Positions 1 to 64,000 of a stretch of 64,000 nucleotides of DNA are shown piece after piece. The stretch covers positions 1 to 64,000 of the forward strand of contig NZ_JAUG01000003.1 of the NCBI RefSeq assembly GCF_000708285.2, given 5' to 3'. The DNA comes from Pedobacter borealis DSM 19626 (GTDB lineage: Bacteria; Bacteroidota; Bacteroidia; Sphingobacteriales; Sphingobacteriaceae). Position 1 is the stretch's first letter. Each line of letters opens with the position of its first letter. Made by a program: the position numbers and the translations under genes. The notes beneath the pieces are model-generated. The model did no database searches. It worked only from the letters and a program-made list of their open reading frames with translations, and was not told the DNA's origin.

Positions 1-169
1 ATAAGAGGAGCTGAGCCGAGCCGTGCAACCAGTGGGCACAATGCCTGACAACAGGAGAATACTACCGGTTGTTAAGAGATACTATTTCAACAAACCGCCG
101 TATGCCGAACGGCACGTACGGTGGTGTGAGAGGACAGATAGGGAAATAATCCCTATCTTCCTACTCGAT
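1..169 (+). mobile_element. Group II intron, 3' end only (domains V and VI)
   Basis: The window opens inside a group II intron, a self-splicing retroelement. Bases 94-125 fold into a domain V hairpin: an 8-bp outer stem starting ACCGCCGT, the 2-nt CG bulge, and an inner TGCC/GGCA stem with loop GAAC. The catalytic triad position reads CGC. Bases 128-166 form domain VI: GAG/CTC, AGGA/TCCT and AGATAGGG/CCCTATCT pair, leaving A163 as a single bulged adenosine, the expected branch point, 7 nt from a 3' end of CTCGAT at 169. The reverse transcriptase gene would lie upstream, outside the window. The intron points the same way as the thioredoxin gene and ends 46 bp before its start. Confidence 0.88.
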
Positions 170-215
170 TTAAAACCAAAGTGTTTCATCGTTGTTTCTA
201 AATAAAACAAATATC

Positions 216-512
216 ATGGCTAAGTTTTCAGATTTAATTAACGGTGATAAACCTGTTCTTGTTGATTTTTTTGCCGAGTGGTGCGGTCCTTGTAAGATGA
301 TGAAGCCGATTTTAGAGCAGTTAAAATCTCAGGTTGGCGATGTTGTTTCTATCATTAAAGTAGATATTGATAAGAATCAACCAGCTGCTACTTCTTTTAA
401 TATTCAAGGCGTACCTACTTTAATTCTCTTTAAAAACGGAAAACAGGTGTGGAGACAAAGTGGTGTTTTACAGGCATCGCAGTTGAAACAGGTAATTGAT
501 GCCCACTCCTAA
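216..512 (+). CDS. trxA: Thioredoxin
   Basis: A 98-residue cytoplasmic thioredoxin that reduces protein disulfides. It has the redox motif WCGPC (Cys23 and Cys26) after the DFFAEW strand, and the cis-proline loop GVPT near residue 70, so the fold is complete and of normal length. The ATG at 216 gives the usual N-terminus; a longer reading from 192 adds a short unconserved stretch and is not preferred. The gene ends tail to tail with the repair phosphoesterase, the two stop regions overlapping by 4 bp. The group II intron ends just upstream and may have displaced the native promoter. Bacteroidota carry several thioredoxins, so equivalence with E. coli TrxA is by family only. Confidence 0.9.
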
Positions 513-1147
513 ACTTCTACCACACTTTTAGGCGTTACTGCAAAAATTCGTTCGTTTACTTTCGGATAAACCGTATAAAGTCCGGTAAATAAACTAAATG
601 CGGGCAAAACGGCGTAGGCTTTACCAAAATAGAAGCATGGGAATTTTAATCTTTGCTTGGCTTTGCCCACAATGGTTACCCCAGGATGGATATGGCCGCT
701 GATGGGATATAATTCTTCTTCCATACCATTTGGAGCATCATGAATAAAGCAAAATGGCCCCAGGCAAAAACTAGGTTCATGTATTTCGATATTCATCGCA
801 GCATAATTGGCGTCCGAAAGCCTATCATGGTTCCCCTTTACCAATAGAAAGTTAAGCTCCTGGTATTGTTTTCTCCATGTAGAAAATTCATCAATATCGG
901 TATTTAAACCATGGTGGAACATATCTCCATTAATTAGCAATGTTTTAGGATTGTATTGTTTAATCAATAAACTTAAGCGTTGAAGATCTGTTTGGGCAAT
1001 GGTAGAAGGTACTTGCAAACCGGCCTGACGGAAGTGCGCCGATTTACCCAAATGCAGATCGCTTATGGCTAAAAGCTGATGTTTAGGTAAAAACAAAGCC
1101 CTTTCTTTATCTAAAATCAGTTCTTCACCCTGGCTTGTAATAGTCAT
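509..1147 (-). CDS. pdeM: Ligase-associated DNA damage response endonuclease PdeM
   Basis: A 212-residue calcineurin-like metallophosphoesterase. All metal-binding motifs are visible: DLH (Asp30, His32), GD(x)2H (Asp75, His78), GNHD (105-108), His136 and GHIH (151-154). The family (TIGR04123) is found in the four-gene bacterial repair cluster with a ligase, an Lhr-type helicase and the Lexo nuclease, and the other three members lie directly upstream here. It is the last gene in the transcription order, separated from the helicase by 77 bp containing a palindromic repeat. There is no signal peptide, so it acts in the cytoplasm. The substrate in vivo is not shown by sequence. Confidence 0.9.
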
Positions 1148-1160
1148 TTATTTTATGCTA

Positions 1161-1217
1161 TGTCATCCTGAGCTTGTCGGAGGGCTTTTGAGGCGTTTCG
1201 ACAGGCTCAACGTGACA
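1161..1217. repeat. REP-like palindromic repeat between pdeM and the helicase gene
   Basis: An imperfect palindrome beginning TGTCATCCTGAGCTTGTCGG and ending with the near-complementary CGACAGGCTCAACGTGACA. Related GTCATCCTGA units recur at 26636, 35247, 35362 and 38889. As RNA it would form a hairpin inside the repair operon. Confidence 0.8.
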
Positions 1218-1224
1218 GGTAATT

Positions 1225-3702
1225 TTACTTAATTTTTTCCGATTCTGCCTTCATTCTTACAATCCGTTGTTCCAATTCCTCCGAGCTCATATTTTCACGC
1301 AGGCTATCTACCTTGATCGGGAAGGACAGCGGTGTAAAACTTTTAGGATTGGTGATTACAATTGCTCCATGCTGAATTCGATCCAACGCTGCCGCCAATC
1401 TTGGTTCTTCCAGCTGTCGGTAAAAAACTTCATCGTATGCCTGTCGCAAAAGTAAATTATGTTTGTCGTAATCGCTAAAAACATTAAAAAACAAACCAGC
1501 AGATGACTGGAGGTGCTTATTGGCTACATATTTACCAGGGTAACCCTGAAAAACGAGCCCGGAAATGCAGGCAATATCCCTAAATTTCCGTCTTGCCATT
1601 TCAGTTGAATTGATACTCAACGTAATATCTTCAGTCAAATTTACAGGCGAAAAAACCTCGTAGGCAATCGATTCGTCCATGGGAATTTCTGTTTCACTCA
1701 AAAGTTCAAAGCCATAATCGTTCATGGCAATAGAAAAGCTGATCGGCAACAATTTACTTAAACGATAGGCAACCAGGGCCGCCAAAACCTCATGTACCAA
1801 ACGCCCTTCAAATGGATAGGCAAAGAGATGAAAACCTTCTTTATTATTAATGAGTTCGATCAGTAACTCATCATTTTTGGGTACATGAGAACGTTTTTCC
1901 TGTAATAGAAACAATGGGTACACGGCATCTAATTCTTCATACTGATGTGTTTTATCCAATGCTTCATTGTATTTCTTCCGCAAAACCAACCCTAAATTGG
2001 AAGAAAGGGGTAATCGGCCACCATTCCAGCTCGGAGAGATCGCATTTTTCTGTTTACTTACCCTCACCACAACAGTCATATCTTTTACCTGGATAAATTC
2101 TAAAACCCTGCCAGCCAAACGGAAATTATCGCCAGCCTTTAACCGGGTAACAAAATATTCTTCAACCATGCCGATGTAACCACCAGAGATGAATTTAACT
2201 TTTAACATTGCATCACTTACAATTGTTCCAATATGCAAACGGTGTCGCATAGCCAATTGTCTGCTCTTTACTTTCCAAAGCCCATCTTCGTCCTTAACCA
2301 CTTTCTTAAATTCGGTGTAGGCACTTAAACTATCTCCTCCTGAGGTGATAAATTGCATTACCCAGGTCCATTCTTCAGGAAGGATAAGCTTAAAAGCATG
2401 GGTGTTCTTAATTTCTTCGTAAATGATTTTATCATCAAATCCGTCGCCTATGGCCAGCGTAACCAAATACTGGACCAAGGTGTCAAATACCATAATAAAT
2501 GGCTCACGGCTCTCTATATTGTTTGTTTTGGCTGCTTCTTTAATCGCTGCTGCTTCTACCAGTTCTAATGCATGGGTAGGTAAAAAATATATTTTAGAGG
2601 TTTCGTGAGGGGAGTGACCTGAGCGGCCTGCCCTTTGCAAAAACCTGGCAACACCCTTTGGCGAGCCCACCTGAACAACAGTATCAACAGGTTTAAAATC
2701 TACGCCTAAATCTAACGATGAAGTAGCAATAACAGCTTTAAGCTGTCCGGTATGTAAAGCATCTTCAATCCAGTTACGAAGTTCAAAATCTATCGATCCA
2801 TGGTGTATGGCAATCCTCCCGGCCAGTTCGGGTTCAATATTCAACAAATGCTGATACCACATTTCCGATTGTCCGCGGGTATTGATAAAAATTAAAGTGG
2901 TTTTACTTTTTTCAATAATCGGTAAAAGCTTGTAGGCTAGCTTTAAACCCAAGTGCCCAGCCCAAGGCAATGTTTCGATATCATCGGGTAAAATTGATTT
3001 GATCAGGATTTTCTTTTCCAAATCGGCTTTAACAATAATCCGTTTGGCCTCCATATTGGGTTCGAGTACATCCAGTGCCTCTTCAATATTACCAATAGTG
3101 GCAGAAATCCCCCAAATTCTTAAAAACTGGTTTTTCTCTAACTTTTGTAAACCCTTAATCCGCGATACGGCCAACTCCACCAACACGCCTCGTTTACTTC
3201 CTAAAAGCTCATGCCATTCATCAGCAACAATACATTTAAGATTTTTGAACAAAGTTGAAGCGCCTTTTTGCGCCAGTAACAAGTGCAGGCTTTCTGGCGT
3301 AATCAACAAAATTTCGGGCATCGATTTTTTCTGCTGCAATTTCTCTGCCTGAGAGGTATCACCATTACGCACACCTACATACCAATCCAACTCCAGCTCC
3401 AATAAGGTTTCGCGCATGGCCCTTGCAATATCTTTGGCCAGGGAGCGGAGTGGGGTAATCCAGATTAACTGTAAACGGTCTTTCGCTTTTTTATTGTTGG
3501 CCTCTGATGCATTTAGAGCCTCAATAACCACCGCCAAAAATAAGGAAAAGGTTTTTCCGAAACCTGTAGGCGCATTTACCAAACCGCTGTAACCATCCAA
3601 ATAATACTGCCAGGCATCTTCCTGAAACTGAAAAGGCTTGCGTTTATTGGTCTTTAGCCAGGCTTTTATCTTTTTATAACCTTTGGTTTTGGTTTGGTCC
3701 AT
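1225..3702 (-). CDS. Ligase-associated DNA damage response DEXH-box helicase (Lhr-Core type)
   Basis: An 825-residue superfamily 2 helicase of the Lhr-Core type (TIGR04121), an ATP-driven 3'-5' DNA translocase in characterised relatives. Walker A is APTGFGKT (Lys50), the TPLRSLA motif follows, and the Walker B box reads DEWH (161-164). The second RecA domain carries TRGQSE, TSSLDLGVD and motif VI RAGRSGH. The following 400 residues match the winged-helix and Lhr-specific region, so the protein is full length for the core family but lacks the long C-terminal extension of Mycobacterium Lhr. It lies between the ligase (357 bp upstream, with paired hairpin repeats) and pdeM, all on one strand. 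Confidence 0.93.
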   Translation of the reverse strand: MDQTKTKGYKKIKAWLKTNKRKPFQFQEDAWQYYLDGYSGLVNAPTGFGKTFSLFLAVVIEALNASEANNKKAKDRLQLIWITPLRSLAKDIARAMRETLLELELDWYVGVRNGDTSQAEKLQQKKSMPEILLITPESLHLLLAQKGASTLFKNLKCIVADEWHELLGSKRGVLVELAVSRIKGLQKLEKNQFLRIWGISATIGNIEEALDVLEPNMEAKRIIVKADLEKKILIKSILPDDIETLPWAGHLGLKLAYKLLPIIEKSKTTLIFINTRGQSEMWYQHLLNIEPELAGRIAIHHGSIDFELRNWIEDALHTGQLKAVIATSSLDLGVDFKPVDTVVQVGSPKGVARFLQRAGRSGHSPHETSKIYFLPTHALELVEAAAIKEAAKTNNIESREPFIMVFDTLVQYLVTLAIGDGFDDKIIYEEIKNTHAFKLILPEEWTWVMQFITSGGDSLSAYTEFKKVVKDEDGLWKVKSRQLAMRHRLHIGTIVSDAMLKVKFISGGYIGMVEEYFVTRLKAGDNFRLAGRVLEFIQVKDMTVVVRVSKQKNAISPSWNGGRLPLSSNLGLVLRKKYNEALDKTHQYEELDAVYPLFLLQEKRSHVPKNDELLIELINNKEGFHLFAYPFEGRLVHEVLAALVAYRLSKLLPISFSIAMNDYGFELLSETEIPMDESIAYEVFSPVNLTEDITLSINSTEMARRKFRDIACISGLVFQGYPGKYVANKHLQSSAGLFFNVFSDYDKHNLLLRQAYDEVFYRQLEEPRLAAALDRIQHGAIVITNPKSFTPLSFPIKVDSLRENMSSEELEQRIVRMKAESEKIK

Positions 3703-4059
3703 GCTTAAATACTGTTTCTTTGATAGTTATATTCCTCAGTCTGTGTCCTCACAGACCGAAAATTCTCGAATTATAATAATAGTCTGTGAGGACACAGAAC
3801 ATGGCTTAAAATATTTTTTTTGAAAAGCAATAACAGTAATGCTTCGGTTAGAGCAGTCCCGCCATTCGCTTTACCTTTTTTGTAATTACCGTTAAATGTT
3901 AATTTATCCCTAACAAAAAAGGGTATCGTTGCTGTCGGGTTTAAAATCGTGCGGTAAACCTATTAAGCTAAACCCATTTCCTCGGTCTGTGTCCCCACAG
4001 ACCGAAATTGTTAAATTTTGGATCTTGATGGTCTGTGATGACACAGACCATGGATTCTC
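3703..4059. repeat. Intergenic region with two copies of a paired-hairpin repeat
   Basis: This 357-bp gap inside the repair cluster contains no gene. It holds two copies of one element at 3734-3798 and 3980-4050. Each copy has a palindromic unit (GGTCTGTGTCCCCACAGACC in the second), a spacer, an inverted unit (GGTCTGTGATGACACAGACC in the second), and then CATGG. Between the copies, around 3866-3890, lies a CAGTCCCGCCATTCGCT segment resembling the repeat at 61818. Confidence 0.85.
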
Positions 4060-5649
4060 TTACAAAGTCGATTGCAATAACTGCCTCAAATCTTCCAAAG
4101 TATTAATTTCATGGGCTTTTTTATCTTTTCGCCACCGAAATATACGCGGAAAACGCAAAGCTAAACCTGCTTTATGCCGTTTACTTTCAGCAATTCCCTC
4201 GAATGCAATTTCGAAAACCAGTTCGGGTTTTACGGTACGTACCGGGCCAAATTTTTCAATTGCATTACGGGTTACAAAGGCATTTACTTCTTTAATTTCT
4301 TTATCTGTTAAACCCGAATAGGCTTTTGCAATCGTGACTAAATTTTCTCCATCACGAACAGCAAAGGTATAATCGGTAAAGAAATTAGCCCTTCTGCCAC
4401 TTCCTTTTTGTGCATAAATCATTACCGCATCAACCGTGTAGGGATTGATTTTCCATTTCCACCAATCGCCCCGTTTTCGTCCACTATGATAATGAGAGGT
4501 CAACTTCTTCAACATAATCCCCTCGCTGTTAATCGATCGGGATGTTTGCCTTAATTTGGCCAATTCTTCCCACGAATGGCAATTGATTACCGGAGATATC
4601 ATCACCGGACTTTCAGCTAAACCACCAATCAACCCTTCGAGTATTTTTCGTCTTATACTTAAAGGTTCTTCTCTAAAATCCTTGGCTTCATATTCTAAAA
4701 TATCATAAACAAAAAAGCCAATGGGTGCATCTTCCAATTGTTTTTTACTAATCGTTTTGCGGTTTAAACGTTGTTGCAGCGTACTGAATGATAAAACCTG
4801 TTTATCTTGCACAGCCAGTATTTCACCATCTAAAACCACACCGTCAGGCAAAACATCAATCATAAAATGCAATTCGGGGAACTGTTCTGTAACCAGTTCT
4901 TCGCCACGGCTCCAGATAAAGAGTTCTCCATTCCGTTTTACAATCTGCCCGCGGATGCCGTCCCATTTCCATTCGGCCTGCCATTCAGAAATATCACCCA
5001 ATTTCTCTGGTTCTTGCTCTAAGGCATAGGCGAGGCAAAAGGGGTAAGGCCAGGAATTATCGGTATTTACATGGATACCATTTATCAGTTCGTGAAAAGT
5101 AATTTCATAAGGATTCCATTTCCCCATAATGCTATGCATAATCTGGGCGCTATCTAAACTGCTTTGTTTAGCCAGCGCATTCACGAGCATTTTATTGGAA
5201 ACACCAATCCTGAAATTTCCAGAAATCAATTTGTTAAAAATAAAACGTTCCTGTGTTTCGAGTTTATTCCATGCGCTCAGAATAAATTCTTTTTTAGTTT
5301 CATCGTCTTTACCTTCCAGATCGTGCAAATCTTCAACCCATTTATGCAATTGAAAATCTGAGGTGTTTTCGGCAGGCGGCAATAACAGGGCGATGGTTTC
5401 GCTTAAATCGCCAACATTGGCATAACTTTCGGCAAATAACCATTCTGGCGTTTCGGTAATGTTTATAGCCCAGTATTTAAGCAGGGCTGATTTAATTGGT
5501 CTTTTAGGTTTTTTACCTGTAAACAATGCGATAACCCACACCTTATCTTTATCATCAGCATGGTTAAAATAATTAACCAATGCCGCGATTTTATCGTTGG
5601 TTTTATTGCTCAGTTCGAGCTGTTGGATCAATTGGGCAAAACGTTTCAT
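4060..5649 (-). CDS. ATP-dependent DNA ligase of the repair cluster
   Basis: A 529-residue ATP-dependent DNA ligase (TIGR04120). Motif I is EWKWDGIRGQ, giving Lys228 as the adenylated nucleophile (KxDG). Downstream are VVLDGEILA (motif III/IIIa region), SEGIMLKK (motif IV) and the DWWKWKI motif V region. The first 200 residues form the helical DNA-binding domain and the C-terminus is the OB fold. It seals nicks and is distinct from the essential NAD-dependent LigA. It follows the Lexo gene by 2 bp, so the two are almost certainly co-transcribed and translationally coupled. Confidence 0.93.
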   Translation of the reverse strand: MKRFAQLIQQLELSNKTNDKIAALVNYFNHADDKDKVWVIALFTGKKPKRPIKSALLKYWAINITETPEWLFAESYANVGDLSETIALLLPPAENTSDFQLHKWVEDLHDLEGKDDETKKEFILSAWNKLETQERFIFNKLISGNFRIGVSNKMLVNALAKQSSLDSAQIMHSIMGKWNPYEITFHELINGIHVNTDNSWPYPFCLAYALEQEPEKLGDISEWQAEWKWDGIRGQIVKRNGELFIWSRGEELVTEQFPELHFMIDVLPDGVVLDGEILAVQDKQVLSFSTLQQRLNRKTISKKQLEDAPIGFFVYDILEYEAKDFREEPLSIRRKILEGLIGGLAESPVMISPVINCHSWEELAKLRQTSRSINSEGIMLKKLTSHYHSGRKRGDWWKWKINPYTVDAVMIYAQKGSGRRANFFTDYTFAVRDGENLVTIAKAYSGLTDKEIKEVNAFVTRNAIEKFGPVRTVKPELVFEIAFEGIAESKRHKAGLALRFPRIFRWRKDKKAHEINTLEDLRQLLQSTL

Positions 5650-5651
5650 CC

Positions 5652-6680
5652 TTATTTATTTTCGTTTTGATCAACCAGATCTACTTTATTTTCTTTATCA
5701 TCTTCTTGGCCAAATTTGGTTAACACTTCAGCAGCTTCTATGCCTGCATCGTTTAAAAACCGACTGAAGGCAGCTGTAAAACCATGCGTAACATATACTT
5801 TTTCCGCTCCGGTTGCAGTAATAGCTTCCATTAAGCCAGGCCAGTCAGCATGATCACTCAGCGCAAAGCCGGCATCGGCACTTTGCCAACGGCGGTGTGC
5901 CCGCACCTGCACCCAACCAGAGCAAATACCTGTTACCGGGTGGGCTAAATTTTTGATCCAGCGGCTATCTCTCATGGCTGGTGGCACAATTACAATACCT
6001 TTCTGCAATTCATCTTTAGTAGTTTCAGGAGTAATTCTGATGGTTTTTGGAAGCTTTACACCTGCGTCAATAATCAATTCATTCAGATTAGCAATACTGT
6101 TATGTACATAAATAGGAGTATCACCAGCCAAATTTTTAATTAAACGTTGTGCTTTACCCAAGCTATAGGCAATTAATACACTTGTTTTTTGCTGTATAAT
6201 ATTATCGCTCACCCAACTCTTGATGCCATTAAAAACAACTTCCTGCTTTTGCCATTTGTAAACAGGTAAGCCAAAAGTACTCTCAGAAACAAAAGAATGG
6301 CACTTTACAGGCTCGAAGGGTGTGGTAATGCCATCATCTTCAATTTTATAATCACCAGAGATTACACAAATTTCACCTTTATAAGCTAAACGTACCTGCG
6401 CAGATCCGATAATATGTCCGGCAGGAAAAAATGAAATATTCACTCCATTGCGGATAATGCTTTCTCCATATTCCAATGTTTCTACGTTCAAATCTTCGCT
6501 GATCCTGCGTTTGATGATAGGCTTGGTTAAGGTATGGCAGAGATAGTATTTATTTCCAAAACGCACATGATCGCTATGTCCATGCGTTGTAACCGCATAA
6601 TCTACAGGCCACCAGGGGTCTATATAAAAATCGCCTTGCTTACAGTAAATTCCTCTTTTGGTAAATTCTATTAATGCCAT
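5652..6680 (-). CDS. Ligase-associated DNA damage response exonuclease (Lexo)
   Basis: A 342-residue metallo-beta-lactamase/beta-CASP nuclease (TIGR04122). The metal-binding signature is HGHSDH (33-38), followed by AGHIIGSAQ and the SGDYK aspartate motif, and a late ALSDHADW histidine motif. Characterised relatives are manganese-dependent DNA exonucleases. It is the first gene of the cluster and is transcribed away from satD across the operator array at 6681-6835. A 26-bp perfect palindrome ends only 4 bp upstream of its ATG, so either a repressor or an RNA hairpin could control it. Confidence 0.92.
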   Translation of the reverse strand: MALIEFTKRGIYCKQGDFYIDPWWPVDYAVTTHGHSDHVRFGNKYYLCHTLTKPIIKRRISEDLNVETLEYGESIIRNGVNISFFPAGHIIGSAQVRLAYKGEICVISGDYKIEDDGITTPFEPVKCHSFVSESTFGLPVYKWQKQEVVFNGIKSWVSDNIIQQKTSVLIAYSLGKAQRLIKNLAGDTPIYVHNSIANLNELIIDAGVKLPKTIRITPETTKDELQKGIVIVPPAMRDSRWIKNLAHPVTGICSGWVQVRAHRRWQSADAGFALSDHADWPGLMEAITATGAEKVYVTHGFTAAFSRFLNDAGIEAAEVLTKFGQEDDKENKVDLVDQNENK

Positions 6681-6684
6681 AGCT

Positions 6685-6710
6685 ACTAAACAATAAATTT
6701 ATTGTTTAGT
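6685..6710. promoter_or_regulatory. 26-bp perfect palindrome upstream of the Lexo gene
   Basis: A perfect inverted repeat with 13-base arms ACTAAACAATAAA and TTTATTGTTTAGT and no spacer, 4 bp before the Lexo start codon. It differs in sequence from the three TATCGG palindromes next to it. It could be a second operator or, in the transcript, a hairpin over the initiation region. Confidence 0.65.
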
Positions 6711-6720
6711 TTTAGGTAAA

Positions 6721-6796
6721 TATCGGCTAAATGCCCGATAATTTAAAATATCGGCTAATTACCCGATAAATAGAAATATCGGCTAATTAGCCGATA
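6721..6796. promoter_or_regulatory. Three operator-like palindromes at 28-bp period in the Lexo/satD divergent region
   Basis: Three 20-bp units start at 6721, 6749 and 6777: TATCGGCTAAATGCCCGATA, TATCGGCTAATTACCCGATA and TATCGGCTAATTAGCCGATA. All have TATCGG/CCGATA arms, and the third is a perfect palindrome. The spacing is exactly 28 bp. The third unit ends 2 bp before the predicted satD -7 element, so a bound protein would block satD transcription and probably affect Lexo as well. Confidence 0.8.
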
Positions 6797-6797
6797 T

Positions 6798-6805
6798 TAG
6801 TTTTG
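6798..6805 (+). promoter_or_regulatory. Predicted satD promoter -7 element
   Basis: TAGTTTTG matches the Bacteroidota -7 consensus TAnnTTTG, 31 bp before the satD ATG and directly after the third palindrome. Confidence 0.55.
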
Positions 6806-6835
6806 AAATATGAATAATAAGTTCGATATTGTAAT

Positions 6836-7447
6836 ATGATTTGCATTATAACAGGTGATATTGTAGGCTCAAGGAAGATTAAAGATAGCTGGTTATTAAG
6901 CTTAAAAACCGCTTTAAAAATAGTTTCCGATCAGAATAATAAGTGGGAGATTTACCGGGGCGATAGTTTTCAGGTAGAAGTTGAGCCAGAAAATGCCATC
7001 AGGGCTGCTGCTTATTTAAAAGCATCTATCAGGGTAAATAAACCTGCAGATGTAAGGATGGGTATTGGAATTGGAGATATCAAAAACAAACGGAAAAAAC
7101 TTTCAGAATCCAGTGGAGATGCTTTTGTAAATTCAGGGGCGGCATTTGACAGTTTAAAACAGGCTAAGGTTAATTTAGCCATTAAAACTGATTCTGCTGA
7201 TTTTGATGAGGAAATTAATGTCTTAATTAAGCTTTCGCTAATATCAATGGATAGCTGGGGAGTTGTAGCTGCCGAAATGGTAAAACTTGCCTTAGAGAAC
7301 AATAATCTCTTGCAAAGCGAACTGGCGGCTATTTCGGGCCGAACGCAATCATCTGTAAGCGAAGCTTTAAAGCGTGCACATTATACCGAAATTATGGAAA
7401 TGGACAGGCTTTACCGTAAAAAATTGAACCAAATGATTTTAAAATAA
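6836..7447 (+). CDS. satD: SatD family protein with C-terminal helix-turn-helix
   Basis: A 203-residue protein beginning MICIITGDIVGSRKI, the N-terminal signature of the SatD family, named from the Streptococcus mutans sat (secretion and acid tolerance) locus; its biochemical role is unknown. Residues of about 150-195 contain LAAISGRTQSSVSEALKRA, which reads as a helix-turn-helix, so the protein may bind DNA, perhaps the palindrome array upstream (inference). Its TAA overlaps the ATG of the DUF3307 gene, which indicates coupled translation. A nine-codon frame from ATG 6810 ends in a TGA that overlaps its own start codon (ATGA). It diverges from the DNA repair cluster. Confidence 0.8.
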   Translation: MICIITGDIVGSRKIKDSWLLSLKTALKIVSDQNNKWEIYRGDSFQVEVEPENAIRAAAYLKASIRVNKPADVRMGIGIGDIKNKRKKLSESSGDAFVNSGAAFDSLKQAKVNLAIKTDSADFDEEINVLIKLSLISMDSWGVVAAEMVKLALENNNLLQSELAAISGRTQSSVSEALKRAHYTEIMEMDRLYRKKLNQMILK

Positions 7448-8157
7448 TGGATATCTATTTAATCAAGCTTATCCTTGTCCATTTAATTGGAGATTTCTTT
7501 TTACAGCCAAATGCTTGGGTAAAAGATAAAGAAAGGAAAAAATTAAGATCAATAAAGCTCTATTTGCACGTGGCCATCCACATAGTTTTGATATTCCTTA
7601 TTTTTTTAAACTTTGGCGTTTGGAAGGTAGCACTATCAATAGGGGTGCTTCATTTTGTGATTGACGCTTTAAAATCGATTTTTCAGAACAAAAAAAATGC
7701 ACGGATACTGTTTTTTGTTGATCAGGTTCTGCATTTTACTTCGATAATAGTGGTGTGGCACTTTTTTTATAAGGGAAGTTTAAACATCAGTTTTTTTAAT
7801 GAAACCAAAACCTGGGTTTTAATTACGGGAGCTTTATTTCTAACGATGCCTACATCTATTGTAATGCGGGTAATTATTGCCAAATGGCTTCCAGATAACC
7901 AGCCGGACAGCCCGCAATCATTACAAAATGCAGGTAAGTATATCGGGATACTGGAAAGAGTGCTGATCTTCTTGTTTATCTTAACCAGTCATTTCGAAGC
8001 TGTTGGTTTTTTACTCGCAGCCAAATCCATATTTCGGTTTGGCGATTTAAAAGAAGCACACGACCTTAAATTAACTGAATATGTATTGATCGGAACTTTG
8101 TTAAGCTTTGGAATAGCTATTGTAACGGCTATGCTTATTCAAATGTTTATTTTGTAA
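7447..8157 (+). CDS. DUF3307 domain integral membrane protein
   Basis: A 236-residue polytopic inner-membrane protein with about six hydrophobic segments. The N-terminus carries the DUF3307 hallmark HLIGDFFLQPNAW followed by a charged KDKERKK loop, and a second conserved HFVIDALK segment near residue 75. Function is unknown. It overlaps the satD stop by one base (TAATG), so the two act as a transcriptional pair. SatD-DUF3307 pairing suggests a regulator and a membrane partner, but nothing in the sequence identifies a substrate. Transcription probably ends at the hairpin at 8301. Confidence 0.8.
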   Translation: MDIYLIKLILVHLIGDFFLQPNAWVKDKERKKLRSIKLYLHVAIHIVLIFLIFLNFGVWKVALSIGVLHFVIDALKSIFQNKKNARILFFVDQVLHFTSIIVVWHFFYKGSLNISFFNETKTWVLITGALFLTMPTSIVMRVIIAKWLPDNQPDSPQSLQNAGKYIGILERVLIFLFILTSHFEAVGFLLAAKSIFRFGDLKEAHDLKLTEYVLIGTLLSFGIAIVTAMLIQMFIL

Positions 8158-8228
8158 TGACAGCCACTTTAAAGGGCTCCTTTATACTTGCATGACTAAA
8201 TAAATATTTTGGCCTTAGCCATTTTTCT

Positions 8229-8289
8229 GACCATATAAGGCATTTAAGAAAATATAAGCTAAAATGCCCTTATATTTCTTATATGGTTA
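8229..8289. repeat. Dispersed palindromic element (copy 1)
   Basis: An interrupted inverted repeat with ends ACCATATAAG and CTTATATGGTT and an internal AAATATAAG/CTTATATTT pair. The same element occurs at 39035-39110. Confidence 0.8.
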
Positions 8290-8300
8290 AATTGCATAAA

Positions 8301-8324
8301 AAAAGCAGCCCGAAAGCTGCTTTT
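8301..8324. terminator. Bidirectional terminator between the DUF3307 gene and the peptidase gene
   Basis: The stem AAAAGCAGC/GCTGCTTTT encloses CCGAAA, with A and T runs on the two sides. It lies between convergent genes ending at 8157 and 8333 and can serve both. Confidence 0.85.
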
Positions 8325-8332
8325 AAATTTTT

Positions 8333-10501
8333 CTATCTTGCTCCCGGAGGGCAGTTTTCTTTTAAAAACTTAGTGTAAGTTAAGGATAAATGTTTGCCAG
8401 TTCCTTCGCCCTCAGAGATACTGTGGGTGCGGTTTGGATAACTCATCAATTGAAAAACCTTACCGTTTTTGATTAACTCATTAATCAGCATTTCGGCATT
8501 CTGATAATGTACATTATCGTCGCCAGTACCGTGGATATACAATAAATTGCCTTTTAAGTTTTTAGCATAAGTAATCGGAGAACCCTTAACATACGCCTCT
8601 TTACTTGGGAAAGGAGTGCCCATATAACGCTCCTGATAAACATTATCGTAGGTTAATTGATTACCAACTGCTGCAATTGCAATACCTGTTTTATAAATTT
8701 CTGGGTATTGGAACATCAGGTTTAAAGTAGATGAACCGCCACCACTCCAGCCCCAAACGGCAACACGGTCTTTATCCATAAAAGCATTAGTAGCCAATAG
8801 TTTTTTAGCGGCCATCGCCTGATCGCGGATATTGATTACCCCAATATTTTTATAAATACTTTTGCGCCATGTACTGCCTTTTGGCACAGGCGCTCCTCTA
8901 TTATCCATTGAAATATAGATATAACCATCTTTGGCCATATCACCGGCATATAAACGGTTTCTTCCTGCACCATAAGTATCTAATGCTGTAGCTGTAGCAG
9001 GCTCACCATAAACATAAAATACTACAGCGTATTTTTTATCTGGATTAAAATTATCAGGTTTTTTCATCCAACCGTCCATTTCAATACCATCTTCAGTAGT
9101 TACTTTAAAAAACTCAACTTTGTTTTTAGTTGCAGCTTGTTTGGCTAATTGTGTAGTAATGCTACCGTCCATTGTAAATGGATTCCCCGTAGTAAAGTTC
9201 ATCCACTCTGTAATTGGCTCAACAAGCGAACTGTTATATGAATGGCGCGCATAAGCAGCATTTGGAGAAATATCATAATTATGTGTTCCTGGTAAAACCG
9301 AAGGTGTAACCTGTTCTAATTTACCTTTTCCATCTAATTTGGTTTTAAATAGATATTTCTGAGTGGCATTTATTGGTGATGCCAGAAAATAGACCATGTT
9401 ATTTTTTACATCGATCAATTTTACATCAATCACATCATAATTGCCTTTAGTAACTAATGTTTCTTTTTTTCCATCCAAACTGATTCTATACAGGTGGTTC
9501 CAACCATCCTTTTCAGATACAATGGTAAACTCTTTATTATCATTTAACCATCTCCACTCATCCTGTGCATCAATCCAGGCTTTAGCTTTTTCGGTATAAA
9601 CTGCTTTTGCCGATCCTGTACCTGCATTACAAACGAATACTATACTTTCGTTTTGCTCGCGGTTAAGCTGTTGTAAAATAATGTCATTACTGTTAGGTAC
9701 CCACTGCATACGTGGAATATAGTGCTGGATATTATCTCCAGGAACATTTAACCAGTTCGTTTTGGCCGTTGCAATATCAACCACACCAACTTTACAAGCC
9801 GACGGATTTTCGCCAACCTTTGGATATTCTACAGGAATGGTATATGGATAAATAGAATCTGTATTATTGATCATTAAGAAATTTTTGATCTTAGTTGCAT
9901 CAAGCTGCCAATAAGCAATAGATTTGCCATCCGGACTCCATCTAAAACCATCACGACAATCAAATTCTTCCTCATAAACCCAATCGAAAGTACCGTTAAT
10001 CATTCGGTCTGTACCATCAGTGGTTAAGGCTTTTGCGCCAGTTCCATCAATATTTTCTACATAAAGGTTATGTTTACTTACATAAGCAACTTTACTGCCA
10101 TCGGGCGATAGCTTAGCAAACATTAGTGATGAAGCTGGTCTATCTTTTCCAATTTGAGTGATTTTATTGGATGTTAAATCTGCCAACCAATAATCTCCAC
10201 GTGTATCATAACGCCAAACTTTTTTACTATTGGTGTAGATTAGTGCTTTCGTACCATCATCCGATAACTGGAAACTTCTTACTGTAATAGCATCATTTTT
10301 TCCCGCAGGTGTTAATAATCCCCTTGATATAACGGTTTTTCGGTCGTTTTTAGGAAGTGTTATTGAAACGATTTCGCCACCAATATTCTGATAATAGGAG
10401 TTACCGTCTTTTGCCCAATTAATATTTTGAGCTTTTGCATCAATTAGCGCGCATAATGCTATACAAGCAATTGATAATCTTAATAATAATTTTTTAATCA
10501 T
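8333..10501 (-). CDS. Dipeptidyl peptidase IV, S9 family, secreted
   Basis: A 722-residue exported serine peptidase that removes X-Pro or X-Ala dipeptides from peptide N-termini. The ATG at 10501 gives a clear signal peptide (KKLLLRLSIACIALCALIDAKAQ); the ORF extends 11 residues further upstream, but that adds an unlikely leader. The N-terminal half is a DPP-IV beta-propeller and includes the YEEEF motif with the substrate-anchoring glutamates. The C-terminal alpha/beta hydrolase holds nucleophile GWSGGG, an aspartate in GTGDDNVH and a histidine in NRTHS. It is probably periplasmic and used in peptide scavenging. It is transcribed singly, behind the terminator of the upstream gene. Confidence 0.93.
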   Translation of the reverse strand: MIKKLLLRLSIACIALCALIDAKAQNINWAKDGNSYYQNIGGEIVSITLPKNDRKTVISRGLLTPAGKNDAITVRSFQLSDDGTKALIYTNSKKVWRYDTRGDYWLADLTSNKITQIGKDRPASSLMFAKLSPDGSKVAYVSKHNLYVENIDGTGAKALTTDGTDRMINGTFDWVYEEEFDCRDGFRWSPDGKSIAYWQLDATKIKNFLMINNTDSIYPYTIPVEYPKVGENPSACKVGVVDIATAKTNWLNVPGDNIQHYIPRMQWVPNSNDIILQQLNREQNESIVFVCNAGTGSAKAVYTEKAKAWIDAQDEWRWLNDNKEFTIVSEKDGWNHLYRISLDGKKETLVTKGNYDVIDVKLIDVKNNMVYFLASPINATQKYLFKTKLDGKGKLEQVTPSVLPGTHNYDISPNAAYARHSYNSSLVEPITEWMNFTTGNPFTMDGSITTQLAKQAATKNKVEFFKVTTEDGIEMDGWMKKPDNFNPDKKYAVVFYVYGEPATATALDTYGAGRNRLYAGDMAKDGYIYISMDNRGAPVPKGSTWRKSIYKNIGVINIRDQAMAAKKLLATNAFMDKDRVAVWGWSGGGSSTLNLMFQYPEIYKTGIAIAAVGNQLTYDNVYQERYMGTPFPSKEAYVKGSPITYAKNLKGNLLYIHGTGDDNVHYQNAEMLINELIKNGKVFQLMSYPNRTHSISEGEGTGKHLSLTYTKFLKENCPPGAR

Positions 10502-10525
10502 ATATAGTTTTTGGACATAAAAAAA

Positions 10526-10574
10526 GCTTTTCAACTTTCGGCTAATTTAAATAAAAAGCCTGCAGTTAAAAAGC
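10526..10574 (-). terminator. Terminator after the secreted-protein gene
   Basis: On the minus strand, AGCTTTTTAAC pairs with GTTGAAAAGCT (one G-T) and is followed by a T run. An inner GGCT/AGCC pair lies in the loop. It separates the comEC-group transcript from the peptidase gene. Confidence 0.7.
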
Positions 10575-10598
10575 TGTAAATTACCTGGAATTGGTTAA

Positions 10599-11243
10599 TT
10601 ATTCACCACCTTGCATGGCTTTCAATTCTTCCATAGTTACTACATCGTAACCAGTAGGAATTTCAGTGCTAATGGCACCTACTTTAGCTTCAGAAAGAGA
10701 TTTTAGAACCAGATCTGAATTTACGCCATTAATTACTGCCGAATATTTTACAGGAAGTGCGCCTAAACCTTTAAAGAAACCACCATTGGTAATTGAAGCA
10801 ATATCAACATCTTTTGTTGCCCATAATTCGTGAGCTCCGCCTTTGTCATCTTTGTAAGTATATTTTTCAGCACTAAATCCAGCAATTGTCTGTTTTTCAC
10901 CAGTTGCTTTATAGTCAGAATATTTTGGCAATAAAGCTTCTTGTGCTTCTGTTTCTGCTTTGCTCACCTTTACTGCAAACTGTTTTTGAGCTACAGGAAC
11001 ATCAATTAATAATAATCCGGTTTTATCTGCTGTATTTGAAATGATGTTAACCATGGCAGGGCCATTTTCAATTTCTATTTTGGTTAAGTTACCATTAAAT
11101 TTAGTTTTAATATCGGTTGTTGTACCATTAGCAGTTACTGCAAATACCAAAGTACCTTCAGTAATTTTCTTTTGTGCATGGGCAATTATAGCAGTACTTA
11201 CTAAGATTAATGCTATAACACTAGTTTTGATTGATTTGAACAT
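10599..11243 (-). CDS. Secreted hypothetical protein
   Basis: A 214-residue protein with a signal peptide (SVIALILVSTAIIAHAQ) and no lipobox cysteine, so it should be periplasmic or surface-exposed. The mature part is rich in beta-forming segments and lysine; KFNGNLTKIEIENGPAMVN and KQTIAGFSAEKYTYKD resemble the style of Bacteroidota secreted proteins such as DUF4412, but I do not recognise it with confidence. It is the last gene of the run HHH protein, comEC, enoyl-CoA hydratase, 22 bp after the last of these, and is followed by a terminator. Confidence 0.75.
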   Translation of the reverse strand: MFKSIKTSVIALILVSTAIIAHAQKKITEGTLVFAVTANGTTTDIKTKFNGNLTKIEIENGPAMVNIISNTADKTGLLLIDVPVAQKQFAVKVSKAETEAQEALLPKYSDYKATGEKQTIAGFSAEKYTYKDDKGGAHELWATKDVDIASITNGGFFKGLGALPVKYSAVINGVNSDLVLKSLSEAKVGAISTEIPTGYDVVTMEELKAMQGGE

Positions 11244-11265
11244 GTTTTTATTTCAGTTTAGTTTT

Positions 11266-12042
11266 TTACCAATTAATTTTTTCTTTGTTTAAAAATGAAG
11301 AGATTCCTTTTTTAAAATCTTCACTCTCCCTTACATGGGCATTTATCTGTACCGCAGTTTCCAAGCATTTTTCCAATAGGGGATTGGTTGTTTGCGTAAT
11401 CAATTGTTTAGTAATCATTAACGAATTACCAGAGCTCCCGCTGCACAAACTTAGTGCAAATTCTCTTACTATTTGATGAATATCGGATGAATTTGTTACA
11501 AAATTTATCAAATTATATTTCAATGCCTGCTCAGCAGAAAAGATTTTTCCAGTCAGTAAAATTTCCTTAGCGATGGATTCGCTTACCTTTTGTTTTAAAA
11601 AACAAGAAACAATAGCAGGTACAAAACCAATTTTCACTTCAGTATACCCAAAATTACTTTCAGGGGTAGCAAAAACAATATCACATATCGTGGCCAAACC
11701 ACAGCCGCCGGCAATGGCATGACCTTCTACCTGTGCAATAACGACTTTTGGTAAATAATAAATGGTTGTAAAGAGTTTTTTTAAATGATTAGAATCAGCC
11801 ACATTTTCTTCAAATGTATTGTGCTGCAATTGCTGAAGATATGCTAAATCGGCACCCGCACTAAAAGTATCGCCATTTGCATTCAATATTACCACTTTTA
11901 CCAGGTCATCTTCAGATGCTTTTATAAATGCAGAAGTTAATTCAGCGATAAGTTTGGGGTTTAGCGCATTCCTTTTTTCGGGTCTATTGATTGTTATTGT
12001 TGCTATTCTTTCAGCAACCTGATATAAAACCAGATTTTCCAT
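11266..12042 (-). CDS. Enoyl-CoA hydratase/isomerase family protein
   Basis: A 258-residue crotonase-fold protein acting on acyl-CoA thioesters in the cytoplasm. The CoA-binding and oxyanion-hole segments are FSAGADLAYLQ and AIAGGCGLATICD, typical of hydratases of the methylglutaconyl-CoA or short-chain enoyl-CoA type. The usual catalytic-glutamate region reads TEVKIGFVPAIVS. It starts one base after the comEC stop, so it is translated from the same message, although no functional link to DNA uptake is known. The exact substrate cannot be decided from sequence. Confidence 0.88.
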   Translation of the reverse strand: MENLVLYQVAERIATITINRPEKRNALNPKLIAELTSAFIKASEDDLVKVVILNANGDTFSAGADLAYLQQLQHNTFEENVADSNHLKKLFTTIYYLPKVVIAQVEGHAIAGGCGLATICDIVFATPESNFGYTEVKIGFVPAIVSCFLKQKVSESIAKEILLTGKIFSAEQALKYNLINFVTNSSDIHQIVREFALSLCSGSSGNSLMITKQLITQTTNPLLEKCLETAVQINAHVRESEDFKKGISSFLNKEKINW

Positions 12043-12043
12043 G

Positions 12044-14131
12044 TTATTGGGTTAGTTGCACCAAATATGCTTTATTTTTCTTTAAAACATGTACATCTAT
12101 ATCATTATTCTCCATACACTTCTTTAAGATCTGAATTTTATAATCTTTATTAGTAGCATCGATTATTGCAGTTTTATATTTTATATCAAGGTCCATTTTG
12201 GCTAAATTAAATTTAGTATTTCCACTTAGCCAGATACTTGAAAAAGTAGCATTTCCGTTTATATTTTTATCATTCAGGTTTTCATCAATCAACAGTACCT
12301 TATAATTAAAAAAGGCAATTTGCTTGTTCTTTAAAACGAACTGCCCCAAAACGGTATCTTTGTTAAAACTAATAAAGCGTATTTTGTTTACCTGTAATTG
12401 CGTTAATGCCGGAACAATAGAAAAATTATAATTTTTATCTTCAGCGCTTAAATCTGAAACCAAAACAGCTTCTTTTCCATTAATAAAAGCAGCCGCATAG
12501 TTTTTTCTTAGGGAAAAGAAAATAATTTTCCTTTGATGGGAAGCGTTTAGATCATCGTGTACAATCAAAAGTTGATAGCAAACAAATAGCATTAAAGAAG
12601 AGAACAAAAGTCGTTTGTTTAATTTCGCCAAGGCATAAATAAATAACCCGAGCGATAGGCTCAACAATACAAATTCAGGCAAATTAATCCATATTGATGA
12701 AAAGCTAGCATATGGTAAATTGGCAATCCATTTTAACACGGCGTTTGTAAAATTTATTACCCATTCGAAAACCGCCGCTAAAAATCTGAATGCTGGAATT
12801 AATACTGCAATTCCTAAATACATCATTAACACCAATGGGATGGTGATAAAAAGATTCGCAAAAAGAAAGTAAAATGGGAATTGATGAAAATAGTAAATGC
12901 TTAATGGAAACGTGACCACTTGTGCGGCTAAAGACATAGCTGTGAAATTCCATAACTTATCTAGCCAAATATTTTCAGTATAAAGAAGGTTATAAATTTT
13001 AGGCTGAAGATAAATTAGTCCGAATACAGCCAGATAGGAAAGCTGAAACCCAACATCTAAAATTAAAAAAGGATTGTAAACCAGCTGACAAAATGCCGAA
13101 AAGGCCAAAACATTATAACTGTTGGTTTGCTTCGATAAAACTTTAGCCGTAATTAAAATGCTGATCATTACAGCCGAGCGAACCACAGAAGGTGATAATC
13201 CTGTTAACAAAGCATATCCCCAAATCAAAGTACAGATTAACAACAGTTTCACAATCTTTAGCGCCCGATTCTTGTTCAAAAAGAGGAACAAAAAATCCAA
13301 AACGACATAAATAATGGCTACATGTGCTCCTGATACAGATAAAGCATGAATGGTTCCTGTTTTGGAATAGGCCGATAAAGTTTCTTTGCTTAAATCAGCA
13401 CGGTAACCTAAAATAAGGGTAGAGGCCACCGCAAAAGCTTCATCACTTTTAATCAGGCTTCGGTATTTGGCTACCTGCTTTTCTCTTAAGTTTAAAGCCG
13501 TCTTTATAATGGGATTACCAATGTTATTTCTGTTGCTAACGATATGATCCTGATCTATAAAAGCCTGATGATAAATATTTTGACTGCCCAGCCAGGCTTT
13601 AAAATCAAATTCTGCAGGATTATATGGAGGCTCTACTTCGGTATATGCAGCTGGGATCATTATTTCGTCGCCATACTTTAATTTAATAGGCTTTAAACTA
13701 TCTAATTTTACGGCAAGAAGCATCTGCCCCGATAATCTGATCTGTTTGTCTTTTTGATATCCCGATATTACCTTTGCTTTAAAACGTACGATATTGCTAC
13801 TTTGCTGAGGTTCATTGTTCACCCAAACTTTTAAATAGCTACACTCCGTTTTTGCAAAGTAATTTTGGTTTAAACTTTCGTTATGGAGCAGGCAAAGTAA
13901 ACCGCCAAGGCTGAGGAAAAGTATAAAAATTAAAATACCAACAGCTCCCTTGTAACGGTAAACATTTAATTTTTTATAAGTAATATTCAACAATAAAATG
14001 CACAGTAAAACAACAAGTAAGACTGAGGCCCACCATTGAATACCTATGCTTTTTGGAAAAAAATAAAAAACGCAGATGCCTAAAAGAAAAGGAAACAGGA
14101 TCCTAACAAAAACATATTCGGACTTAAACAT
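12044..14131 (-). CDS. comEC: ComEC/Rec2 family DNA uptake channel
   Basis: A 695-residue inner-membrane protein, the channel that carries single-stranded DNA into the cytoplasm during natural transformation. Hydrophobic segments lie near the N-terminus, followed by a soluble OB-like domain (residues about 95-200) with a DUF4131 pattern, and then the Competence domain, whose signature ALSVSGAHVAIIY is near residue 265, with many membrane segments. The C-terminal 170 residues are soluble but lack the metallo-beta-lactamase HxHxDH motif of Bacillus ComEC. It starts 3 bp after an HHH-domain protein, matching the ComEA-ComEC pairing of other bacteria. Confidence 0.88.
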   Translation of the reverse strand: MFKSEYVFVRILFPFLLGICVFYFFPKSIGIQWWASVLLVVLLCILLLNITYKKLNVYRYKGAVGILIFILFLSLGGLLCLLHNESLNQNYFAKTECSYLKVWVNNEPQQSSNIVRFKAKVISGYQKDKQIRLSGQMLLAVKLDSLKPIKLKYGDEIMIPAAYTEVEPPYNPAEFDFKAWLGSQNIYHQAFIDQDHIVSNRNNIGNPIIKTALNLREKQVAKYRSLIKSDEAFAVASTLILGYRADLSKETLSAYSKTGTIHALSVSGAHVAIIYVVLDFLFLFLNKNRALKIVKLLLICTLIWGYALLTGLSPSVVRSAVMISILITAKVLSKQTNSYNVLAFSAFCQLVYNPFLILDVGFQLSYLAVFGLIYLQPKIYNLLYTENIWLDKLWNFTAMSLAAQVVTFPLSIYYFHQFPFYFLFANLFITIPLVLMMYLGIAVLIPAFRFLAAVFEWVINFTNAVLKWIANLPYASFSSIWINLPEFVLLSLSLGLFIYALAKLNKRLLFSSLMLFVCYQLLIVHDDLNASHQRKIIFFSLRKNYAAAFINGKEAVLVSDLSAEDKNYNFSIVPALTQLQVNKIRFISFNKDTVLGQFVLKNKQIAFFNYKVLLIDENLNDKNINGNATFSSIWLSGNTKFNLAKMDLDIKYKTAIIDATNKDYKIQILKKCMENNDIDVHVLKKNKAYLVQLTQ

Positions 14132-14134
14132 TGT

Positions 14135-16165
14135 TTAAAATTGATAGCGTACCTGAACTTTAACTTCCGATTTTTTATTGCCCTTAATTTCATCCAGGTA
14201 GGTACCTACTGTTTCTACGTCCTTATAAACAAACAACCCATATCGAACCCAAACATTTAGCTTCTTAACTATACTGTATTTCAGGTTAAAATAAGTCCTA
14301 AAACCTCTTCCACTGTACATTCCAAATGCAAAACTGTACAAAACATCATCTTCATAGGCATAAATTCTGCTGTTATAACTTGGGGTATTGAAATAGGCAA
14401 ATCTTACGTTTCCTGTCAGCTTGGCGAACATTGGAGAATAGTCTACATCCTGATAAACGAGATAACCAAATTCTCTATTGGCACTACCTTTTTTATATTG
14501 TGAAATCTCCAGCCTGTTTTGGAAGCGCCAATTATTATTCAATTGCCAGCTTGCCTCTGCCCGATAACCTTCTCTTTTTACATTGTCTAAAAAGTTAGCA
14601 GGCACATCCAAATCCGTATTTTGTTGTTTATGTTCTGTTTTAAACCGGACTGAAATTTTAAAGGTTTTGCTTGGTGTATAAACGGCCTGGGTTAAAATCT
14701 CGTAACCTTTTGATGGCTCATCAACACGGTATTTTAACCACGGGAACCGAAAATAATCACCATAGAAAGAAAAGGCCCAATGTTTATTGGGGTTAATATT
14801 TAAGCCTGCATACAATCCTTTTTCATTTACCGCTTCGCTCGATTCGGATACTGCCTGATTTAAGAAACTATGATAATCTTTATCATAATCGCGATAAGTT
14901 AAAGCAGCAGAAACTGTTGGCGACAAACTAATGAGGACTCCGTTAATATGGGCGATGCCACCACCTAAGCCTTTGGCGGCCTCGCCATAGAGGTACATGT
15001 TTTTATATGTATAATTGTAAAACAACCCCAAATTGGTTAACGCCGTGCCTGTGAAACTATATCGATCGTAAGCTGCTGTTTGCGTAACAAAACGGTTCTT
15101 ATAATGAGTATGATAAGCAATTGCACCAACAGCAAATTCGTTTTTGGCATATTGAACCGTAGTGCCAAATACGCTTTGCGCTAAAACACCCTTATTCTTA
15201 ATCTCAGTAGGGGTTCTATGTAAACCGGTTTGATTAATGGTGGCCTGAACTAAATTTCCTTCTGAATCTAATTTTTGGCTAGCATCAAGATTGCGGAACG
15301 AAACAAAAGGGGTAATGTCTACATTTTTAAATAAGTTAATCGTTGCAGCGCCTCCTCTAAAAAAAGAATATTCATTCGTGGAGTTATAAGGCCTTAAACC
15401 TAAATCTTTTTTAGCTACGCTGGTTACATCAGGACCTTTGCCAAAAGAAAAACCCGACCATAATGTTAAGCCCTGCCCAAATTGCAATGTATAATCGCCA
15501 ACTACCAGTTTTTTTAGCTTACCCAATTTGAATAGTGCAATATTGCCAGAATAAAAATCGAAAGGCTTGCCTATAAATTTTTCACCAGCATCTTTGTCTA
15601 AAGTAATGGCTGCTGATAAAATTGAGCTATAATGATATCTGTAGCGCATCTGAAATCTTTCCGGCGAAGCTAAATACCGATTCCCGGGTAAATCTGTATA
15701 ACCTTTTTGTTTTTGTAAGGCCTGTGCAAATCGCATCATCAAATCATTTTCACCAGTACCTATAATGTTTTTAAAATTGAGTTGCTGGTATTCAGCGATA
15801 TTGGTCAATGTTACAAATGGGAGGAGATTATTGACGGTTTTAATATCAAAACCGTCAATACTTTGTAATTCCAGCACATCTGTAAGCTGACCATTTTCCT
15901 TTAAATGTGTAAAGAAATTACTAATTTGTAGGGGGGAAAGGAAAACCAAAGTCTTTAATTCTTCAACTGAAGTACGGTTCAGATTAATTGGATGTTTACG
16001 ATATTTTTCCAATACATCAATTAGCTCGGTCATATCGTAATCATCGGGGAGGTTTTCGGCCATACTCTCCAAAATATCACGTGTATCTGTTTCCTCAGTA
16101 TTGATTTGAGCATTTGCCATGAATCCAATCATTACAAATGCAACAATTAAGCTCTTAAACCGCAT
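14135..16165 (-). CDS. Helix-hairpin-helix protein with predicted outer-membrane beta-barrel
   Basis: A 676-residue exported protein. The ATG at 16165 places a signal peptide first (MRFKSLIVAFVMIGFMANAQ); the ORF start at 16192 adds nine poor residues. Residues of about 45-120 carry a ComEA-like helix-hairpin-helix region (PINLNRTSVEELKTL, then a second repeat ending NNLLPFV). The remaining 550 residues alternate aromatic and polar residues and end in VRYQF with a terminal phenylalanine, as in outer-membrane barrels. It lies directly upstream of comEC. I infer a surface DNA-binding or DNA-entry role, which has not been shown. Confidence 0.8.
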   Translation of the reverse strand: MRFKSLIVAFVMIGFMANAQINTEETDTRDILESMAENLPDDYDMTELIDVLEKYRKHPINLNRTSVEELKTLVFLSPLQISNFFTHLKENGQLTDVLELQSIDGFDIKTVNNLLPFVTLTNIAEYQQLNFKNIIGTGENDLMMRFAQALQKQKGYTDLPGNRYLASPERFQMRYRYHYSSILSAAITLDKDAGEKFIGKPFDFYSGNIALFKLGKLKKLVVGDYTLQFGQGLTLWSGFSFGKGPDVTSVAKKDLGLRPYNSTNEYSFFRGGAATINLFKNVDITPFVSFRNLDASQKLDSEGNLVQATINQTGLHRTPTEIKNKGVLAQSVFGTTVQYAKNEFAVGAIAYHTHYKNRFVTQTAAYDRYSFTGTALTNLGLFYNYTYKNMYLYGEAAKGLGGGIAHINGVLISLSPTVSAALTYRDYDKDYHSFLNQAVSESSEAVNEKGLYAGLNINPNKHWAFSFYGDYFRFPWLKYRVDEPSKGYEILTQAVYTPSKTFKISVRFKTEHKQQNTDLDVPANFLDNVKREGYRAEASWQLNNNWRFQNRLEISQYKKGSANREFGYLVYQDVDYSPMFAKLTGNVRFAYFNTPSYNSRIYAYEDDVLYSFAFGMYSGRGFRTYFNLKYSIVKKLNVWVRYGLFVYKDVETVGTYLDEIKGNKKSEVKVQVRYQF

Positions 16166-16367
16166 AGTCACCTCCAAGTAGAAGTTTATCATAAAGGTTA
16201 ACAGCGCATGCAGTTACCACTTCTCTGTTACGGATCAATGTAATTCCAAAAGGATTTTCTCGAAGAAAGAAATGATTAACTATTGTAGATAAATAGCCAC
16301 CCAATTGGTTTTTGGAAAATAAAAAATAGGGGAAAAAGACAAGCAACAATACATACCATATTTTCAT
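16155..16367 (-). CDS. Small hypothetical protein with hydrophobic N-terminus
   Basis: A 70-residue reading frame with an N-terminal hydrophobic segment (WYVLLLVFFPYFLFS) resembling a signal peptide or membrane anchor, followed by about 50 residues I do not recognise. Its stop overlaps the start of the HHH/barrel gene by about 10 bp, a spacing typical of coupled genes. It may be a real first gene of the competence-related run or a decayed fragment of a larger one; only comparative data could decide. No promoter element of the TAnnTTTG form is visible immediately upstream. Confidence 0.4.
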   Translation of the reverse strand: MKIWYVLLLVFFPYFLFSKNQLGGYLSTIVNHFFLRENPFGITLIRNREVVTACAVNLYDKLLLGGDYAV

Positions 16368-16523
16368 AAGCAGGGGTTATACCAGTTAATAAAAAATAGG
16401 GGTGATTGATGTTTTGGTTTTGCTAATATAGTAAAATAATTAAAAAAACTACAAAAAATGTGTTTTTCTAATTACATAGGAGTAATATGAAAAAAATCGA
16501 TAATTATAAAGGAAATAAAATAT

Positions 16524-16859
16524 TTACAGTTCTTCTGCCAGGTTTACCAAAAAACCTTTAAGTTTTTCTAACGAATCTATAATCTTTTGATTCTCTCTAA
16601 CACCTGTTTTATTATTCTTTAAATAGTCTTTGGCACCTTTTAATGTAAATCCTTTTTCATCCACAAGGTTGAAGATGATCTTTAGGTTTTCGATGTCTTC
16701 TGGAGTAAAAAGACGGTTGCCTTTTTTATTTTTCTTGGGCTGTAGGATATCGAATTCCTTTTCGTAAAAACGGATCTGTGATGCGTTAACATTAAACATT
16801 TCAGTCACTTCGCCCATGGTATAATACATTTTATTAATGTCTCTTTCTTTATACGGCAT
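16524..16859 (-). CDS. MerR family transcriptional regulator
   Basis: A 111-residue DNA-binding protein. Residues of about 11-80 form the MerR winged helix (YYTMGEVTEMFNVNASQIRFYEKEF, shown in part), with the wing segment NRLFTPEDIENLK. The short C-terminus is a helix and has no metal-binding cysteine cluster, so it is not a classical mercury or copper sensor. It diverges from alaS; its own -7 element TACATTTG lies at 16907-16914. Single-domain MerR genes next to alaS are common in Bacteroidota by recollection; the target is unknown. Confidence 0.88.
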   Translation of the reverse strand: MPYKERDINKMYYTMGEVTEMFNVNASQIRFYEKEFDILQPKKNKKGNRLFTPEDIENLKIIFNLVDEKGFTLKGAKDYLKNNKTGVRENQKIIDSLEKLKGFLVNLAEEL

Positions 16860-16906
16860 ATTTTGTGCTTGATTATGAGTGTCTTATATCGATTAATTAA
16901 AGTATT

Positions 16907-16914
16907 CAAATGTA
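16907..16914 (-). promoter_or_regulatory. Predicted merR promoter -7 element
   Basis: On the minus strand the sequence is TACATTTG, a perfect TAnnTTTG match, 48 bp from the merR ATG. Confidence 0.6.
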
Positions 16915-16947
16915 GCTCGATTTTTCCTTAATAACGCAATAAAATTT

Positions 16948-16955
16948 TAATTTTG
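16948..16955 (+). promoter_or_regulatory. Predicted alaS promoter -7 element
   Basis: TAATTTTG is a perfect TAnnTTTG match ending 20 bp before the alaS ATG at 16976, giving a leader of about 15 nt. It is back to back with the merR element. Confidence 0.65.
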
Positions 16956-16975
16956 TTCCCTCCAATAATATTGAA

Positions 16976-19615
16976 ATGACAGCAAAAGAGATTAGACAGG
17001 CATTCCTTAGTTTTTTTGAATCGAAACAACATCATGTTGTTCCTTCCGCACCAATTGTGGTTAAAAACGACCCTACTTTAATGTTTACCAATGCGGGTAT
17101 GAACCAGTTTAAGGATCTGTTTTTGGGAGAAGCGGCCATAAAATATTCTCGAGTTGCTGATACACAACGTTGTTTACGTGTTTCGGGCAAACATAACGAT
17201 CTGGAAGAAGTAGGTATTGATACTTACCACCACACCATGTTCGAAATGTTGGGTAATTGGAGTTTTGGCGATTATTTCAAAAAAGAAGCCATTGCCTGGA
17301 GTTGGGAGTTATTGACCGAGGTTTACAAAATCCCGAAAGAAAAATTATATGTTACCTACTTTGAAGGCGACGAAAAAGAAGGTCTGGAAAAAGATCAGGA
17401 AGCTTACGATCTTTGGAAACAATATGTTGATGAAAGCCATATTTTACCCGGAAATAAAAAAGACAACTTCTGGGAAATGGGCGATACCGGACCATGCGGA
17501 CCATGTTCTGAAATCCATGTAGATTGCCGTACTGATGAAGAAAAAGCTTTAGTTGATGGTGCTACTTTAGTAAATGCCGATCATCCTCAGGTAATCGAGA
17601 TCTGGAATAATGTATTTATGCAGTTTAACCGTTTAAAAAATGGTTCTTTGCAAAGTTTACCAGCTAAACACGTTGATACAGGAATGGGCTTTGAGCGTTT
17701 GGTACGTGTTTTACAGGAAAAAACTTCTAACTACGATACAGATGTTTTCCAGCCGATGATTCAGTTTATTGCAGAAAAATCGGGGATTAAATATGGTGCT
17801 GATGAGAAAACCGATATCGCTATGCGTGTTATGGCCGATCACATCCGTGCCATTTCTTTTGTTATTGCCGATGGTCAGTTACCTTCCAATAATAAAGCGG
17901 GTTATGTAATCCGCAGGATTTTACGCCGGGCCGTACGTTATGCTTATACTTTCTTAAACTTTAAAGAGCCATTCTTAAATCAATTGGTTCCTTTATTGGC
18001 TGAGCAATTTAAAGGTGTATTTGAGGAACTGATTTCGCAACAGGATTTCGTTCAGAAAGTAGTGCTGGAAGAAGAAGTTTCTTTCTTGAGGACTTTAGAA
18101 AAAGGTATAAAGATTTTTGATGATTATATCTTTAGGGTAACTGCAATTACGCACCCTGATAAATTTAAGGAAGTAGAAGCACACGTAGCTTTTGAATTAT
18201 CAGATACATTTGGTTTTCCGATCGATTTAACGGAATTAATGGCTAAAGAAAAGGGGTTAACTGTTGATCTGGTTGGATACGAACAGGCTTTGAAAAAGCA
18301 AAAAGACGATAGTCGTGCCGCAACAGCCATTGATACAGGCGATTGGATTGTCGTAAACACAGAAGACCAAAGCGAGTTTGTAGGTTACGATGATTTAGAA
18401 ATCGAAACAGAAATTTTAAAATACCGTAAAGTAAAAGCTAAGGGTAAAGAACAGTTCCAGATTGTTTTACGCCAAACACCTTTTTACGCCGAAAGTGGTG
18501 GTCAGGTAGGAGATACCGGCCGATTAGAAGACCACAGTCGGCAGTTTTGGGTAGACATTACCGATACCAAAAAAGAAAATGGCTTAACCGTTCATTTCAC
18601 CGATATTTTGCCCGATAATTTAGAAGGTAAATTTTGGGCTGTTGTAGATGAAGATAAACGTGTTTTAACTGAAGATAACCACTCTGCCACACACTTACTG
18701 CATGCGGCCCTTAAACAGGTTTTAGGCAAACATGTTAATCAGAAAGGTTCGTTGGTGAATGCAGACTACTTACGTTTCGATTTTTCTCACTTTGCTAAAG
18801 TTTCTGATGAGGAATTAGCACAGATTGAGGTAATTGTGAATCAGAAAATCCGCCAGAATATTAAGTTAAAGGAGCAACGCAACGTTCCTTATCAAGATGC
18901 CATTGAAAGCGGTGTAACGGCTTTATTTGGCGAAAAATATGGCGATTTTGTGCGTATGATTACTTTTGACGACCATTTCTCTAAAGAACTTTGCGGTGGT
19001 ACACACGTAAAAGCTACCGGGCAGATCGGTTCATTCAAAATTGTTTCTGAAAGTGCTGTAGCAGCTGGGGTTCGCCGTATCGAGGCCATTACTGCTGATA
19101 AAGCTGAACAATATTTCTTGGACCAAAGAAAAGAGCTTGGTCATTTAAAAGCATTGTTAAACGGAAGTAAAGATTTATCCACATCTGTTCAGGCCTTATT
19201 AGATGAAAATGCAAAACTGAAAAAAGAAATTGAAAAGTCGACAATAGAACGGGTAAATACCTTAAAACATGAAATCGTTCATCATGTTAGAGGAATTAAT
19301 GGCATTAACTTGATTGCTAAACATATTGATCTGCAGAGCGCTGATGCAGTTAAAAATCTGGCTTTCTCTTTGAAAGATATGGTTGACAACCTGTTTCTGG
19401 TTTTTACTACAGAAATTGATGGCAAGCCGGGAATAACAGTAATGCTTTCTGATCACCTGGTGAAAAAGGGATTAAATGCTTCTAATATTGTTCGCGAGTT
19501 GGGTAAAGAAATTCAGGGTGGTGGCGGTGGACAACCGTTTTATGCTACTGCAGGGGGTAAAAACCCATCAGGATTAAAAGTTGTTTTAGAAAAAGCCGAA
19601 AGTTTTATTCCTTAG
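16976..19615 (+). CDS. alaS: Alanyl-tRNA synthetase
   Basis: An 879-residue class II synthetase that charges tRNA-Ala, of the normal length. The N-terminal catalytic core has PTLMFTNAGMNQFKD, RCLRVSGKHNDLEEVG and the HHTMFEMLGNWSFGDYFK segment. The editing domain carries HSATHLLHAAL and the CGGTHV zinc-type motif, and the C-terminal DHHA1-like domain ends in the GGGGGQPFYATAGGK glycine-rich motif, so all three functional regions are intact. It is transcribed alone from a clear promoter and followed by a REP-like repeat and a terminator. Confidence 0.98.
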   Translation: MTAKEIRQAFLSFFESKQHHVVPSAPIVVKNDPTLMFTNAGMNQFKDLFLGEAAIKYSRVADTQRCLRVSGKHNDLEEVGIDTYHHTMFEMLGNWSFGDYFKKEAIAWSWELLTEVYKIPKEKLYVTYFEGDEKEGLEKDQEAYDLWKQYVDESHILPGNKKDNFWEMGDTGPCGPCSEIHVDCRTDEEKALVDGATLVNADHPQVIEIWNNVFMQFNRLKNGSLQSLPAKHVDTGMGFERLVRVLQEKTSNYDTDVFQPMIQFIAEKSGIKYGADEKTDIAMRVMADHIRAISFVIADGQLPSNNKAGYVIRRILRRAVRYAYTFLNFKEPFLNQLVPLLAEQFKGVFEELISQQDFVQKVVLEEEVSFLRTLEKGIKIFDDYIFRVTAITHPDKFKEVEAHVAFELSDTFGFPIDLTELMAKEKGLTVDLVGYEQALKKQKDDSRAATAIDTGDWIVVNTEDQSEFVGYDDLEIETEILKYRKVKAKGKEQFQIVLRQTPFYAESGGQVGDTGRLEDHSRQFWVDITDTKKENGLTVHFTDILPDNLEGKFWAVVDEDKRVLTEDNHSATHLLHAALKQVLGKHVNQKGSLVNADYLRFDFSHFAKVSDEELAQIEVIVNQKIRQNIKLKEQRNVPYQDAIESGVTALFGEKYGDFVRMITFDDHFSKELCGGTHVKATGQIGSFKIVSESAVAAGVRRIEAITADKAEQYFLDQRKELGHLKALLNGSKDLSTSVQALLDENAKLKKEIEKSTIERVNTLKHEIVHHVRGINGINLIAKHIDLQSADAVKNLAFSLKDMVDNLFLVFTTEIDGKPGITVMLSDHLVKKGLNASNIVRELGKEIQGGGGGQPFYATAGGKNPSGLKVVLEKAESFIP

Positions 19616-19621
19616 GAAATC

Positions 19622-19663
19622 GTCATTGCGAGGAGGCTTTTTCAGCCAACGAAGCAATCTTAT
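19622..19663. repeat. GTCATTGCGAGG-type repeat
   Basis: GTCATTGCGAGGAGGC followed by CGAAGCAATCTT, one half of the repeat that occurs as an inverted pair at 46287-46379. Confidence 0.75.
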
Positions 19664-19677
19664 AAAACAGATTTAAT

Positions 19678-19707
19678 AAAAAAGAGGCTCTGGAGCCTCC
19701 TTTTTTA
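19678..19707. terminator. Bidirectional terminator after alaS
   Basis: The stem GAGGCTC/GAGCCTC is flanked by an A run and a T run. It lies between convergent alaS and the first secreted paralog. Confidence 0.88.
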
Positions 19708-19709
19708 TT

Positions 19710-20213
19710 TTAATGTCTTCCATGTTTTTCTCTGTGTCCTCTAGAGAATAAGCTTGAATTTACATTTCTATCATGATATCTATTATCTCCACGATAAGAT
19801 CTGTAATTATTTCTTGGCGAGCTATAACGTACCCGGTTTCCACCACCGTAAGATGAACGGTAATAATTATCATGATTTGAATATCTTACCCTGTGTGTGT
19901 TGTAACTACGAAATGGAGTATTGCCATAAACCACCACTTTTCTTCCGTGATGCAGATCGTAACCTCTATATCTCGCTGGTAAATACCTTGATCTTGTCCA
20001 TCTGTTTCCACTTAAATAAACAAACTGCCTTTGAGGGACATAATAATAAGACTGTACTTCAGGAAGGTAGTAATAATCAACGCTTTGATAACCAGCAGGA
20101 ACCCAGGTAGGTTGAGCGCCAATATTTACGTTAATACTCACCTGAGCGTTAGATTGATTAGATGTTAAAGCCACGATACCTAAAATCGCGGAGATGATAA
20201 ATAACTTTTTCAT
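19710..20213 (-). CDS. Secreted hypothetical protein, tandem paralog 1
   Basis: A 167-residue exported protein with a signal peptide ending SNQSNAQ. The mature N-terminus VSINVNIGAQPTWVPAGY is followed by an aromatic block with YYYLPEVQSYYYVP, QFVYLSGNRW and a basic, tyrosine- and arginine-rich tail (repeated YRS, RNNYRS and HRE segments). Two paralogs with the same architecture lie immediately upstream on the same strand. I do not recognise a named domain; the pattern suggests an envelope protein. Each paralog has its own terminator, so expression may be separate. Confidence 0.75.
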   Translation of the reverse strand: MKKLFIISAILGIVALTSNQSNAQVSINVNIGAQPTWVPAGYQSVDYYYLPEVQSYYYVPQRQFVYLSGNRWTRSRYLPARYRGYDLHHGRKVVVYGNTPFRSYNTHRVRYSNHDNYYRSSYGGGNRVRYSSPRNNYRSYRGDNRYHDRNVNSSLFSRGHREKHGRH

Positions 20214-20290
20214 AATAATCTATTTTATTTGTGTGTACTTCAACAATTCAAACGCTGTGCCAAAACTTCTATTGTAACAGATATATAAAA

Positions 20291-20316
20291 AAAGGAGTCT
20301 CTTTCGAAACTCCTTT
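20291..20316. terminator. Hairpin between paralogs 1 and 2
   Basis: AAAGGAGT pairs with ACTCCTTT, preceded by an A run that becomes a U run in the minus-strand transcript of paralog 2. Confidence 0.75.
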
Positions 20317-20337
20317 ATAAACATATAAAGTTAAAGG

Positions 20338-20853
20338 TTAGTGTTTTTCTTTACCGTTTCCGTGGCCTTTATCATTTCCATGGCCCTTACCGTTATTTCC
20401 TTTTCCATAAATCTTTTTAGCCTGTCCTGGAGGCATGCCATGAGGATGTCCTTTTACGACATAATATTTTCTATCACGGCTATCCCTAATTACAAATTGC
20501 CCTTTATTACCTTTATATTTTGCATACTTTACCTTATCATTCCTGAAATTCAAATAGGGTTTAGGCGAATTGATCACAACTTTATAACCATTATACAGAT
20601 CGTAATTCCCGTATCTCGAAGGTAAAGAATTGGCAAAAACCCATTCGTTTCCGTTTAAATAAACAAACTGTTTTTGTGGAACATAATAATAACTTTCTAC
20701 GTCAGGAAGATAGTAATAATCAACATGATCATAACCCGTTGGTCCCCAAAGTGGTTGCGAACCAATGTTAACATTAACATTTAACTGTGCTTTCGCAGGG
20801 ATGCTGAACAATGAAACCATCATCACTACAGCAACTAAAAATAATCTTTTCAT
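20338..20853 (-). CDS. Secreted hypothetical protein, tandem paralog 2
   Basis: A 171-residue exported protein, starting at the ATG at 20853, which is preferred over the TTG two codons upstream. The signal peptide is MKRLFLVAVVMMVSLFSIPAKAQ. The mature part repeats the family pattern LNVNVNIGSQPLWGPTGY, YYYLPDVESYYYVP, QFVYLNGNEW, then DSRDRKYYVVKGHP and a glycine-, histidine- and lysine-rich tail. It is closer to paralog 3 than to paralog 1 (both share the KYYVVKGHP block). Function unknown. Confidence 0.75.
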   Translation of the reverse strand: MKRLFLVAVVMMVSLFSIPAKAQLNVNVNIGSQPLWGPTGYDHVDYYYLPDVESYYYVPQKQFVYLNGNEWVFANSLPSRYGNYDLYNGYKVVINSPKPYLNFRNDKVKYAKYKGNKGQFVIRDSRDRKYYVVKGHPHGMPPGQAKKIYGKGNNGKGHGNDKGHGNGKEKH

Positions 20854-20915
20854 AATCAATTCATTTAGTGTTTTCTATTTATAGCCAAACCACGTGCCAA
20901 AAGCAAGTAAACCAT

Positions 20916-20941
20916 AAAGGAGCCCCTCTCAAAGCTCCTTT
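20916..20941. terminator. Hairpin between paralogs 2 and 3
   Basis: AAAGGAGC pairs with GCTCCTTT, nearly the same stem as the hairpin at 20291, as expected if gene and terminator were duplicated together. Confidence 0.72.
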
Positions 20942-20962
20942 ATTTACAACTAAATATTAATA

Positions 20963-21532
20963 TTAATGGCGCTCGTTACCACGGCCTTGACTGTTATTTC
21001 TTTCAGGACGGCCATTCCCACCTCTGTTATCAGTTTTGTGTTCATTGTTGCGGGCAGGACTTGAATTTTGATTTACCCTTACAACAGTTTTCTCCCTACG
21101 CATAGGGCGATTATTATTAATTACTACAGTTTTGTTCCCATTATAGTTCGGATGTCCTTTAACTACATAATATTTGGTATCACGACTATCTCTTATAATA
21201 CCTTGGCGACCACCATAATTTTTATATTTGCTGTATTTGGTTACATAAATATTGTTTCTTAAATATGGTTTTGGCTCATTGATTACCACTTTATAGGCGC
21301 GGTATAAATCAAAGTTCCTATATTGAGCAGGCAAGCTGTTTCCCCAAACCCAACGTCCGCCATTCGAGTAAATGTATTGTGCAGAAGGCACATTATAATA
21401 GGCATCTATATCAGGAAAATAATAATAATTTACATGATTATATCCTGTTGGGCCCCAAACTGGCTGAGAACCAATATTGATATTTAAGCTAACCTGTGCT
21501 TTTGTATTGTTTACGCTGAATAATGAAACCAT
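20963..21532 (-). CDS. Secreted hypothetical protein, tandem paralog 3, start codon altered
   Basis: From the first standard start at 21532 this is 189 residues with only a remnant of a signal peptide (MVSLFSVNNTKAQ). The frame continues upstream for eleven codons that match the paralog 2 signal peptide (KKLVLFAAVLMVSLFS against KRLFLVAVVMMVSLFS), and the codon aligned with the paralog ATG is ATA at 21563-21565. The gene is therefore either started at ATA or has lost its proper start. The mature protein shows the family pattern with KYYVVKGHP and ends in an Arg/Asn-rich low-complexity tail. Confidence 0.7.
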   Translation of the reverse strand: MVSLFSVNNTKAQVSLNINIGSQPVWGPTGYNHVNYYYFPDIDAYYNVPSAQYIYSNGGRWVWGNSLPAQYRNFDLYRAYKVVINEPKPYLRNNIYVTKYSKYKNYGGRQGIIRDSRDTKYYVVKGHPNYNGNKTVVINNNRPMRREKTVVRVNQNSSPARNNEHKTDNRGGNGRPERNNSQGRGNERH

Positions 21533-21677
21533 CAGAACTGCAGCAAATAAAACTAACTTTTTTATAATGTTTTTTAATTAAAGGTTTCTTTTGTGTGTTT
21601 ACCGATAGACAAACTCAATAGGTTCTGGTTTAACCAGAGTCATCCGATTTAACATTCTTTAACGATTGTATAGGCTA

Positions 21678-21707
21678 TTGAGTAATTTTACTCAGTTCAT
21701 TGAGTAA
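21678..21707. promoter_or_regulatory. TTGAGTAA operator-like element, distal copy
   Basis: A palindrome at 21678-21695 (TTGAGTAATTTTACTCAG) with a further half-site TTGAGTAA starting exactly 22 bp after the palindrome start. The same arrangement recurs at 21845-21874. The surrounding 21566-21884 stretch has no gene. Confidence 0.65.
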
Positions 21708-21844
21708 TTTGTAAAAATAATCATAACTATCTTATTAACAGTTATTTGTTTATTAATTTTTAATATGAAAACAAGCAGATAATACCATTTCTTATTAGAA
21801 TTATTTAATTAGAACTTAGTGATCGTTTTGAATTACTAAGTACA

Positions 21845-21874
21845 TTGAGTAATTTTACTCAATATTTTGAGTAA
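21845..21874. promoter_or_regulatory. TTGAGTAA operator-like element, proximal copy
   Basis: A perfect palindrome TTGAGTAATTTTACTCAA at 21845-21862 with a half-site TTGAGTAA at 21867, again offset by 22 bp. It ends 10 bp before the ATPase ATG, a position suited to repression. Confidence 0.68.
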
Positions 21875-21884
21875 ATTGTTAAAT

Positions 21885-23072
21885 ATGTTCCAAAGATCTT
21901 ATTTACAGAAACTTGTAAAGGTTATGAATGAACCAAAAAGGTTTATTCAAGTGCTTGTGGGCCCTAGGCAAATAGGCAAAACAACATTGATCAGTCAATT
22001 GGTCAAGGAAATTGATACACCTTGTATATTCGAATCTGCAGATGCTGTTGCTGCTTCAGATAGAACTTGGATAGAGCTGATATGGTTTAATACAAGAGAA
22101 CTACTAAAAGAACCTGGGGTTAATGAATATTTGCTTGTAATTGACGAAATTCAGAAAATTGATAACTGGAGTGAAATTGTGAAGCGCTTATGGGATGAAG
22201 ACATGCGAAATGGGCTAAACTTAAAAGTAATTTTATTGGGATCTTCCAGACTGCTGATTCAACAGGGATTAACAGAATCATTAGCAGGAAGGTTCGAATT
22301 AACCTATTTAGGGCATTGGAGCTTTGCTGAAATGGAAAATGCTTTTGGTTTTACTGCCGAACAATACGTTTGGTTTGGTGGCTACCCGGGCGCTGCAGAT
22401 TTAATCAACGACGAAGAGCGATGGAAAAACTATGTCTCGAATGCTTTAATAGAAACCAGTATTTCAAAAGACATTTTAATGCTAACCCGTGTAGACAAGC
22501 CTGCTTTAATGAAACGCTTGTTTGAATTGGGCTGTTTATATTCCAGTCAGATCCTCTCTTTCACCAAAATATTAGGTCAACTCTCCGATGCAGGCAATAC
22601 CACAACATTGTCGCATTATTTGCAATTATTAGATACAGCCGGTTTACTGGGTGGTATTGAAAAATTTGCGGCTGATGTGATCCGTAAACGTTCATCCAGT
22701 CCAAAATTCCAGGTGCATAATAATGCTTTGGTAAGCGCGCAAAGAAATGAATTCTTTGGAGAGATAAAAAAACAGCCAGCAGAATGGGGGAGGATGGTAG
22801 AGTCATCTATAGGTGCGCATTTATTAAACTCTTCATTTGTAGAAGGTTATAAAGTATTTTATTGGCGACATAGAAACGATGAAGTAGATTTTATTTTAGA
22901 GAAACGAGGTAAAATAATTGGTATAGAAGTTAAAAGTACAGGCCATGTTACCGGTACTTCGGGAATGGATGCTTTTAGCAAAATGTACAAGCCTGATAAA
23001 ATACTTTTAGTTGGAGCAGGAGGATTGCCTTGGCAGGAGTTTCTAAAAATTTCTCCATCAAGCCTTTTTTAA
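21885..23072 (+). CDS. AAA family ATPase with DUF4143 domain
   Basis: A 395-residue P-loop ATPase (AAA_14 plus DUF4143). Walker A is GPRQIGKTT near residue 30, Walker B is YLLVIDEIQKI, and the sensor region reads VILLGSSRLL. The C-terminal half carries the DUF4143 pattern, ending with YWRHRNDEVDFILEKRGKIIGIEVKS, a D-ExK nuclease-like signature. The ATG at 21885 is preferred to the TTG at 21867, which lies within the operator element. The family is widespread and patchy in distribution, and its biological role is not established. The duplicated palindromes upstream suggest tight control. Confidence 0.85.
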   Translation: MFQRSYLQKLVKVMNEPKRFIQVLVGPRQIGKTTLISQLVKEIDTPCIFESADAVAASDRTWIELIWFNTRELLKEPGVNEYLLVIDEIQKIDNWSEIVKRLWDEDMRNGLNLKVILLGSSRLLIQQGLTESLAGRFELTYLGHWSFAEMENAFGFTAEQYVWFGGYPGAADLINDEERWKNYVSNALIETSISKDILMLTRVDKPALMKRLFELGCLYSSQILSFTKILGQLSDAGNTTTLSHYLQLLDTAGLLGGIEKFAADVIRKRSSSPKFQVHNNALVSAQRNEFFGEIKKQPAEWGRMVESSIGAHLLNSSFVEGYKVFYWRHRNDEVDFILEKRGKIIGIEVKSTGHVTGTSGMDAFSKMYKPDKILLVGAGGLPWQEFLKISPSSLF

Positions 23073-23091
23073 CGAAAGACTAAATAATAAC

Positions 23092-23099
23092 TATATTTG
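23092..23099 (+). promoter_or_regulatory. Predicted gatB promoter -7 element
   Basis: TATATTTG is a perfect TAnnTTTG match. The roughly 80-nt leader that follows contains an inverted repeat CCACAGATT/AATCTGTGG at 23115-23153. Confidence 0.6.
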
Positions 23100-23184
23100 A
23101 CACATTAATATTTAACCACAGATTAAATCTGCACTAGGTATAAAATCTGTGGTTAATAAAACTTATAATAACACGAAGCTTTAA

Positions 23185-24648
23185 ATGCCTTTACAAGAAA
23201 CAAGCCCCCAAACTGCTTTCGAACTCGTTTCAGGACTAGAAATCCACGTTCAGTTAAACACCAACACTAAAATATTTTCTGCTGACAGTGCATCTTTCGG
23301 GGCTTTACCCAATCAAAATATATCTACGGTTTCGCTGGCATTGCCTGGAGCCTTACCGAAGTTAAATAAAGAAGTAGTAGCAAAAGCCATCCGTATCGGT
23401 CTGGCTTTAAACTGTACCATTAACCAGACCAACCATTTTGATAGGAAAAACTATTTCTATGCCGACTTGCCAAAAGGTTATCAGATTACGCAGGACAATC
23501 AACCCATCTGTGTAAATGGTTTTCTGGAGCTGCAACTGGCTGATGGTTCTACGAAGAAAATCGGAATCAATCGCATTCACCTGGAAGAAGATGCCGGAAA
23601 AAGTATCCATGATCAGGATGACAACTATTCGTTGGTTGATTTGAACCGTGCGGGTGTGCCTTTAATCGAAATTGTAACCGAACCCGATATTCGCAGTTCG
23701 GAAGAAGCATCTGTTTTATTAAGCGAAATCAGGAAACTGGTGAGGCATTTAAATGTAAGCGATGGTAATATGGAAGAAGGTAGTTTGCGCTGCGATGCCA
23801 ATATTTCTATACGCCCACAGGGCACTACCGAATTTGGAACACGTTGCGAAGTAAAAAACCTAAACTCGATGCGTAATGTACGTAGAGCGATGGATTTCGA
23901 ATTTGGTCGTCAGGTAGAAGTGATTAGCAATGGAGGAAGAATTATTCAGAGCACATTGAATTTTGATGCTGATAAAGGCACTACATCACCGATGCGCACT
24001 AAAGAAGAAGCGAATGATTACCGTTATTTTTCAGATCCGGATCTGCAACCCATTTATATTTCTGATGATTGGTTAGCAGAGATTAAATCTTTGATGCCGG
24101 CTTTACCAAATGAAATTTCTCAGCAGATGGTTGCCGACTTTGGGATCAGTAAAGCTGATGCGGCTCTTTTTGCCGAAGATTTAGATCTGTTAAACTACTT
24201 TAACCAGGCACAATCAGTCGTTCACAATAAAAAAAGCTTAATTAATTGGTTAATTGGTCCGATTAGAGCTGTTTTAAATGAAAAAGGGATTACGATCTCT
24301 GATTTCAAAGTCAATCCAGCACAACTGGCACAAGCTATCAATCTGGTTGATGATAAAAAAATCACACAGCAAATTGCCATCCAACAATTATTACCAGCTG
24401 TTGAGCTGGAAGAAAATGCAAAAGTTAATGATTTGGCACAGTCATTAAACTTATTGATCTCTGAAAACGGAGACGAATTAAGTAGTTTTATTGAGGAAGT
24501 GTTAAATAAATATCCGCAACAGGTAGAAGCGTACAAGAAAGGCAAAAAGGGCGTTTTAGGTTTGTTTGTTGGCGATGTAATGAAATTAGCCAAAGGAAAA
24601 GCTGATGCTAAAAAATTAAATGAATTAATACTTGAAAAACTGAAATAA
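23185..24648 (+). CDS. gatB: Aspartyl/glutamyl-tRNA amidotransferase subunit B
   Basis: A 487-residue GatB, the subunit that binds and phosphorylates misacylated Glu-tRNA-Gln or Asp-tRNA-Asn for transamidation. The N-terminal catalytic cradle starts FELVSGLEIHVQLNT, with HFDRKNYFYADLPKGYQI and EEDAGKS segments; the C-terminal tRNA-binding tail (YqeY-like) ends GDVMKLAKGKADAKKLNELI. Length and motifs are normal. Its TAA overlaps the ATG of the TlpA lipoprotein gene, so that gene is probably coupled. GatA and GatC are not in the window. Confidence 0.97.
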   Translation: MPLQETSPQTAFELVSGLEIHVQLNTNTKIFSADSASFGALPNQNISTVSLALPGALPKLNKEVVAKAIRIGLALNCTINQTNHFDRKNYFYADLPKGYQITQDNQPICVNGFLELQLADGSTKKIGINRIHLEEDAGKSIHDQDDNYSLVDLNRAGVPLIEIVTEPDIRSSEEASVLLSEIRKLVRHLNVSDGNMEEGSLRCDANISIRPQGTTEFGTRCEVKNLNSMRNVRRAMDFEFGRQVEVISNGGRIIQSTLNFDADKGTTSPMRTKEEANDYRYFSDPDLQPIYISDDWLAEIKSLMPALPNEISQQMVADFGISKADAALFAEDLDLLNYFNQAQSVVHNKKSLINWLIGPIRAVLNEKGITISDFKVNPAQLAQAINLVDDKKITQQIAIQQLLPAVELEENAKVNDLAQSLNLLISENGDELSSFIEEVLNKYPQQVEAYKKGKKGVLGLFVGDVMKLAKGKADAKKLNELILEKLK

Positions 24649-25760
24649 TGAGATTAAAACAATTGAGCCTGATTATGCTGATCGCGATTGCCTTCACTGC
24701 ATGTAAACCCAAAGATAGCTTTACGATTGACGGAACTTTTCAAAACCCAGGCACGGAGAAAAAAGTATTTTTATACGGGATGCAAAATAGCAATATGGTT
24801 GCAATCGATTCTACCAATCTATCAGAAAAAGGTGAATTTAAATTCATCCGTAAAACCCCATCGGTTGATTTCTTTAGGGTATCGATAGGTAACCATGAGT
24901 TTATGTTAATTGCAAAAAATGGCGACGACGTTAAATTAGAAGCTGATTTAGCCGACAAAACAATGGCTTATAAAATTTCGGGGGCGAATGAGGTAGAAAA
25001 ATTATCAGAACTAAATACGATTAGAAACAACTTTGCCAAACAGGTAGAAAAATTACAGGCCGATTTCGAGGCAAAAGTAGCAACACAACCTCAAAACAGG
25101 GCAGCTGTGCTAGAAGCAATGAAACCTCAGTACGAATCGTATATCAATCAATTAAACACGCAGATCATAAAATTTGCTAAAGACAATAAAGGTACGCTTG
25201 CCAGTTTCTATGCCATGAATACTTTGAGTCCGCAGGAATTTGAAGCAGAACTGGTACAATTTGCGGATGAAGTGAAAGAAGAAATTAAAGGCAATGCTAC
25301 AGTTGATACTTTTGTAAAACAGATGGCACTTTTAAAAGCGGTTCAGGTGGGGCAGGTTGCTCCGGCATTCACCATTAATACGGCAGATGACAAACCTGTA
25401 AGTTTATCAGACTATAAAGGAAAATACGTACTGATTGATTTTTGGGCATCATGGTGCCAGCCTTGCCGCCAGGAAAATCCGAATGTGGTTAAGGTTTACA
25501 ATAAATATAAAAATAAGAACTTTGATATCATCGGCATTTCGCTAGATACCGACAAGACAGCATGGTTAGGTGCAGTGAAAGCAGATGGATTAACCTGGGC
25601 GCACGTTTCCGAATTAAAAGATTTTAACGGTGCAACCGTAAAAAAATACCAGGTACAGGCTATCCCAACTTCTTACTTAGTTGATCCCTCTGGAAAAATA
25701 ATTGCTAAAAACCTGCGTGGAAACGAATTAGAGGCGTTTTTAGCTAAAACGTTACTTTAA
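24648..25760 (+). CDS. TlpA-like thiol-disulfide oxidoreductase lipoprotein with DUF4369 domain
   Basis: A 370-residue envelope lipoprotein: signal sequence with lipobox FTAC (Cys19). Residues of about 25-120 match DUF4369 (GTFQNPGTEKKVFLYG), a coiled middle follows, and the C-terminal 140 residues are an AhpC/TSA-thioredoxin fold with redox motif WCQPC (Cys270 and Cys273). It probably reduces disulfides of periplasmic partners, as in cytochrome c maturation or oxidative defence. The ATG shares one base with the gatB stop, although a functional link to GatB is not evident. Confidence 0.92.
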   Translation: MRLKQLSLIMLIAIAFTACKPKDSFTIDGTFQNPGTEKKVFLYGMQNSNMVAIDSTNLSEKGEFKFIRKTPSVDFFRVSIGNHEFMLIAKNGDDVKLEADLADKTMAYKISGANEVEKLSELNTIRNNFAKQVEKLQADFEAKVATQPQNRAAVLEAMKPQYESYINQLNTQIIKFAKDNKGTLASFYAMNTLSPQEFEAELVQFADEVKEEIKGNATVDTFVKQMALLKAVQVGQVAPAFTINTADDKPVSLSDYKGKYVLIDFWASWCQPCRQENPNVVKVYNKYKNKNFDIIGISLDTDKTAWLGAVKADGLTWAHVSELKDFNGATVKKYQVQAIPTSYLVDPSGKIIAKNLRGNELEAFLAKTLL

Positions 25761-25863
25761 AACAAAATCCATGTTAAACTAATTTAAGTAATTAACAATT
25801 TATTAACTTAGGCTTAACTAAATATTGCATCATAGACACTACTTTCGTAACAAATATTTAACT

Positions 25864-26553
25864 ATGAACAACGCAGGTCAGAAAATATTAATTGTTGATG
25901 ATGAACCAGATATTCTGGAGCTTATTGAATATAACCTTAAAAAAGAGGGTTATCAGGTTTTCACAGCTACCAATGGCCAAGAAGGAATTACTGTTGCGAA
26001 AAAGGTGCATCCGGATTTGATTATTCTGGATATTATGATGCCTAAAATGGATGGAATTGAGGCTTGCCGTTTAATGCGTGCAATACCCGAATTCAAGAAT
26101 ACATTTATGGTTTTCTTAACCGCCAGAAGTGAAGAGTATTCAGAAATAGCAGGTTTTAATGTGGGTGCTGATGATTATATCGCAAAACCAATTAAACCAC
26201 GTGCTTTAGTTAGCCGCATTAACGCGATTTTGAGACGAAATACAGGAACAGAAGAAGTATCAGAGAACAAATTGGAAATTGGCGATTTAGTAATCGATCG
26301 TGAAGCCTATTTGGTTTTTCAAGGCGGTAACAAAGTGGTATTGGCAAAAAAAGAATTTGAACTTTTATACTTGTTGGCATCAAAACCAGGAAAAGTTTAT
26401 ACCCGCGAATCGATCCTTAAAAATATCTGGGAGGATTCGGTAGTAGTAACCAATAGAACTATTGATGTTCACATCCGTAAACTAAGAGAAAAATTAGGCG
26501 AAACTTATGTATCAACCGTAAAAGGAGTAGGTTATAAGTTTGAGCTTTCTTAA
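25864..26553 (+). CDS. OmpR/PhoB family response regulator
   Basis: A 229-residue two-component regulator. The receiver domain has acidic pocket DDE (12-14), phosphoacceptor Asp56 and conserved Lys in YIAKPIKP. The C-terminal winged helix has LAKKEFELLYLLASKPGKVYTRE, then VDVHIRKLREK-like and STVKGVGYKF motifs of the PhoB/PhoP type. The ATG at 25864 is chosen over a TTG at 25825 that would add residues before the receiver strand. No histidine kinase is adjacent, so its partner is elsewhere. Confidence 0.94.
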   Translation: MNNAGQKILIVDDEPDILELIEYNLKKEGYQVFTATNGQEGITVAKKVHPDLIILDIMMPKMDGIEACRLMRAIPEFKNTFMVFLTARSEEYSEIAGFNVGADDYIAKPIKPRALVSRINAILRRNTGTEEVSENKLEIGDLVIDREAYLVFQGGNKVVLAKKEFELLYLLASKPGKVYTRESILKNIWEDSVVVTNRTIDVHIRKLREKLGETYVSTVKGVGYKFELS

Positions 26554-26635
26554 ATAGCTTTACCACAGATAGACACAGATTAGCGCAGATTTTTTCTGAT
26601 GATTAATCTGTGTTTTTTTATGCGTTGTTAATTAG

Positions 26636-26755
26636 ATCCTGAAACAAGTTCAGGAGGACGGCACTCCTTAAAAAAATCGTCATGCTGTCCCGAATATTCG
26701 GGATCAGCATCTTCCTTGATTGAGTCCCTGAAATAAATTCAGGGTGACGCCCGCC
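26636..26755. repeat. Cluster of GATCCTGAAACAAGTTCAGG-type repeats
   Basis: Two related units (CCTGAAACAAGTTCAGG and CCCTGAAATAAATTCAGGG), with CGTCATGCTG between them. They are preceded at 26565-26620 by CACAGATT/AATCTGTG repeats that form a hairpin after the response regulator. They fill the gap before the pseudouridine synthase gene. Confidence 0.75.
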
Positions 26756-26772
26756 TTAAAAAAATAAAATCG

Positions 26773-26780
26773 TATTTTTG
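26773..26780 (+). promoter_or_regulatory. Predicted promoter -7 element of the RluA-type synthase gene
   Basis: TATTTTTG matches TAnnTTTG and lies 23 bp before the TTG codon at 26804, supporting that codon as the start. Confidence 0.65.
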
Positions 26781-26803
26781 CGCTTCATTAATTACAGCAC
26801 AGT

Positions 26804-27526
26804 TTGAAGTTTCCAAATTTTAAAGACCTTATTCTTTTCGAAGACAACGATTTTATTGTTATCAATAAACCTCCATTTTTAGCCTCGCTCGATGAACGTG
26901 GTGGATCTGGAGAAACCAATGTGTTACGCCTGGCCAAACAGTATAGTGATGATGCACAGGTTTGTCACCGTTTGGATAAAGAAACTTCTGGCGCTTTAAT
27001 TATCGCCAAAAATCCTGAAGGTTACCGTCATGCTTCTATGCAGTTCGAAAGAAGAAAGGTGAATAAAACCTATCATGCGGTAGTAGATGGGCATGTCATT
27101 TTCGACCAGTTAACCGTTGATCTTCCGATCTTGAACGATGGCAATAAAAATGTAACCATTGATAGGGCAGAAGGCAAAAGAGCAGAAACCATTTTCGATT
27201 CGTTAAAATACTACAAACATTATACACTGGTTGAGTGCAAGCCAATAACTGGCCGTATGCACCAGATCCGTATTCACTTAGCAACACAAAGGGCAGCCAT
27301 TGTTGGCGATGATATGTACAAAGGGAAACCTGTTTTTCTTTCGTCAATTAAGAGAGGTTATAAATTAACCAAAGGCGAAGAGGAGCAACCCATTATGAAA
27401 CGTTTCGCATTACATGCCAGGCACCTGGTTTTTAAAGGATTAGACGACAAAGATATTGTGATCGATGCACCATACCCAAAAGATTTTGCAACCTTAATTA
27501 AGTTATTGGATAAATTTGATGCATAA
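26804..27526 (+). CDS. RluA family pseudouridine synthase
   Basis: A 240-residue RNA-modifying enzyme. The catalytic aspartate is in CHRLDKETSGALIIAK, and the second conserved motif is KPITGRMHQIRIHLA. The start is TTG at 26804: no ATG occurs before the conserved IVINKPP segment, and a perfect promoter element ends 23 bp upstream. There is no S4 domain at the N-terminus. It converts uridine to pseudouridine in rRNA or tRNA, but the target site cannot be assigned; the TruC-like gene at 44776 is a different member of the same superfamily. Confidence 0.92.
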   Translation: MKFPNFKDLILFEDNDFIVINKPPFLASLDERGGSGETNVLRLAKQYSDDAQVCHRLDKETSGALIIAKNPEGYRHASMQFERRKVNKTYHAVVDGHVIFDQLTVDLPILNDGNKNVTIDRAEGKRAETIFDSLKYYKHYTLVECKPITGRMHQIRIHLATQRAAIVGDDMYKGKPVFLSSIKRGYKLTKGEEEQPIMKRFALHARHLVFKGLDDKDIVIDAPYPKDFATLIKLLDKFDA

Positions 27527-27553
27527 CCCCTAAATCCCCAGAAGGGGACTTTG
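27525..27553. repeat. CCCCTAAATCCCC repeat
   Basis: AACCCCTAAATCCCCAG followed by AGGGGACTTTG, a short palindrome. Related copies occur at 29356 and, inverted, at 29494. Confidence 0.75.
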
Positions 27554-27566
27554 AAATACTGATAAG

Positions 27567-29357
27567 ATGTACATTAAATTTGTAAATTACCTTAATAAGA
27601 TTAATCAGTACCGAAAATCTAAAATATCAAACCGTAATTTCTTAATTATCCTCGCTGTAATTGTTGGGGTTTTAGCAGGATTAGCCGCCGCCGCTCTAAA
27701 GAGCCTAACGCATCACATCGAAGAATTTCTTCAATCAGATTGGCACTGGAAATATAAATACTACCTGTATTTTGTTTTTCCGATGATCGGTATTTTCTTA
27801 ACGGTTTTGTACATCAAGTATTTTATCCGTAAAACTAAATTCGAAACAGGTTTAACCCCATTGCTTTATGCCATTTCGAAAAAATCGAGCAAGGTAGAAG
27901 CACACAATATTTATTCGCAGATTATTACCGCAGCCGTTACGGTAGGTTTTGGTGGTTCAACAGGTTTGGAAGCACCAATTGTTACAAGTGGATCTGCAAT
28001 AGGCTCAAACCTTGGCCGTTTACTGGGTTTATCATATCGCGAAATTACCATGCTAGTGGCCTGTGGCGCAGCAGCAGGTATTGCAGGAGCATTTAATAGT
28101 CCAGTGGCTGGGATTGTATTTGCTATCGAAATTTTATTACCAGAGTTTACCATTCCTGCGTTTATCCCGCTTTTATTATCGGCTGCAACAGCTGCAGTAG
28201 TAGCAAGATTATTCTACACACAGCAACTTTTCTTTTTGGTTACAGAAGGATGGAAGGTGAACGCATTGTTTTATTATGTGATACTGGCTTGTTTTATCGG
28301 CTTATTCTCCATTTATTTTACAAAAGCCAATTATGCTGTAAAAGGATTATTCTATAAAATAAAACATCCTTATACCAAAGTTATTGTGGGTGGTTTAATG
28401 CTTGGAGTTTTGGTTTTTCTATTCCCAACACTTTACGGCGAAGGTTATATCACAATAAAGGGACTGTTAAAAGGCGATTACCAAACAGTGATCAATAATA
28501 GTATTTTCGCCGATTACAATACAATTCCGGCTTTAGTGGTGTTGTTTACAGTGGTAACCATTTTCATGAAGTCGATAGCGACTTTGGTTACCTTGGGCGC
28601 TGGTGGTAACGGCGGAACGTTTGCGCCCAGTTTAATTATGGGCGGTTTAATCGGGTTTATCTTTGCCTATGTGGTAAATTTATCTGGTTTGGCGCAATTA
28701 AATGTTTCGAACTTTATTGTTGCAGGTATGGCTGCTGCTTTGGGCTCGATTATGCATGCTCCCTTAACTGGCATCTTCCTGATTGCCGAAATTACTGGTG
28801 GATATATCTTAATGGTACCGCTAATGATTACCACTGCCATTTCTTATGCCATTAACCGCAGCGCTCAAAAACATTCTATTTATACAAAAGCATTAGCGGA
28901 TAAAGGAGAACTGTTATCGCATGATGATAAGGATACGACTGTTTTAAATCAGATGAAACTAAAGTATTTGATCGAGAAAACCTATCCTCGATTAAACATG
29001 AATGATCAAATTTCGGTTAAGATGAACGAAATCATGCAATCGCGTAAAAATATATGTGCTGTCACAGATGAACTGGGCGATTTTAAGGGCATCATTTATA
29101 TAGAAGAGCTATTTAATGAAATGATTAATCACCCTGATAAGGAAAATTTGCTAGCTTCTTATTTGGTACAACCTGCACCAAACGCCATTACCGAAAATGA
29201 TGATCTGAAAATGGTATTAGAGAAGATGGAGCAAGATAATGTATGGATTTTACCGGTATTAACTGCGCAGAACCAATACTTAGGTTTTGTTTCTAAAACC
29301 GCAATTTTTAATAAATACAGGGCATTGCTAATGAGGCAGAATGATTACATGGGCTAA
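27567..29357 (+). CDS. ClC family chloride channel or transporter with CBS domains
   Basis: A 596-residue inner-membrane protein. The selectivity-filter signatures of ClC proteins are present: GGSTGLEAP (the GxEGP-type motif), GIAGAFNSPVAGIVFAIE and GAGGNGGTFAPSLIMGG. About 10-12 helices occupy residues 25-440, followed by a cytoplasmic pair of CBS domains in the last 130 residues, which usually sense adenine nucleotides. The glutamate in the GLEAP loop fits the gating glutamate. Whether it is a channel or a Cl-/H+ exchanger cannot be decided from motif reading. It ends convergently with the NtrC-type gene. Confidence 0.95.
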   Translation: MYIKFVNYLNKINQYRKSKISNRNFLIILAVIVGVLAGLAAAALKSLTHHIEEFLQSDWHWKYKYYLYFVFPMIGIFLTVLYIKYFIRKTKFETGLTPLLYAISKKSSKVEAHNIYSQIITAAVTVGFGGSTGLEAPIVTSGSAIGSNLGRLLGLSYREITMLVACGAAAGIAGAFNSPVAGIVFAIEILLPEFTIPAFIPLLLSAATAAVVARLFYTQQLFFLVTEGWKVNALFYYVILACFIGLFSIYFTKANYAVKGLFYKIKHPYTKVIVGGLMLGVLVFLFPTLYGEGYITIKGLLKGDYQTVINNSIFADYNTIPALVVLFTVVTIFMKSIATLVTLGAGGNGGTFAPSLIMGGLIGFIFAYVVNLSGLAQLNVSNFIVAGMAAALGSIMHAPLTGIFLIAEITGGYILMVPLMITTAISYAINRSAQKHSIYTKALADKGELLSHDDKDTTVLNQMKLKYLIEKTYPRLNMNDQISVKMNEIMQSRKNICAVTDELGDFKGIIYIEELFNEMINHPDKENLLASYLVQPAPNAITENDDLKMVLEKMEQDNVWILPVLTAQNQYLGFVSKTAIFNKYRALLMRQNDYMG

Positions 29358-29383
29358 CCCCTAAATCCCCTTGAGGGGACTTC
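29356..29383. repeat. CCCCTAAATCCCC repeat, second copy
   Basis: AACCCCTAAATCCCCTTG followed by AGGGGACTTC, overlapping the stop of the ClC gene. A third, inverted copy at 29494-29519 overlaps the end of the NtrC-type gene. Confidence 0.75.
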
Positions 29384-29429
29384 AAATTCCCCGTACGTCA
29401 TTACTTCAACATAATTATCTTTAATAAAA

Positions 29430-29468
29430 AAAGTTGAAATGATTAAGATAATCTGCTCATTTCAACTT
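29430..29468. terminator. Bidirectional terminator between the ClC and NtrC-type genes
   Basis: AAAGTTGAAATGA pairs with TCATTTCAACTTT, 13 bp, with A-rich and T-rich flanks, between convergent genes. Confidence 0.8.
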
Positions 29469-29516
29469 TAAATTATAAAAAAAAGTATAGTCGATCTCCC
29501 CTTTAGGGGCTAGGGG

Positions 29517-30920
29517 TTACTCAGCTCTCTTTAAACCAAACTTCTCAATTTTGCTGTACAAATGACTTCTTTGGATATCAATCTCATCCGCCGTTTTTGA
29601 TACATTCCAGTTGTTCTTTTCCAGCTTGAATTTGATGAATTCGCGCTCTGCATGATCTTTATAATCCTGGAAGTTATTGAACGAATCGAAAGAAAAAGCC
29701 AGAGTCGAACCGCCGGCACCGGCAATCTGTGCACTGGTTGCAGCACCAATGTTTGTACCGCCTCCTGGATTAGCGAATGCACGTACATCATTTTCGTTAA
29801 TTACCTTATCACTCAAAATAATCAATCGCTCAATCATGTTATGTAATTCACGTACGTTACCTGTCCACGGTAAGGCCTTTAAAGCAGCCATACCCGCTTC
29901 ATTTATTTTCTTCACAGGCATTCCATAATCGCTGCAAATATTTTCTAAAAAGTTTTGCGCAATAACCGGAATATCATCTGTACGCTCCGTTAAATGCGGA
30001 ACATGGATATTGATTACATTTAACCGGTGGTATAAATCCATACGGAAGTTACCATCTTCGATTTCTTTCATTAAATCTTTATTGGTTGCCGCTAAAACAC
30101 GAACATTTACTTCAATTTCCTTTTCGCCACCTACACGCGAAATTTTATGCTCTTGTAAGGCACGTAAAACTTTTGCCTGGGCAGAAAGGCTCATATCGCC
30201 AATCTCATCCAAAAATAAAGTACCTCCATTGGCCAGTTCAAATTTACCGATGCGTTGTTTAACAGCAGAAGTAAATGAACCTTTCTCGTGGCCAAACAAC
30301 TCACTTTCAATCAGTTCTGATGGAATAGCCGCACAGTTCACTTCAATTAAAGGACTATCGGCACGGTTCGATTTTTCGTGTAACCAACGGGCTACCAATT
30401 CTTTACCGCTACCATTTGCTCCAGTAATTAATACACGGGCTTCGGTAGGGGCCACGCGCTCTATGGTTTCTTTAATTTTAGAAATGCTTTCCGATTCGCC
30501 TAAAATCTCTCTGGTTTTACTCGCTTTACGTTTTAAGACCTTGGTTTCGGTAACTAAATTTCCACGGTCTAAACCATTGCGGACCGTAATTAATAACCGG
30601 TTTAAATCTGGTGGTTTCGAAATAAAATCGAAAGCTCCTTTTTTACTGGCTTCAATGGCAGTTTCAACTGTTCCATGACCAGATATCATAATGAATGGCA
30701 AATCGGGTTTAATGATCTGTGCCTGTTCCAGCACTTCCATACCATCCATCTTATTCATCTTGATATCGCAAAGTACCAAGTCGAAATTTCCTTTTTTGAT
30801 CATTTCGAGGCCATCAATACCGTTATCGATATCTTCAACATCGTAATTTTCGTACTCCAGAATTTCGCGTAAGGTACTCCTTATCGCACGCTCATCATCA
30901 ATTATTAATAGTTTAGCCAT
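29517..30920 (-). CDS. NtrC family sigma-54-dependent response regulator
   Basis: A 467-residue regulator with three domains: receiver (phosphoacceptor Asp52), AAA+ domain (Walker A GANGSGKE, 167-174; Walker B TLFLDEI) and a Fis-type helix-turn-helix at the C-terminus (NWNVSKTADEIDIQRSHLYSKI). It activates sigma-54 promoters in response to phosphorylation. The loop that contacts sigma-54 reads GSFTSA (214-219) rather than GAFTGA. No kinase gene is adjacent. A glycine- and alanine-rich linker separates the AAA+ and DNA-binding domains. The last bases overlap an inverted CCCC repeat. Confidence 0.94.
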   Translation of the reverse strand: MAKLLIIDDERAIRSTLREILEYENYDVEDIDNGIDGLEMIKKGNFDLVLCDIKMNKMDGMEVLEQAQIIKPDLPFIMISGHGTVETAIEASKKGAFDFISKPPDLNRLLITVRNGLDRGNLVTETKVLKRKASKTREILGESESISKIKETIERVAPTEARVLITGANGSGKELVARWLHEKSNRADSPLIEVNCAAIPSELIESELFGHEKGSFTSAVKQRIGKFELANGGTLFLDEIGDMSLSAQAKVLRALQEHKISRVGGEKEIEVNVRVLAATNKDLMKEIEDGNFRMDLYHRLNVINIHVPHLTERTDDIPVIAQNFLENICSDYGMPVKKINEAGMAALKALPWTGNVRELHNMIERLIILSDKVINENDVRAFANPGGGTNIGAATSAQIAGAGGSTLAFSFDSFNNFQDYKDHAEREFIKFKLEKNNWNVSKTADEIDIQRSHLYSKIEKFGLKRAE

Positions 30921-31026
30921 TAGAGATGTATCCTTTAATTTTGAAATGCGAATATATTATTTTTTAATTAATGTATAGTTTTTTATACAATTAATACGCT
31001 ATAAACCTTAAAAGATGCGAAAGGTT

Positions 31027-32274
31027 TTAATAAGTATAATCCATTTTGAACTTACTTAAATCGGGCTTATGTTTTTTAGCTCTTTTTAGTTCCAATTCGT
31101 AAATGGTTATGCCCAGATTTTTCATAAATGGAAAACAAACTGTTTCGTACTCGTATTTATTATCGTTAAATATGCCATCCTCATTACTATGAACAACCGC
31201 GGTTAGGAAATATTCAATTCCATTTTTAAAATCAACGAAATAAGAGTTATCAATGATATAGCCGTAACTATCACCATATTTATTGAAGATGCGGATATTT
31301 GGATCAGGAGTTACCTGTTCCCGTCCATAGTATAACATTTTTGCGTAAGTAGTCCAAAATTCTTTCGGATCGTATTTAGGAAAATCACTTTCGGTTGGAT
31401 ACTTACTCATATAAGTATAAATGAGTTTATAATCTTCTTTAGTAAGGTTAAACCGTTCTTTAACCGGAAAAGCATCAGGAAAAATCAATTTCTGCATCAG
31501 TTTCTGTTGATCGTTAATGGCGAAAGCGTTTTTCCCCGCTAAACTGAAAGGTTTGTTTACCAGCTTGTTGGTACTGTCCATGTATCCAGTGCCCATTACC
31601 AGGTTGCTTAATTTTAATTCATATTCTTTTGAATCGTACTGGGCAGCTTGATCATACACCAATTGTTCGCCATTGTAAAATTTGATGGGATTGGTATGTT
31701 TCGCCGATTCTCCTGCATCGCCAATGGCGAGGCGGTTTAAAATGCGGCTATCGTATAATCCGTTAGCTTTCAGTTTTTCATTAATTTCGGCACGACCAAT
31801 AAACTCGAATAAACGGTTAAAAGCATCATTGTCACTGGTAAGCAAAATCTTTTTAACGTAATGTTCTATCGATGGAAGCCCATTTTTAGCACTTGTATCT
31901 GTTAAAACCTTCGTTTGTCCTTTATAGGCACTATCGGTAATCATGGTACTCTTAGCCGTTAAGCCTGTATTTTTTAAGCGGTTTACTTTCTCTAAAGCAA
32001 AAATTACAGCGGCTAGTTTAACCGTACTGGCAGGATAAAAATAATGGTGTGGGTCTAAATTGTAGCTAAAGGTTTTAAAAGTGGGTTTATTCTTCGCATC
32101 GCGGTTAACCTGGGTATAGAGAATCTGGATCTGGTTTTGATCAGGATGATGAAGTACAGCAGAAAAAAGCTCAGGCTTAGACTCCATCAGTTTCTTCAAA
32201 AAAACAGTATCGGTTTTTTGCGCCATAACAGATAGGCTTATTAATGAAAATGTAACAATTAATATTCTTCTCAT
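31027..32274 (-). CDS. Class A beta-lactamase-like serine hydrolase, exported
   Basis: A 415-residue exported serine hydrolase. The ATG at 32274 gives a signal peptide (RRILIVTFSLISLSVMAQ); the 16 residues upstream in the ORF are rejected. The active-site motif is SxxK at 83-86 (STVK), and SDN at 147-149 matches the class A Y/SDN motif. The protein is about 130 residues longer than a typical class A lactamase, and I see no clear KTG before the C-terminus, so a peptidase or other hydrolase role is more likely than antibiotic resistance. It diverges from the cobalamin riboswitch. Confidence 0.82.
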   Translation of the reverse strand: MRRILIVTFSLISLSVMAQKTDTVFLKKLMESKPELFSAVLHHPDQNQIQILYTQVNRDAKNKPTFKTFSYNLDPHHYFYPASTVKLAAVIFALEKVNRLKNTGLTAKSTMITDSAYKGQTKVLTDTSAKNGLPSIEHYVKKILLTSDNDAFNRLFEFIGRAEINEKLKANGLYDSRILNRLAIGDAGESAKHTNPIKFYNGEQLVYDQAAQYDSKEYELKLSNLVMGTGYMDSTNKLVNKPFSLAGKNAFAINDQQKLMQKLIFPDAFPVKERFNLTKEDYKLIYTYMSKYPTESDFPKYDPKEFWTTYAKMLYYGREQVTPDPNIRIFNKYGDSYGYIIDNSYFVDFKNGIEYFLTAVVHSNEDGIFNDNKYEYETVCFPFMKNLGITIYELELKRAKKHKPDLSKFKMDYTY

Positions 32275-32358
32275 GGGTAAAAATTTGATTTCTAATTTAG
32301 CTTTTTCTATTAAAACCACCATTTTCCATCATCCATTTTACATGTTGTTTAATTTTGT

Positions 32359-32366
32359 TACTTTTG
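32359..32366 (+). promoter_or_regulatory. Predicted promoter -7 element of the cobalamin locus
   Basis: TACTTTTG matches TAnnTTTG and ends 10 bp before the first helix of the riboswitch. Confidence 0.65.
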
Positions 32367-32375
32367 CAGCGCTTT

Positions 32376-32540
32376 TGGTTTCCGGCTTTACACCCGGAAT
32401 TAAAAGGGAATACAGTGTAAATCTGTAACTGTCCCGCAGCTGTAAGCTCCATAACGGATTTCCAATCAATCTGCCACTGTTCCGACTTGTCGGGATGGGA
32501 AGGCCGGAAACCCGGGAGTAAGTCAGAAGACCTGCCTTCA
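32376..32540 (+). ncRNA. Cobalamin (B12) riboswitch
   Basis: The core elements are in order: AAAAGGGAATACAGTG, the ACTGTCCCGCAGCTGTAA segment at 32428-32445, and the B12 box AGTCAGAAGACCTGCC at 32521-32536, preceded by CCGGAAACCCGGGAGTA. It lies 110 nt upstream of the btuB ATG and should repress that gene when adenosylcobalamin is plentiful. Confidence 0.95.
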
Positions 32541-32629
32541 GCATTTAATTTCATAGCTTTCGGGGATTGAAGCTAGGATTGAGGTACTTAACGTTTTTCG
32601 TATTTTCATTTCCTTTTCTATCTGTTGGC

Positions 32630-32645
32630 TGTGGGCAAAACCACA
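32630..32645 (+). promoter_or_regulatory. Small hairpin just before the btuB start
   Basis: TGTGG at 32630-32634 pairs with CCACA at 32641-32645 around loop GCAAAA, 5 nt before the ATG at 32651. It could be the expression platform that blocks ribosome entry. Confidence 0.45.
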
Positions 32646-32650
32646 ATCAA

Positions 32651-34519
32651 ATGAACAAAAAAAGAATGCTAACTGTAGCCAGTTTAGGGCTAGCGCAGTT
32701 AATGATTAGCCAGGTGGCTAATGCTCAAACACAAGACAGTTTGCAGCTCAAAGATGTTGTAATTTCTGCAACAAAAAATGACCAGAAACAATCACAGATA
32801 GGTAAAGTGGTTACGATCATCAGTCGTGAAGTATTGGAGCTCAGTAACGGAAAATCATTGCCACAACTTATTAGCGAGCAGGCAGGGATTATTGTAGCAG
32901 GTTCAAGCAGCAATCCGGGATTAAACAAATCGGTATTTTTTAGAGGTGCAGGAAGTGCTTATGCCGTGGTTTTAATTGATGGTATTGTGCAAAACGATCC
33001 ATCAGGAAACGGAGGTGCATTCGATTTAAGATTGATTTCTATCGATCACATCGATCACATCGAAATTTTAAGAGGCGGTCAGTCTACCATTTATGGTTCT
33101 GATGCTGTTGCAGGTGTAATTAATATCATCACTAAAAAAGGTGGCCCAAAAGGCAATACCATTTATGGTGTGGTCAGTGCAGGCAGTTACGAAACTTACA
33201 AAGGAACCATTGGCTTAAACGGTGGTGTTGAAGATTTTTCGTATAATATTAACTATACCCATACCAAAACCGATGGAATTTCAGAAGCGGCAACACCAGT
33301 GGGAAGTACAGCCGTATTTGATAAAGACGGCTTTAAAACTGATGCCTTAAATGCTAATTTCGGAATCAAACTGGATAATCATTTCTCTGTAAATCCATTT
33401 GTACGCTATTATTATGGCAATTACAAGTTTGATGGTGGCGCTTTTACCGATGCAAACAATTATTCTATCCTGAAAAACTTTGCTGCAGGTACCAATGCCA
33501 AATACGAATTTGCAACTGGTAAAGTAACGTTAAACTATAGTTTCGAAAGTACCAGAAACGATGCGCACAGCCAGTACCCAAGCATTAACGAAGGAAGGGT
33601 ATCGCTATTGGATTTATTCTACAACCAAAAATTGGGTAACAAACTCGATTTATTGGTGGGTATCGATAACCGTGTGATGAAATTATCATCAGCGACAGAT
33701 AAACCGGAAACCAACATTTTTGCCGCTTACGGATCATTATTCTTACACGATTTAAGTGTGTTTAACCTTGAAGTAGGCGGACGTTACAATAAACACGAAC
33801 AATATGGCGAAAACTATACCTACTCAATTACCCCAAGCATCAATATCATTAAGGAGATAAAATTATTTGGAACCGTTTCAACAGCATTTAAAGTCCCTAC
33901 CTTAAACATGCTTTTTGGTCAGTTTGGTGCTAATTTGGATTTAAAGCCGGAAAAATCGAAGAATTACGAAGCTGGCGTTAATTTTAGCTTTGCTGGCGAC
34001 AAATTTAGCTTACGTTTAGCAGGGTACAAACGCGATTTAACTGACGCCATTATTTATGCTTACCCTAACGGATACATTAACCAGGTAAGTCAGAAAACCA
34101 AAGGTTTCGAAGTTGAACCAGCAGTTAAATTCAGTGTGTTTAACATTAATGGCTATTACGCTTATGTAGAAGGCAATGAGTTCAATTTTGTTGATAATGC
34201 CGTTGCTAACTATCTTTTCCGCAGACCAAAACATACATTTGGCATTACTGCAGGTGCACAGGCAACGAGCAATTTATATGTGAGTGCAAATTACCGTTAT
34301 TTCGGCAAACGTACCGATGGTAATTTTAACACGTATACAGTCGACAATCTACCTGCTTATAAATTGTTAAATGCTTATGCCGAATATGCATTGGCAAAGA
34401 AACGCGTAAAGATATTTTTTGATGTAAAAAACATTCTGAACGAAAAATACAGCGAAATTATTGGTTACAATAGCCTGGGCTTCAACTTTAATACAGGTGT
34501 AAGTTTTAATATCCGCTAA
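32651..34519 (+). CDS. btuB: TonB-dependent cobalamin receptor, BtuB-like
   Basis: A 622-residue outer-membrane receptor. The ATG at 32651 gives a signal peptide ending SQVANAQ; the ORF opening at a TTG 84 bases earlier runs through the leader. Next comes a TonB-box-like segment (DVVISATK), the plug domain (SLPQLISEQAGI, RGGQSTIYGSDAVAGVINI) and a 22-strand barrel ending FNTGVSFNIR. The upstream B12 riboswitch supports cobalamin as ligand. A DUF6580 membrane protein follows 75 bp later and has its own promoter. Confidence 0.92.
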   Translation: MNKKRMLTVASLGLAQLMISQVANAQTQDSLQLKDVVISATKNDQKQSQIGKVVTIISREVLELSNGKSLPQLISEQAGIIVAGSSSNPGLNKSVFFRGAGSAYAVVLIDGIVQNDPSGNGGAFDLRLISIDHIDHIEILRGGQSTIYGSDAVAGVINIITKKGGPKGNTIYGVVSAGSYETYKGTIGLNGGVEDFSYNINYTHTKTDGISEAATPVGSTAVFDKDGFKTDALNANFGIKLDNHFSVNPFVRYYYGNYKFDGGAFTDANNYSILKNFAAGTNAKYEFATGKVTLNYSFESTRNDAHSQYPSINEGRVSLLDLFYNQKLGNKLDLLVGIDNRVMKLSSATDKPETNIFAAYGSLFLHDLSVFNLEVGGRYNKHEQYGENYTYSITPSINIIKEIKLFGTVSTAFKVPTLNMLFGQFGANLDLKPEKSKNYEAGVNFSFAGDKFSLRLAGYKRDLTDAIIYAYPNGYINQVSQKTKGFEVEPAVKFSVFNINGYYAYVEGNEFNFVDNAVANYLFRRPKHTFGITAGAQATSNLYVSANYRYFGKRTDGNFNTYTVDNLPAYKLLNAYAEYALAKKRVKIFFDVKNILNEKYSEIIGYNSLGFNFNTGVSFNIR

Positions 34520-34527
34520 TAAAAATT

Positions 34528-34535
34528 TAACTTTG
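34528..34535 (+). promoter_or_regulatory. Predicted promoter -7 element of the DUF6580 gene
   Basis: TAACTTTG is a perfect TAnnTTTG match, 9 bp after the btuB stop. A start of transcription near 34541 would coincide with the opening of the DUF6580 frame. Confidence 0.5.
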
Positions 34536-34594
34536 CTTAAATATTAACCAGAAATAGCAAGTCTCATTTAAAATTTAATCCACGCACTTTAATT

Positions 34595-35146
34595 TTGTTG
34601 TTAATGATATTGGCAATAACGGCTTTACGTTTGCTGGTAACATTCAACTCAGATGAATTAAAGTTTGCCAATTTTTCATCAATAGGAGCAGTAGCTTTAT
34701 TTGGAGGAGCATATTTTAAAGATCATCTTAAAGCATTCGCTTTTCCGCTATTGAGTTTGTTTTTAAGCGATTTAGTACTTTATACAACCATTTATAAACA
34801 GTATGTAGATATGTTTTTAGTTCAAGAACTTTGGACATACCTTGCAATTGCATTAATGGTTTTGGCAGGTCGATTCTTATTAAAAAAGGTAAATATTGCC
34901 AGCTTATTCCTGTCTACAATCATAATTGTATTCATCCATTGGATTATAAGTGATATCGGCTCATGGTATAAAAACCCACTGTATACACAAAACTTAAATG
35001 GTTTTATAGATTGCTTAATTAAAGCCATTCCGTTCGAAATCAGATTCTTAGAAGGGACAATAATCTATGGTGCTTTGCTTTTTGGCGCTTTTGAAATTTT
35101 AAAAGCAAAATACCCGGTATTAAAACTGCAGACACAAGAGTTGTAG
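34595..35146 (+). CDS. DUF6580 family membrane protein, start uncertain
   Basis: Read from the TTG at 34595 this is 183 residues with five or six membrane segments, resembling small-molecule transport proteins annotated DUF6580. Conserved-looking features are FSSIGAVALFGGAYF and the late SWYKNPLY. The frame is open upstream to 34541 after a stop at 34538, and the added residues include FNPRTLILLLMIL, which resembles the usual N-terminus of the family as I recall it, yet no ATG, GTG or TTG lies there. Position after btuB suggests a role in B12 or corrinoid uptake (inference). Confidence 0.72.
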   Translation: MLLMILAITALRLLVTFNSDELKFANFSSIGAVALFGGAYFKDHLKAFAFPLLSLFLSDLVLYTTIYKQYVDMFLVQELWTYLAIALMVLAGRFLLKKVNIASLFLSTIIIVFIHWIISDIGSWYKNPLYTQNLNGFIDCLIKAIPFEIRFLEGTIIYGALLFGAFEILKAKYPVLKLQTQEL

Positions 35147-35194
35147 TAATATCTATTATTTGGTATAACATCTATCAAGTAAAAACAATATAGA

Positions 35195-35232
35195 AATCCT
35201 CTTTTGATTCGATTCAAAAGAGGATTTTTTTT
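35195..35232 (+). terminator. Terminator after the DUF6580 gene
   Basis: AATCCTCTTTTGA pairs with TCAAAAGAGGATT around a 6-base loop and is followed by eight T. It ends the btuB-DUF6580 unit. Confidence 0.9.
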
Positions 35233-35246
35233 AACTTAAGGTTTAT

Positions 35247-35388
35247 CGTCATGCTGAATTTATTTCAGCATCTCATAAGACGACGATTAGATTTTCTTTA
35301 TCTTAGAGGCTATAAAACTATCTGGATCTACCTTATGGGTACCTGACGTTAAGAATAATAGATCCTGAAACAAGTTCAGGATGACGCA
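35247..35388. repeat. Two REP-like repeats before the BtuF-like gene
   Basis: CGTCATGCTGAATTTATTTC with CAGCATC at 35249-35275 and GATCCTGAAACAAGTTCAGG with ATGACG at 35362-35388. They belong to the family at 26636 and 38889. Confidence 0.7.
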
Positions 35389-35400
35389 TAAAATATAGAT

Positions 35401-36342
35401 ATGAAAGTTGTTTCCTTTTTACCTGCTGCCACTAAAATGATTTACGATATGGGCCTGCAAGAATACCTGCATGGCGTAACATTCGAATGCCCTAAAGAGG
35501 CCGCAGATCAGCCAAAAGTTGTACGTTGCATATTAGAAGGCAAAAACTATTCGAGTATCGAAATAGACCGGATCTTTTCGGCATCAAAAGCACAAGGCAA
35601 AAGTTTGTATTGGGTAGATGATGCACTGTTGGAAAGCATCGCGCCCGATGTGGTTTTCACACAAGATATATGCGAGGTGTGCAACATCGATACGGTTTGT
35701 ACCGAAACAGCCGTAATGAAGCTTAGCAAACAGCCAACGCTGGTACCTTTATCCCCAAATAACTTACAGGATGTTTTCGATTGCGCCATTACCATTGCCA
35801 GGGCTTTAGGAAAGGAAGAGGTAGCGTTAAACTATCTGGCAGGCCTGCAAAAGAAAACAGATCATATTTTAGATCAGCTTAGGGCAAACCGTGCACCGTT
35901 AAAAAGGATTATGCTAATGGAGTGGATCGAACCGATATACAATTGCGGACATTGGATTCCTTTTCAGATTGCTGCAGCCGGTGGCGTTGATATGTTGTCT
36001 AATCCTGGTGGCGACTCTATTGTAACCCAGTGGGATAAAATCCTGAAATATAACCCAGAGGTTTTGGTTATCGCACCATGTGGTTTTGACATGAAAAGAA
36101 GCATGGAAGAAATGGAGCTGTTAACGTCAAAATCAGGCTGGACCGATCTTGAGGCAGTAAAAAATAATCAGGTTTATATTGCAGATTTTGATATGTTCAC
36201 TCAGCCGAGCGTAGGTACGCTGGTTGAAGGTATACAAGCTTTAGCCTGTATGTTTCACCCGGAGATATTTAAGGCAGACGAAAACATAGCCAAAAAATTC
36301 ATCAGCTACAGCCGGTCTGTTAAATTACTAAAATCAGTGTAA
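35401..36342 (+). CDS. BtuF-like cobalamin-binding protein without signal peptide
   Basis: A 313-residue protein of the periplasmic binding protein type III fold (PBP2-like, BtuF/HutB family): MKVVSFLPAATKMIYDMGL, a long inter-lobe helix and the late TQPSVGTLVEGI segment. It has no signal peptide or lipobox, which is odd for an ABC importer receptor. It carries a cysteine pair in ICEVC. Position downstream of a B12 riboswitch and btuB suggests corrinoid binding. No BtuC or BtuD gene is visible nearby. The sirtuin gene follows by 26 bp. Confidence 0.82.
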   Translation: MKVVSFLPAATKMIYDMGLQEYLHGVTFECPKEAADQPKVVRCILEGKNYSSIEIDRIFSASKAQGKSLYWVDDALLESIAPDVVFTQDICEVCNIDTVCTETAVMKLSKQPTLVPLSPNNLQDVFDCAITIARALGKEEVALNYLAGLQKKTDHILDQLRANRAPLKRIMLMEWIEPIYNCGHWIPFQIAAAGGVDMLSNPGGDSIVTQWDKILKYNPEVLVIAPCGFDMKRSMEEMELLTSKSGWTDLEAVKNNQVYIADFDMFTQPSVGTLVEGIQALACMFHPEIFKADENIAKKFISYSRSVKLLKSV

Positions 36343-36368
36343 TCATTTAAATCTGTGTAATCATAATT

Positions 36369-37055
36369 ATGAAATTAGTTGTTTTAACAGGAGCAGGAAT
36401 CAGTGCCGAAAGTGGGTTAAAAACATTTAGGGATTCTGATGGATTATGGGAGGGCTATAATGTTTACGATGTAGCTACCCCAGAGGCCTGGGAAAGAAAT
36501 CCCGGATTGGTGCAAGAATTTTATAATGAAAGAAGAAGACAGGTTTTAGCTGCAAAACCAAATCTGGCCCACCAGGTGCTTGCCGAGTTGGAAAAAGACT
36601 TCGACGTTGAAATTATTACCCAAAACATCGATGATTTACACGAAAGGGCAGGCTCTACCAAAGTTACCCATCTTCATGGCGTAATTACCAAGTCTCAATC
36701 TGATAGAAAATCAGATTTAACCTATCCCATCACTGGTTCAGAAATCAAAATGGGGGAGCTTTGCGAGTTGGGTTCTCAACTTCGGCCGCATGTAGTTTGG
36801 TTTGGTGAAGCAGTACCCATGATAGAGGTAGCCGCTAAACTTTGCAAACAGGCAGACTTGTTTGTACTGATCGGAACTTCATTGGCCGTTTATCCGGCGG
36901 CAGGTTTAATCGATTTTGTGCCTTCCTTTGTCGACAAATACATTATCGATCCAAGAACACCCGATGTAAAACGTTATAAAAACGTGATCAACATCGAGAA
37001 AAACGCTGTAGAAGGCATTACAGAATTAAAAGAAATATTAGCCAATGCCAGATAA
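36369..37055 (+). CDS. cobB: NAD-dependent protein deacylase, sirtuin family
   Basis: A 228-residue sirtuin that removes acyl groups from lysines using NAD. It has GAGISAESGLKTFR at the N-terminus, QNIDDLHERAG and the catalytic HLHG. Tyr52 and Arg55 (FYNER) match the pair that favours succinyl-lysine in SIRT5-like enzymes. The structural zinc cysteines are absent: the HLHG region is followed by VITKSQSDRKSD with no CxxC. It overlaps the next gene by 11 bp. Location in a B12 locus is of interest because acetyl-CoA synthetase and other acylated enzymes are its known targets in other bacteria. Confidence 0.92.
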   Translation: MKLVVLTGAGISAESGLKTFRDSDGLWEGYNVYDVATPEAWERNPGLVQEFYNERRRQVLAAKPNLAHQVLAELEKDFDVEIITQNIDDLHERAGSTKVTHLHGVITKSQSDRKSDLTYPITGSEIKMGELCELGSQLRPHVVWFGEAVPMIEVAAKLCKQADLFVLIGTSLAVYPAAGLIDFVPSFVDKYIIDPRTPDVKRYKNVINIEKNAVEGITELKEILANAR

Positions 37056-37770
37056 AAAGCTTTGCATTTTTAATTGGAGTGGTGGTAAAGACAGTACACT
37101 GGCCTTACACCATGCCCTACAAGATCCTACCATCGAAATCCGTTACCTGATTACTACAGTTACTGAAAAATACAACCGTGTTTCGATGCATGGCGTTAGA
37201 GAAGCTTTACTGATTAAACAGGCCGAAAGCATTGGTATTCCGCTGTATCAGATCCATTTGGGCGAAATGCCAGATATGGAAACTTACGACGGTACCATGA
37301 AGCATCATCTTTCTAAATTTAAAGAGGAGGGTATTACCCATTCTATTTTTGGTGATATCTTTTTAGTGGATTTACGTACTTATCGCGAAAACAAATTAGC
37401 AGAAATTGGGCTTAAGGCTATTTTCCCACTTTGGAAAAAAGATACAAAACATTTAATTGAAGAATTCCTAAACCTGAACTATAAAACCATCATTGTTTGC
37501 ACACAGCAAAATCTCGAAAATTTTTGTGGAAAAGTAATCAGCCTTGATTTAATCAAGCAACTTCCGGCAGATATTGATCCTTGTGGCGAAAACGGAGAGT
37601 TTCATACCTTTGCTTTTGAAGGACCAATTTTCAAGAACAAAATTACTTTCACCATCGGAGAGAAGGTATTCAGAACTTATAACGCACCAAGTAAAACAAC
37701 GGCTAATGAAGATTCACCTTGTTCAACAACAGCGCTTTCTGGTTTCTGGTATATAGATTTATTGGAATAA
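37045..37770 (+). CDS. PP-loop ATPase of the diphthine-ammonia ligase-like family
   Basis: A 241-residue N-type ATP pyrophosphatase (TIGR00290/DUF71 type). The PP-loop SGGKDSTLALH near residue 12 would activate a carbonyl with ATP for amidation. Conserved HGVREALLIKQAESIGIPL, GDIFLVDLRTYRENKL and DPCGENGEFHTFAFEGP segments fit archaeal and eukaryotic diphthine-ammonia ligase (Dph6), but bacteria do not make diphthamide, so the reaction must differ. Relatives often sit near B12 uptake genes, which suggests amidation or processing of a corrinoid (inference). It overlaps the sirtuin gene. Confidence 0.85.
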   Translation: MPDKKLCIFNWSGGKDSTLALHHALQDPTIEIRYLITTVTEKYNRVSMHGVREALLIKQAESIGIPLYQIHLGEMPDMETYDGTMKHHLSKFKEEGITHSIFGDIFLVDLRTYRENKLAEIGLKAIFPLWKKDTKHLIEEFLNLNYKTIIVCTQQNLENFCGKVISLDLIKQLPADIDPCGENGEFHTFAFEGPIFKNKITFTIGEKVFRTYNAPSKTTANEDSPCSTTALSGFWYIDLLE

Positions 37771-37901
37771 TTTTTCTTTTCAAAACATTTTGGCATCATT
37801 TTTTCTTTAGTATGGGTAATTAACTAAATCACACATCCCATTGAAACCTGTTTAGTGAGGTTAGGTAACTAAACAAGCGTCATATTAAAAAATTAAGAGT
37901 T

Positions 37902-38396
37902 ATGAAAAAGATATTGGTAGTAATCGCATTAAGTTCTTCAGTTTTATTTGCTTGTAATAATAAAGCAAAAGAAGAAGCAGCATTAAAACAACAACAGGCC
38001 GAAAAACAATTGGCAATTAAAGCAGTTAAAGATAGTTTAAGATTAGATAGCTTTAAAAAAGCCGAAGTGGCCAAAGTAGAACAGGAAAAAGAAGCTAAAC
38101 ACCAGGCAGAATTAGCTGCAGCAAGAAGAGCAAGCTCATCTAGATCGTATGCAAGCTCAGGTGGTGGTTCTAGCAGTGCTTATGGTGGTGCACAACCAAC
38201 AGCTAAGAAAAAAGGTTGGAGCGATGCAGCTAAAGGCGCTGTTATTGGTGGTGCAGCCGGAGCAGTTGGTGGTGCTTTAATCGATAAGAAAAAAGGCAGA
38301 GGTGCCATTATTGGTGGATTAGTTGGAGCTGGTGGCGGTTATTTAATCGGTAGAGGTGAAGACAGAAAATCTGGCCGTGTGCAGCCTAAAAACTAA
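37902..38396 (+). CDS. Glycine-zipper lipoprotein
   Basis: A 164-residue lipoprotein: signal peptide with lipobox LFAC, then a Lys/Glu/Gln-rich helical segment (about residues 22-75), a serine/glycine linker, and a C-terminal hydrophobic glycine zipper (AVIGGAAGAVGGALIDKKKGRG and a second IIGGLVGAGGGYLIG repeat, quoted in part). Such domains insert in or span the outer membrane. It is transcribed alone and followed by a terminator at 38418. No binding partner can be named. Confidence 0.82.
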   Translation: MKKILVVIALSSSVLFACNNKAKEEAALKQQQAEKQLAIKAVKDSLRLDSFKKAEVAKVEQEKEAKHQAELAAARRASSSRSYASSGGGSSSAYGGAQPTAKKKGWSDAAKGAVIGGAAGAVGGALIDKKKGRGAIIGGLVGAGGGYLIGRGEDRKSGRVQPKN

Positions 38397-38417
38397 AAAA
38401 AAGGTTTTTAAAGATAT

Positions 38418-38450
38418 AAAAAGTCGCGATGTAAATCGGGACTTTTTTTT
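38418..38450 (+). terminator. Terminator after the glycine-zipper gene
   Basis: AAAGTCGCGAT pairs with ATCGGGACTTT with one mismatch, followed by a T run. Confidence 0.8.
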
Positions 38451-38492
38451 GTACCCAAAAAAATGATTTATATATTTAGCGAAAAAAGAACT

Positions 38493-38828
38493 ATGATAGA
38501 AACCCAAACTGCAGATAAAGAACAGATCCAACACTTCGTAATGTTCTGGTTAAAACCTCAACTAACCAAAACTGAGATCGCAGATTTCGCTAACTTCTTC
38601 GAAAGTTTAAAACCTATAAAATACATTAAAACATTAAGTTATGGCTTAGCGGCAGGTACACCTGTACGCCCTGTTACCGATAACTCTTTTACCTATTCGC
38701 TAACCATTACCTTTGCCAACATTGCAGACCATAATGCTTACCAGGAAGATAAAGTGCATTTAGATGCTGTAGAAAAATTCTCTAATAACTGGTACAGGGT
38801 AGTGGTACACGATACAGTGATTGCTTAA
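38493..38828 (+). CDS. Dabb family stress-responsive alpha/beta-barrel protein
   Basis: A 111-residue protein of the Dabb (PF07876) type, a small dimeric ferredoxin-like barrel. HFVMFWLKPQLTKTEIADF begins the core, followed by the central VTDNSFTYSLTITFANIADHNAYQ segment (quoted in pieces) and the final WYRVVVHDTV. Starting at ATG 38493 removes ten residues of doubtful leader encoded from 38463. Function of bacterial members is poorly known; some bind small ligands. It is apparently monocistronic. Confidence 0.82.
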   Translation: MIETQTADKEQIQHFVMFWLKPQLTKTEIADFANFFESLKPIKYIKTLSYGLAAGTPVRPVTDNSFTYSLTITFANIADHNAYQEDKVHLDAVEKFSNNWYRVVVHDTVIA

Positions 38829-39391
38829 TACACCTTGTTATAATCAGCCGCGGAAACACCTAGCACACGGAATATTCCGTGGCAACTCGTCATCCTGAAC
38901 TTGTTTCAGGATCTTTCAAAGAGTTGATAAGAATGCAATTATTTTAAGCCACGGCAGCACAGATTAACACAGAAAATTACTTTCGTCGATAGAAGCTATC
39001 ATTTCTTTCAAAAATACCACAAGCAAAAGATTTTCTTAACCATATAAGACATAGAAGATTCATATAAGCTCAATAACCTTATATTTTCTTAAATCCCTTA
39101 TATGGTTAAGACATTTAAAATAAAACCTGGCCTAGATTTCCAAAGTGCTTTAAGATTAACTTTAGTTGTAAAAAACACAAAACCTCCCATTAATTTGGTA
39201 AAATAAGCACTCAGAATTATATTCTGTCAATCAATTTAAAAACAAGTATATCAATAAGTTACATCAAATCACTTAAATAAAAACTGATATTCAGCATGTT
39301 GCTGATAGCGAATAATGGCTTTAAAATCAAAATATAATTTCGATAAACGATTAAATTAATTAGTAATCAGCAACTTACATAAGTTAAGTCA
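38829..39391. repeat. Repeat-rich region without a gene; dispersed palindromic element copy 2
   Basis: This 563-bp gap has no supported gene. It contains a GTCATCCTGAACTTG/TCAGGATC repeat at 38889-38918, a short CACAGATTAACACAG unit near 38958, and at 39035-39110 the second copy of the element at 8229: 14-bp perfect arms CTTAACCATATAAG and CTTATATGGTTAAG. The last 280 bases are AT-rich with no clear structure. Confidence 0.75.
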
Positions 39392-39643
39392 TTAATATTG
39401 ATGCCTGTTATATGCAGCCGTAAAATCAGAACGCATTAGCTTAAATCGCGTCACTACGGTTTGGATAAATTCCTCATCAATAATTTCAAACACATCATTA
39501 ACACCACCTCCGCTTAGATCAAGTTCAGCGAGTTTATAACTTTGCTCAAAGGTGCCCTGCTCAAACTTTACAATGTATTTTTGATTCATCGAAAAAATCG
39601 TGATCTTACATTCTGGATGCGGAAGTTCTGCTACTACTCTCAT
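39392..39643 (-). CDS. Small hypothetical protein
   Basis: An 83-residue soluble protein (MRVVAELPHPECKITIFSMN at the start, RSDFTAAYNRHQY at the end). It begins 16 bp after the stop of the CrtA-like gene upstream and was probably co-transcribed with it. I recognise no domain; the acidic middle (ELDLSGGGVNDVFEIIDEE) and basic ends suggest a folded cytoplasmic protein. The arrangement suggests a small partner of the upstream gene. Confidence 0.65.
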   Translation of the reverse strand: MRVVAELPHPECKITIFSMNQKYIVKFEQGTFEQSYKLAELDLSGGGVNDVFEIIDEEFIQTVVTRFKLMRSDFTAAYNRHQY

Positions 39644-39659
39644 TTATTTATATTTTTAT

Positions 39660-40349
39660 TTATAATTCAACAGATACGCCATTAAGCGTGCCCCAGCTAT
39701 CTACAATCGAGAACCGGGCAAACAACTCTTCCTTATACCATTCGCGCTCCCTGGTAAGCTTAATCACATCCGAATGATCAAAAGATTTGTAGGCATAGTT
39801 TTTCATGCTATCAGCATCGGCCCAGATTGAAAAGGTAGCCTGATCGAAAAATGGATTTTCGCCAATACCTGCCGACAAGATAAAACCGGGAGCGGTACGC
39901 ATGGCATCAGCTGCTCTTTTAATATTGCTCCTAAACTCTTTTAACTTATTAAATTTAATCGCCGCCCTTGTAATTACAGCAATCTTACCCGTATGGGTAT
40001 TACTTGTTTTATCGGATTTAAATGGCTCTACTGCTGACCATAAGCCATGACTGGATAAAGGGTTTAATAAGATAGTAAAACTTTCAACCCCAAAGAAACC
40101 AAACCATTTTAGCGCAAAAGAACGACGATAAAAATCACCACAATCGCTCCGGTTATCCCAGGTGGTAAGCACGGCCCAATGTTTATAATCAGGAGCTAAA
40201 TCTACCTGAGCATCTTTTCCGCTCCCCATTAACTTCCAGAACCTGCATCTCTTATTTAACCACAATGGCAACCGTAAAACAGCTATCCCTACAAATGCAA
40301 AAGGAACGGTAAGGCCAGGGAATTTGGTAATGGTTAAAGCTACAATCAT
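39660..40349 (-). CDS. Spheroidene monooxygenase-like (CrtA family) protein
   Basis: A 229-residue protein resembling the CrtA family, whose classical member is a heme oxygenase that oxidises acyclic carotenoids. Supporting segments are AVLTTWDNRSDCGDF, the long IAVITRAAIKFNKLKEFRSN helix region and FSIWADADSMKNYAYKSFDHSDVI. It has a hydrophobic N-terminus without a clear cleavage site. No carotenoid genes are adjacent, so the actual substrate may differ; many Bacteroidota have solitary homologs. It is followed by an 83-residue hypothetical protein. Confidence 0.7.
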   Translation of the reverse strand: MIVALTITKFPGLTVPFAFVGIAVLRLPLWLNKRCRFWKLMGSGKDAQVDLAPDYKHWAVLTTWDNRSDCGDFYRRSFALKWFGFFGVESFTILLNPLSSHGLWSAVEPFKSDKTSNTHTGKIAVITRAAIKFNKLKEFRSNIKRAADAMRTAPGFILSAGIGENPFFDQATFSIWADADSMKNYAYKSFDHSDVIKLTREREWYKEELFARFSIVDSWGTLNGVSVEL

Positions 40350-40481
40350 AAACTCACGGTTAATGATGCCAAAACTAAGGATTTTAAGAATAGGTTGTCA
40401 TTCAAATTTTCGTCATTAAAATTCACTATTGCCTTACATCTCACAAATCATAATTAACTTTAATTATAGAAATAAAAAAAA

Positions 40482-40961
40482 ATGGCAGAAGACTTAACCA
40501 TCACCAGAAATACATCAAAGGAAGAGCAATATCAATCGATCATCTCCCAGATAGAGGCTTTACTTTATGGTGAAACCGATTTTATTGCAAACCTTGCAAA
40601 CGTTGCAGCAGCACTTAAAGAACAGTTTAACTGGTTTTGGGTAGGTTTCTACCTGGTAAAGCAAGATGAATTGGTATTGGGCCCATTTCAAGGGCCGGTA
40701 GCCTGTGCACGGATTAAAAAAGGAAAAGGGGTGTGTGGAGCCTCATGGCAACAGGCAGAAACCATTATCGTTCCGGATGTTGAAGAATTTCCTGGTCACA
40801 TTGCCTGCGCATCTGCCTCTAAATCAGAAATTGTTTTACCGTTGATTGTTAATGGTGAAGTGATAGGCGTTTTAGATGTAGACAGCGAAGTGTTAAACAA
40901 ATTTGATGAAACAGATAAAACTTATTTAGAGCAAGTTATATCAATTATATTAAATAGATAG
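40482..40961 (+). CDS. msrC: Free methionine-R-sulfoxide reductase (GAF domain)
   Basis: A 159-residue single GAF-domain enzyme that reduces free methionine-R-sulfoxide. The three active-site cysteines are at positions 75 (VACARI), 85 (GVCG) and 109 (HIACASAS), as in E. coli fRMsr, and NWFWVGFY and GVLDVDS are typical. It is full length. The glycosylase gene starts 12 bp after its stop, so the two form a small repair operon for oxidised methionine and alkylated DNA. Confidence 0.93.
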   Translation: MAEDLTITRNTSKEEQYQSIISQIEALLYGETDFIANLANVAAALKEQFNWFWVGFYLVKQDELVLGPFQGPVACARIKKGKGVCGASWQQAETIIVPDVEEFPGHIACASASKSEIVLPLIVNGEVIGVLDVDSEVLNKFDETDKTYLEQVISIILNR

Positions 40962-40973
40962 TTAATTAAGGTA

Positions 40974-41579
40974 TTGAAACTAAAAGAAGAATATTATCTA
41001 AATGAAGACGTGGTTAGCCTGGCTAAAGATCTGTTAGGCAAAATACTCTATACCAGAATTGATAACGAAATCACCGCAGGCATCATCGTCGAAACCGAAG
41101 CTTATTTTGGTGTAAAGGATAAAGCTTCGCATGCTTACGGCGGCCGCAGAACCAACCGAACAGAAACGATGTATAGCAATGGAGGCATTGCTTATGTATA
41201 TCTTTGTTATGGCATGCACAACCTCTTCAATATTGTAAGTTCGAAAGAAAACGACCCGCATGCTGTTTTAATCAGGGGTATAGAACCTTTGGTTGGCATC
41301 GACATTATTGAGCAGCGTAGAAATATGCTGCATACAAAGGGCGCTATTTCGGCTGGCCCAGGCTCTGCCGCAAAAGCACTGGGAATAGATAAAACTTTTA
41401 ACGCCAAAAATCTAACCGGAGATGAAATCTGGATCGAGGATCATGCTATCCGCTACCTAGATGAAGATATTGCTGCCACACCTCGCGTAGGCATTGCATA
41501 CGCAAAAGAGCATGCTTTATTACCATGGCGGTTCTTTGTGAAAGGCAATAAATATGTGAGCAAACCAAATAAGGTTTAA
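40974..41579 (+). CDS. DNA-3-methyladenine glycosylase (AAG/MPG family)
   Basis: A 201-residue base-excision enzyme that removes alkylated purines. Family motifs: GIIVETEAYFG with the catalytic glutamate, KASHAYGGRRTNRTETMYSNGG (quoted in part), YVYLCYGMHNLFNIV, VLIRGIEPL and GPGSAAKALGID. The start is TTG at 40974; there is no in-frame ATG upstream of the motif I region. It follows msrC by 12 bp and ends at a hairpin terminator. Confidence 0.93.
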   Translation: MKLKEEYYLNEDVVSLAKDLLGKILYTRIDNEITAGIIVETEAYFGVKDKASHAYGGRRTNRTETMYSNGGIAYVYLCYGMHNLFNIVSSKENDPHAVLIRGIEPLVGIDIIEQRRNMLHTKGAISAGPGSAAKALGIDKTFNAKNLTGDEIWIEDHAIRYLDEDIAATPRVGIAYAKEHALLPWRFFVKGNKYVSKPNKV

Positions 41580-41596
41580 TAAAATAACATAAATTG

Positions 41597-41630
41597 AAAA
41601 GCAGGTTTGGGAACAATATCTGCTTTTTTT
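41597..41630 (+). terminator. Terminator after the glycosylase gene
   Basis: AAAAGCAG pairs with CTGCTTTT, followed by a T run, 14 bp before the kynureninase ATG. Confidence 0.8.
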
Positions 41631-41644
41631 GTATTATTGAGGCA

Positions 41645-42934
41645 ATGAATTTTGAAAACAACTTATTATTCGCACAAAGACAAGACGAAACCGACCAACT
41701 ACGCGATTTCAGGTCTCAGTTCTTATTTCCAAACCACAACGGAAAAGATTTTATTTACCTGTGTGGCAACTCATTAGGGCTTCAACCTAAAGTTGCTAGT
41801 GAAGTTTTAAAAGGTCAGCTTAACAACTGGGCCAACTATGCAGTAGAGGGCTGGTTCGATGGAAACGAACCCTGGATGTTCTACCACAAAGCACTCAAAA
41901 AGTTAATGGCCCCGATTGTTGGCGCATTACCATCGGAGGTATGCCCGATGAATACCCTAACCGTAAACCTTCATTTGTTAATGGTTAGCTTCTATCAGCC
42001 TAAAGGTAAACGCTTTAAAATCATTATGGAAGGTGGCGCATTCCCATCCGATCAGTACGCAATAGAAAGCCAGGTAAGATTTCATGGTTTCGACCCAAAA
42101 GAAGCGATTATAGAGGTTTTCCCCAATGAAGGCGAAGAAATACTCCATACCGAAGATATCTTGGCTAAAATCAAAGAAAATGCAGATGAGATCGCTTTGG
42201 TTTTATTTGGCGGAATAAACTATTACACCGGACAATGGTACGATATGGAAAGCATTACAAAGGCAGGGCATGAAATCGGCGCAATTGTAGGCTGGGATCT
42301 GGCGCATGCCGCAGGTAACGTTCCTGTAAAGCTTCACGATTGGAATGTTGATTTTGCCTGCTGGTGCTCATACAAATATCAAAACTCAGGTCCGGGGGGA
42401 ATAAGTGGAATCTTTGTTCACGAAAAACATTTCAGCAACACCGAATTGAACCGCTTTGCAGGATGGTGGGGCTACCAGGAAAGCAAACGTTTTAAAATGG
42501 AAAAAGGCTTTATTCCAGAAGCCGGGGCAGATGGCTGGCAGGTAAGTTGCACACAGGTAATGCCAATGGCTTTATATCATGCTTCCCTTCAAATTTTCGA
42601 ACAAGCAGGCTTCATTGCGCCATTAAGAAACAAAAGTATTACTTTAACTGCATATCTTGAATTTATTATAAATGAAGTAAATAAGGAGTTAGAAGTGGAG
42701 CAATATAAAATCATCACACCTAAAGTGGCTAAAGATAGAGGTGCACAGTTATCCATCATCGCGCAACAAAATGGTAAACAGATTTTTGATGGCTTAATGG
42801 CAAACCACATACTTGGCGATTGGCGCGAACCTGATGTGATCCGCTTAAGCGCAGTCCCTCTTTATAACTCTTTCGAAGATGTCTATTTGACTGGGCAAGC
42901 ACTTTTAAAAGTAAGTAAAGAGGTTTTACGATAA
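41645..42934 (+). CDS. kynU: Kynureninase
   Basis: A 429-residue PLP enzyme that cleaves kynurenine or 3-hydroxykynurenine, as in tryptophan breakdown or quinolinate synthesis. The core shows FIYLCGNSLGLQPK near the N-terminus, the aspartate of VGWDLAHAAGN and PLP lysine in SYKYQNSGPGG. Starting at ATG 41645 gives the normal length; the longer ORF from 41594 runs through the terminator of the previous gene. A bestrophin and an HDAC-like gene follow on the same strand. Confidence 0.95.
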   Translation: MNFENNLLFAQRQDETDQLRDFRSQFLFPNHNGKDFIYLCGNSLGLQPKVASEVLKGQLNNWANYAVEGWFDGNEPWMFYHKALKKLMAPIVGALPSEVCPMNTLTVNLHLLMVSFYQPKGKRFKIIMEGGAFPSDQYAIESQVRFHGFDPKEAIIEVFPNEGEEILHTEDILAKIKENADEIALVLFGGINYYTGQWYDMESITKAGHEIGAIVGWDLAHAAGNVPVKLHDWNVDFACWCSYKYQNSGPGGISGIFVHEKHFSNTELNRFAGWWGYQESKRFKMEKGFIPEAGADGWQVSCTQVMPMALYHASLQIFEQAGFIAPLRNKSITLTAYLEFIINEVNKELEVEQYKIITPKVAKDRGAQLSIIAQQNGKQIFDGLMANHILGDWREPDVIRLSAVPLYNSFEDVYLTGQALLKVSKEVLR

Positions 42935-42971
42935 AGAAGAACAAAGGCTCGTCAAATAAAAAAGCAAGAAA

Positions 42972-43832
42972 ATGATCAATTACAACCCTAAAGATTGGAG
43001 TACCTTCATTTTTCACATCCACAAAAGTGACACTTTTAGAAAACTGTGGCCATTAATGCTTGCGGTAGCTGTTTTTTCGGGTTTGGTGGCATTTGCAGAG
43101 CTCAATTTTTTTCAACTTTCTAAAAGCAGCTATGTGACCAATATCGGCATGATGCACAGCTTATTAGGCTTTGTATTATCAATGCTACTGGTTTTCAGAA
43201 CAAATACAGCATACGACAGGTGGTGGGAAGGAAGAAAGTTATTGGGATCGTTAACCAATGTGAGCCGCAACCTGGCCTTGAAAATAAAAGCGCTTAAATT
43301 AACAGAAGAAGATGTCCGTTTTTTCGAATACGGCATTCCTAAATATGCTTTTGCCTTAAAAGAACATTTACGCGAAAGGATGTATTTTGGCAAAAACAGT
43401 CTTTTGATAGAGGTTGAACAAGGTAAACACGTGCCAAACCAGATTGCAGGAAGCTTAATTAACAGGTTATACGAACTACTCGAAAAAGGCGCTATTTCGC
43501 AGGAGCAATTTATTGTACTTTCTAGCGATTTTAATCAATTTACCGATATCTGCGGTGCTTGCGAGCGCATCAAAAACACTCCGATTCCGTATTCTTACAG
43601 TGCTTTTATCAAGAAGTTTATCTTTATTTATGTAGTTACTTTACCTATTGGCTGGGTATTCAGTTTAGGTTATTTTGTGATACCAATTGTCCCCTTTATC
43701 CTCTATGTATTAGCGAGTTTGGAGCTGATAGCTGAAGAAATAGAGAACCCATTTGGAGAAGACGCAAACGATCTTCCTGTAGACCAGATCTGCACGAACA
43801 TTGAAAAACACGTGGAGGAAATTTTAGGCTAA
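42972..43832 (+). CDS. Bestrophin family ion channel
   Basis: A 286-residue inner-membrane protein of the bestrophin (UPF0187) family, anion or cation channels in characterised bacterial and eukaryotic members. Typical features: NTAYDRWWEGRKLLGSLTN near residue 75, FVLSMLLVFR before it, and PIPYSYSAFIKKFIF later. Four main hydrophobic segments are visible. The HDAC-like gene overlaps its stop (TAATG), so the two are translationally coupled. It starts 37 bp after kynU. Confidence 0.9.
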   Translation: MINYNPKDWSTFIFHIHKSDTFRKLWPLMLAVAVFSGLVAFAELNFFQLSKSSYVTNIGMMHSLLGFVLSMLLVFRTNTAYDRWWEGRKLLGSLTNVSRNLALKIKALKLTEEDVRFFEYGIPKYAFALKEHLRERMYFGKNSLLIEVEQGKHVPNQIAGSLINRLYELLEKGAISQEQFIVLSSDFNQFTDICGACERIKNTPIPYSYSAFIKKFIFIYVVTLPIGWVFSLGYFVIPIVPFILYVLASLELIAEEIENPFGEDANDLPVDQICTNIEKHVEEILG

Positions 43833-44734
43833 TGATTAAGATTGCCTGGCATCCACTCTACGCGCATCCTTTACCCGAAGGACACCGTTTTCCGATGCTG
43901 AAATATGAATTGATACCCGAACAACTTTTACATGAAGGGACTATAGCACAGCAGAATTTATTTAGTCCAGAACCGGTTTCTGAAGATATTATACTCCTGA
44001 CTCATGAAAAAACATATTGGGAACAGCTTAGAGATTTAACACTTTCTACGAAAGACCAAAGGAGGATAGGTTTCCCCTTAAACGCGCAGCTATTAGAACG
44101 CGAGCTGCGAATTACCCAAGGCACAATCGATGCAGCCCATTTTGCAATGAGTAACGGAGTTGCCTTTAATGTAGCAGGTGGCACCCATCACGCAGGTAGC
44201 AATTGGGGCGAAGGTTTTTGTTTATTGAACGATCAGGCTGTTGCAGCTAATTACTTGTTAAATAATAATTTAGCTAAGCGGATCTTAATTATCGATTTAG
44301 ATGTACATCAGGGGAATGGCACGGCAGAAATCTTTCAAAAGGAGCCAAGGGTGTTCACTTTTTCGATGCATGGCGATAAAAATTTTCCTTTCAGAAAAGA
44401 AATTTCAAGTCTGGATGTTCCTTTAGATGATGGTGTGCAGGATGACGAATATCTGTCAGCTTTAAATATCAATTTAAAAAAGGCATTCGAAAGGGCCAAA
44501 CCTGATTTTGTATTTTATCTATCAGGGGTTGATGTGCTTACTACCGATAAGCTGGGAAAACTGGCATTAAGCAAAATCGCATGTAAAGAGCGCGACAGAA
44601 TCGTGCTACAGGCCTGTAAAGATAAAAATTTGCCAGTGCAAGTGAGTATGGGTGGAGGCTACTCCATCGATATCAGAGATATTGTAGATGCGCACTGCAA
44701 CACCTACCGCCTGGCTTTTGATTTATTTGGATAA
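43832..44734 (+). CDS. Histone deacetylase family protein
   Basis: A 300-residue zinc-dependent deacetylase of the arginase/HDAC fold, acting on acetyl-lysine or acetylated polyamines. Catalytic residues are visible in GGTHHAG (paired histidines), DLDVHQGNG (zinc ligands Asp and His), SGVDVLTTDKLG (third zinc ligand Asp) and GGGYS (transition-state tyrosine). Bacterial members include AcuC and acetylpolyamine amidohydrolases; which substrate applies is open. It overlaps the bestrophin gene by one base. Confidence 0.92.
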   Translation: MIKIAWHPLYAHPLPEGHRFPMLKYELIPEQLLHEGTIAQQNLFSPEPVSEDIILLTHEKTYWEQLRDLTLSTKDQRRIGFPLNAQLLERELRITQGTIDAAHFAMSNGVAFNVAGGTHHAGSNWGEGFCLLNDQAVAANYLLNNNLAKRILIIDLDVHQGNGTAEIFQKEPRVFTFSMHGDKNFPFRKEISSLDVPLDDGVQDDEYLSALNINLKKAFERAKPDFVFYLSGVDVLTTDKLGKLALSKIACKERDRIVLQACKDKNLPVQVSMGGGYSIDIRDIVDAHCNTYRLAFDLFG

Positions 44735-44775
44735 GCTCATCCACAAAACCATAATATCCTTATCTTCGCGGCCAT

Positions 44776-45459
44776 ATGTTGGAGATTATTTATCAGGACG
44801 AAAATCTAATTGCGATTAACAAACCCCATGGGTTATTGGTTCATCAATCTTCCATTGCAAGAGATGCCACGGAGTTCGCACTTCAGTTACTCAGAGATCA
44901 GGTAGGCAAGCATGTTAGTCCGGTACATAGGCTAGACAGGAAGACAAGCGGGATCTTATTATTTGCTTTCGACAAAGTATCTGAAATTGCTATGCATCAA
45001 CAATTTATGAATGCTGAAACTGATAAAAAATACTTAGCTATTCTGCGAGGTTTCACACCCGATGCAATGGATATCGATTATCCATTAGCCAAAGAAAACG
45101 GGACCATGCAAGATGCTTACACTTCATTTAGAACACTTCAAAGAGCAGAAGTAGCAGTAGCTTTCGGTAAACATCCAACCTCACGGTATTCATTGGTAGA
45201 GGCCAGACCCAAAACCGGGAGGATGCATCAATTGAGAAGACACTTTAGTCATATCCTACATCCAATTATTGGCGATAGGACACATGGCTGTAACAAACAG
45301 AACAAATTCTTTAAAGCGCAATGGGATATGACCACCATGTTACTCCATGCCTCAGAATTATCATTCACCCATCCCATCACAAACGAAAGAATCCATTTAA
45401 AAGCCGGTTTACACGACGAATTTAAAAGAGTGATGGATTTCATGAAAATGGAATCTTAG
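44776..45459 (+). CDS. truC: tRNA pseudouridine synthase TruC
   Basis: A 227-residue RluA-superfamily enzyme. The catalytic motif is VHRLDRKTSGILLFA and the second motif PKTGRMHQLRRHFSH. The insertion with HPIIGDRTHGCNKQNKFF and LLHASELSFTHP resembles TruC, which modifies U65 of tRNA, rather than ribosomal RluA/D. The start ATG at 44776 lies 41 bp after the HDAC-like gene, and the outer-membrane lipoprotein gene follows. Confidence 0.85.
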   Translation: MLEIIYQDENLIAINKPHGLLVHQSSIARDATEFALQLLRDQVGKHVSPVHRLDRKTSGILLFAFDKVSEIAMHQQFMNAETDKKYLAILRGFTPDAMDIDYPLAKENGTMQDAYTSFRTLQRAEVAVAFGKHPTSRYSLVEARPKTGRMHQLRRHFSHILHPIIGDRTHGCNKQNKFFKAQWDMTTMLLHASELSFTHPITNERIHLKAGLHDEFKRVMDFMKMES

Positions 45460-45497
45460 CACAATTTTTGCCATCAAAATCTGTTTATATAGCATCT

Positions 45498-46232
45498 ATG
45501 ATTAAATACTTACGATTTACACTCCCAGTTTTAGCGCTTTTCGCGGCCAGTTGTTCTTCCGTTTATATGCCAAACGTACCAAATACCCCCATGTTAAGTA
45601 AACAGGGCGAATTTAGTGGCGGTGCACATATCTCTTTAAAAGGCAATGCAAGTGTTAATGGCGCTTACGCCGTTTCCGATCATATTGGTTTACTTTTTAG
45701 TGGTTCGAGAATGAATAGTGAACGAAAAAGCAAGGATTTCGGACATAAACTTATTGAAATTGGGGGAGGATACTTTGATACTTTTGGTCCAGATAACAAC
45801 CGGATTATTGAAATTTATGCAGGCGTCGGGAAGGGCTGGAGTGATATTACCTTCCGCGATTATAAAGACGACATCCTCATCAGCAGCGAATTGCAGGAAG
45901 TAGATTACCGGAAAACATTTTTACAGGTTAATTACAGTTCGAAAAAGAAAAACAACCTTCGGTTATTTGGAACAGATTTCCCAATTAACTATGGTACAGC
46001 ATTAAGGATTAGCCATATTAAGATGGATAGGTTCTTTTTAAACGGTATTGTTCAGCCGAAAGAAGATAATATTTTCTTTGAACCGGTTTTCTTTACGCGT
46101 ATGGCGCTCAGCAAAACTTTTCAGCTACAATATACCACCAGCAGTAATATTGGCTTAAAAAACCGTAAATACATGTCTGCAGGCAATTCTATCTTCACCA
46201 TTGGTGTTGTGGTTAATGTTGGGGGTAAATAA
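45498..46232 (+). CDS. Outer-membrane lipoprotein of unknown function
   Basis: A 244-residue protein. The ATG at 45498 gives a lipoprotein signal with lipobox FAASC; an earlier start at 45468 would add ten residues to it. The remainder has regular amphipathic beta-strands with alternating aromatic residues (HIGLLFSGSRM, IIEIYAGVGKGWSD, FQLQYTTSSNIG) and terminal IFTIGVVVNVGGK, like a small beta-barrel or barrel-like envelope protein. I do not recognise the family. It stands alone between truC and a repeat-rich gap. Confidence 0.78.
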   Translation: MIKYLRFTLPVLALFAASCSSVYMPNVPNTPMLSKQGEFSGGAHISLKGNASVNGAYAVSDHIGLLFSGSRMNSERKSKDFGHKLIEIGGGYFDTFGPDNNRIIEIYAGVGKGWSDITFRDYKDDILISSELQEVDYRKTFLQVNYSSKKKNNLRLFGTDFPINYGTALRISHIKMDRFFLNGIVQPKEDNIFFEPVFFTRMALSKTFQLQYTTSSNIGLKNRKYMSAGNSIFTIGVVVNVGGK

Positions 46233-46286
46233 TATGAGTAAAGCTCCTTCGACAGGCTACCATTGACAGACCTCCATAGAAAGGTC

Positions 46287-46379
46287 GTCATTGCGAGGCA
46301 CGAAGCAATCTTAATGCGCACGCTAGTAGCGATCGTTGTAAGATTGCTTCGTCGGCTGAAAAAGCCTTCTCGCAATGAC
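46287..46379. repeat. Inverted pair of GTCATTGCGAGG repeats
   Basis: GTCATTGCGAGG with CGAAGCAATCTTAATGCG is mirrored by AGATTGCTTCGTCGGCTG and CTCGCAATGAC, making a large palindrome in the gap between convergent genes. A single unit occurs at 19622. Confidence 0.85.
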
Positions 46380-46445
46380 GATTCCTCGCAGCTTACAATA
46401 CGATAAAAATCCTTATGTCATTTATATTGATTTTTATATAATAAA

Positions 46446-47819
46446 TTATCCCTCAGAATGACAATTACCTACCAAAGCCTTCGTTTTATTCTGAAAACGC
46501 ATAAACAACAGGATAGAAGCCGTTAATAAACCCAGGGTTAATCCATACCAGATGCCATTAACGCCTAAGTTAAAATGGAATCCTAATACATAACCAATTG
46601 GAATACCAACTACCCAGTAGGCTAAAAAGGTAATAAACGTTGGAATATTAACATCACCAACACCACGTAAAACACCTAAGCCAACCACCTGTGTGCCGTC
46701 AAACAGCTGAAAAAAGCCAGCAATAATTAATAATTGGGCAGCAATGGGAATAACAGCGGCATCTTCCGTATAAATGAAGGGCATGATGTTATTGGCCAGA
46801 ACAAAAATCACTGCGGTAATAGACATAAACAACAAAATAACATGATAGCTGGCTATGGCAGATTTACGTAAATCGTCGAAATTATTTTTACCAAAGTTAT
46901 TTCCCGTTTTAATGGTAGCTGCCGAGGCTACACCACTGGCAATCATATAGGTCATGGCGGCTAAACTAATCGCAATCTGATGCGCAGCCTGTTCTACCGC
47001 ACCAATTGTACCGATAAGCACTGCAGCACCGCTAAAAGCACTGATTTCGAAAGAGTACTGCATGGCAACAGGCATCCCAATTTTAGCAATCTTAATCGCC
47101 CTTATTTTATCAAAAAACGTGGCTTTAAAACTGATCAGGTATTTTTTGAAATGCTGAGAACGCAATACATAAAAACACATTACGGTGGCCATTAAAATCC
47201 TGTCGATTAGAGTACTTAACCCCACACCACTAACACCCATCGATTTAATACCGAACATACCTTTTACGAAAATGATTCCTAAAATGATGTTGATCGCATT
47301 TCCCCAGATAGAAACAAACATGGATTGTTTGGTAAATCCTAAACCTTCAGCAAACTGCTTAAAAGTCTGAAAAATCAGTAAAGGGATAATTGAAACAGAT
47401 AAAAGATTCAGATAAGGTTTTGCATAACGCACTACCTCGGGCGTTTGCTCCAGGTGGTCGATCACAAAAAATATCCCTAATTGAACCAGTATGTATAAAA
47501 ATATCCCCACACAGATATTAATAATTAAGCTGTTTGATAAAAGCTTTCCGCATTCATCATAATTCTGACGACCGTTTTCCTGTGCGATAAGCGGCGTTAA
47601 ACCATACGAAATACCCAAACCAATTACCAGGATAAGCATAAATATGCTGTTCACTAACGAAACAGCAGCCAATTGAATGGTATCAGTAAAATGACCGACA
47701 ATAATACTATCGGCCATGTGTACCAAAGTATGACCAACCTGAGAACCTACAATTGGCAATGCCAGATGAAGATTTTCTTTGTAATAGGGCTTATATTTGG
47801 TGTAAATTTTAGAAAACAT
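46446..47819 (-). CDS. MATE family efflux transporter
   Basis: A 457-residue inner-membrane transporter with two six-helix halves, typical of MATE (NorM/DinF) cation antiporters that export drugs or metabolites. Supporting segments are SQVGHTLVHMADSIIVGHFTD (quoted in part), the repeated PLIAQENG loop, and the second half beginning MPVAMQYSFEISAFSGAAVLIG (quoted in part). It has no regulator adjacent. Substrate cannot be assigned. Confidence 0.92.
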   Translation of the reverse strand: MFSKIYTKYKPYYKENLHLALPIVGSQVGHTLVHMADSIIVGHFTDTIQLAAVSLVNSIFMLILVIGLGISYGLTPLIAQENGRQNYDECGKLLSNSLIINICVGIFLYILVQLGIFFVIDHLEQTPEVVRYAKPYLNLLSVSIIPLLIFQTFKQFAEGLGFTKQSMFVSIWGNAINIILGIIFVKGMFGIKSMGVSGVGLSTLIDRILMATVMCFYVLRSQHFKKYLISFKATFFDKIRAIKIAKIGMPVAMQYSFEISAFSGAAVLIGTIGAVEQAAHQIAISLAAMTYMIASGVASAATIKTGNNFGKNNFDDLRKSAIASYHVILLFMSITAVIFVLANNIMPFIYTEDAAVIPIAAQLLIIAGFFQLFDGTQVVGLGVLRGVGDVNIPTFITFLAYWVVGIPIGYVLGFHFNLGVNGIWYGLTLGLLTASILLFMRFQNKTKALVGNCHSEG

Positions 47820-47995
47820 AGGGTTGCAAAGGTCGCGTTTTTAAAGCTCAAAAAGTAGGTGTGTAGAAAAGTTAATGTTCGGTTTACAAAAAGACGGTCA
47901 CCCTGTTGCGCTGAATTATTAAGACTAGCAGTTTGCTAAATAAGTTCATGTTTGGTGCATAGTTATCCCACAGGTCAAAAATTGATATCCGAAAT

Positions 47996-49192
47996 CTATT
48001 TTGGAGAGGCCGCCAGCAAAGGAGCATATTTCTTAAGGATTGAAAGAATTTTAGTTCTATCGGCAATGTAAATATTACTCATAAAGATAATACCTGTTGT
48101 TTTATTGAAGAGTATATTAGCACTTGCACCTGGGTCATCACCATCATGACCAATATATCCATCATTGTAAATATTCCAGAAAACGCCCTTATTTCGTGTT
48201 TGTAAACTCATATTCTCGGGTACGCTTTGGAGCGTAAATACTGGTTTAAACATCTCAATTGCAGATGTGCTCTCAATCAAACCAGAATTACTATTGAGCA
48301 TTTTCATCATCTCCCGTACATATAACGACAGTTCGGCAGCAGAAGTTCTTAATCCTCCATCAGGGTAAGTTGTAAGGTGATAAAAAGGCAATACGATATC
48401 TGCTGTTAAATAAGGAACCGCCTGTTTTGCAGCGTTTTGTTTTGTTCTAAACCAATTTGTATTTTTCATTCGAAGTGGTTTAAAAATATACTGTTGGGTA
48501 AAGTCGGAGAATGACATACCAGATTTCACTTCAATCAGAAAAGCGGCAAGTGCTGAACCAATATTACTGTATGAGGCCCTTTTTCCAGGTTTCGAATTAC
48601 TAAAATTCTCTTTTTTATATAACGCACCTTGAGGGGTTAAATAAGCTTTTAGAAATGTTATTAAAGTAGTATCATTAAGATCTGAAGTATAATTATTCTC
48701 CTTCATCATTTTAATTAACAACTCATTTTGAACTTTAGGGCCCTCAAAACGATAAGACCGATTGTATATTTCCTGATTATCTAAAATACCAGAAGTATGA
48801 GTGGTTAAATATTTAACTTTAATAATTTCATCAGGTAAGTAAGGATTTACAATTTTAAACGGAAGGATAGTATTAATATCCGTTTCCAAATCAAGATAAC
48901 CGAGTTCTATGGCCTTCATAAGCGATACAGCTATAAATGTTTTACTAACTGAACCTATATTTTGAATTGTTCGTGGCGTATATGTCTGCTTTTTAGCAAT
49001 ATCAGCATAGCCAAAACCTTCTTTAAAAACAACTTTATTCTTGTTTAAAATAGATACCGAAAGACCAGGGATACTATTTTTATTCAGATAATCTGTCAAT
49101 TCACGCCTTAGAGAGTCCTGATAATTTTGCGACTTAACGGTTAGGCAACAGAAAACAAGAACAAAAAAGAATATTGATTTTAGATACGTCAT
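47996..49192 (-). CDS. Class C beta-lactamase-like serine hydrolase, exported
   Basis: A 398-residue exported protein of the beta-lactamase class C/esterase family. The signal peptide is at residues 1-21. Catalytic SxxK is at 81-84 (SVSK), the second motif is YSN in KRASYSNIGSALA, and HDGDDPG near the C-terminus stands in for the KTG/HTG motif. Such proteins are usually D-amino acid peptidases or esterases rather than antibiotic-resistance enzymes. It is close to, but separate from, the AlbA_2 gene upstream (23 bp). Confidence 0.86.
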   Translation of the reverse strand: MTYLKSIFFFVLVFCCLTVKSQNYQDSLRRELTDYLNKNSIPGLSVSILNKNKVVFKEGFGYADIAKKQTYTPRTIQNIGSVSKTFIAVSLMKAIELGYLDLETDINTILPFKIVNPYLPDEIIKVKYLTTHTSGILDNQEIYNRSYRFEGPKVQNELLIKMMKENNYTSDLNDTTLITFLKAYLTPQGALYKKENFSNSKPGKRASYSNIGSALAAFLIEVKSGMSFSDFTQQYIFKPLRMKNTNWFRTKQNAAKQAVPYLTADIVLPFYHLTTYPDGGLRTSAAELSLYVREMMKMLNSNSGLIESTSAIEMFKPVFTLQSVPENMSLQTRNKGVFWNIYNDGYIGHDGDDPGASANILFNKTTGIIFMSNIYIADRTKILSILKKYAPLLAASPK

Positions 49193-49215
49193 TTTGATGT
49201 TTTTTATGGTATTTG

Positions 49216-49845
49216 CTACTTCACCACCGTAAAATATTCTTCTTTTTCTGAAGTATGCGATTTGATTACATTGGTTAAAATTAAATTAACCAAAACCTTT
49301 TGTGCCTTACGGTAAGAACTGCGCAACAGTTTACTAAACTCTTTCAGCGTAATCTTTTCGTTCTCTTCCAGGTATTCGAGCAGCTTTTTTTCATTTTCAG
49401 AATAGGAGATGAGTACACCATTGTTTTTATATTCCTGTTTCAACACTTCAAGAATAATGCGACTGGCGAGAACGCTTTTATCGTCTATGCGGATATAAGC
49501 CCACCATTTTTTTTGATCATCGAGTGCATAATGTGGCTTCGTATCACTTTCAGGAATATTAACTACCAATACCAATTTATCATCAACATAAATTTCTTCG
49601 AAGTAAGGCTCAATTGCCGGTTTGCAGAACTGATGTGCTGCAGTTAAAATCATGTATTTCTCTTCTTCTTCTGATTTTACCCCTTTAATAGATCCATCAT
49701 CAGCAACACCAATCAATAGTTTACCACCTTTGTTATTGGCAAAAGCAACCAGGCTCTTGGCAATTTTCTCGGTATTGGTAATGGTTTTCTTGAAATCGAG
49801 CATAACGCCCTCGCCCTGCAAAATTAAACTCTTAATACTCGGCAT
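49216..49845 (-). CDS. AlbA_2 (Schlafen-type) domain protein with winged helix
   Basis: A 209-residue predicted nucleic-acid-binding protein. Residues of about 10-125 match the AlbA_2 domain (EGVMLDFKKTITNTEKIAKSLVAFANNKGGKLLIGVADDG, quoted in pieces, and WWAYIRIDDKS), and the last 60 residues form a winged helix. Bacterial members often act as transcription regulators or in RNA-related stress responses; the target is unknown. It is followed by the class C hydrolase gene, and precedes it in transcription. Confidence 0.84.
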   Translation of the reverse strand: MPSIKSLILQGEGVMLDFKKTITNTEKIAKSLVAFANNKGGKLLIGVADDGSIKGVKSEEEEKYMILTAAHQFCKPAIEPYFEEIYVDDKLVLVVNIPESDTKPHYALDDQKKWWAYIRIDDKSVLASRIILEVLKQEYKNNGVLISYSENEKKLLEYLEENEKITLKEFSKLLRSSYRKAQKVLVNLILTNVIKSHTSEKEEYFTVVK

Positions 49846-49856
49846 AATCTAAAAAA

Positions 49857-50342
49857 TTAGTAAGCTACTCTAGGGGTTTCGCCCTGATGCAGGTTTCGGA
49901 TATATACTTCATTCATCACGGTAGCGCACAGCTCGCCATCCTTATTGGTAATTTCCATCGGGTAGGCCTTTACAAACTTTCCAACGGTTTTTAGTGCGTA
50001 CTCTGCTTCGTTCAACATCTCATCAGTTACGGTTATGGTAAAGTATAATGTAGAACGACCAGGCTTTAAATATTGTATAGAAGCACTTTTTAGCCAAACA
50101 CGGACTTTAAAGCCTCGGCGCTGCATTAACTGATCGAACAATAAGGCATAAAACGGATCTGTAGCTGCATAAATTGTACCACCAAAAATAGAACCGTTAT
50201 AATTTTTATTCAAAAAACTCTTGCTCAGCTTAACCGTACAACTTCTAAATTCATTTCCAAATTTCTGAACCCAAATGCGTTGAAAAAATAGGGGTGGGTA
50301 AAAACGCATTACCCATTTCAGGGTGTTTTGAGAAATAATCAT
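49857..50342 (-). CDS. DUF4442 hot-dog fold protein
   Basis: A 161-residue protein of the DUF4442 family, related to acyl-CoA thioesterases. The helix-strand pattern of a hot-dog fold is seen: YNGSIFGGTIYAATDPFYALL provides the hot-dog helix and SIQYLKPGRSTLYFTITVT the central strands. Catalytic residues of thioesterases are not obvious, so the activity is unproved. It is transcribed divergently from the gene at 50423 and sits 11 bp upstream of the AlbA_2 gene in the same direction. Confidence 0.8.
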   Translation of the reverse strand: MIISQNTLKWVMRFYPPLFFQRIWVQKFGNEFRSCTVKLSKSFLNKNYNGSIFGGTIYAATDPFYALLFDQLMQRRGFKVRVWLKSASIQYLKPGRSTLYFTITVTDEMLNEAEYALKTVGKFVKAYPMEITNKDGELCATVMNEVYIRNLHQGETPRVAY

Positions 50343-50422
50343 ATTTACTAATATCAGAAAGTTTTATCACCTTTTAAAGTTTTGAAGATCTTGTTTTAGT
50401 AATATTTCCGTAATTTAGAATT

Positions 50423-50731
50423 ATGCATGTTTATGGTACCATTACCGACGCTTTAACAGATTTAGATAGTCGTGGTTATAATTTAGATTTCAATTTAACG
50501 GCAGAAAGTTTAGCATGTAAATCAGTCAATTTGTTCCTGAAGCCTGAAGAATTTGAAATTGAAGAAGTGTACCGTTTCGAAGGAATGACCGACCCGGCTG
50601 ATAGCTCGGTTGTTTATGCCATTTCATCAAATGTGGGAAATTTAAAGGGAGTATTGGTAGATGGTTATGGTGTATATGCTGAAAATATATCGCCAGAATT
50701 GCTGAATAAGTTAAAGATTCATCATGAATAA
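50423..50731 (+). CDS. Conserved small protein of Bacteroidota, function unknown
   Basis: A 102-residue soluble protein. Its sequence (DALTDLDSRGYNLDFNL at the start, EEVYRFEGMTDPADSSVVYAIS in the middle) matches a small family often labelled phosphoribosylpyrophosphate synthetase in databases, but it lacks the size and motifs of that enzyme, so the label is not adopted. It is transcribed alone. No ligand is suggested. Confidence 0.75.
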   Translation: MHVYGTITDALTDLDSRGYNLDFNLTAESLACKSVNLFLKPEEFEIEEVYRFEGMTDPADSSVVYAISSNVGNLKGVLVDGYGVYAENISPELLNKLKIHHE

Positions 50732-50857
50732 TACATTTATTTGTTTCACAATACATTAATAATCAATACAATAGTTGAAAAATAACCAATATGAAATAAA
50801 AAAAATTAAAACCAAATGATTATAAGGTTGTTAGGTTGATAGATAACAATAAAAACT

Positions 50858-51079
50858 ATGAAAAAAATAATCTTAAGTCTTGCTTTTGCGGGTTCTCTTA
50901 TGATAGCCACATCAGCATGCAATTCGTCTAAAAATATGGCTGGTTCTTCAGACAGTACTGCGACGGATTCTACAAAAAAGATGGATACCACTAAAAAGAT
51001 GCCAGACACCACCTCTAAAAAAATGCCTGACACTACCAAAATGCCACCTGATACCACAAAAAAAAATCCTCCAATGTAG
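50858..51079 (+). CDS. Small threonine/lysine-rich repeat lipoprotein
   Basis: A 73-residue protein with a lipoprotein signal (lipobox TSAC, Cys21) and a mature part made of near-repeats of MPDTTKK and related units. Low complexity, with alternating Lys, Thr, Pro and Asp, implies a disordered surface tail. It is monocistronic and followed by a strong terminator. Confidence 0.72.
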   Translation: MKKIILSLAFAGSLMIATSACNSSKNMAGSSDSTATDSTKKMDTTKKMPDTTSKKMPDTTKMPPDTTKKNPPM

Positions 51080-51088
51080 GAAGGTAAG

Positions 51089-51120
51089 AGCCACTCTAAA
51101 ACAAGAGTGGCTTTTATTTT
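51089..51120 (+). terminator. Terminator after the small lipoprotein gene
   Basis: AGCCACTCT pairs with AGAGTGGCT, followed by TTTATTTT. Confidence 0.9.
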
Positions 51121-51181
51121 AAAAATCTATTTTAAATATTTGTGTTATTGCGTACTTTCAGCATTTAAACCAAATAATTAA

Positions 51182-52414
51182 ATGGGTCTTCAAGCAAAAG
51201 CAAACAACCGTAATGTAATTTTCTTAGTTATTGTAGCTGCTCTGGGTTACTTCGTAGACATTTACGATCTTGTTCTATTCTCTGTTGTTCGTGTTCAAAG
51301 TTTAACTGAAATTGGCGTTTCGCAGGCAAATATGCAATCTGATGGCTTTTTGATCATCAATTCTCAGATGTTCGGTCTACTTTTAGGCGGAATTTTGTGG
51401 GGAATACTGGGCGATAAACTAGGAAGGATCAAAGTTCTTTTTGGCTCGATCCTTTTATATTCACTGGCCAATATTGTCAATGGTTTTGTTACCTCAGTTA
51501 ACAGTTATGCCATTATCAGGTTTATTGCCGGTATAGGTTTAGCAGGAGAACTTGGCGCAGGGATTACTTTGGTTGCTGAAACCATGGATAAAGAAAAACG
51601 CGGTTATGGAACCATGATTGTTGGTGCCGTAGGTTTATTGGGTGCAGCCGTTGCAGCAACTGTAGCAGCCGAATTTACCTGGCAAACCTCATACTTTGTA
51701 GGTGGCGGAATGGGCCTGGTACTGCTTTTATTGCGTGTTGGTACTTTCGAATCGGGCATGTTTAAACACGCCGCTAACCAAACAGAAGTATCAAAAGGAA
51801 ATATCTTAATGCTGTTTAACAATTGGAAACGTTTTTCGAAATATCTCTATTGTATCTTAATCGGTATTCCGTTATGGTTTGTAGTGGGGATCCTGGTTAC
51901 CTTAGCGCCAGAATTTGGCAAAGCTTTAGGTGCAACAGAACCACTAAAAGCTGGTACCGGGATTATGTTTACCTATTTTGGAATTGCAATAGGCGATGTG
52001 GTTACGGGTCTCCTCTCTCAGGGATTAAAGTCGAGAAAAAAAACAGTCTTTATCTTCCACTTGCTTTCTGTTGCGAGTGTAGTTGTTTATTTAACCAGTT
52101 TCGGCTTAACGGGTAGCAATTTTATCTGGATCTGCTTGTTTATGGGCTTCTCTGTAGGTTATTGGGCCACATTTGTTACCATTGCATCAGAACAATTCGG
52201 CACAAACATTAGGGCTACGGTAACTACAACTGCACCTAATTTTGTTAGGGGCGCATTAATCCCTATTACATTCTTATTCGAATTTTTAACCCATAAATAC
52301 GGATTAATTACTGCCGGATATTTAGTGATGGGAATCTTAACCCTGATTGCGATGTTTGGTTTGAGCCAATTAAAAGAAAGTTTCAACAAAGATTTGGATT
52401 ATTTAGAAGAATAA
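51182..52414 (+). CDS. MFS transporter, sugar/metabolite symporter type
   Basis: A 410-residue 12-helix major facilitator. The first-half loop motif GILGDKLGRIKVLFGS matches the MFS A-motif, and TLVAETMDKEKRGYG the central loop pattern of metabolite-H+ symporters. Motif DIYDLVLFSV in helix 1 fits the sugar porter/MHS group. Substrate is not assignable. It is transcribed alone, 60 bp after the previous terminator. Confidence 0.88.
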   Translation: MGLQAKANNRNVIFLVIVAALGYFVDIYDLVLFSVVRVQSLTEIGVSQANMQSDGFLIINSQMFGLLLGGILWGILGDKLGRIKVLFGSILLYSLANIVNGFVTSVNSYAIIRFIAGIGLAGELGAGITLVAETMDKEKRGYGTMIVGAVGLLGAAVAATVAAEFTWQTSYFVGGGMGLVLLLLRVGTFESGMFKHAANQTEVSKGNILMLFNNWKRFSKYLYCILIGIPLWFVVGILVTLAPEFGKALGATEPLKAGTGIMFTYFGIAIGDVVTGLLSQGLKSRKKTVFIFHLLSVASVVVYLTSFGLTGSNFIWICLFMGFSVGYWATFVTIASEQFGTNIRATVTTTAPNFVRGALIPITFLFEFLTHKYGLITAGYLVMGILTLIAMFGLSQLKESFNKDLDYLEE

Positions 52415-52489
52415 TAAGTTTCTGACTAAAAATAATGTCAATAAAATGTACTATCTAAACATAAATCAATATAGCTGCCTGAATAGCTT

Positions 52490-52497
52490 TAAATTTG
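52490..52497 (+). promoter_or_regulatory. Predicted hemF promoter -7 element
   Basis: TAAATTTG is a perfect TAnnTTTG match. Transcription starting about 7 nt later would exclude the ATG at 52499 and favour the one at 52520. Confidence 0.62.
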
Positions 52498-52519
52498 TAT
52501 GGAAATAGAAAGAGCCATC

Positions 52520-53413
52520 ATGTTTAAAGAAGAAGTAGCGGAACGGTATAAGCAAATTCAGGATGAAATTTGCAGGGGATTGGAAATTGCCGATGGCAAA
52601 GGAAAATTTGAAGAGGAACTTTGGGAAAGAAACGGTGGGGGAGGCGGACGCACCAGGATTATGCAAAATGGTGCAATTATCGAAAAAGGTGGTGTAAATT
52701 TCTCTGCAGTACATGGTAAATTGCCCGAAGCTGTAAAAAAAGCCTTTAATGTAAGCGAAGATGATTTTTTTGCTACCGGAGTTTCAATTGTAATTCATCC
52801 AAACCATCCACTGGTTCCGATTATCCACATGAATATCCGCTATTTCGAACTTAATGAAGAAACACGCTGGTTTGGCGGTGGTATCGATTTAACACCACAT
52901 TACGTGTTCGAAAACGATGCCCGTTTTTTTCACCATAAATTAAAGCAGGCTTGCGATGACTTTAGTGCTGAATTTTATCCAAAATTTAAAACACATGCCG
53001 ATGATTATTTCTTCATTAAACACCGTGAAGAAACCCGTGGTATTGGCGGTATTTTTTATGATAGACTGAAGCCAGAAAACACCAATTTATCATGGGAGCA
53101 GATTTTAGATTTTTCTATTAATATTGGCGAAACATTTTTGCCGATTTACACCGAATTGATTGATAGGAACCGCGATAAAGAGTTTACAGAAGCCCAGAAA
53201 CAATGGCAATATCAGCGCCGTAGTCGTTATGTAGAATTTAATTTAGTTTACGACTCTGGAACAAAATTCGGGTTAGAAACCAACGGACGGATAGAGTCTA
53301 TTTTAATGAGTTTACCACCACAGGCTAATTGGGGCTATAATGTTCAGCCGGAAATTAATTCTGATGAATACAACACCCAGCAGCTACTAAAAAAAGGAAT
53401 TAACTGGATCTAA
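52520..53413 (+). CDS. hemF: Oxygen-dependent coproporphyrinogen III oxidase
   Basis: A 297-residue HemF, which converts coproporphyrinogen III to protoporphyrinogen IX with O2 in haem synthesis. Family landmarks: GGGGGRTRIM, FFATGVSIVIHPNHPLVPIIHMN (quoted in part), RWFGGGIDLTPHY, EETRGIGGIFYD, QWQYQRRSRYVEFNLVYDSGTKFGL (in part) and ILMSLPP. The ATG at 52520 is preferred because the promoter's -7 element would put transcription past the 52499 ATG. A small gene follows directly. Confidence 0.96.
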   Translation: MFKEEVAERYKQIQDEICRGLEIADGKGKFEEELWERNGGGGGRTRIMQNGAIIEKGGVNFSAVHGKLPEAVKKAFNVSEDDFFATGVSIVIHPNHPLVPIIHMNIRYFELNEETRWFGGGIDLTPHYVFENDARFFHHKLKQACDDFSAEFYPKFKTHADDYFFIKHREETRGIGGIFYDRLKPENTNLSWEQILDFSINIGETFLPIYTELIDRNRDKEFTEAQKQWQYQRRSRYVEFNLVYDSGTKFGLETNGRIESILMSLPPQANWGYNVQPEINSDEYNTQQLLKKGINWI

Positions 53414-53758
53414 ATGACCGAATTAAAAGAATTTGAGCGTCTGCTACTTAAAACGATAATAAAAGATAATCCAGAAAAATTCGGCTATTTGGCTGAGCAC
53501 TTAGATTTTATAAGGATCGAAACGACTAAAACAACCGGTACAGGTCTGTACATAAATTTTGTCTACCTAAAGGAATTTCAAGAAGAAGAATTTGAAAACG
53601 GTTTACTCAGTGCTGAAGCAAAACTAACTGCTCCAAACCTGAAAAATGAATTAACTTATTGCTTGGATGTTACGAACTGTAAAATAGATTCTCTAGAAAT
53701 TTTAACCAATGAAAAAGAAAATTGGGACGGTGATTTAGAGAATTGTAGTTTGAATTAA
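53414..53758 (+). CDS. Hypothetical protein coupled to hemF
   Basis: A 114-residue acidic soluble protein whose ATG directly follows the hemF TAA, which strongly implies co-translation. Sequence such as ERLLLKTIIKDNPEKFGYLAEHL resembles an N-terminal amphipathic helix; the rest is rich in Glu and beta segments. I know no family. It may be unrelated to haem biosynthesis. Confidence 0.7.
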   Translation: MTELKEFERLLLKTIIKDNPEKFGYLAEHLDFIRIETTKTTGTGLYINFVYLKEFQEEEFENGLLSAEAKLTAPNLKNELTYCLDVTNCKIDSLEILTNEKENWDGDLENCSLN

Positions 53759-53766
53759 TTTCGGAC

Positions 53767-53967
53767 TTAATTTTCGCCAAGTATTTTTTTACCAACCAAA
53801 AAATAAATTAAAGACCCAAAAAGAGGCAAGAACAATACCACATTGGTCCACATCCATTTTTGTCGTCTCTTATTGTATGGGAATTTCGAAATGTCTAAAA
53901 TAACGTAAATGTTTATCAACATGATAAGCATTACGACAATAGCGAGAATTATCAAATAAGCGTTCAT
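53767..53967 (-). CDS. Small PLDc_N (cardiolipase N-terminal) domain membrane protein
   Basis: A 66-residue protein with two membrane segments and the PLDc_N hallmark: WMWTNVVLFLPLFGSLIYFLVG, with the preceding KRRQKW. The domain usually precedes phospholipase D-type enzymes, but here it occurs alone, as is often seen in Bacteroidota. It is convergent with the hemF operon, with 8 bp between the stops. Confidence 0.78.
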   Translation of the reverse strand: MNAYLIILAIVVMLIMLINIYVILDISKFPYNKRRQKWMWTNVVLFLPLFGSLIYFLVGKKILGEN

Positions 53968-54732
53968 ACGTAAATATAGTCATTTTAAAACAATGTTAAA
54001 GATGGCGCCACCTCATGAAAGCCAGCTTTTAGTTTGCCAAGCCTGAAATCATTTACTAGGTTATGAGCCAGGCGTGTTGGTTCGGGGATACGATAATTTC
54101 CAACAGATTTTTAATTGTATTTAAACTTTCTTCTTGCAGCTCCCAGCGGCGGCTATCAATCAGATACTCGTCAATTGATTTGAACCTTTCCGAAAACTTA
54201 AGGTTGAGCGTTCCTCCTTTTATATGATCAGAAACCCCTTTAAACTACAACGATTGGTTTTCAGAAATGAAAACGTCCCTTATCAGCCTGAGTTTTTCGG
54301 AATCTCCATATTGATCTGTAAAAATTATCTGAGTAAATGAATATTGACGGGTACGAGGTTTCCATGATGCAATTGACCTAAAAAAAATAACATAATTTCT
54401 TTTTTCAGATAAAATAACTATTTTAGTTCTATCATCCCATATAAACAGCACAACTGTTAAATATTATTGTTTATGAAAAAACCGATGCTTTTATGCGAGG
54501 GCGGGTGATGGTCATCTTCTGCGAAAAGAATGTTGCGACACAGCCTGTCGACCAAGCAAAAAAATATTTTTCAGCTGCACAATGTAGCTCAACGATTGTT
54601 TGCGGCCATCCCAAAACAAAGCCGATACGTGAGGATCCTCCTTTTCTCTAAAATTTAAAGAGACGATACTCTTCAGTTCAGCGGTATAACAACATTGCTC
54701 TAAAAAGAATACAATTATAAATCAGTTTTAAA
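53968..54732. other. Poorly coding accessory region with gene remnants
   Basis: This 765-bp stretch has no intact recognised gene. Three minus-strand frames look like remnants: 54056-54249 (no start codon, ends PNQHAWLIT), 54245-54451 (see next entry) and 54512-54718 (no start codon; contains NFREKEDPHVSALFWDGRK). The base composition is mixed and more GC-rich than the flanking chromosome in places. It precedes the M60 peptidase and is the best candidate for a horizontally acquired pocket. Confidence 0.5.
54245..54451 (-). CDS. Doubtful small ORF or gene remnant
   Basis: A 68-residue frame starting MLFIWDDRTKIVILSEKRN and ending VFISENQSL. It loosely resembles the broken frame at 54512 (LFWDGRK...SF against LFIWDDRT...SF), so it may be one of two diverged copies of the same sequence. 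No family is recognised. Its stop overlaps the 5' part of another remnant. Confidence 0.3.
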   Translation of the reverse strand: MLFIWDDRTKIVILSEKRNYVIFFRSIASWKPRTRQYSFTQIIFTDQYGDSEKLRLIRDVFISENQSL

Positions 54733-56139
54733 ATGAAGAAAAACCTTAATCTTTACCCTTTGCTTATTGTCATCATATTTTCTGCGTGCAGGAAAAATGA
54801 TCCAACATTTGAAAATTTGCCAAAAAGAAAAACAGCTCAGACTGAAAATGCTAGCTTGATGCGGTCTGATATCACAAACCCGTATTATCAGGTTGATTCC
54901 ATTGGCCGCAATATCCAGGTTGTTGCCGAATCGCCTAGTGCCAATTCGGAGAAAGACAGGATATTAAATCGCCGCTTTCCTTCTGACTTTTATCCAACAG
55001 GCTTTTTGTTAGCCCCATTAGACACATTAAGGATTAATGCAGAAATTGTTAGTGGAACCTCACTTCCCAAATTGTTAATTGGGACATATCAAAGATACGA
55101 AGGCGTAACCCCACAGATCGTTGAGCTAAAATCTGGAGAAAATAAAATTGTGGCCAATAAAAATGGAGGTATAATTTGGGTACGATATAGTAGTAGCCCG
55201 ATGTCCTCCAGCAAGGCTAAACTAACGTTCGTTAGCGGCCACAAGACCGTCCCGGTTTTCGTCAAGAATACAACTACCCTAGCCCAATGGCAGAAGCTAT
55301 TTGAACAGGCAGATACAGCAGTTCACGATGTCTTGTTGATCGGACAGCGAACAAATATCGTTTTACCCCGAACTTACGCCATATTGAAAACCCAGGACAA
55401 TAACTCCATATTGGATGCCTGCGATAAAACCTGGGATACGGAAGACGATATAAGTGGCTTGGATGGATCCGCACCTCTGCACAAAAAGTTAGCCATCCCT
55501 CATTTAATGGTGAACAGGGTGTATGCAGGAGGGGCTGCTTGGGATTATGTCACCACATATAGCTACACTTCATCATTTGCCGAATCCTATGCACAAAACG
55601 CGTGGTATCAGCGACATGAATCGGGACATCAGCATCAGACGGCCTGGGATTGGGACCAAGAAATCATGGCAGACTTCTACGCCATTTCTACCGGAATGGA
55701 TTGGGGATTACCTAAAAATCTGATTGCACGCGACGGTGGATGGCTTCAGGTATGGCAACGCGTCAAAGAGTATTTTAATCTTCCCAATACCTCCAGGGAC
55801 TACAGTAATATCTGGGACGGCAAAAATATTTCTACCGGCGAAAGATTTAGGGGGTCGGCCATGCTTATTCAGCTTAAACTAGCTTTCGGTGCTGGCTTTT
55901 ATCAAGAACTGCACAAACAAACAAGAGCTGAAAAACCTAAATTACCGGATAATGCAAGCAAATACCGCTATTTTATGCTGAAGGCATGTAATATATCTGG
56001 AAAGGATCTGACTACCTTTTTCCGAAAATGGGGGTTTAAAGATGAGGTCGCTTATACAGAGATAACAAAGCTCAACCTTAGCCAACCAGATATAGAACCA
56101 TCGTCGCTAACTGATGACCCAGTGTTTACGTTTAATTAA
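54733..56139 (+). CDS. M60 family (enhancin-like) metallopeptidase lipoprotein
   Basis: A 468-residue surface lipoprotein with lipobox FSAC. The zinc-binding motif is HExxH at 295-299 (HESGH) and a candidate third ligand Glu310 in DQEIMADF, as in the gluzincin clan; M60 enzymes attack mucin-type glycoproteins. The N-terminal 170 residues look like a carbohydrate-binding or beta-sandwich domain. Codon use and GC content seem to differ from neighbours, and it is flanked by gene remnants, which suggests acquisition by transfer. A hairpin lies at 56164. Confidence 0.86.
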   Translation: MKKNLNLYPLLIVIIFSACRKNDPTFENLPKRKTAQTENASLMRSDITNPYYQVDSIGRNIQVVAESPSANSEKDRILNRRFPSDFYPTGFLLAPLDTLRINAEIVSGTSLPKLLIGTYQRYEGVTPQIVELKSGENKIVANKNGGIIWVRYSSSPMSSSKAKLTFVSGHKTVPVFVKNTTTLAQWQKLFEQADTAVHDVLLIGQRTNIVLPRTYAILKTQDNNSILDACDKTWDTEDDISGLDGSAPLHKKLAIPHLMVNRVYAGGAAWDYVTTYSYTSSFAESYAQNAWYQRHESGHQHQTAWDWDQEIMADFYAISTGMDWGLPKNLIARDGGWLQVWQRVKEYFNLPNTSRDYSNIWDGKNISTGERFRGSAMLIQLKLAFGAGFYQELHKQTRAEKPKLPDNASKYRYFMLKACNISGKDLTTFFRKWGFKDEVAYTEITKLNLSQPDIEPSSLTDDPVFTFN

Positions 56140-56638
56140 GTCCGGCAGACAAGGGCTTGGCACACGATTGCGGGCCTCACTTAATAAGTTGAGGCCCGCA
56201 ATCGTATCTGTACCAGATATAATAATTCCTAAATGAAACGATTAATCAAAGTGGAAATTTTGTCCCATTTTTGGTTTGAAGCCATTCATTGCACATGTAG
56301 AAGATAGCCATTTTGAAACTGTAAGAGCTTACATTACTTTTAATTTTGAAATAATATACTGCAGCATTCTTTAAATGGGATGTATTTAGGTATATACACT
56401 TTATCAGGAGAAGAATTACAAGAGTGGATAATGCTTATCTGCAAAAAAAGCTTTTGGATAAACAAAATGAGCTTACTGATCTGTTTTTTCAAAAGCTGAG
56501 CAAAGAAGAGTTGTTAAGGATGGCAGCAGCAGCCGGAGCTTTTTGAAAACGAGCTCTCCTTTATTATGTCCTATAATTAATATTATGTTAAGTTGTGTTT
56601 TCTAACACCATCCTATTCTCACAAATTACTCAATAAAA
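56140..56638. other. Region after the M60 gene with a hairpin and a coding remnant
   Basis: This 499-bp gap has no established gene. At 56164-56205 a 16-bp stem beginning ACGATTGCGGGCCTCA and mirrored around CTTAATAAGT may act as a terminator, though no T run follows. A frame from about 56350 to 56546, without an ATG, encodes KELLRMAAAAGAF-like residues at its end; read from GTG at 56424 it would be a 40-residue protein. It is more likely a remnant. Confidence 0.5.
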
Positions 56639-57784
56639 TTATAGTTCTTGAAGTTTACGGTTAAGTTCTTGTACTTTGTTCGTGACTCCTTTTTTAGTGT
56701 AGATATCGATCAGCAACTGTACAGTTTTTTTATCGTTCGGATTAATTTCATTTGCGCGCTGCAAAGCAAACTGTGCACGATTGATGAGGCCTTTATATTT
56801 TTCAGTTTTATCAGCATCATTTTTGCTCAGGGTTTCATTGGCTGTATTGATGTAAGCCAAACTCAACTGATACAATGCATCAAAATAATTTTGATCAGTA
56901 GACAAAGCTTTATCATAAGCCAAAATTGCGGTAGCGTTATTTCCACCAACCTGTTGCAGATAACCATAAAGAAAATAAAGCAGCTTATTTCCTTTTTCAA
57001 CTTTTAAATTATTTTCGATTAATCCCTGAGCTTTACTATAATTCTCGGTATCAAGTAATAGATTAATATAATCGTTTGTTAAAAAGCGATTGAACGGATT
57101 AAGCACAAGCCCATCCTCCAAAGTTTTAATAGCGGTTTCATTTTCTGATTTCACTACATACATCTGCGCCATTTTCTGAAAAACCGAAGGATTTCTGATT
57201 CCGTTCTCTTTTGCACGTTTAAAATAGGTTAAAGATTCGTCGTAAGACTGAATATTTAATGCGCAAATTGCTGTATTTAACGCCAATGTGGTATCTGCAG
57301 GAAAATTATCACATACTTCTTTCAAATCAGCAAATGCTTCTTTAAAATCGTTATTAAAAAAAGCTTCATTACCTTTTTCCTGTTTTTTGATGAGAATATT
57401 GTGATTAGAGGCTTTAATAAGGCCACCATTATCATCATAACGATCTAAAGATTTGGCTTTTGCTACAGCTTCAACGGCTGAATCGTAAAATTTATTCGCA
57501 TTATTGGGATCCGTATCAATTAATGAAGCGAAAGAAGTAAGATAAGATTTAATAGACCAGGTTTCACTCCAGTTTTTAGTTTTATTATCTTTCTCAGCTG
57601 ATTCTATTGATTTTAAGCCTTCTGTAATAATCGATAACTGTTTTTTTTCATCTTCTTTATTGGCAATTGAAGCTTGTAGTTTACCAACAGCATTTCTGGC
57701 GATAAGAATTTGACTTTTTTGCGCTACAGCATTAAAAGAAATGAAAATTAAAGCGGTTAATGATATTTTAAGGCAATTCTGCAT
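56639..57784 (-). CDS. Exported TPR protein, paralog of the 57884 gene
   Basis: A 381-residue protein with a signal peptide (ending FNAVAQ) and at least six tetratricopeptide-like units in residues 150-370 (for example NDFKEAFADLKEVC, SYDESLTYFKRAKENG, ATAILAYDKALSTDQNYFDAL), quoted in part. It would act as a periplasmic or envelope scaffold. The N-terminal 120 residues and the Q-K-S-E/Q-I start mirror the upstream paralog at 57884, indicating duplication. The same strand carries gyrA upstream. Confidence 0.82.
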   Translation of the reverse strand: MQNCLKISLTALIFISFNAVAQKSQILIARNAVGKLQASIANKEDEKKQLSIITEGLKSIESAEKDNKTKNWSETWSIKSYLTSFASLIDTDPNNANKFYDSAVEAVAKAKSLDRYDDNGGLIKASNHNILIKKQEKGNEAFFNNDFKEAFADLKEVCDNFPADTTLALNTAICALNIQSYDESLTYFKRAKENGIRNPSVFQKMAQMYVVKSENETAIKTLEDGLVLNPFNRFLTNDYINLLLDTENYSKAQGLIENNLKVEKGNKLLYFLYGYLQQVGGNNATAILAYDKALSTDQNYFDALYQLSLAYINTANETLSKNDADKTEKYKGLINRAQFALQRANEINPNDKKTVQLLIDIYTKKGVTNKVQELNRKLQEL

Positions 57785-57832
57785 AATATAAATAATGTGG
57801 TAAAACCGTAATAAACGATAAAAATAAACATA

Positions 57833-57868
57833 AAAAAAAGAGCCCCGAAATTTCAGAGCTCTTTTTTT
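57833..57868. terminator. Terminator between the two TPR genes
   Basis: AAAAAAAGAGC pairs with GCTCTTTTTTT around a 14-base loop, active for the minus-strand gene at 57884. Confidence 0.85.
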
Positions 57869-57883
57869 GGATCAATCAATAAA

Positions 57884-58972
57884 TTATTGTTTAGGCAATG
57901 CGTCTAAACGTTTCTTGATATCTTCATAGTTTTTGGTGTCGTTTCTAAAACCATAAATGGTTTTTAATGTTTCTAACGCGCCTTGGTTTTTAGCATCAAC
58001 TTCAAGTGCTTTTTTGTAAAAAGGAAGAGATTTATCTAACAAAGCATTCATTTTACCAGTTACCTCGTTAAATTCTTTTACTTTTTTAACATCAATTTTA
58101 TTTCTATCGGCCTGCAATTTTAAAGCCTGGCTGAAATAAATATTGCCCAATAAAACCTGATAATTAGCATTATTTGGTTCTTTTGCAGCTAAAGCAACCA
58201 ACATTTGCTCAGATTTGGCAGCATCACCCCTATCAATATAAATCTGGGTTTCAGTTTTAATCCAGTCGGTATTTTCAGGGAATTTAGCAGAAGCTTCTTT
58301 AATAACGGCTAAAGCAGCTGTTGTATCTTTTTGTTTTGCTAATGTGGTTGTGATAATCTCAGAATATAAATCTTTAGACTGTGGAGAATTCAAAGAGATT
58401 ACTTTTTTGAATTGGCTAATCATGTTTGGATAATCCTCATTAAGTCTTGCCGCAATACCCGCATTTAGATACATAGCGGTATCGTTTGGATTAATTACTG
58501 TTGCTGCCACGAATTTTGCGTAAGCAGTTTTGTAATCTTTTTTATTGTAAGCAATTACACCGCCATTTCTAACTGCGTTGCTAATATTGGTTTCAGCTAG
58601 ATTAATATTATCTTTTTCGCTCCCTTTTGTATCCAGTTTCTTGGCTTCAACAACTGCATCCTGAGCAATTTTTAGGTTTGCATCGGAATTCGCTGTACTT
58701 GTTGAATCCAGAATAGCTGCAGAAGAGGCGAATAAAGCGCGGTAAGACCATGCTTCAGGCATTACTTTAGATTTTTCATCAGCAATTGCTTTGTCGGTAT
58801 GGGCCAAGCCTTTTGCCAACGCTTCAAGCTTTTTTGCCAATGGCGTTGTAGCATTTGAAGAAGTTAGCTGGAATAAACCCCAGTCGTTTTTTGCCGCGGT
58901 TATTTCACTTTTCTGAGCAAATGCAGAGCTTACCGCACCTGCTAGAACTATACTTAGAAATACTCTTTTCAT
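57884..58972 (-). CDS. Exported TPR protein
   Basis: A 362-residue exported protein with signal peptide (MKRVFLSIVLAGAVSSAFAQ) and repeated helical hairpins with TPR spacing (KKDYKTAYAKFVAATVINPND, LNEDYPNMISQFKKVISL, ANYQVLLGNIYFSQALKLQ). It lies 26 bp after the gyrA stop and so may be co-transcribed with it, though a terminator separates it from the next paralog. The shared N-terminal domain with 56639 suggests a Sphingobacteria-specific envelope function of unknown nature. Confidence 0.82.
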   Translation of the reverse strand: MKRVFLSIVLAGAVSSAFAQKSEITAAKNDWGLFQLTSSNATTPLAKKLEALAKGLAHTDKAIADEKSKVMPEAWSYRALFASSAAILDSTSTANSDANLKIAQDAVVEAKKLDTKGSEKDNINLAETNISNAVRNGGVIAYNKKDYKTAYAKFVAATVINPNDTAMYLNAGIAARLNEDYPNMISQFKKVISLNSPQSKDLYSEIITTTLAKQKDTTAALAVIKEASAKFPENTDWIKTETQIYIDRGDAAKSEQMLVALAAKEPNNANYQVLLGNIYFSQALKLQADRNKIDVKKVKEFNEVTGKMNALLDKSLPFYKKALEVDAKNQGALETLKTIYGFRNDTKNYEDIKKRLDALPKQ

Positions 58973-58998
58973 AATTTTTATTCTAATCTTATTTTTAG

Positions 58999-61590
58999 TT
59001 AATTTTCTTCTTCCGTTTCGTTATCCGATTCACCTTCTTCTTCAGTATCATCAGCCTCAGGAGTAGTATCTGCTTCTACTTCTTCACCGTCTGTAACTAC
59101 TACATCTGTTAAATCTACTGTTTCTTCTTCGTCTTCTTCGTGATCAATTTTAGTAACCGACGCAATTTCGTCATCACCTTTTAATGAGATCAAACGAACC
59201 CCTTGTGTGGCACGGCCCATTACCCTTAATGCTGATACCGGAATTCTGATTACAATACCTGAACGGTTAATGATCATCAAATCTTCGCTATCTGTAACGT
59301 CTTTTATTGAAACTAATTGTCCCGTTTTTTCAGTAACATTAATTGTTTTTACCCCTTTACCGCCACGGTTAGTTACACGGTAATCTTCAATATCGGTACG
59401 TTTTCCATATCCTTTTTCTGATACTACTAACACCGTAACTTCAGGATTGTTTACAGCAATCATGCCAACAACTTCATCCTGATCGTGTGCAAGCCTAACA
59501 CCGCGTACGCCGGTAGCTGTTCTACCCATCGGACGAACCGTACTTTCGTTGAAACGGATTGCTCTACCAGAACGCAATGCCATTACAATTTCGCTTTGTC
59601 CGTTAGTTAAACAAGCTTCCAGTAATACATCACCATCATTAATATTGATGGCATTAATACCATTTACACGTGGACGTGAATAAGCTTCAAGAGAAGTTTT
59701 CTTAATGGTACCTTTTTTAGTACACATAATGATGAAATTGTTCTCTAAATATTCCTGATCTTTCAGGTTTTTAACCTTAATGTAGGCTTTAATTTTTTCC
59801 TCTTTCGGGATATTGATAATATTCTGGATCGCTCTTCCTTTACTGGTTCGTGAACCTTCTGGAATTTCGTAAACCCTCAACCAGAAACACCTTCCGGCTT
59901 CGGTAAAGAACAGCATATAATTGTGGTTTGTGGCCACAAGCATGTGTTCAATAAAATCTTCGTTTCTTGAGTTACTGCCTTTAGATCCTTTTCCGCCTCT
60001 ACCCTGTGCTCTAAATTCGGTTGCCGGCGTACGTTTTACGTAACCTTCGTGAGAGATGGTGATTACCACTTCTTCATCATCGATGAAATCTTCCATGCTC
60101 ATGTCTTCGGCCGAGTGAACAATAGTTGTTCTACGCTCATCACCAAATTTCTGACGGATTTCTGCTAACTCATCTTTGATGATCTGCATACGCAAACCTT
60201 CATCTGCTAAGATAGATTTTAAATGCTCGATGGTTTTCATCAACTCTGCATACTCTTCTTTGATCTTATCGCGCTCTAGTCCTGTTAAACGACGAAGCGT
60301 CATATCCAAAATCGCACGTGCCTGAAGATCGCTCAGTCCGAATTTTTCCATCAAGCCTAAACGGGCATCTTCAGGGGTTTCGGAAGCACGGATTAATTTA
60401 ATTACTTCATCTAAATGATCTAAAGCAATTAAATAACCCTCTAAAATGTGTGCACGTTTTTCGGCTTCTGCCAATTCGTAACGGGTACGGCGAACAATTA
60501 CATCATGGCGGTGATCCACAAAATGCACAATTAAATCTTTAAGATTTAACATTTGTGGACGGCCTTTTACCAATGCAATGTTATTTACACTGAAAGAAGT
60601 TTGTAATGCAGTATACTTATATAGGTTGTTTAAAACGATAGAAGCATTTGCATCACGTTTAATTTCGTAAACGATGCGGATACCATCTTTGTTAGATTCA
60701 TCTTTAATGTTCGAAATACCTTCAAGTTTTTTCTCACCAACCAATTCAGCAGTACGCTCAATCATCTGTGCTTTATTAACCTGGTAAGGAATTTCGGTAA
60801 CAATAATTACCTCGCGGTCTTTAATATTCTCGATTTCGGCTTTTGCACGCATTACAATACGGCCACGACCTGTTTCGAAAGCTTCTTTTACCCCTGTATA
60901 ACCATAAATAATACCACCGGTAGGGAAATCCGGAGCTTTTACAAACTTCATCAATTCCTCGATCGTAATATCTCTATTATCGATATAGCTTACCACGCCA
61001 TCAATTACTTCGGTTAAGTTGTGAGGTGCCATATTAGTGGCCATACCTACCGCAATACCAGAAGATCCGTTAACCAATAAGTTCGGGATTTTTGCAGGTA
61101 AAACGGTTGGTTCTTGTAAGGTATCATCAAAGTTTAACTGAAAATCTACAGTATCTTTATTGATATCGGCAAGCATTTCTTCGGCTATTTTCGAAAAACG
61201 TGCCTCAGTATAACGCATTGCAGCCGGAGAGTCACCATCAATGTGACCAAAGTTTCCTTGTCCATCAACCATTGGATAACGTAAGCTCCAATCCTGAGCC
61301 ATACGAACCATAGTAAAGTATACAGATGCATCACCATGCGGGTGATACTTACCTAGAACCTCCCCTACAATACGGGCAGATTTTTTATGTGGTTTATTAC
61401 TGGTTACACCAAGATCAAGCATACCATATAAAACACGGCGGTGTACCGGTTTCAATCCATCACGTACATCAGGCAAAGCCCTCGATACGATTACCGACAT
61501 TGAGTAATCAATGTAGGCCGATTTCATCTGCTCCTCTATATTAATTTGAATGATTTTGTCGTTCTGCTGATTTTCTAAATCTTCTGCCAT
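58999..61590 (-). CDS. gyrA: DNA gyrase subunit A
   Basis: An 863-residue GyrA, which breaks and rejoins DNA during supercoiling. The catalytic Tyr127 is in [10 protein letters not shown], the C-terminal wrapping domain has the GyrA box [10 protein letters not shown], and blade repeats such as [12 protein letters not shown] and [11 protein letters not shown] are seen, distinguishing it from ParC. The quinolone-determining segment reads [17 protein letters not shown]: Ala88 and Phe92 occupy the positions of E. coli Ser83 and Asp87. The last 50 residues form an acidic tail. It is transcribed alone or with the TPR gene. Confidence 0.97.
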
Positions 61591-62037
61591 AAATTATTAT
61601 TCTCGCTACTTAAAACGATATTAAAAAGGGTATTACTATAACCTTGCGAATTTAACAAAATTTAGCCGAATTAAGGCATTGTGGAAAAGTTTTGACCTTT
61701 GCTATAGGTTTTTTATTCCCGATGGGATTTAAATTTATTGAGGGCTAGTTTAACGAGTTTACTGCATTTACAAAAAAAATGGGTTGTAAGTTTTTTTTGT
61801 AAATGTGAGGTTCTATTTCAGTGGCGGTCTGCAGTCCTGCTATCGCTGCAAGTCCTCATTCGTACCTCATTGTGGGCTTTCCGCTATATCAGGTTTATAA
61901 ACAGCGGACAGTATTTCATATTCGGATCTAAACCTCGCAGGTTTCAAAAACCTACTGGGTTTGTAATTGAGTTTGTAGAGAACTAAAATTTACAATCTTA
62001 ACTAATTCTGATACTTTTGCGTTTCAAATAACATATA
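61591..62037. repeat. Gene-free region with two repeat types and a promoter
   Basis: This 447-bp gap between divergent gyrA and the MFS gene holds a hairpin-forming TTTACAAAAAAAA/TTTTTTTGTAAA pair (61768-61805), a GGCGGTCTGCAGTCCTGCTA repeat around 61824 similar to sequence at 3867, and an AAACCTCGCAGGTTT/AACCTACTGGGTTT palindrome at about 61929-61962. Confidence 0.75.
62012..62019 (+). promoter_or_regulatory. Predicted promoter -7 element of the TetA-like gene
   Basis: TACTTTTG is a perfect TAnnTTTG match, 18 bp before the ATG at 62038. Confidence 0.65.
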
Positions 62038-63249
62038 ATGGCAAACGGAAAGAAATCTGCAATGAGTTTTATTATGGTTACCCTCCTGATCGATTTTACA
62101 GGTTTTGGGCTGATCATTCCGGTTTTACCAAAACTTATTCAGGATTTCACTGGCGGTGGCTTCGGTTTAGCGGCAGAATATGGTGGCTGGCTCACCCTTG
62201 CATATGCATCAGTACAATTTATATGCTCTCCAATTATTGGTGCAATGAGTGATCGATACGGCCGAAGACCGGTATTATTAAGCTCTTTGTTCGGTTTAGG
62301 TATCGATTACATCTTTTTAGCCTTCGCCCCTTCTATTGTTTGGCTATTTGTAGGAAGGATTATTGCAGGGATAACAGGTGCAAGTTTTACAACCGCACAG
62401 GCATACATTGCCGATGTTTCTCCTCCAGAAAAAAGAGCGCAAAACTTCGGTCTGGTTGGTGCAGCATTTGGTGTTGGGTTTATCTTAGGTCCGGTTTTAG
62501 GTGGGGCTTTCAGCCATTTTGGTACCCGGGTTCCTTTTATGATTGCTGCAGGTTTATCTTTAATTAACTGGCTTTACGGTTATTTTATACTGCCAGAATC
62601 TTTACCTGTTGAAAAACGCAGGGCTTTTGACTGGAAAAGGGCAAATCCAATCGGTTCATTGTTAAGCGTTGGCAAATACCCTGCATTATTGGGCTTAATG
62701 GCTACCTTATTCTTATTATACTTTGCCAGTCACGCTGTTCAATCCAACTGGACATTCTATACCATGGAGAAATTTAAATGGGATGCTGCATGGGTAGGTT
62801 ATTCATTAGGTTTTGTGGGTTTGGTTGTGGGCCTTGTTCAAGGTGGTTTAATAAGGGTGATCCTTCCCAAAATCGGAGAAAAGAAAGCGGTTTACTTTGG
62901 TCTCATTTTATACATCATAGGCTTCATAGCTTTTGCTTTTGCAAGCAAGGGCTGGATGATGTTTGCTTTTATGCTTCCTTATGGTTTAGCCGGAATCTGC
63001 GGACCGGCCATGCAGGGCTTAATCTCGAATCAGGTACCTTCGAATGCACAAGGCGAAATGCAGGGTGTTTTAACAGGTTTACAAAGTTTAGCTGCCATAT
63101 TTGCCCCTTGGGTAATGACACATATATTTGCTTATTTTATCGAAGGCAAGGCTCCGGTTTATTTTCCAGGTGCACCGTTTATATTGAGCGCAGTATTAAC
63201 TTTAATTGGATTGTTTATCTGTTTAAGGAGCTTGAAGAAATACCATTAG
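62038..63249 (+). CDS. MFS transporter, TetA/drug-H+ antiporter type
   Basis: A 403-residue 12-helix major facilitator of the DHA1 group. Signatures are IDFTGFGLIIPVLPKLIQDF in helix 1, motif A GAMSDRYGRRPVLL, motif C FGVGFILGPVLGG and the central EKRRAFDWKRA loop. It resembles TetA class transporters, but wild-type homologs in environmental Bacteroidota usually do not confer tetracycline resistance, so the substrate is open. It is expressed from a perfect -7 element. Confidence 0.9.
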   Translation: MANGKKSAMSFIMVTLLIDFTGFGLIIPVLPKLIQDFTGGGFGLAAEYGGWLTLAYASVQFICSPIIGAMSDRYGRRPVLLSSLFGLGIDYIFLAFAPSIVWLFVGRIIAGITGASFTTAQAYIADVSPPEKRAQNFGLVGAAFGVGFILGPVLGGAFSHFGTRVPFMIAAGLSLINWLYGYFILPESLPVEKRRAFDWKRANPIGSLLSVGKYPALLGLMATLFLLYFASHAVQSNWTFYTMEKFKWDAAWVGYSLGFVGLVVGLVQGGLIRVILPKIGEKKAVYFGLILYIIGFIAFAFASKGWMMFAFMLPYGLAGICGPAMQGLISNQVPSNAQGEMQGVLTGLQSLAAIFAPWVMTHIFAYFIEGKAPVYFPGAPFILSAVLTLIGLFICLRSLKKYH

Positions 63250-63250
63250 G

Positions 63251-63379
63251 TTTCCCGCAGATCTAAAAAGATAATAAACGCAGATCAAACAGATATTGAA
63301 ATGTACTATTAATGTGCTAATCGAAAAGCTATCAAATCGATTTAAATCTGTGGCCCTTTTCTGCGAAATCTGCGGGAAA
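63251..63379. repeat. Inverted repeat with 12-bp perfect arms
   Basis: TTTCCCGCAGAT at 63251-63262 pairs with ATCTGCGGGAAA at 63368-63379; additional AATCTGTGG and CGCAGAT segments lie inside. It belongs to the (CG)CAGATT/AATCTG(CG) repeat group also seen at 23115 and 26565, in the gap between convergent genes. Confidence 0.78.
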
Positions 63380-63389
63380 TGTTCGGCAC

Positions 63390-64000
63390 TTACAACAACT
63401 CATTAGCCAAATTAGCCAACTCACTCCTCTCGCCTTTATGTAGCGTTATGTGCGCGTAAAGCGGATGGTTCTTAGCATTTTCGATCAGGTACGATAAACC
63501 ATTACTTTCAGAATCTAGGTATGGCGTATCAATCTGGTAAATATCGCCTGTGAAAACTATTTTGGTATGTTCGCCCGCCCTCGAAATTATCGTTTTCACT
63601 TCATGGGGTGTTAAATTCTGTGCCTCATCAATAATAAAGAAAATTTTGGTGAGGGTTCTTCCCCGGATAAAAGCCAATGGCGCAATCGCTATTTTTTCGG
63701 TTACAATCAGTTCATCAATCTTCTCAGACATTTTATCATCGCCGATAAACTGCTCTTTAATAAACCGCAGATTATCCCAAATTGGCGCCATAAAAGGATC
63801 AGTTTTCGATTTTGCATCGCCTGGTAAGAAACCGATGTCTTTATTGCTCAGGGAAACAATCGGTCGCGTTACATAAATCTGCCTAAAGTTTTTACGCTGT
63901 TCTAAAGCGCTTGCCAAAGCCAATAGCGTTTTACCTGTTCCGGCATTCCCTTGTATGCTCACCAGCTTAATTTCAGGATCTAAAAGCGCATGAATGGCAA
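63390..64000 (-). CDS. phoH: PhoH family ATPase, partial
   Basis: The C-terminal part of a PhoH-type ATPase; the frame is still open at base 64000, so the N-terminus, which may hold a PIN domain, is outside the window. Visible motifs: Walker [10 protein letters not shown], the VTRPIVS and [12 protein letters not shown] segments, LAFIRGRTL, Walker [12 protein letters not shown] and FTGDIYQID. PhoH proteins are RNA-related ATPases/helicases. No start codon is visible, since the GTG at 63962 is internal. Confidence 0.92.

Follow-up and report, generated by a model that had tools for sequence, protein, structure and literature searches.

The tandem array of three palindromes located upstream of satD in Pedobacter borealis DSM 19626 is highly likely to be the operator of SatD, the product of the gene that it precedes. 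Comparison of satD loci gives good support to the views that the array belongs to satD and the adjoining DUF3307 gene, that its geometry is conserved, and that SatD would be its cognate binder. We consider SatD most likely to be a repressor that regulates its own gene through a tandem operator and that has an unusual sensor fold; copies of the array are also present in phages.

Palindromic array and its flanking genes

The window, which is the whole stretch of 64,000 nucleotides that was analysed, carries the following features around the array.

6721–6740, no strand: putative operator palindrome 1, TATCGG-N8-CCGATA
6749–6768, no strand: putative operator palindrome 2, TATCGG-N8-CCGATA
6777–6796, no strand: putative operator palindrome 3, a perfect 20-bp palindrome
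6836–7447, plus strand: satD (PF16264, 34.9 bits against a cut-off of 29, gathering score passed); the product is predicted to consist of an N-terminal palm/class III cyclase-like domain and a C-terminal helix-turn-helix (HTH) with its recognition helix at about residues 171–180, including E176
7447–8157, plus strand: partner gene of satD, encoding a DUF3307 membrane protein (PF11750, 101.6 bits)
5652–6680, minus strand: ligase-associated exonuclease gene (TIGR04122), the divergent neighbour, judged to lie outside the satD system
6708–6713, minus strand: AAAACT box in the promoter of the exonuclease gene; 9 of 16 genomes with no array at this gene retain it less than 60 bp or at most 60 bp from the start
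6801–6805, plus strand: TTTTG, candidate −33 element of satD right behind the array, proposed from the sequence and its relatives
6826–6831, plus strand: ATATTG, candidate −7 element of satD, which recurs by the start codon in relatives

The palindromes start at 6721, 6749, and 6777, and the start-to-start distances are 28 and 28 bp. These coordinates and spacings confirm the observation of an earlier note on this DNA, namely three palindromes at 28-bp spacing of which the third is perfect, and the array is not a chance occurrence. TATCGG-N8-CCGATA with up to two mismatches was found 11 times in the window against a mean of 1.46 and a largest count of 6 in 100 shuffled sequences, and the only exact matches among the 11 were the three array units. 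Exact matches in the whole 5,544,917-base genome were likewise limited to three places, all in this array. As 8 bp separate the half-sites inside one palindrome and 8 bp also separate adjacent palindromes, the array can equally be read as alternating half-sites, one per 14 bp. The flanking gene sets are as first described, since matches to TIGR and Pfam models identified the remaining minus-strand repair genes as ligase (TIGR04120), helicase (TIGR04121), and PdeM (TIGR04123), in addition to the genes listed above.

The −7 consensus of Bacteroidota promoters is TAnnTTTG. The earlier note had the third palindrome adjoining a predicted satD −7 element, and TAGTTTTG at 6798–6805 does match this consensus there, but comparison with relatives favours another assignment. 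The ATATTG box sits 20 bp beyond TTTTG, just ahead of the satD start codon, and among 38 Pedobacter relatives read by eye the recurrent features are a T-rich TTTG-like stretch behind the array and an ATATTG or ATATTAG-like box at the start codon. We take the start-codon box to be the likelier −7 element, with the T-rich stretch as a possible −33 element. In loci such as L026–L029 and L033 the last half-site of the array runs into the matching start-proximal box, so that the array either borders on the likely satD promoter or extends into it. On the other side of the intergenic region, the exonuclease promoter region contains a perfect 26-bp inverted repeat at 6685–6710 (ACTAAACAATAAA/TTTATTGTTTAGT), whose exonuclease-side half recurs in relatives and whose other half does so less often.

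Conservation of the array geometry at satD

satD was present in 107 of 201 genomes of the family. Loci were fetched for 85 of the 107, and 83 were analysed, the other two giving no tblastn match at E 1e-3. DUF3307 follows satD in all 83. Upstream regions were scanned for periods of 14–50 and site widths of 16–26, and a strong pair of like palindromes was defined by a score of at least 22. With this threshold, which was chosen once the first loci had been looked at, a strong tandem pair was detected in 73 of the 83 satD upstream regions (58 at 28 bp and 15 at 29 bp), the other 10 scoring below 22. Three of 120 control ORF upstream regions, drawn from 240, reached the same score, at periods of 15, 22, and 29. 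A sample from the phylum comprised 30 loci, one of them without a usable match, and 16 of its 29 satD upstream regions scored at least 22, all at 28 or 29 bp; 13 fell below 22 in this sample, in which some start codons were set too far downstream. All 44 satD loci from named genomes (43 from Pedobacter or Sphingobacteriaceae and one from Flavobacterium) showed palindromes 28 bp apart.

When family genomes were searched for the TATCGG palindrome pair with spacers of 0–30 allowed, 42 of 202 were positive, with a spacer of 8 or 9 among the matches listed. satD was present in 42 of 42 family genomes with a TATCGG array, compared with 107 of 201 overall. At least five TATCGG arrays in family genomes lie away from satD. 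Tandem palindromes at 28 or 29 bp directly upstream of satD were adopted as the working definition of a SatD operator, and the window locus has them. The earlier note was right to read the array as operator-like and to attach meaning to its exact period.

The longest TATCGG array found consists of six near-uniform palindromes at 28 bp before satD (locus L071, genome G100). Two loci of one genus, L065 at about 5303–5350 (G073) and L066 at about 5114–5161 (G052), contain, at a distance from satD, an additional pair of palindromes that are inverted copies of each other. In both loci the pair is found where a similar reading frame on the minus strand ends.

Relation of the array to the repair operon

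The array is flanked by two divergent genes, with 40 bp between it and the start of the exonuclease gene, and the earlier note proposed that one regulator controls both the repair operon and satD-DUF3307. In a specific form of this proposal, SatD would control the two divergent units from a shared operator in one response. Retention of the arrangement at 29 loci of the genus and the position of one prophage array at the end of a gene for SRAP (SOS-associated peptidase, PF02586) are both consistent with this idea. However, the repair exonuclease adjoins satD in only 29 of the 83 family loci, all in the genus of the window. Where the exonuclease is the neighbour, half-sites were callable at all 29 loci, and where it is not, at 43 of 54. 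Conversely, 18 genomes were searched, of which G034 and G140 yielded nothing beyond fragments or a remote paralogue; in the 16 examined, satD is absent or located elsewhere. None of these 16 exonuclease upstream regions (230 bp) contained a TATCGG-type site when two mismatches were tolerated, and the AAAACT box was kept in 9 of them. One of the 16, G145, encodes an exonuclease that is 94% identical and has the same start-proximal sequence, and the array is absent. As arrays occur at satD without the exonuclease and are missing at the exonuclease without adjacent satD, the array belongs to satD. The proposal of one regulator for both units was therefore not upheld, and a shared operator in the specific form above is unlikely. 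In the genus of the window, an array that stops 40 bp short of the exonuclease gene may still influence the repair promoter incidentally.

A repair-cluster regulon, in which the operator would recur at the exonuclease independently of satD, was also considered and rejected on the same count of 0 of 16.

Covariation of the half-site with the SatD recognition helix

Half-sites differ between lineages (TATCGG, TATCTG, TATCGC, TATGAC, TATCAC, TATAAC, TATAGA, and others, with TATTCC in Flavobacterium gelidilacus), and both arms of the palindrome change together. Half-site letters were compared with the SatD recognition helix using a partial Mantel test corrected for the distance between N-terminal domains. 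Of the 83 loci, 11 had no callable array, six others were dropped for a half-site that began with letters other than TAT, and near-copies were removed, leaving 56 non-redundant loci. Two of the six dropped loci (L007 and L014) were register errors rather than true exceptions. In a first run all six letters were used and some operators were placed in another register, and for these reasons the correlation was weaker (partial r 0.295, with 4 of 2000 permutations reaching it). The second run, designed after the result of the first, favoured a TAT start, dropped the rest, and used letters 4–6 only; it gave a partial r of 0.59, with 0 of 5000 permutations as high. Residue 176 covaried most strongly among 194 variable columns (0.75; next best, 0.51).

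A natural change of specificity was found within Pedobacter. SatD of Pedobacter sp. Leaf176 (L142) differs from that of P. frigidisoli (L135) at 18 of 203 residues. Among these differences are S172P, E176G, and H182N, which lie within or close to the recognition helix, and all six half-sites are TATCTG instead of TATCGG. P. jejuensis (L156) has the same SatD change together with TATCTG half-sites. A tree of the neighbouring repair proteins groups L142 and L156 with two TATCGG species in a four-member clade, and the best tree has two changes; the TATCTG half-sites of the two strains may have one origin. TATCTG also occurs in genus g4 with a different helix, QGRVSE or QGRISE. Among 13 genomes searched, TATCTG pairs were detected in five, each at satD only and each with a spacer of 8.

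Covariation with the recognition helix and the natural switch both sustain the earlier suggestion of SatD as the likely binder, and SatD very probably binds the palindromes. That a regulator other than SatD binds the array is very unlikely: phage arrays without satD could be taken to suggest such a protein, but the covariation peak falls on residue 176, in the recognition helix of SatD itself, and every array-positive genome carries satD (42 of 42).

Palindrome pairs in viral genomes

A search of IMG/VR with spacers of 0–30 allowed retrieved 21 contigs with a TATCGG palindrome pair, 15 at spacer 8 and six at spacer 9. As no other spacer was represented, phages carry palindrome pairs with the SatD geometry. 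The control half-site TATGCC gave no match in viral contigs. TATCTG gave four, two at spacer 8 (L189 and L191) and two in short tandem repeats readable as spacer 2 (L190 and L192). The 21 contigs are not independent, as six of them (L170, L172, L173, L174, L177, and L183) have in common, as judged by eye, a gene some 70 codons long. This gene is DUF6965 in the two tested, and several of these contigs have SRAP-like genes.

No satD was found in the fetched stretches of the 21 contigs, which are parts of contigs totalling 173,966 bases. A profile search with the SatD alignment identified one viral contig encoding SatD, and no array was found before that gene. One phage stretch searched against a phage collection gave no match, and a protein search of the stretch with Vibrio SatD gave none.

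The viral pairs occupy varied positions. Over 6,963 bases, L180 has the same sequence as the G088 locus, where the array precedes a terminase large-subunit gene; L172 is identical over 9,792 bases to the G185 locus, where the array lies beside an SRAP gene; and in L168 the array is upstream of a gene run leading to a terminase gene. Other viral pairs are located at gene ends. In the tRNA-bearing viral stretches that were scanned (L169, L171, L175, L176, and L186), the pair adjoins tRNA genes or falls between them. Outward from the phage arrays, TAnnTTTG occurred within 60 bp on 7 of 47 sides, whereas 400 random draws gave a mean of 3.8% and at most 12.5%, a result that is no more than suggestive. 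Location by tRNA genes or at gene ends argues against assigning the phage copies a single simple function at promoters. These copies may reflect phage use of a host sensor, silencing by the host, or something else.

The palindromes are highly improbable as RNA signals (terminators or processing signals) or inert tandem repeats: every unit forms an inverted repeat, gene ends are the site of some copies in phages and chromosomes, five tRNA-bearing viral stretches have the pair at tRNA genes, and tandem duplication can build arrays such as the six copies in L071, but the array is upstream of the likely satD promoter, its period and within-site spacing stay constant while the sequence of both arms changes together, and no viral pair had a spacer of 0–7 or 10–30.

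Predicted structures of SatD and DUF3307

SatD was modelled by AlphaFold with a pLDDT of 87.9 and a pTM of 0.87, and in this model the N-terminal domain is a palm/class III cyclase fold. Fold comparison of the palm domain (residues about 1–121) matched GTP cyclohydrolase III (Z 10.2 over 109 residues, 2.7 Å rmsd), Cmr2/Cas10 (Z 9.5), and GGDEF domains and adenylyl cyclases (about 9), with Z of 8–10 for the fold as a whole; Foldseek gave probabilities up to 1.00 with a best E-value of only 1.3e-3. SatD resembles these class III cyclases and palm enzymes in fold, and its acidic residues D8 and D43, invariant in 30 of 30 relatives, are candidates for the two metal-binding Asp residues of the superfamily. 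Active class III cyclases have a catalytic Asn-Arg pair. SatD differs from class III cyclases in its joined HTH and in that no invariant pair of this type was present in the alignment of 30 relatives, so SatD may bind rather than cyclise a nucleotide. We infer a nucleotide-binding sensor, maybe one that does not cyclise. In PHROGs, SatD gave weak HTH matches.

DUF3307 matched the phage membrane-protein family phrog_2470 in PHROGs (E 5.2e-15). Eight residues are invariant in 25 sequences (H12, D16, H41, H45, H69, D73, D92, and H96), a set of His and Asp that is suggestive of a metal site in the membrane. The structural model of DUF3307 was poor (mean pLDDT 58.6, pTM 0.34). PADLOC, in a 2023 version older than the description of Panoptes, gave no match for SatD or DUF3307.

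Proposed mechanism and comparison with known systems

We propose that the C-terminal HTH of SatD contacts the half-sites, and that neighbouring palindromes would be filled every 28 bp, probably cooperatively; cooperativity is suggested because the period is fixed. A half-site step of 14 bp corresponds to about 1.3 helical turns, so the protomers would wind round the DNA rather than lie on one face. Bound SatD would cover the satD-DUF3307 promoter, and the two-gene operon would repress itself. As the array is located at the satD promoter, its occupancy should block RNA polymerase, and from this position SatD most likely acts as an autorepressor rather than an activator. The cyclase/palm-like domain probably senses a nucleotide signal, upon which repression would be released and DUF3307 would be made.

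The name of the SatD family (PF16264) is familiar through the Streptococcus mutans sat genes, and the protein in the window scores above the Pfam cut-off for this family. DNA binding, an operator, and a cyclase-like fold are not described for SatD in the open-licence PMC literature searched. Two papers name the SatD and DUF3307 families (PMC10326533 and PMC8504454), and another deals with a different cyclase-like family, DUF2652 (PMC4886424). In Streptococcus pyogenes, satD is reported to be accessory (178 of 249 genomes) yet essential (PMC11323703). Such a combination would fit a repressor that holds a harmful product in check, and it bears indirectly on the possibility that satD-DUF3307 may be a toxin-antitoxin pair in which DUF3307 would be toxic unless SatD is present.

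Phages and toxin-antitoxin systems have autorepressors with tandem cooperative operators, and prophages carry LexA boxes. The SatD array is like the former in having several like palindromes at fixed spacing over the promoter of the regulator itself, and differs in that alternating half-sites every 14 bp (a 28/29-bp period) are kept while the recognised sequence diverges. As with LexA boxes, the operator of a host repressor is also found in phage DNA, but LexA is an unrelated protein, and SatD has tandem 28/29-bp arrays and a single target locus in the genome of the window. Panoptes optSE pairs an mCpol synthase with a membrane effector (PMC12657218). satD-DUF3307 is similar to it as two genes for a palm-fold nucleotide protein and a membrane protein, and differs in that SatD carries an HTH and is proposed to act at a promoter, and in that the partner is assigned to DUF3307 rather than to the S-2TMbeta effector.

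SatD and DUF3307 are widespread and known mainly by name, and the array, its rigid geometry, and the specificity switches give SatD a concrete candidate role and suggest that a cyclase fold has become part of a repressor. The SatD geometry in phage DNA raises the new question of what phages gain from a host repressor, or what harm it does them. A broader and tentative possibility is that SatD represents an unrecognised type of transcription factor, a palm/cyclase nucleotide sensor with an HTH that winds along DNA per 14 bp, and SatD-DUF3307 a guarded membrane-effector module; phages would exploit or fight the repressor through their own operator arrays, as prophages do with LexA boxes, and this contest would drive the joint change of operator and helix.

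SatD relatives on plasmids beyond the family

SatD relatives were found on five plasmid records, four of which have an annotated DUF3307 gene adjacent; the Pseudoalteromonas record is essentially unannotated. Palindromes precede satD at exactly 28 bp on the Vibrio lentus plasmid (TTAGCC) and on the Pseudoalteromonas plasmid (GTAACC). Upstream of satD, no palindrome array was found in Segatella or Sphingomonas, and a weak 28-bp repeat was recognised in Salinivibrio by eye only. On the Sphingomonas insulae plasmid (L259), the genes that adjoin satD-DUF3307 carry the annotations Pycsar effector, E2-associated protein, and cyclase; a TIR gene is also close by, and these surroundings possibly represent a defence island.
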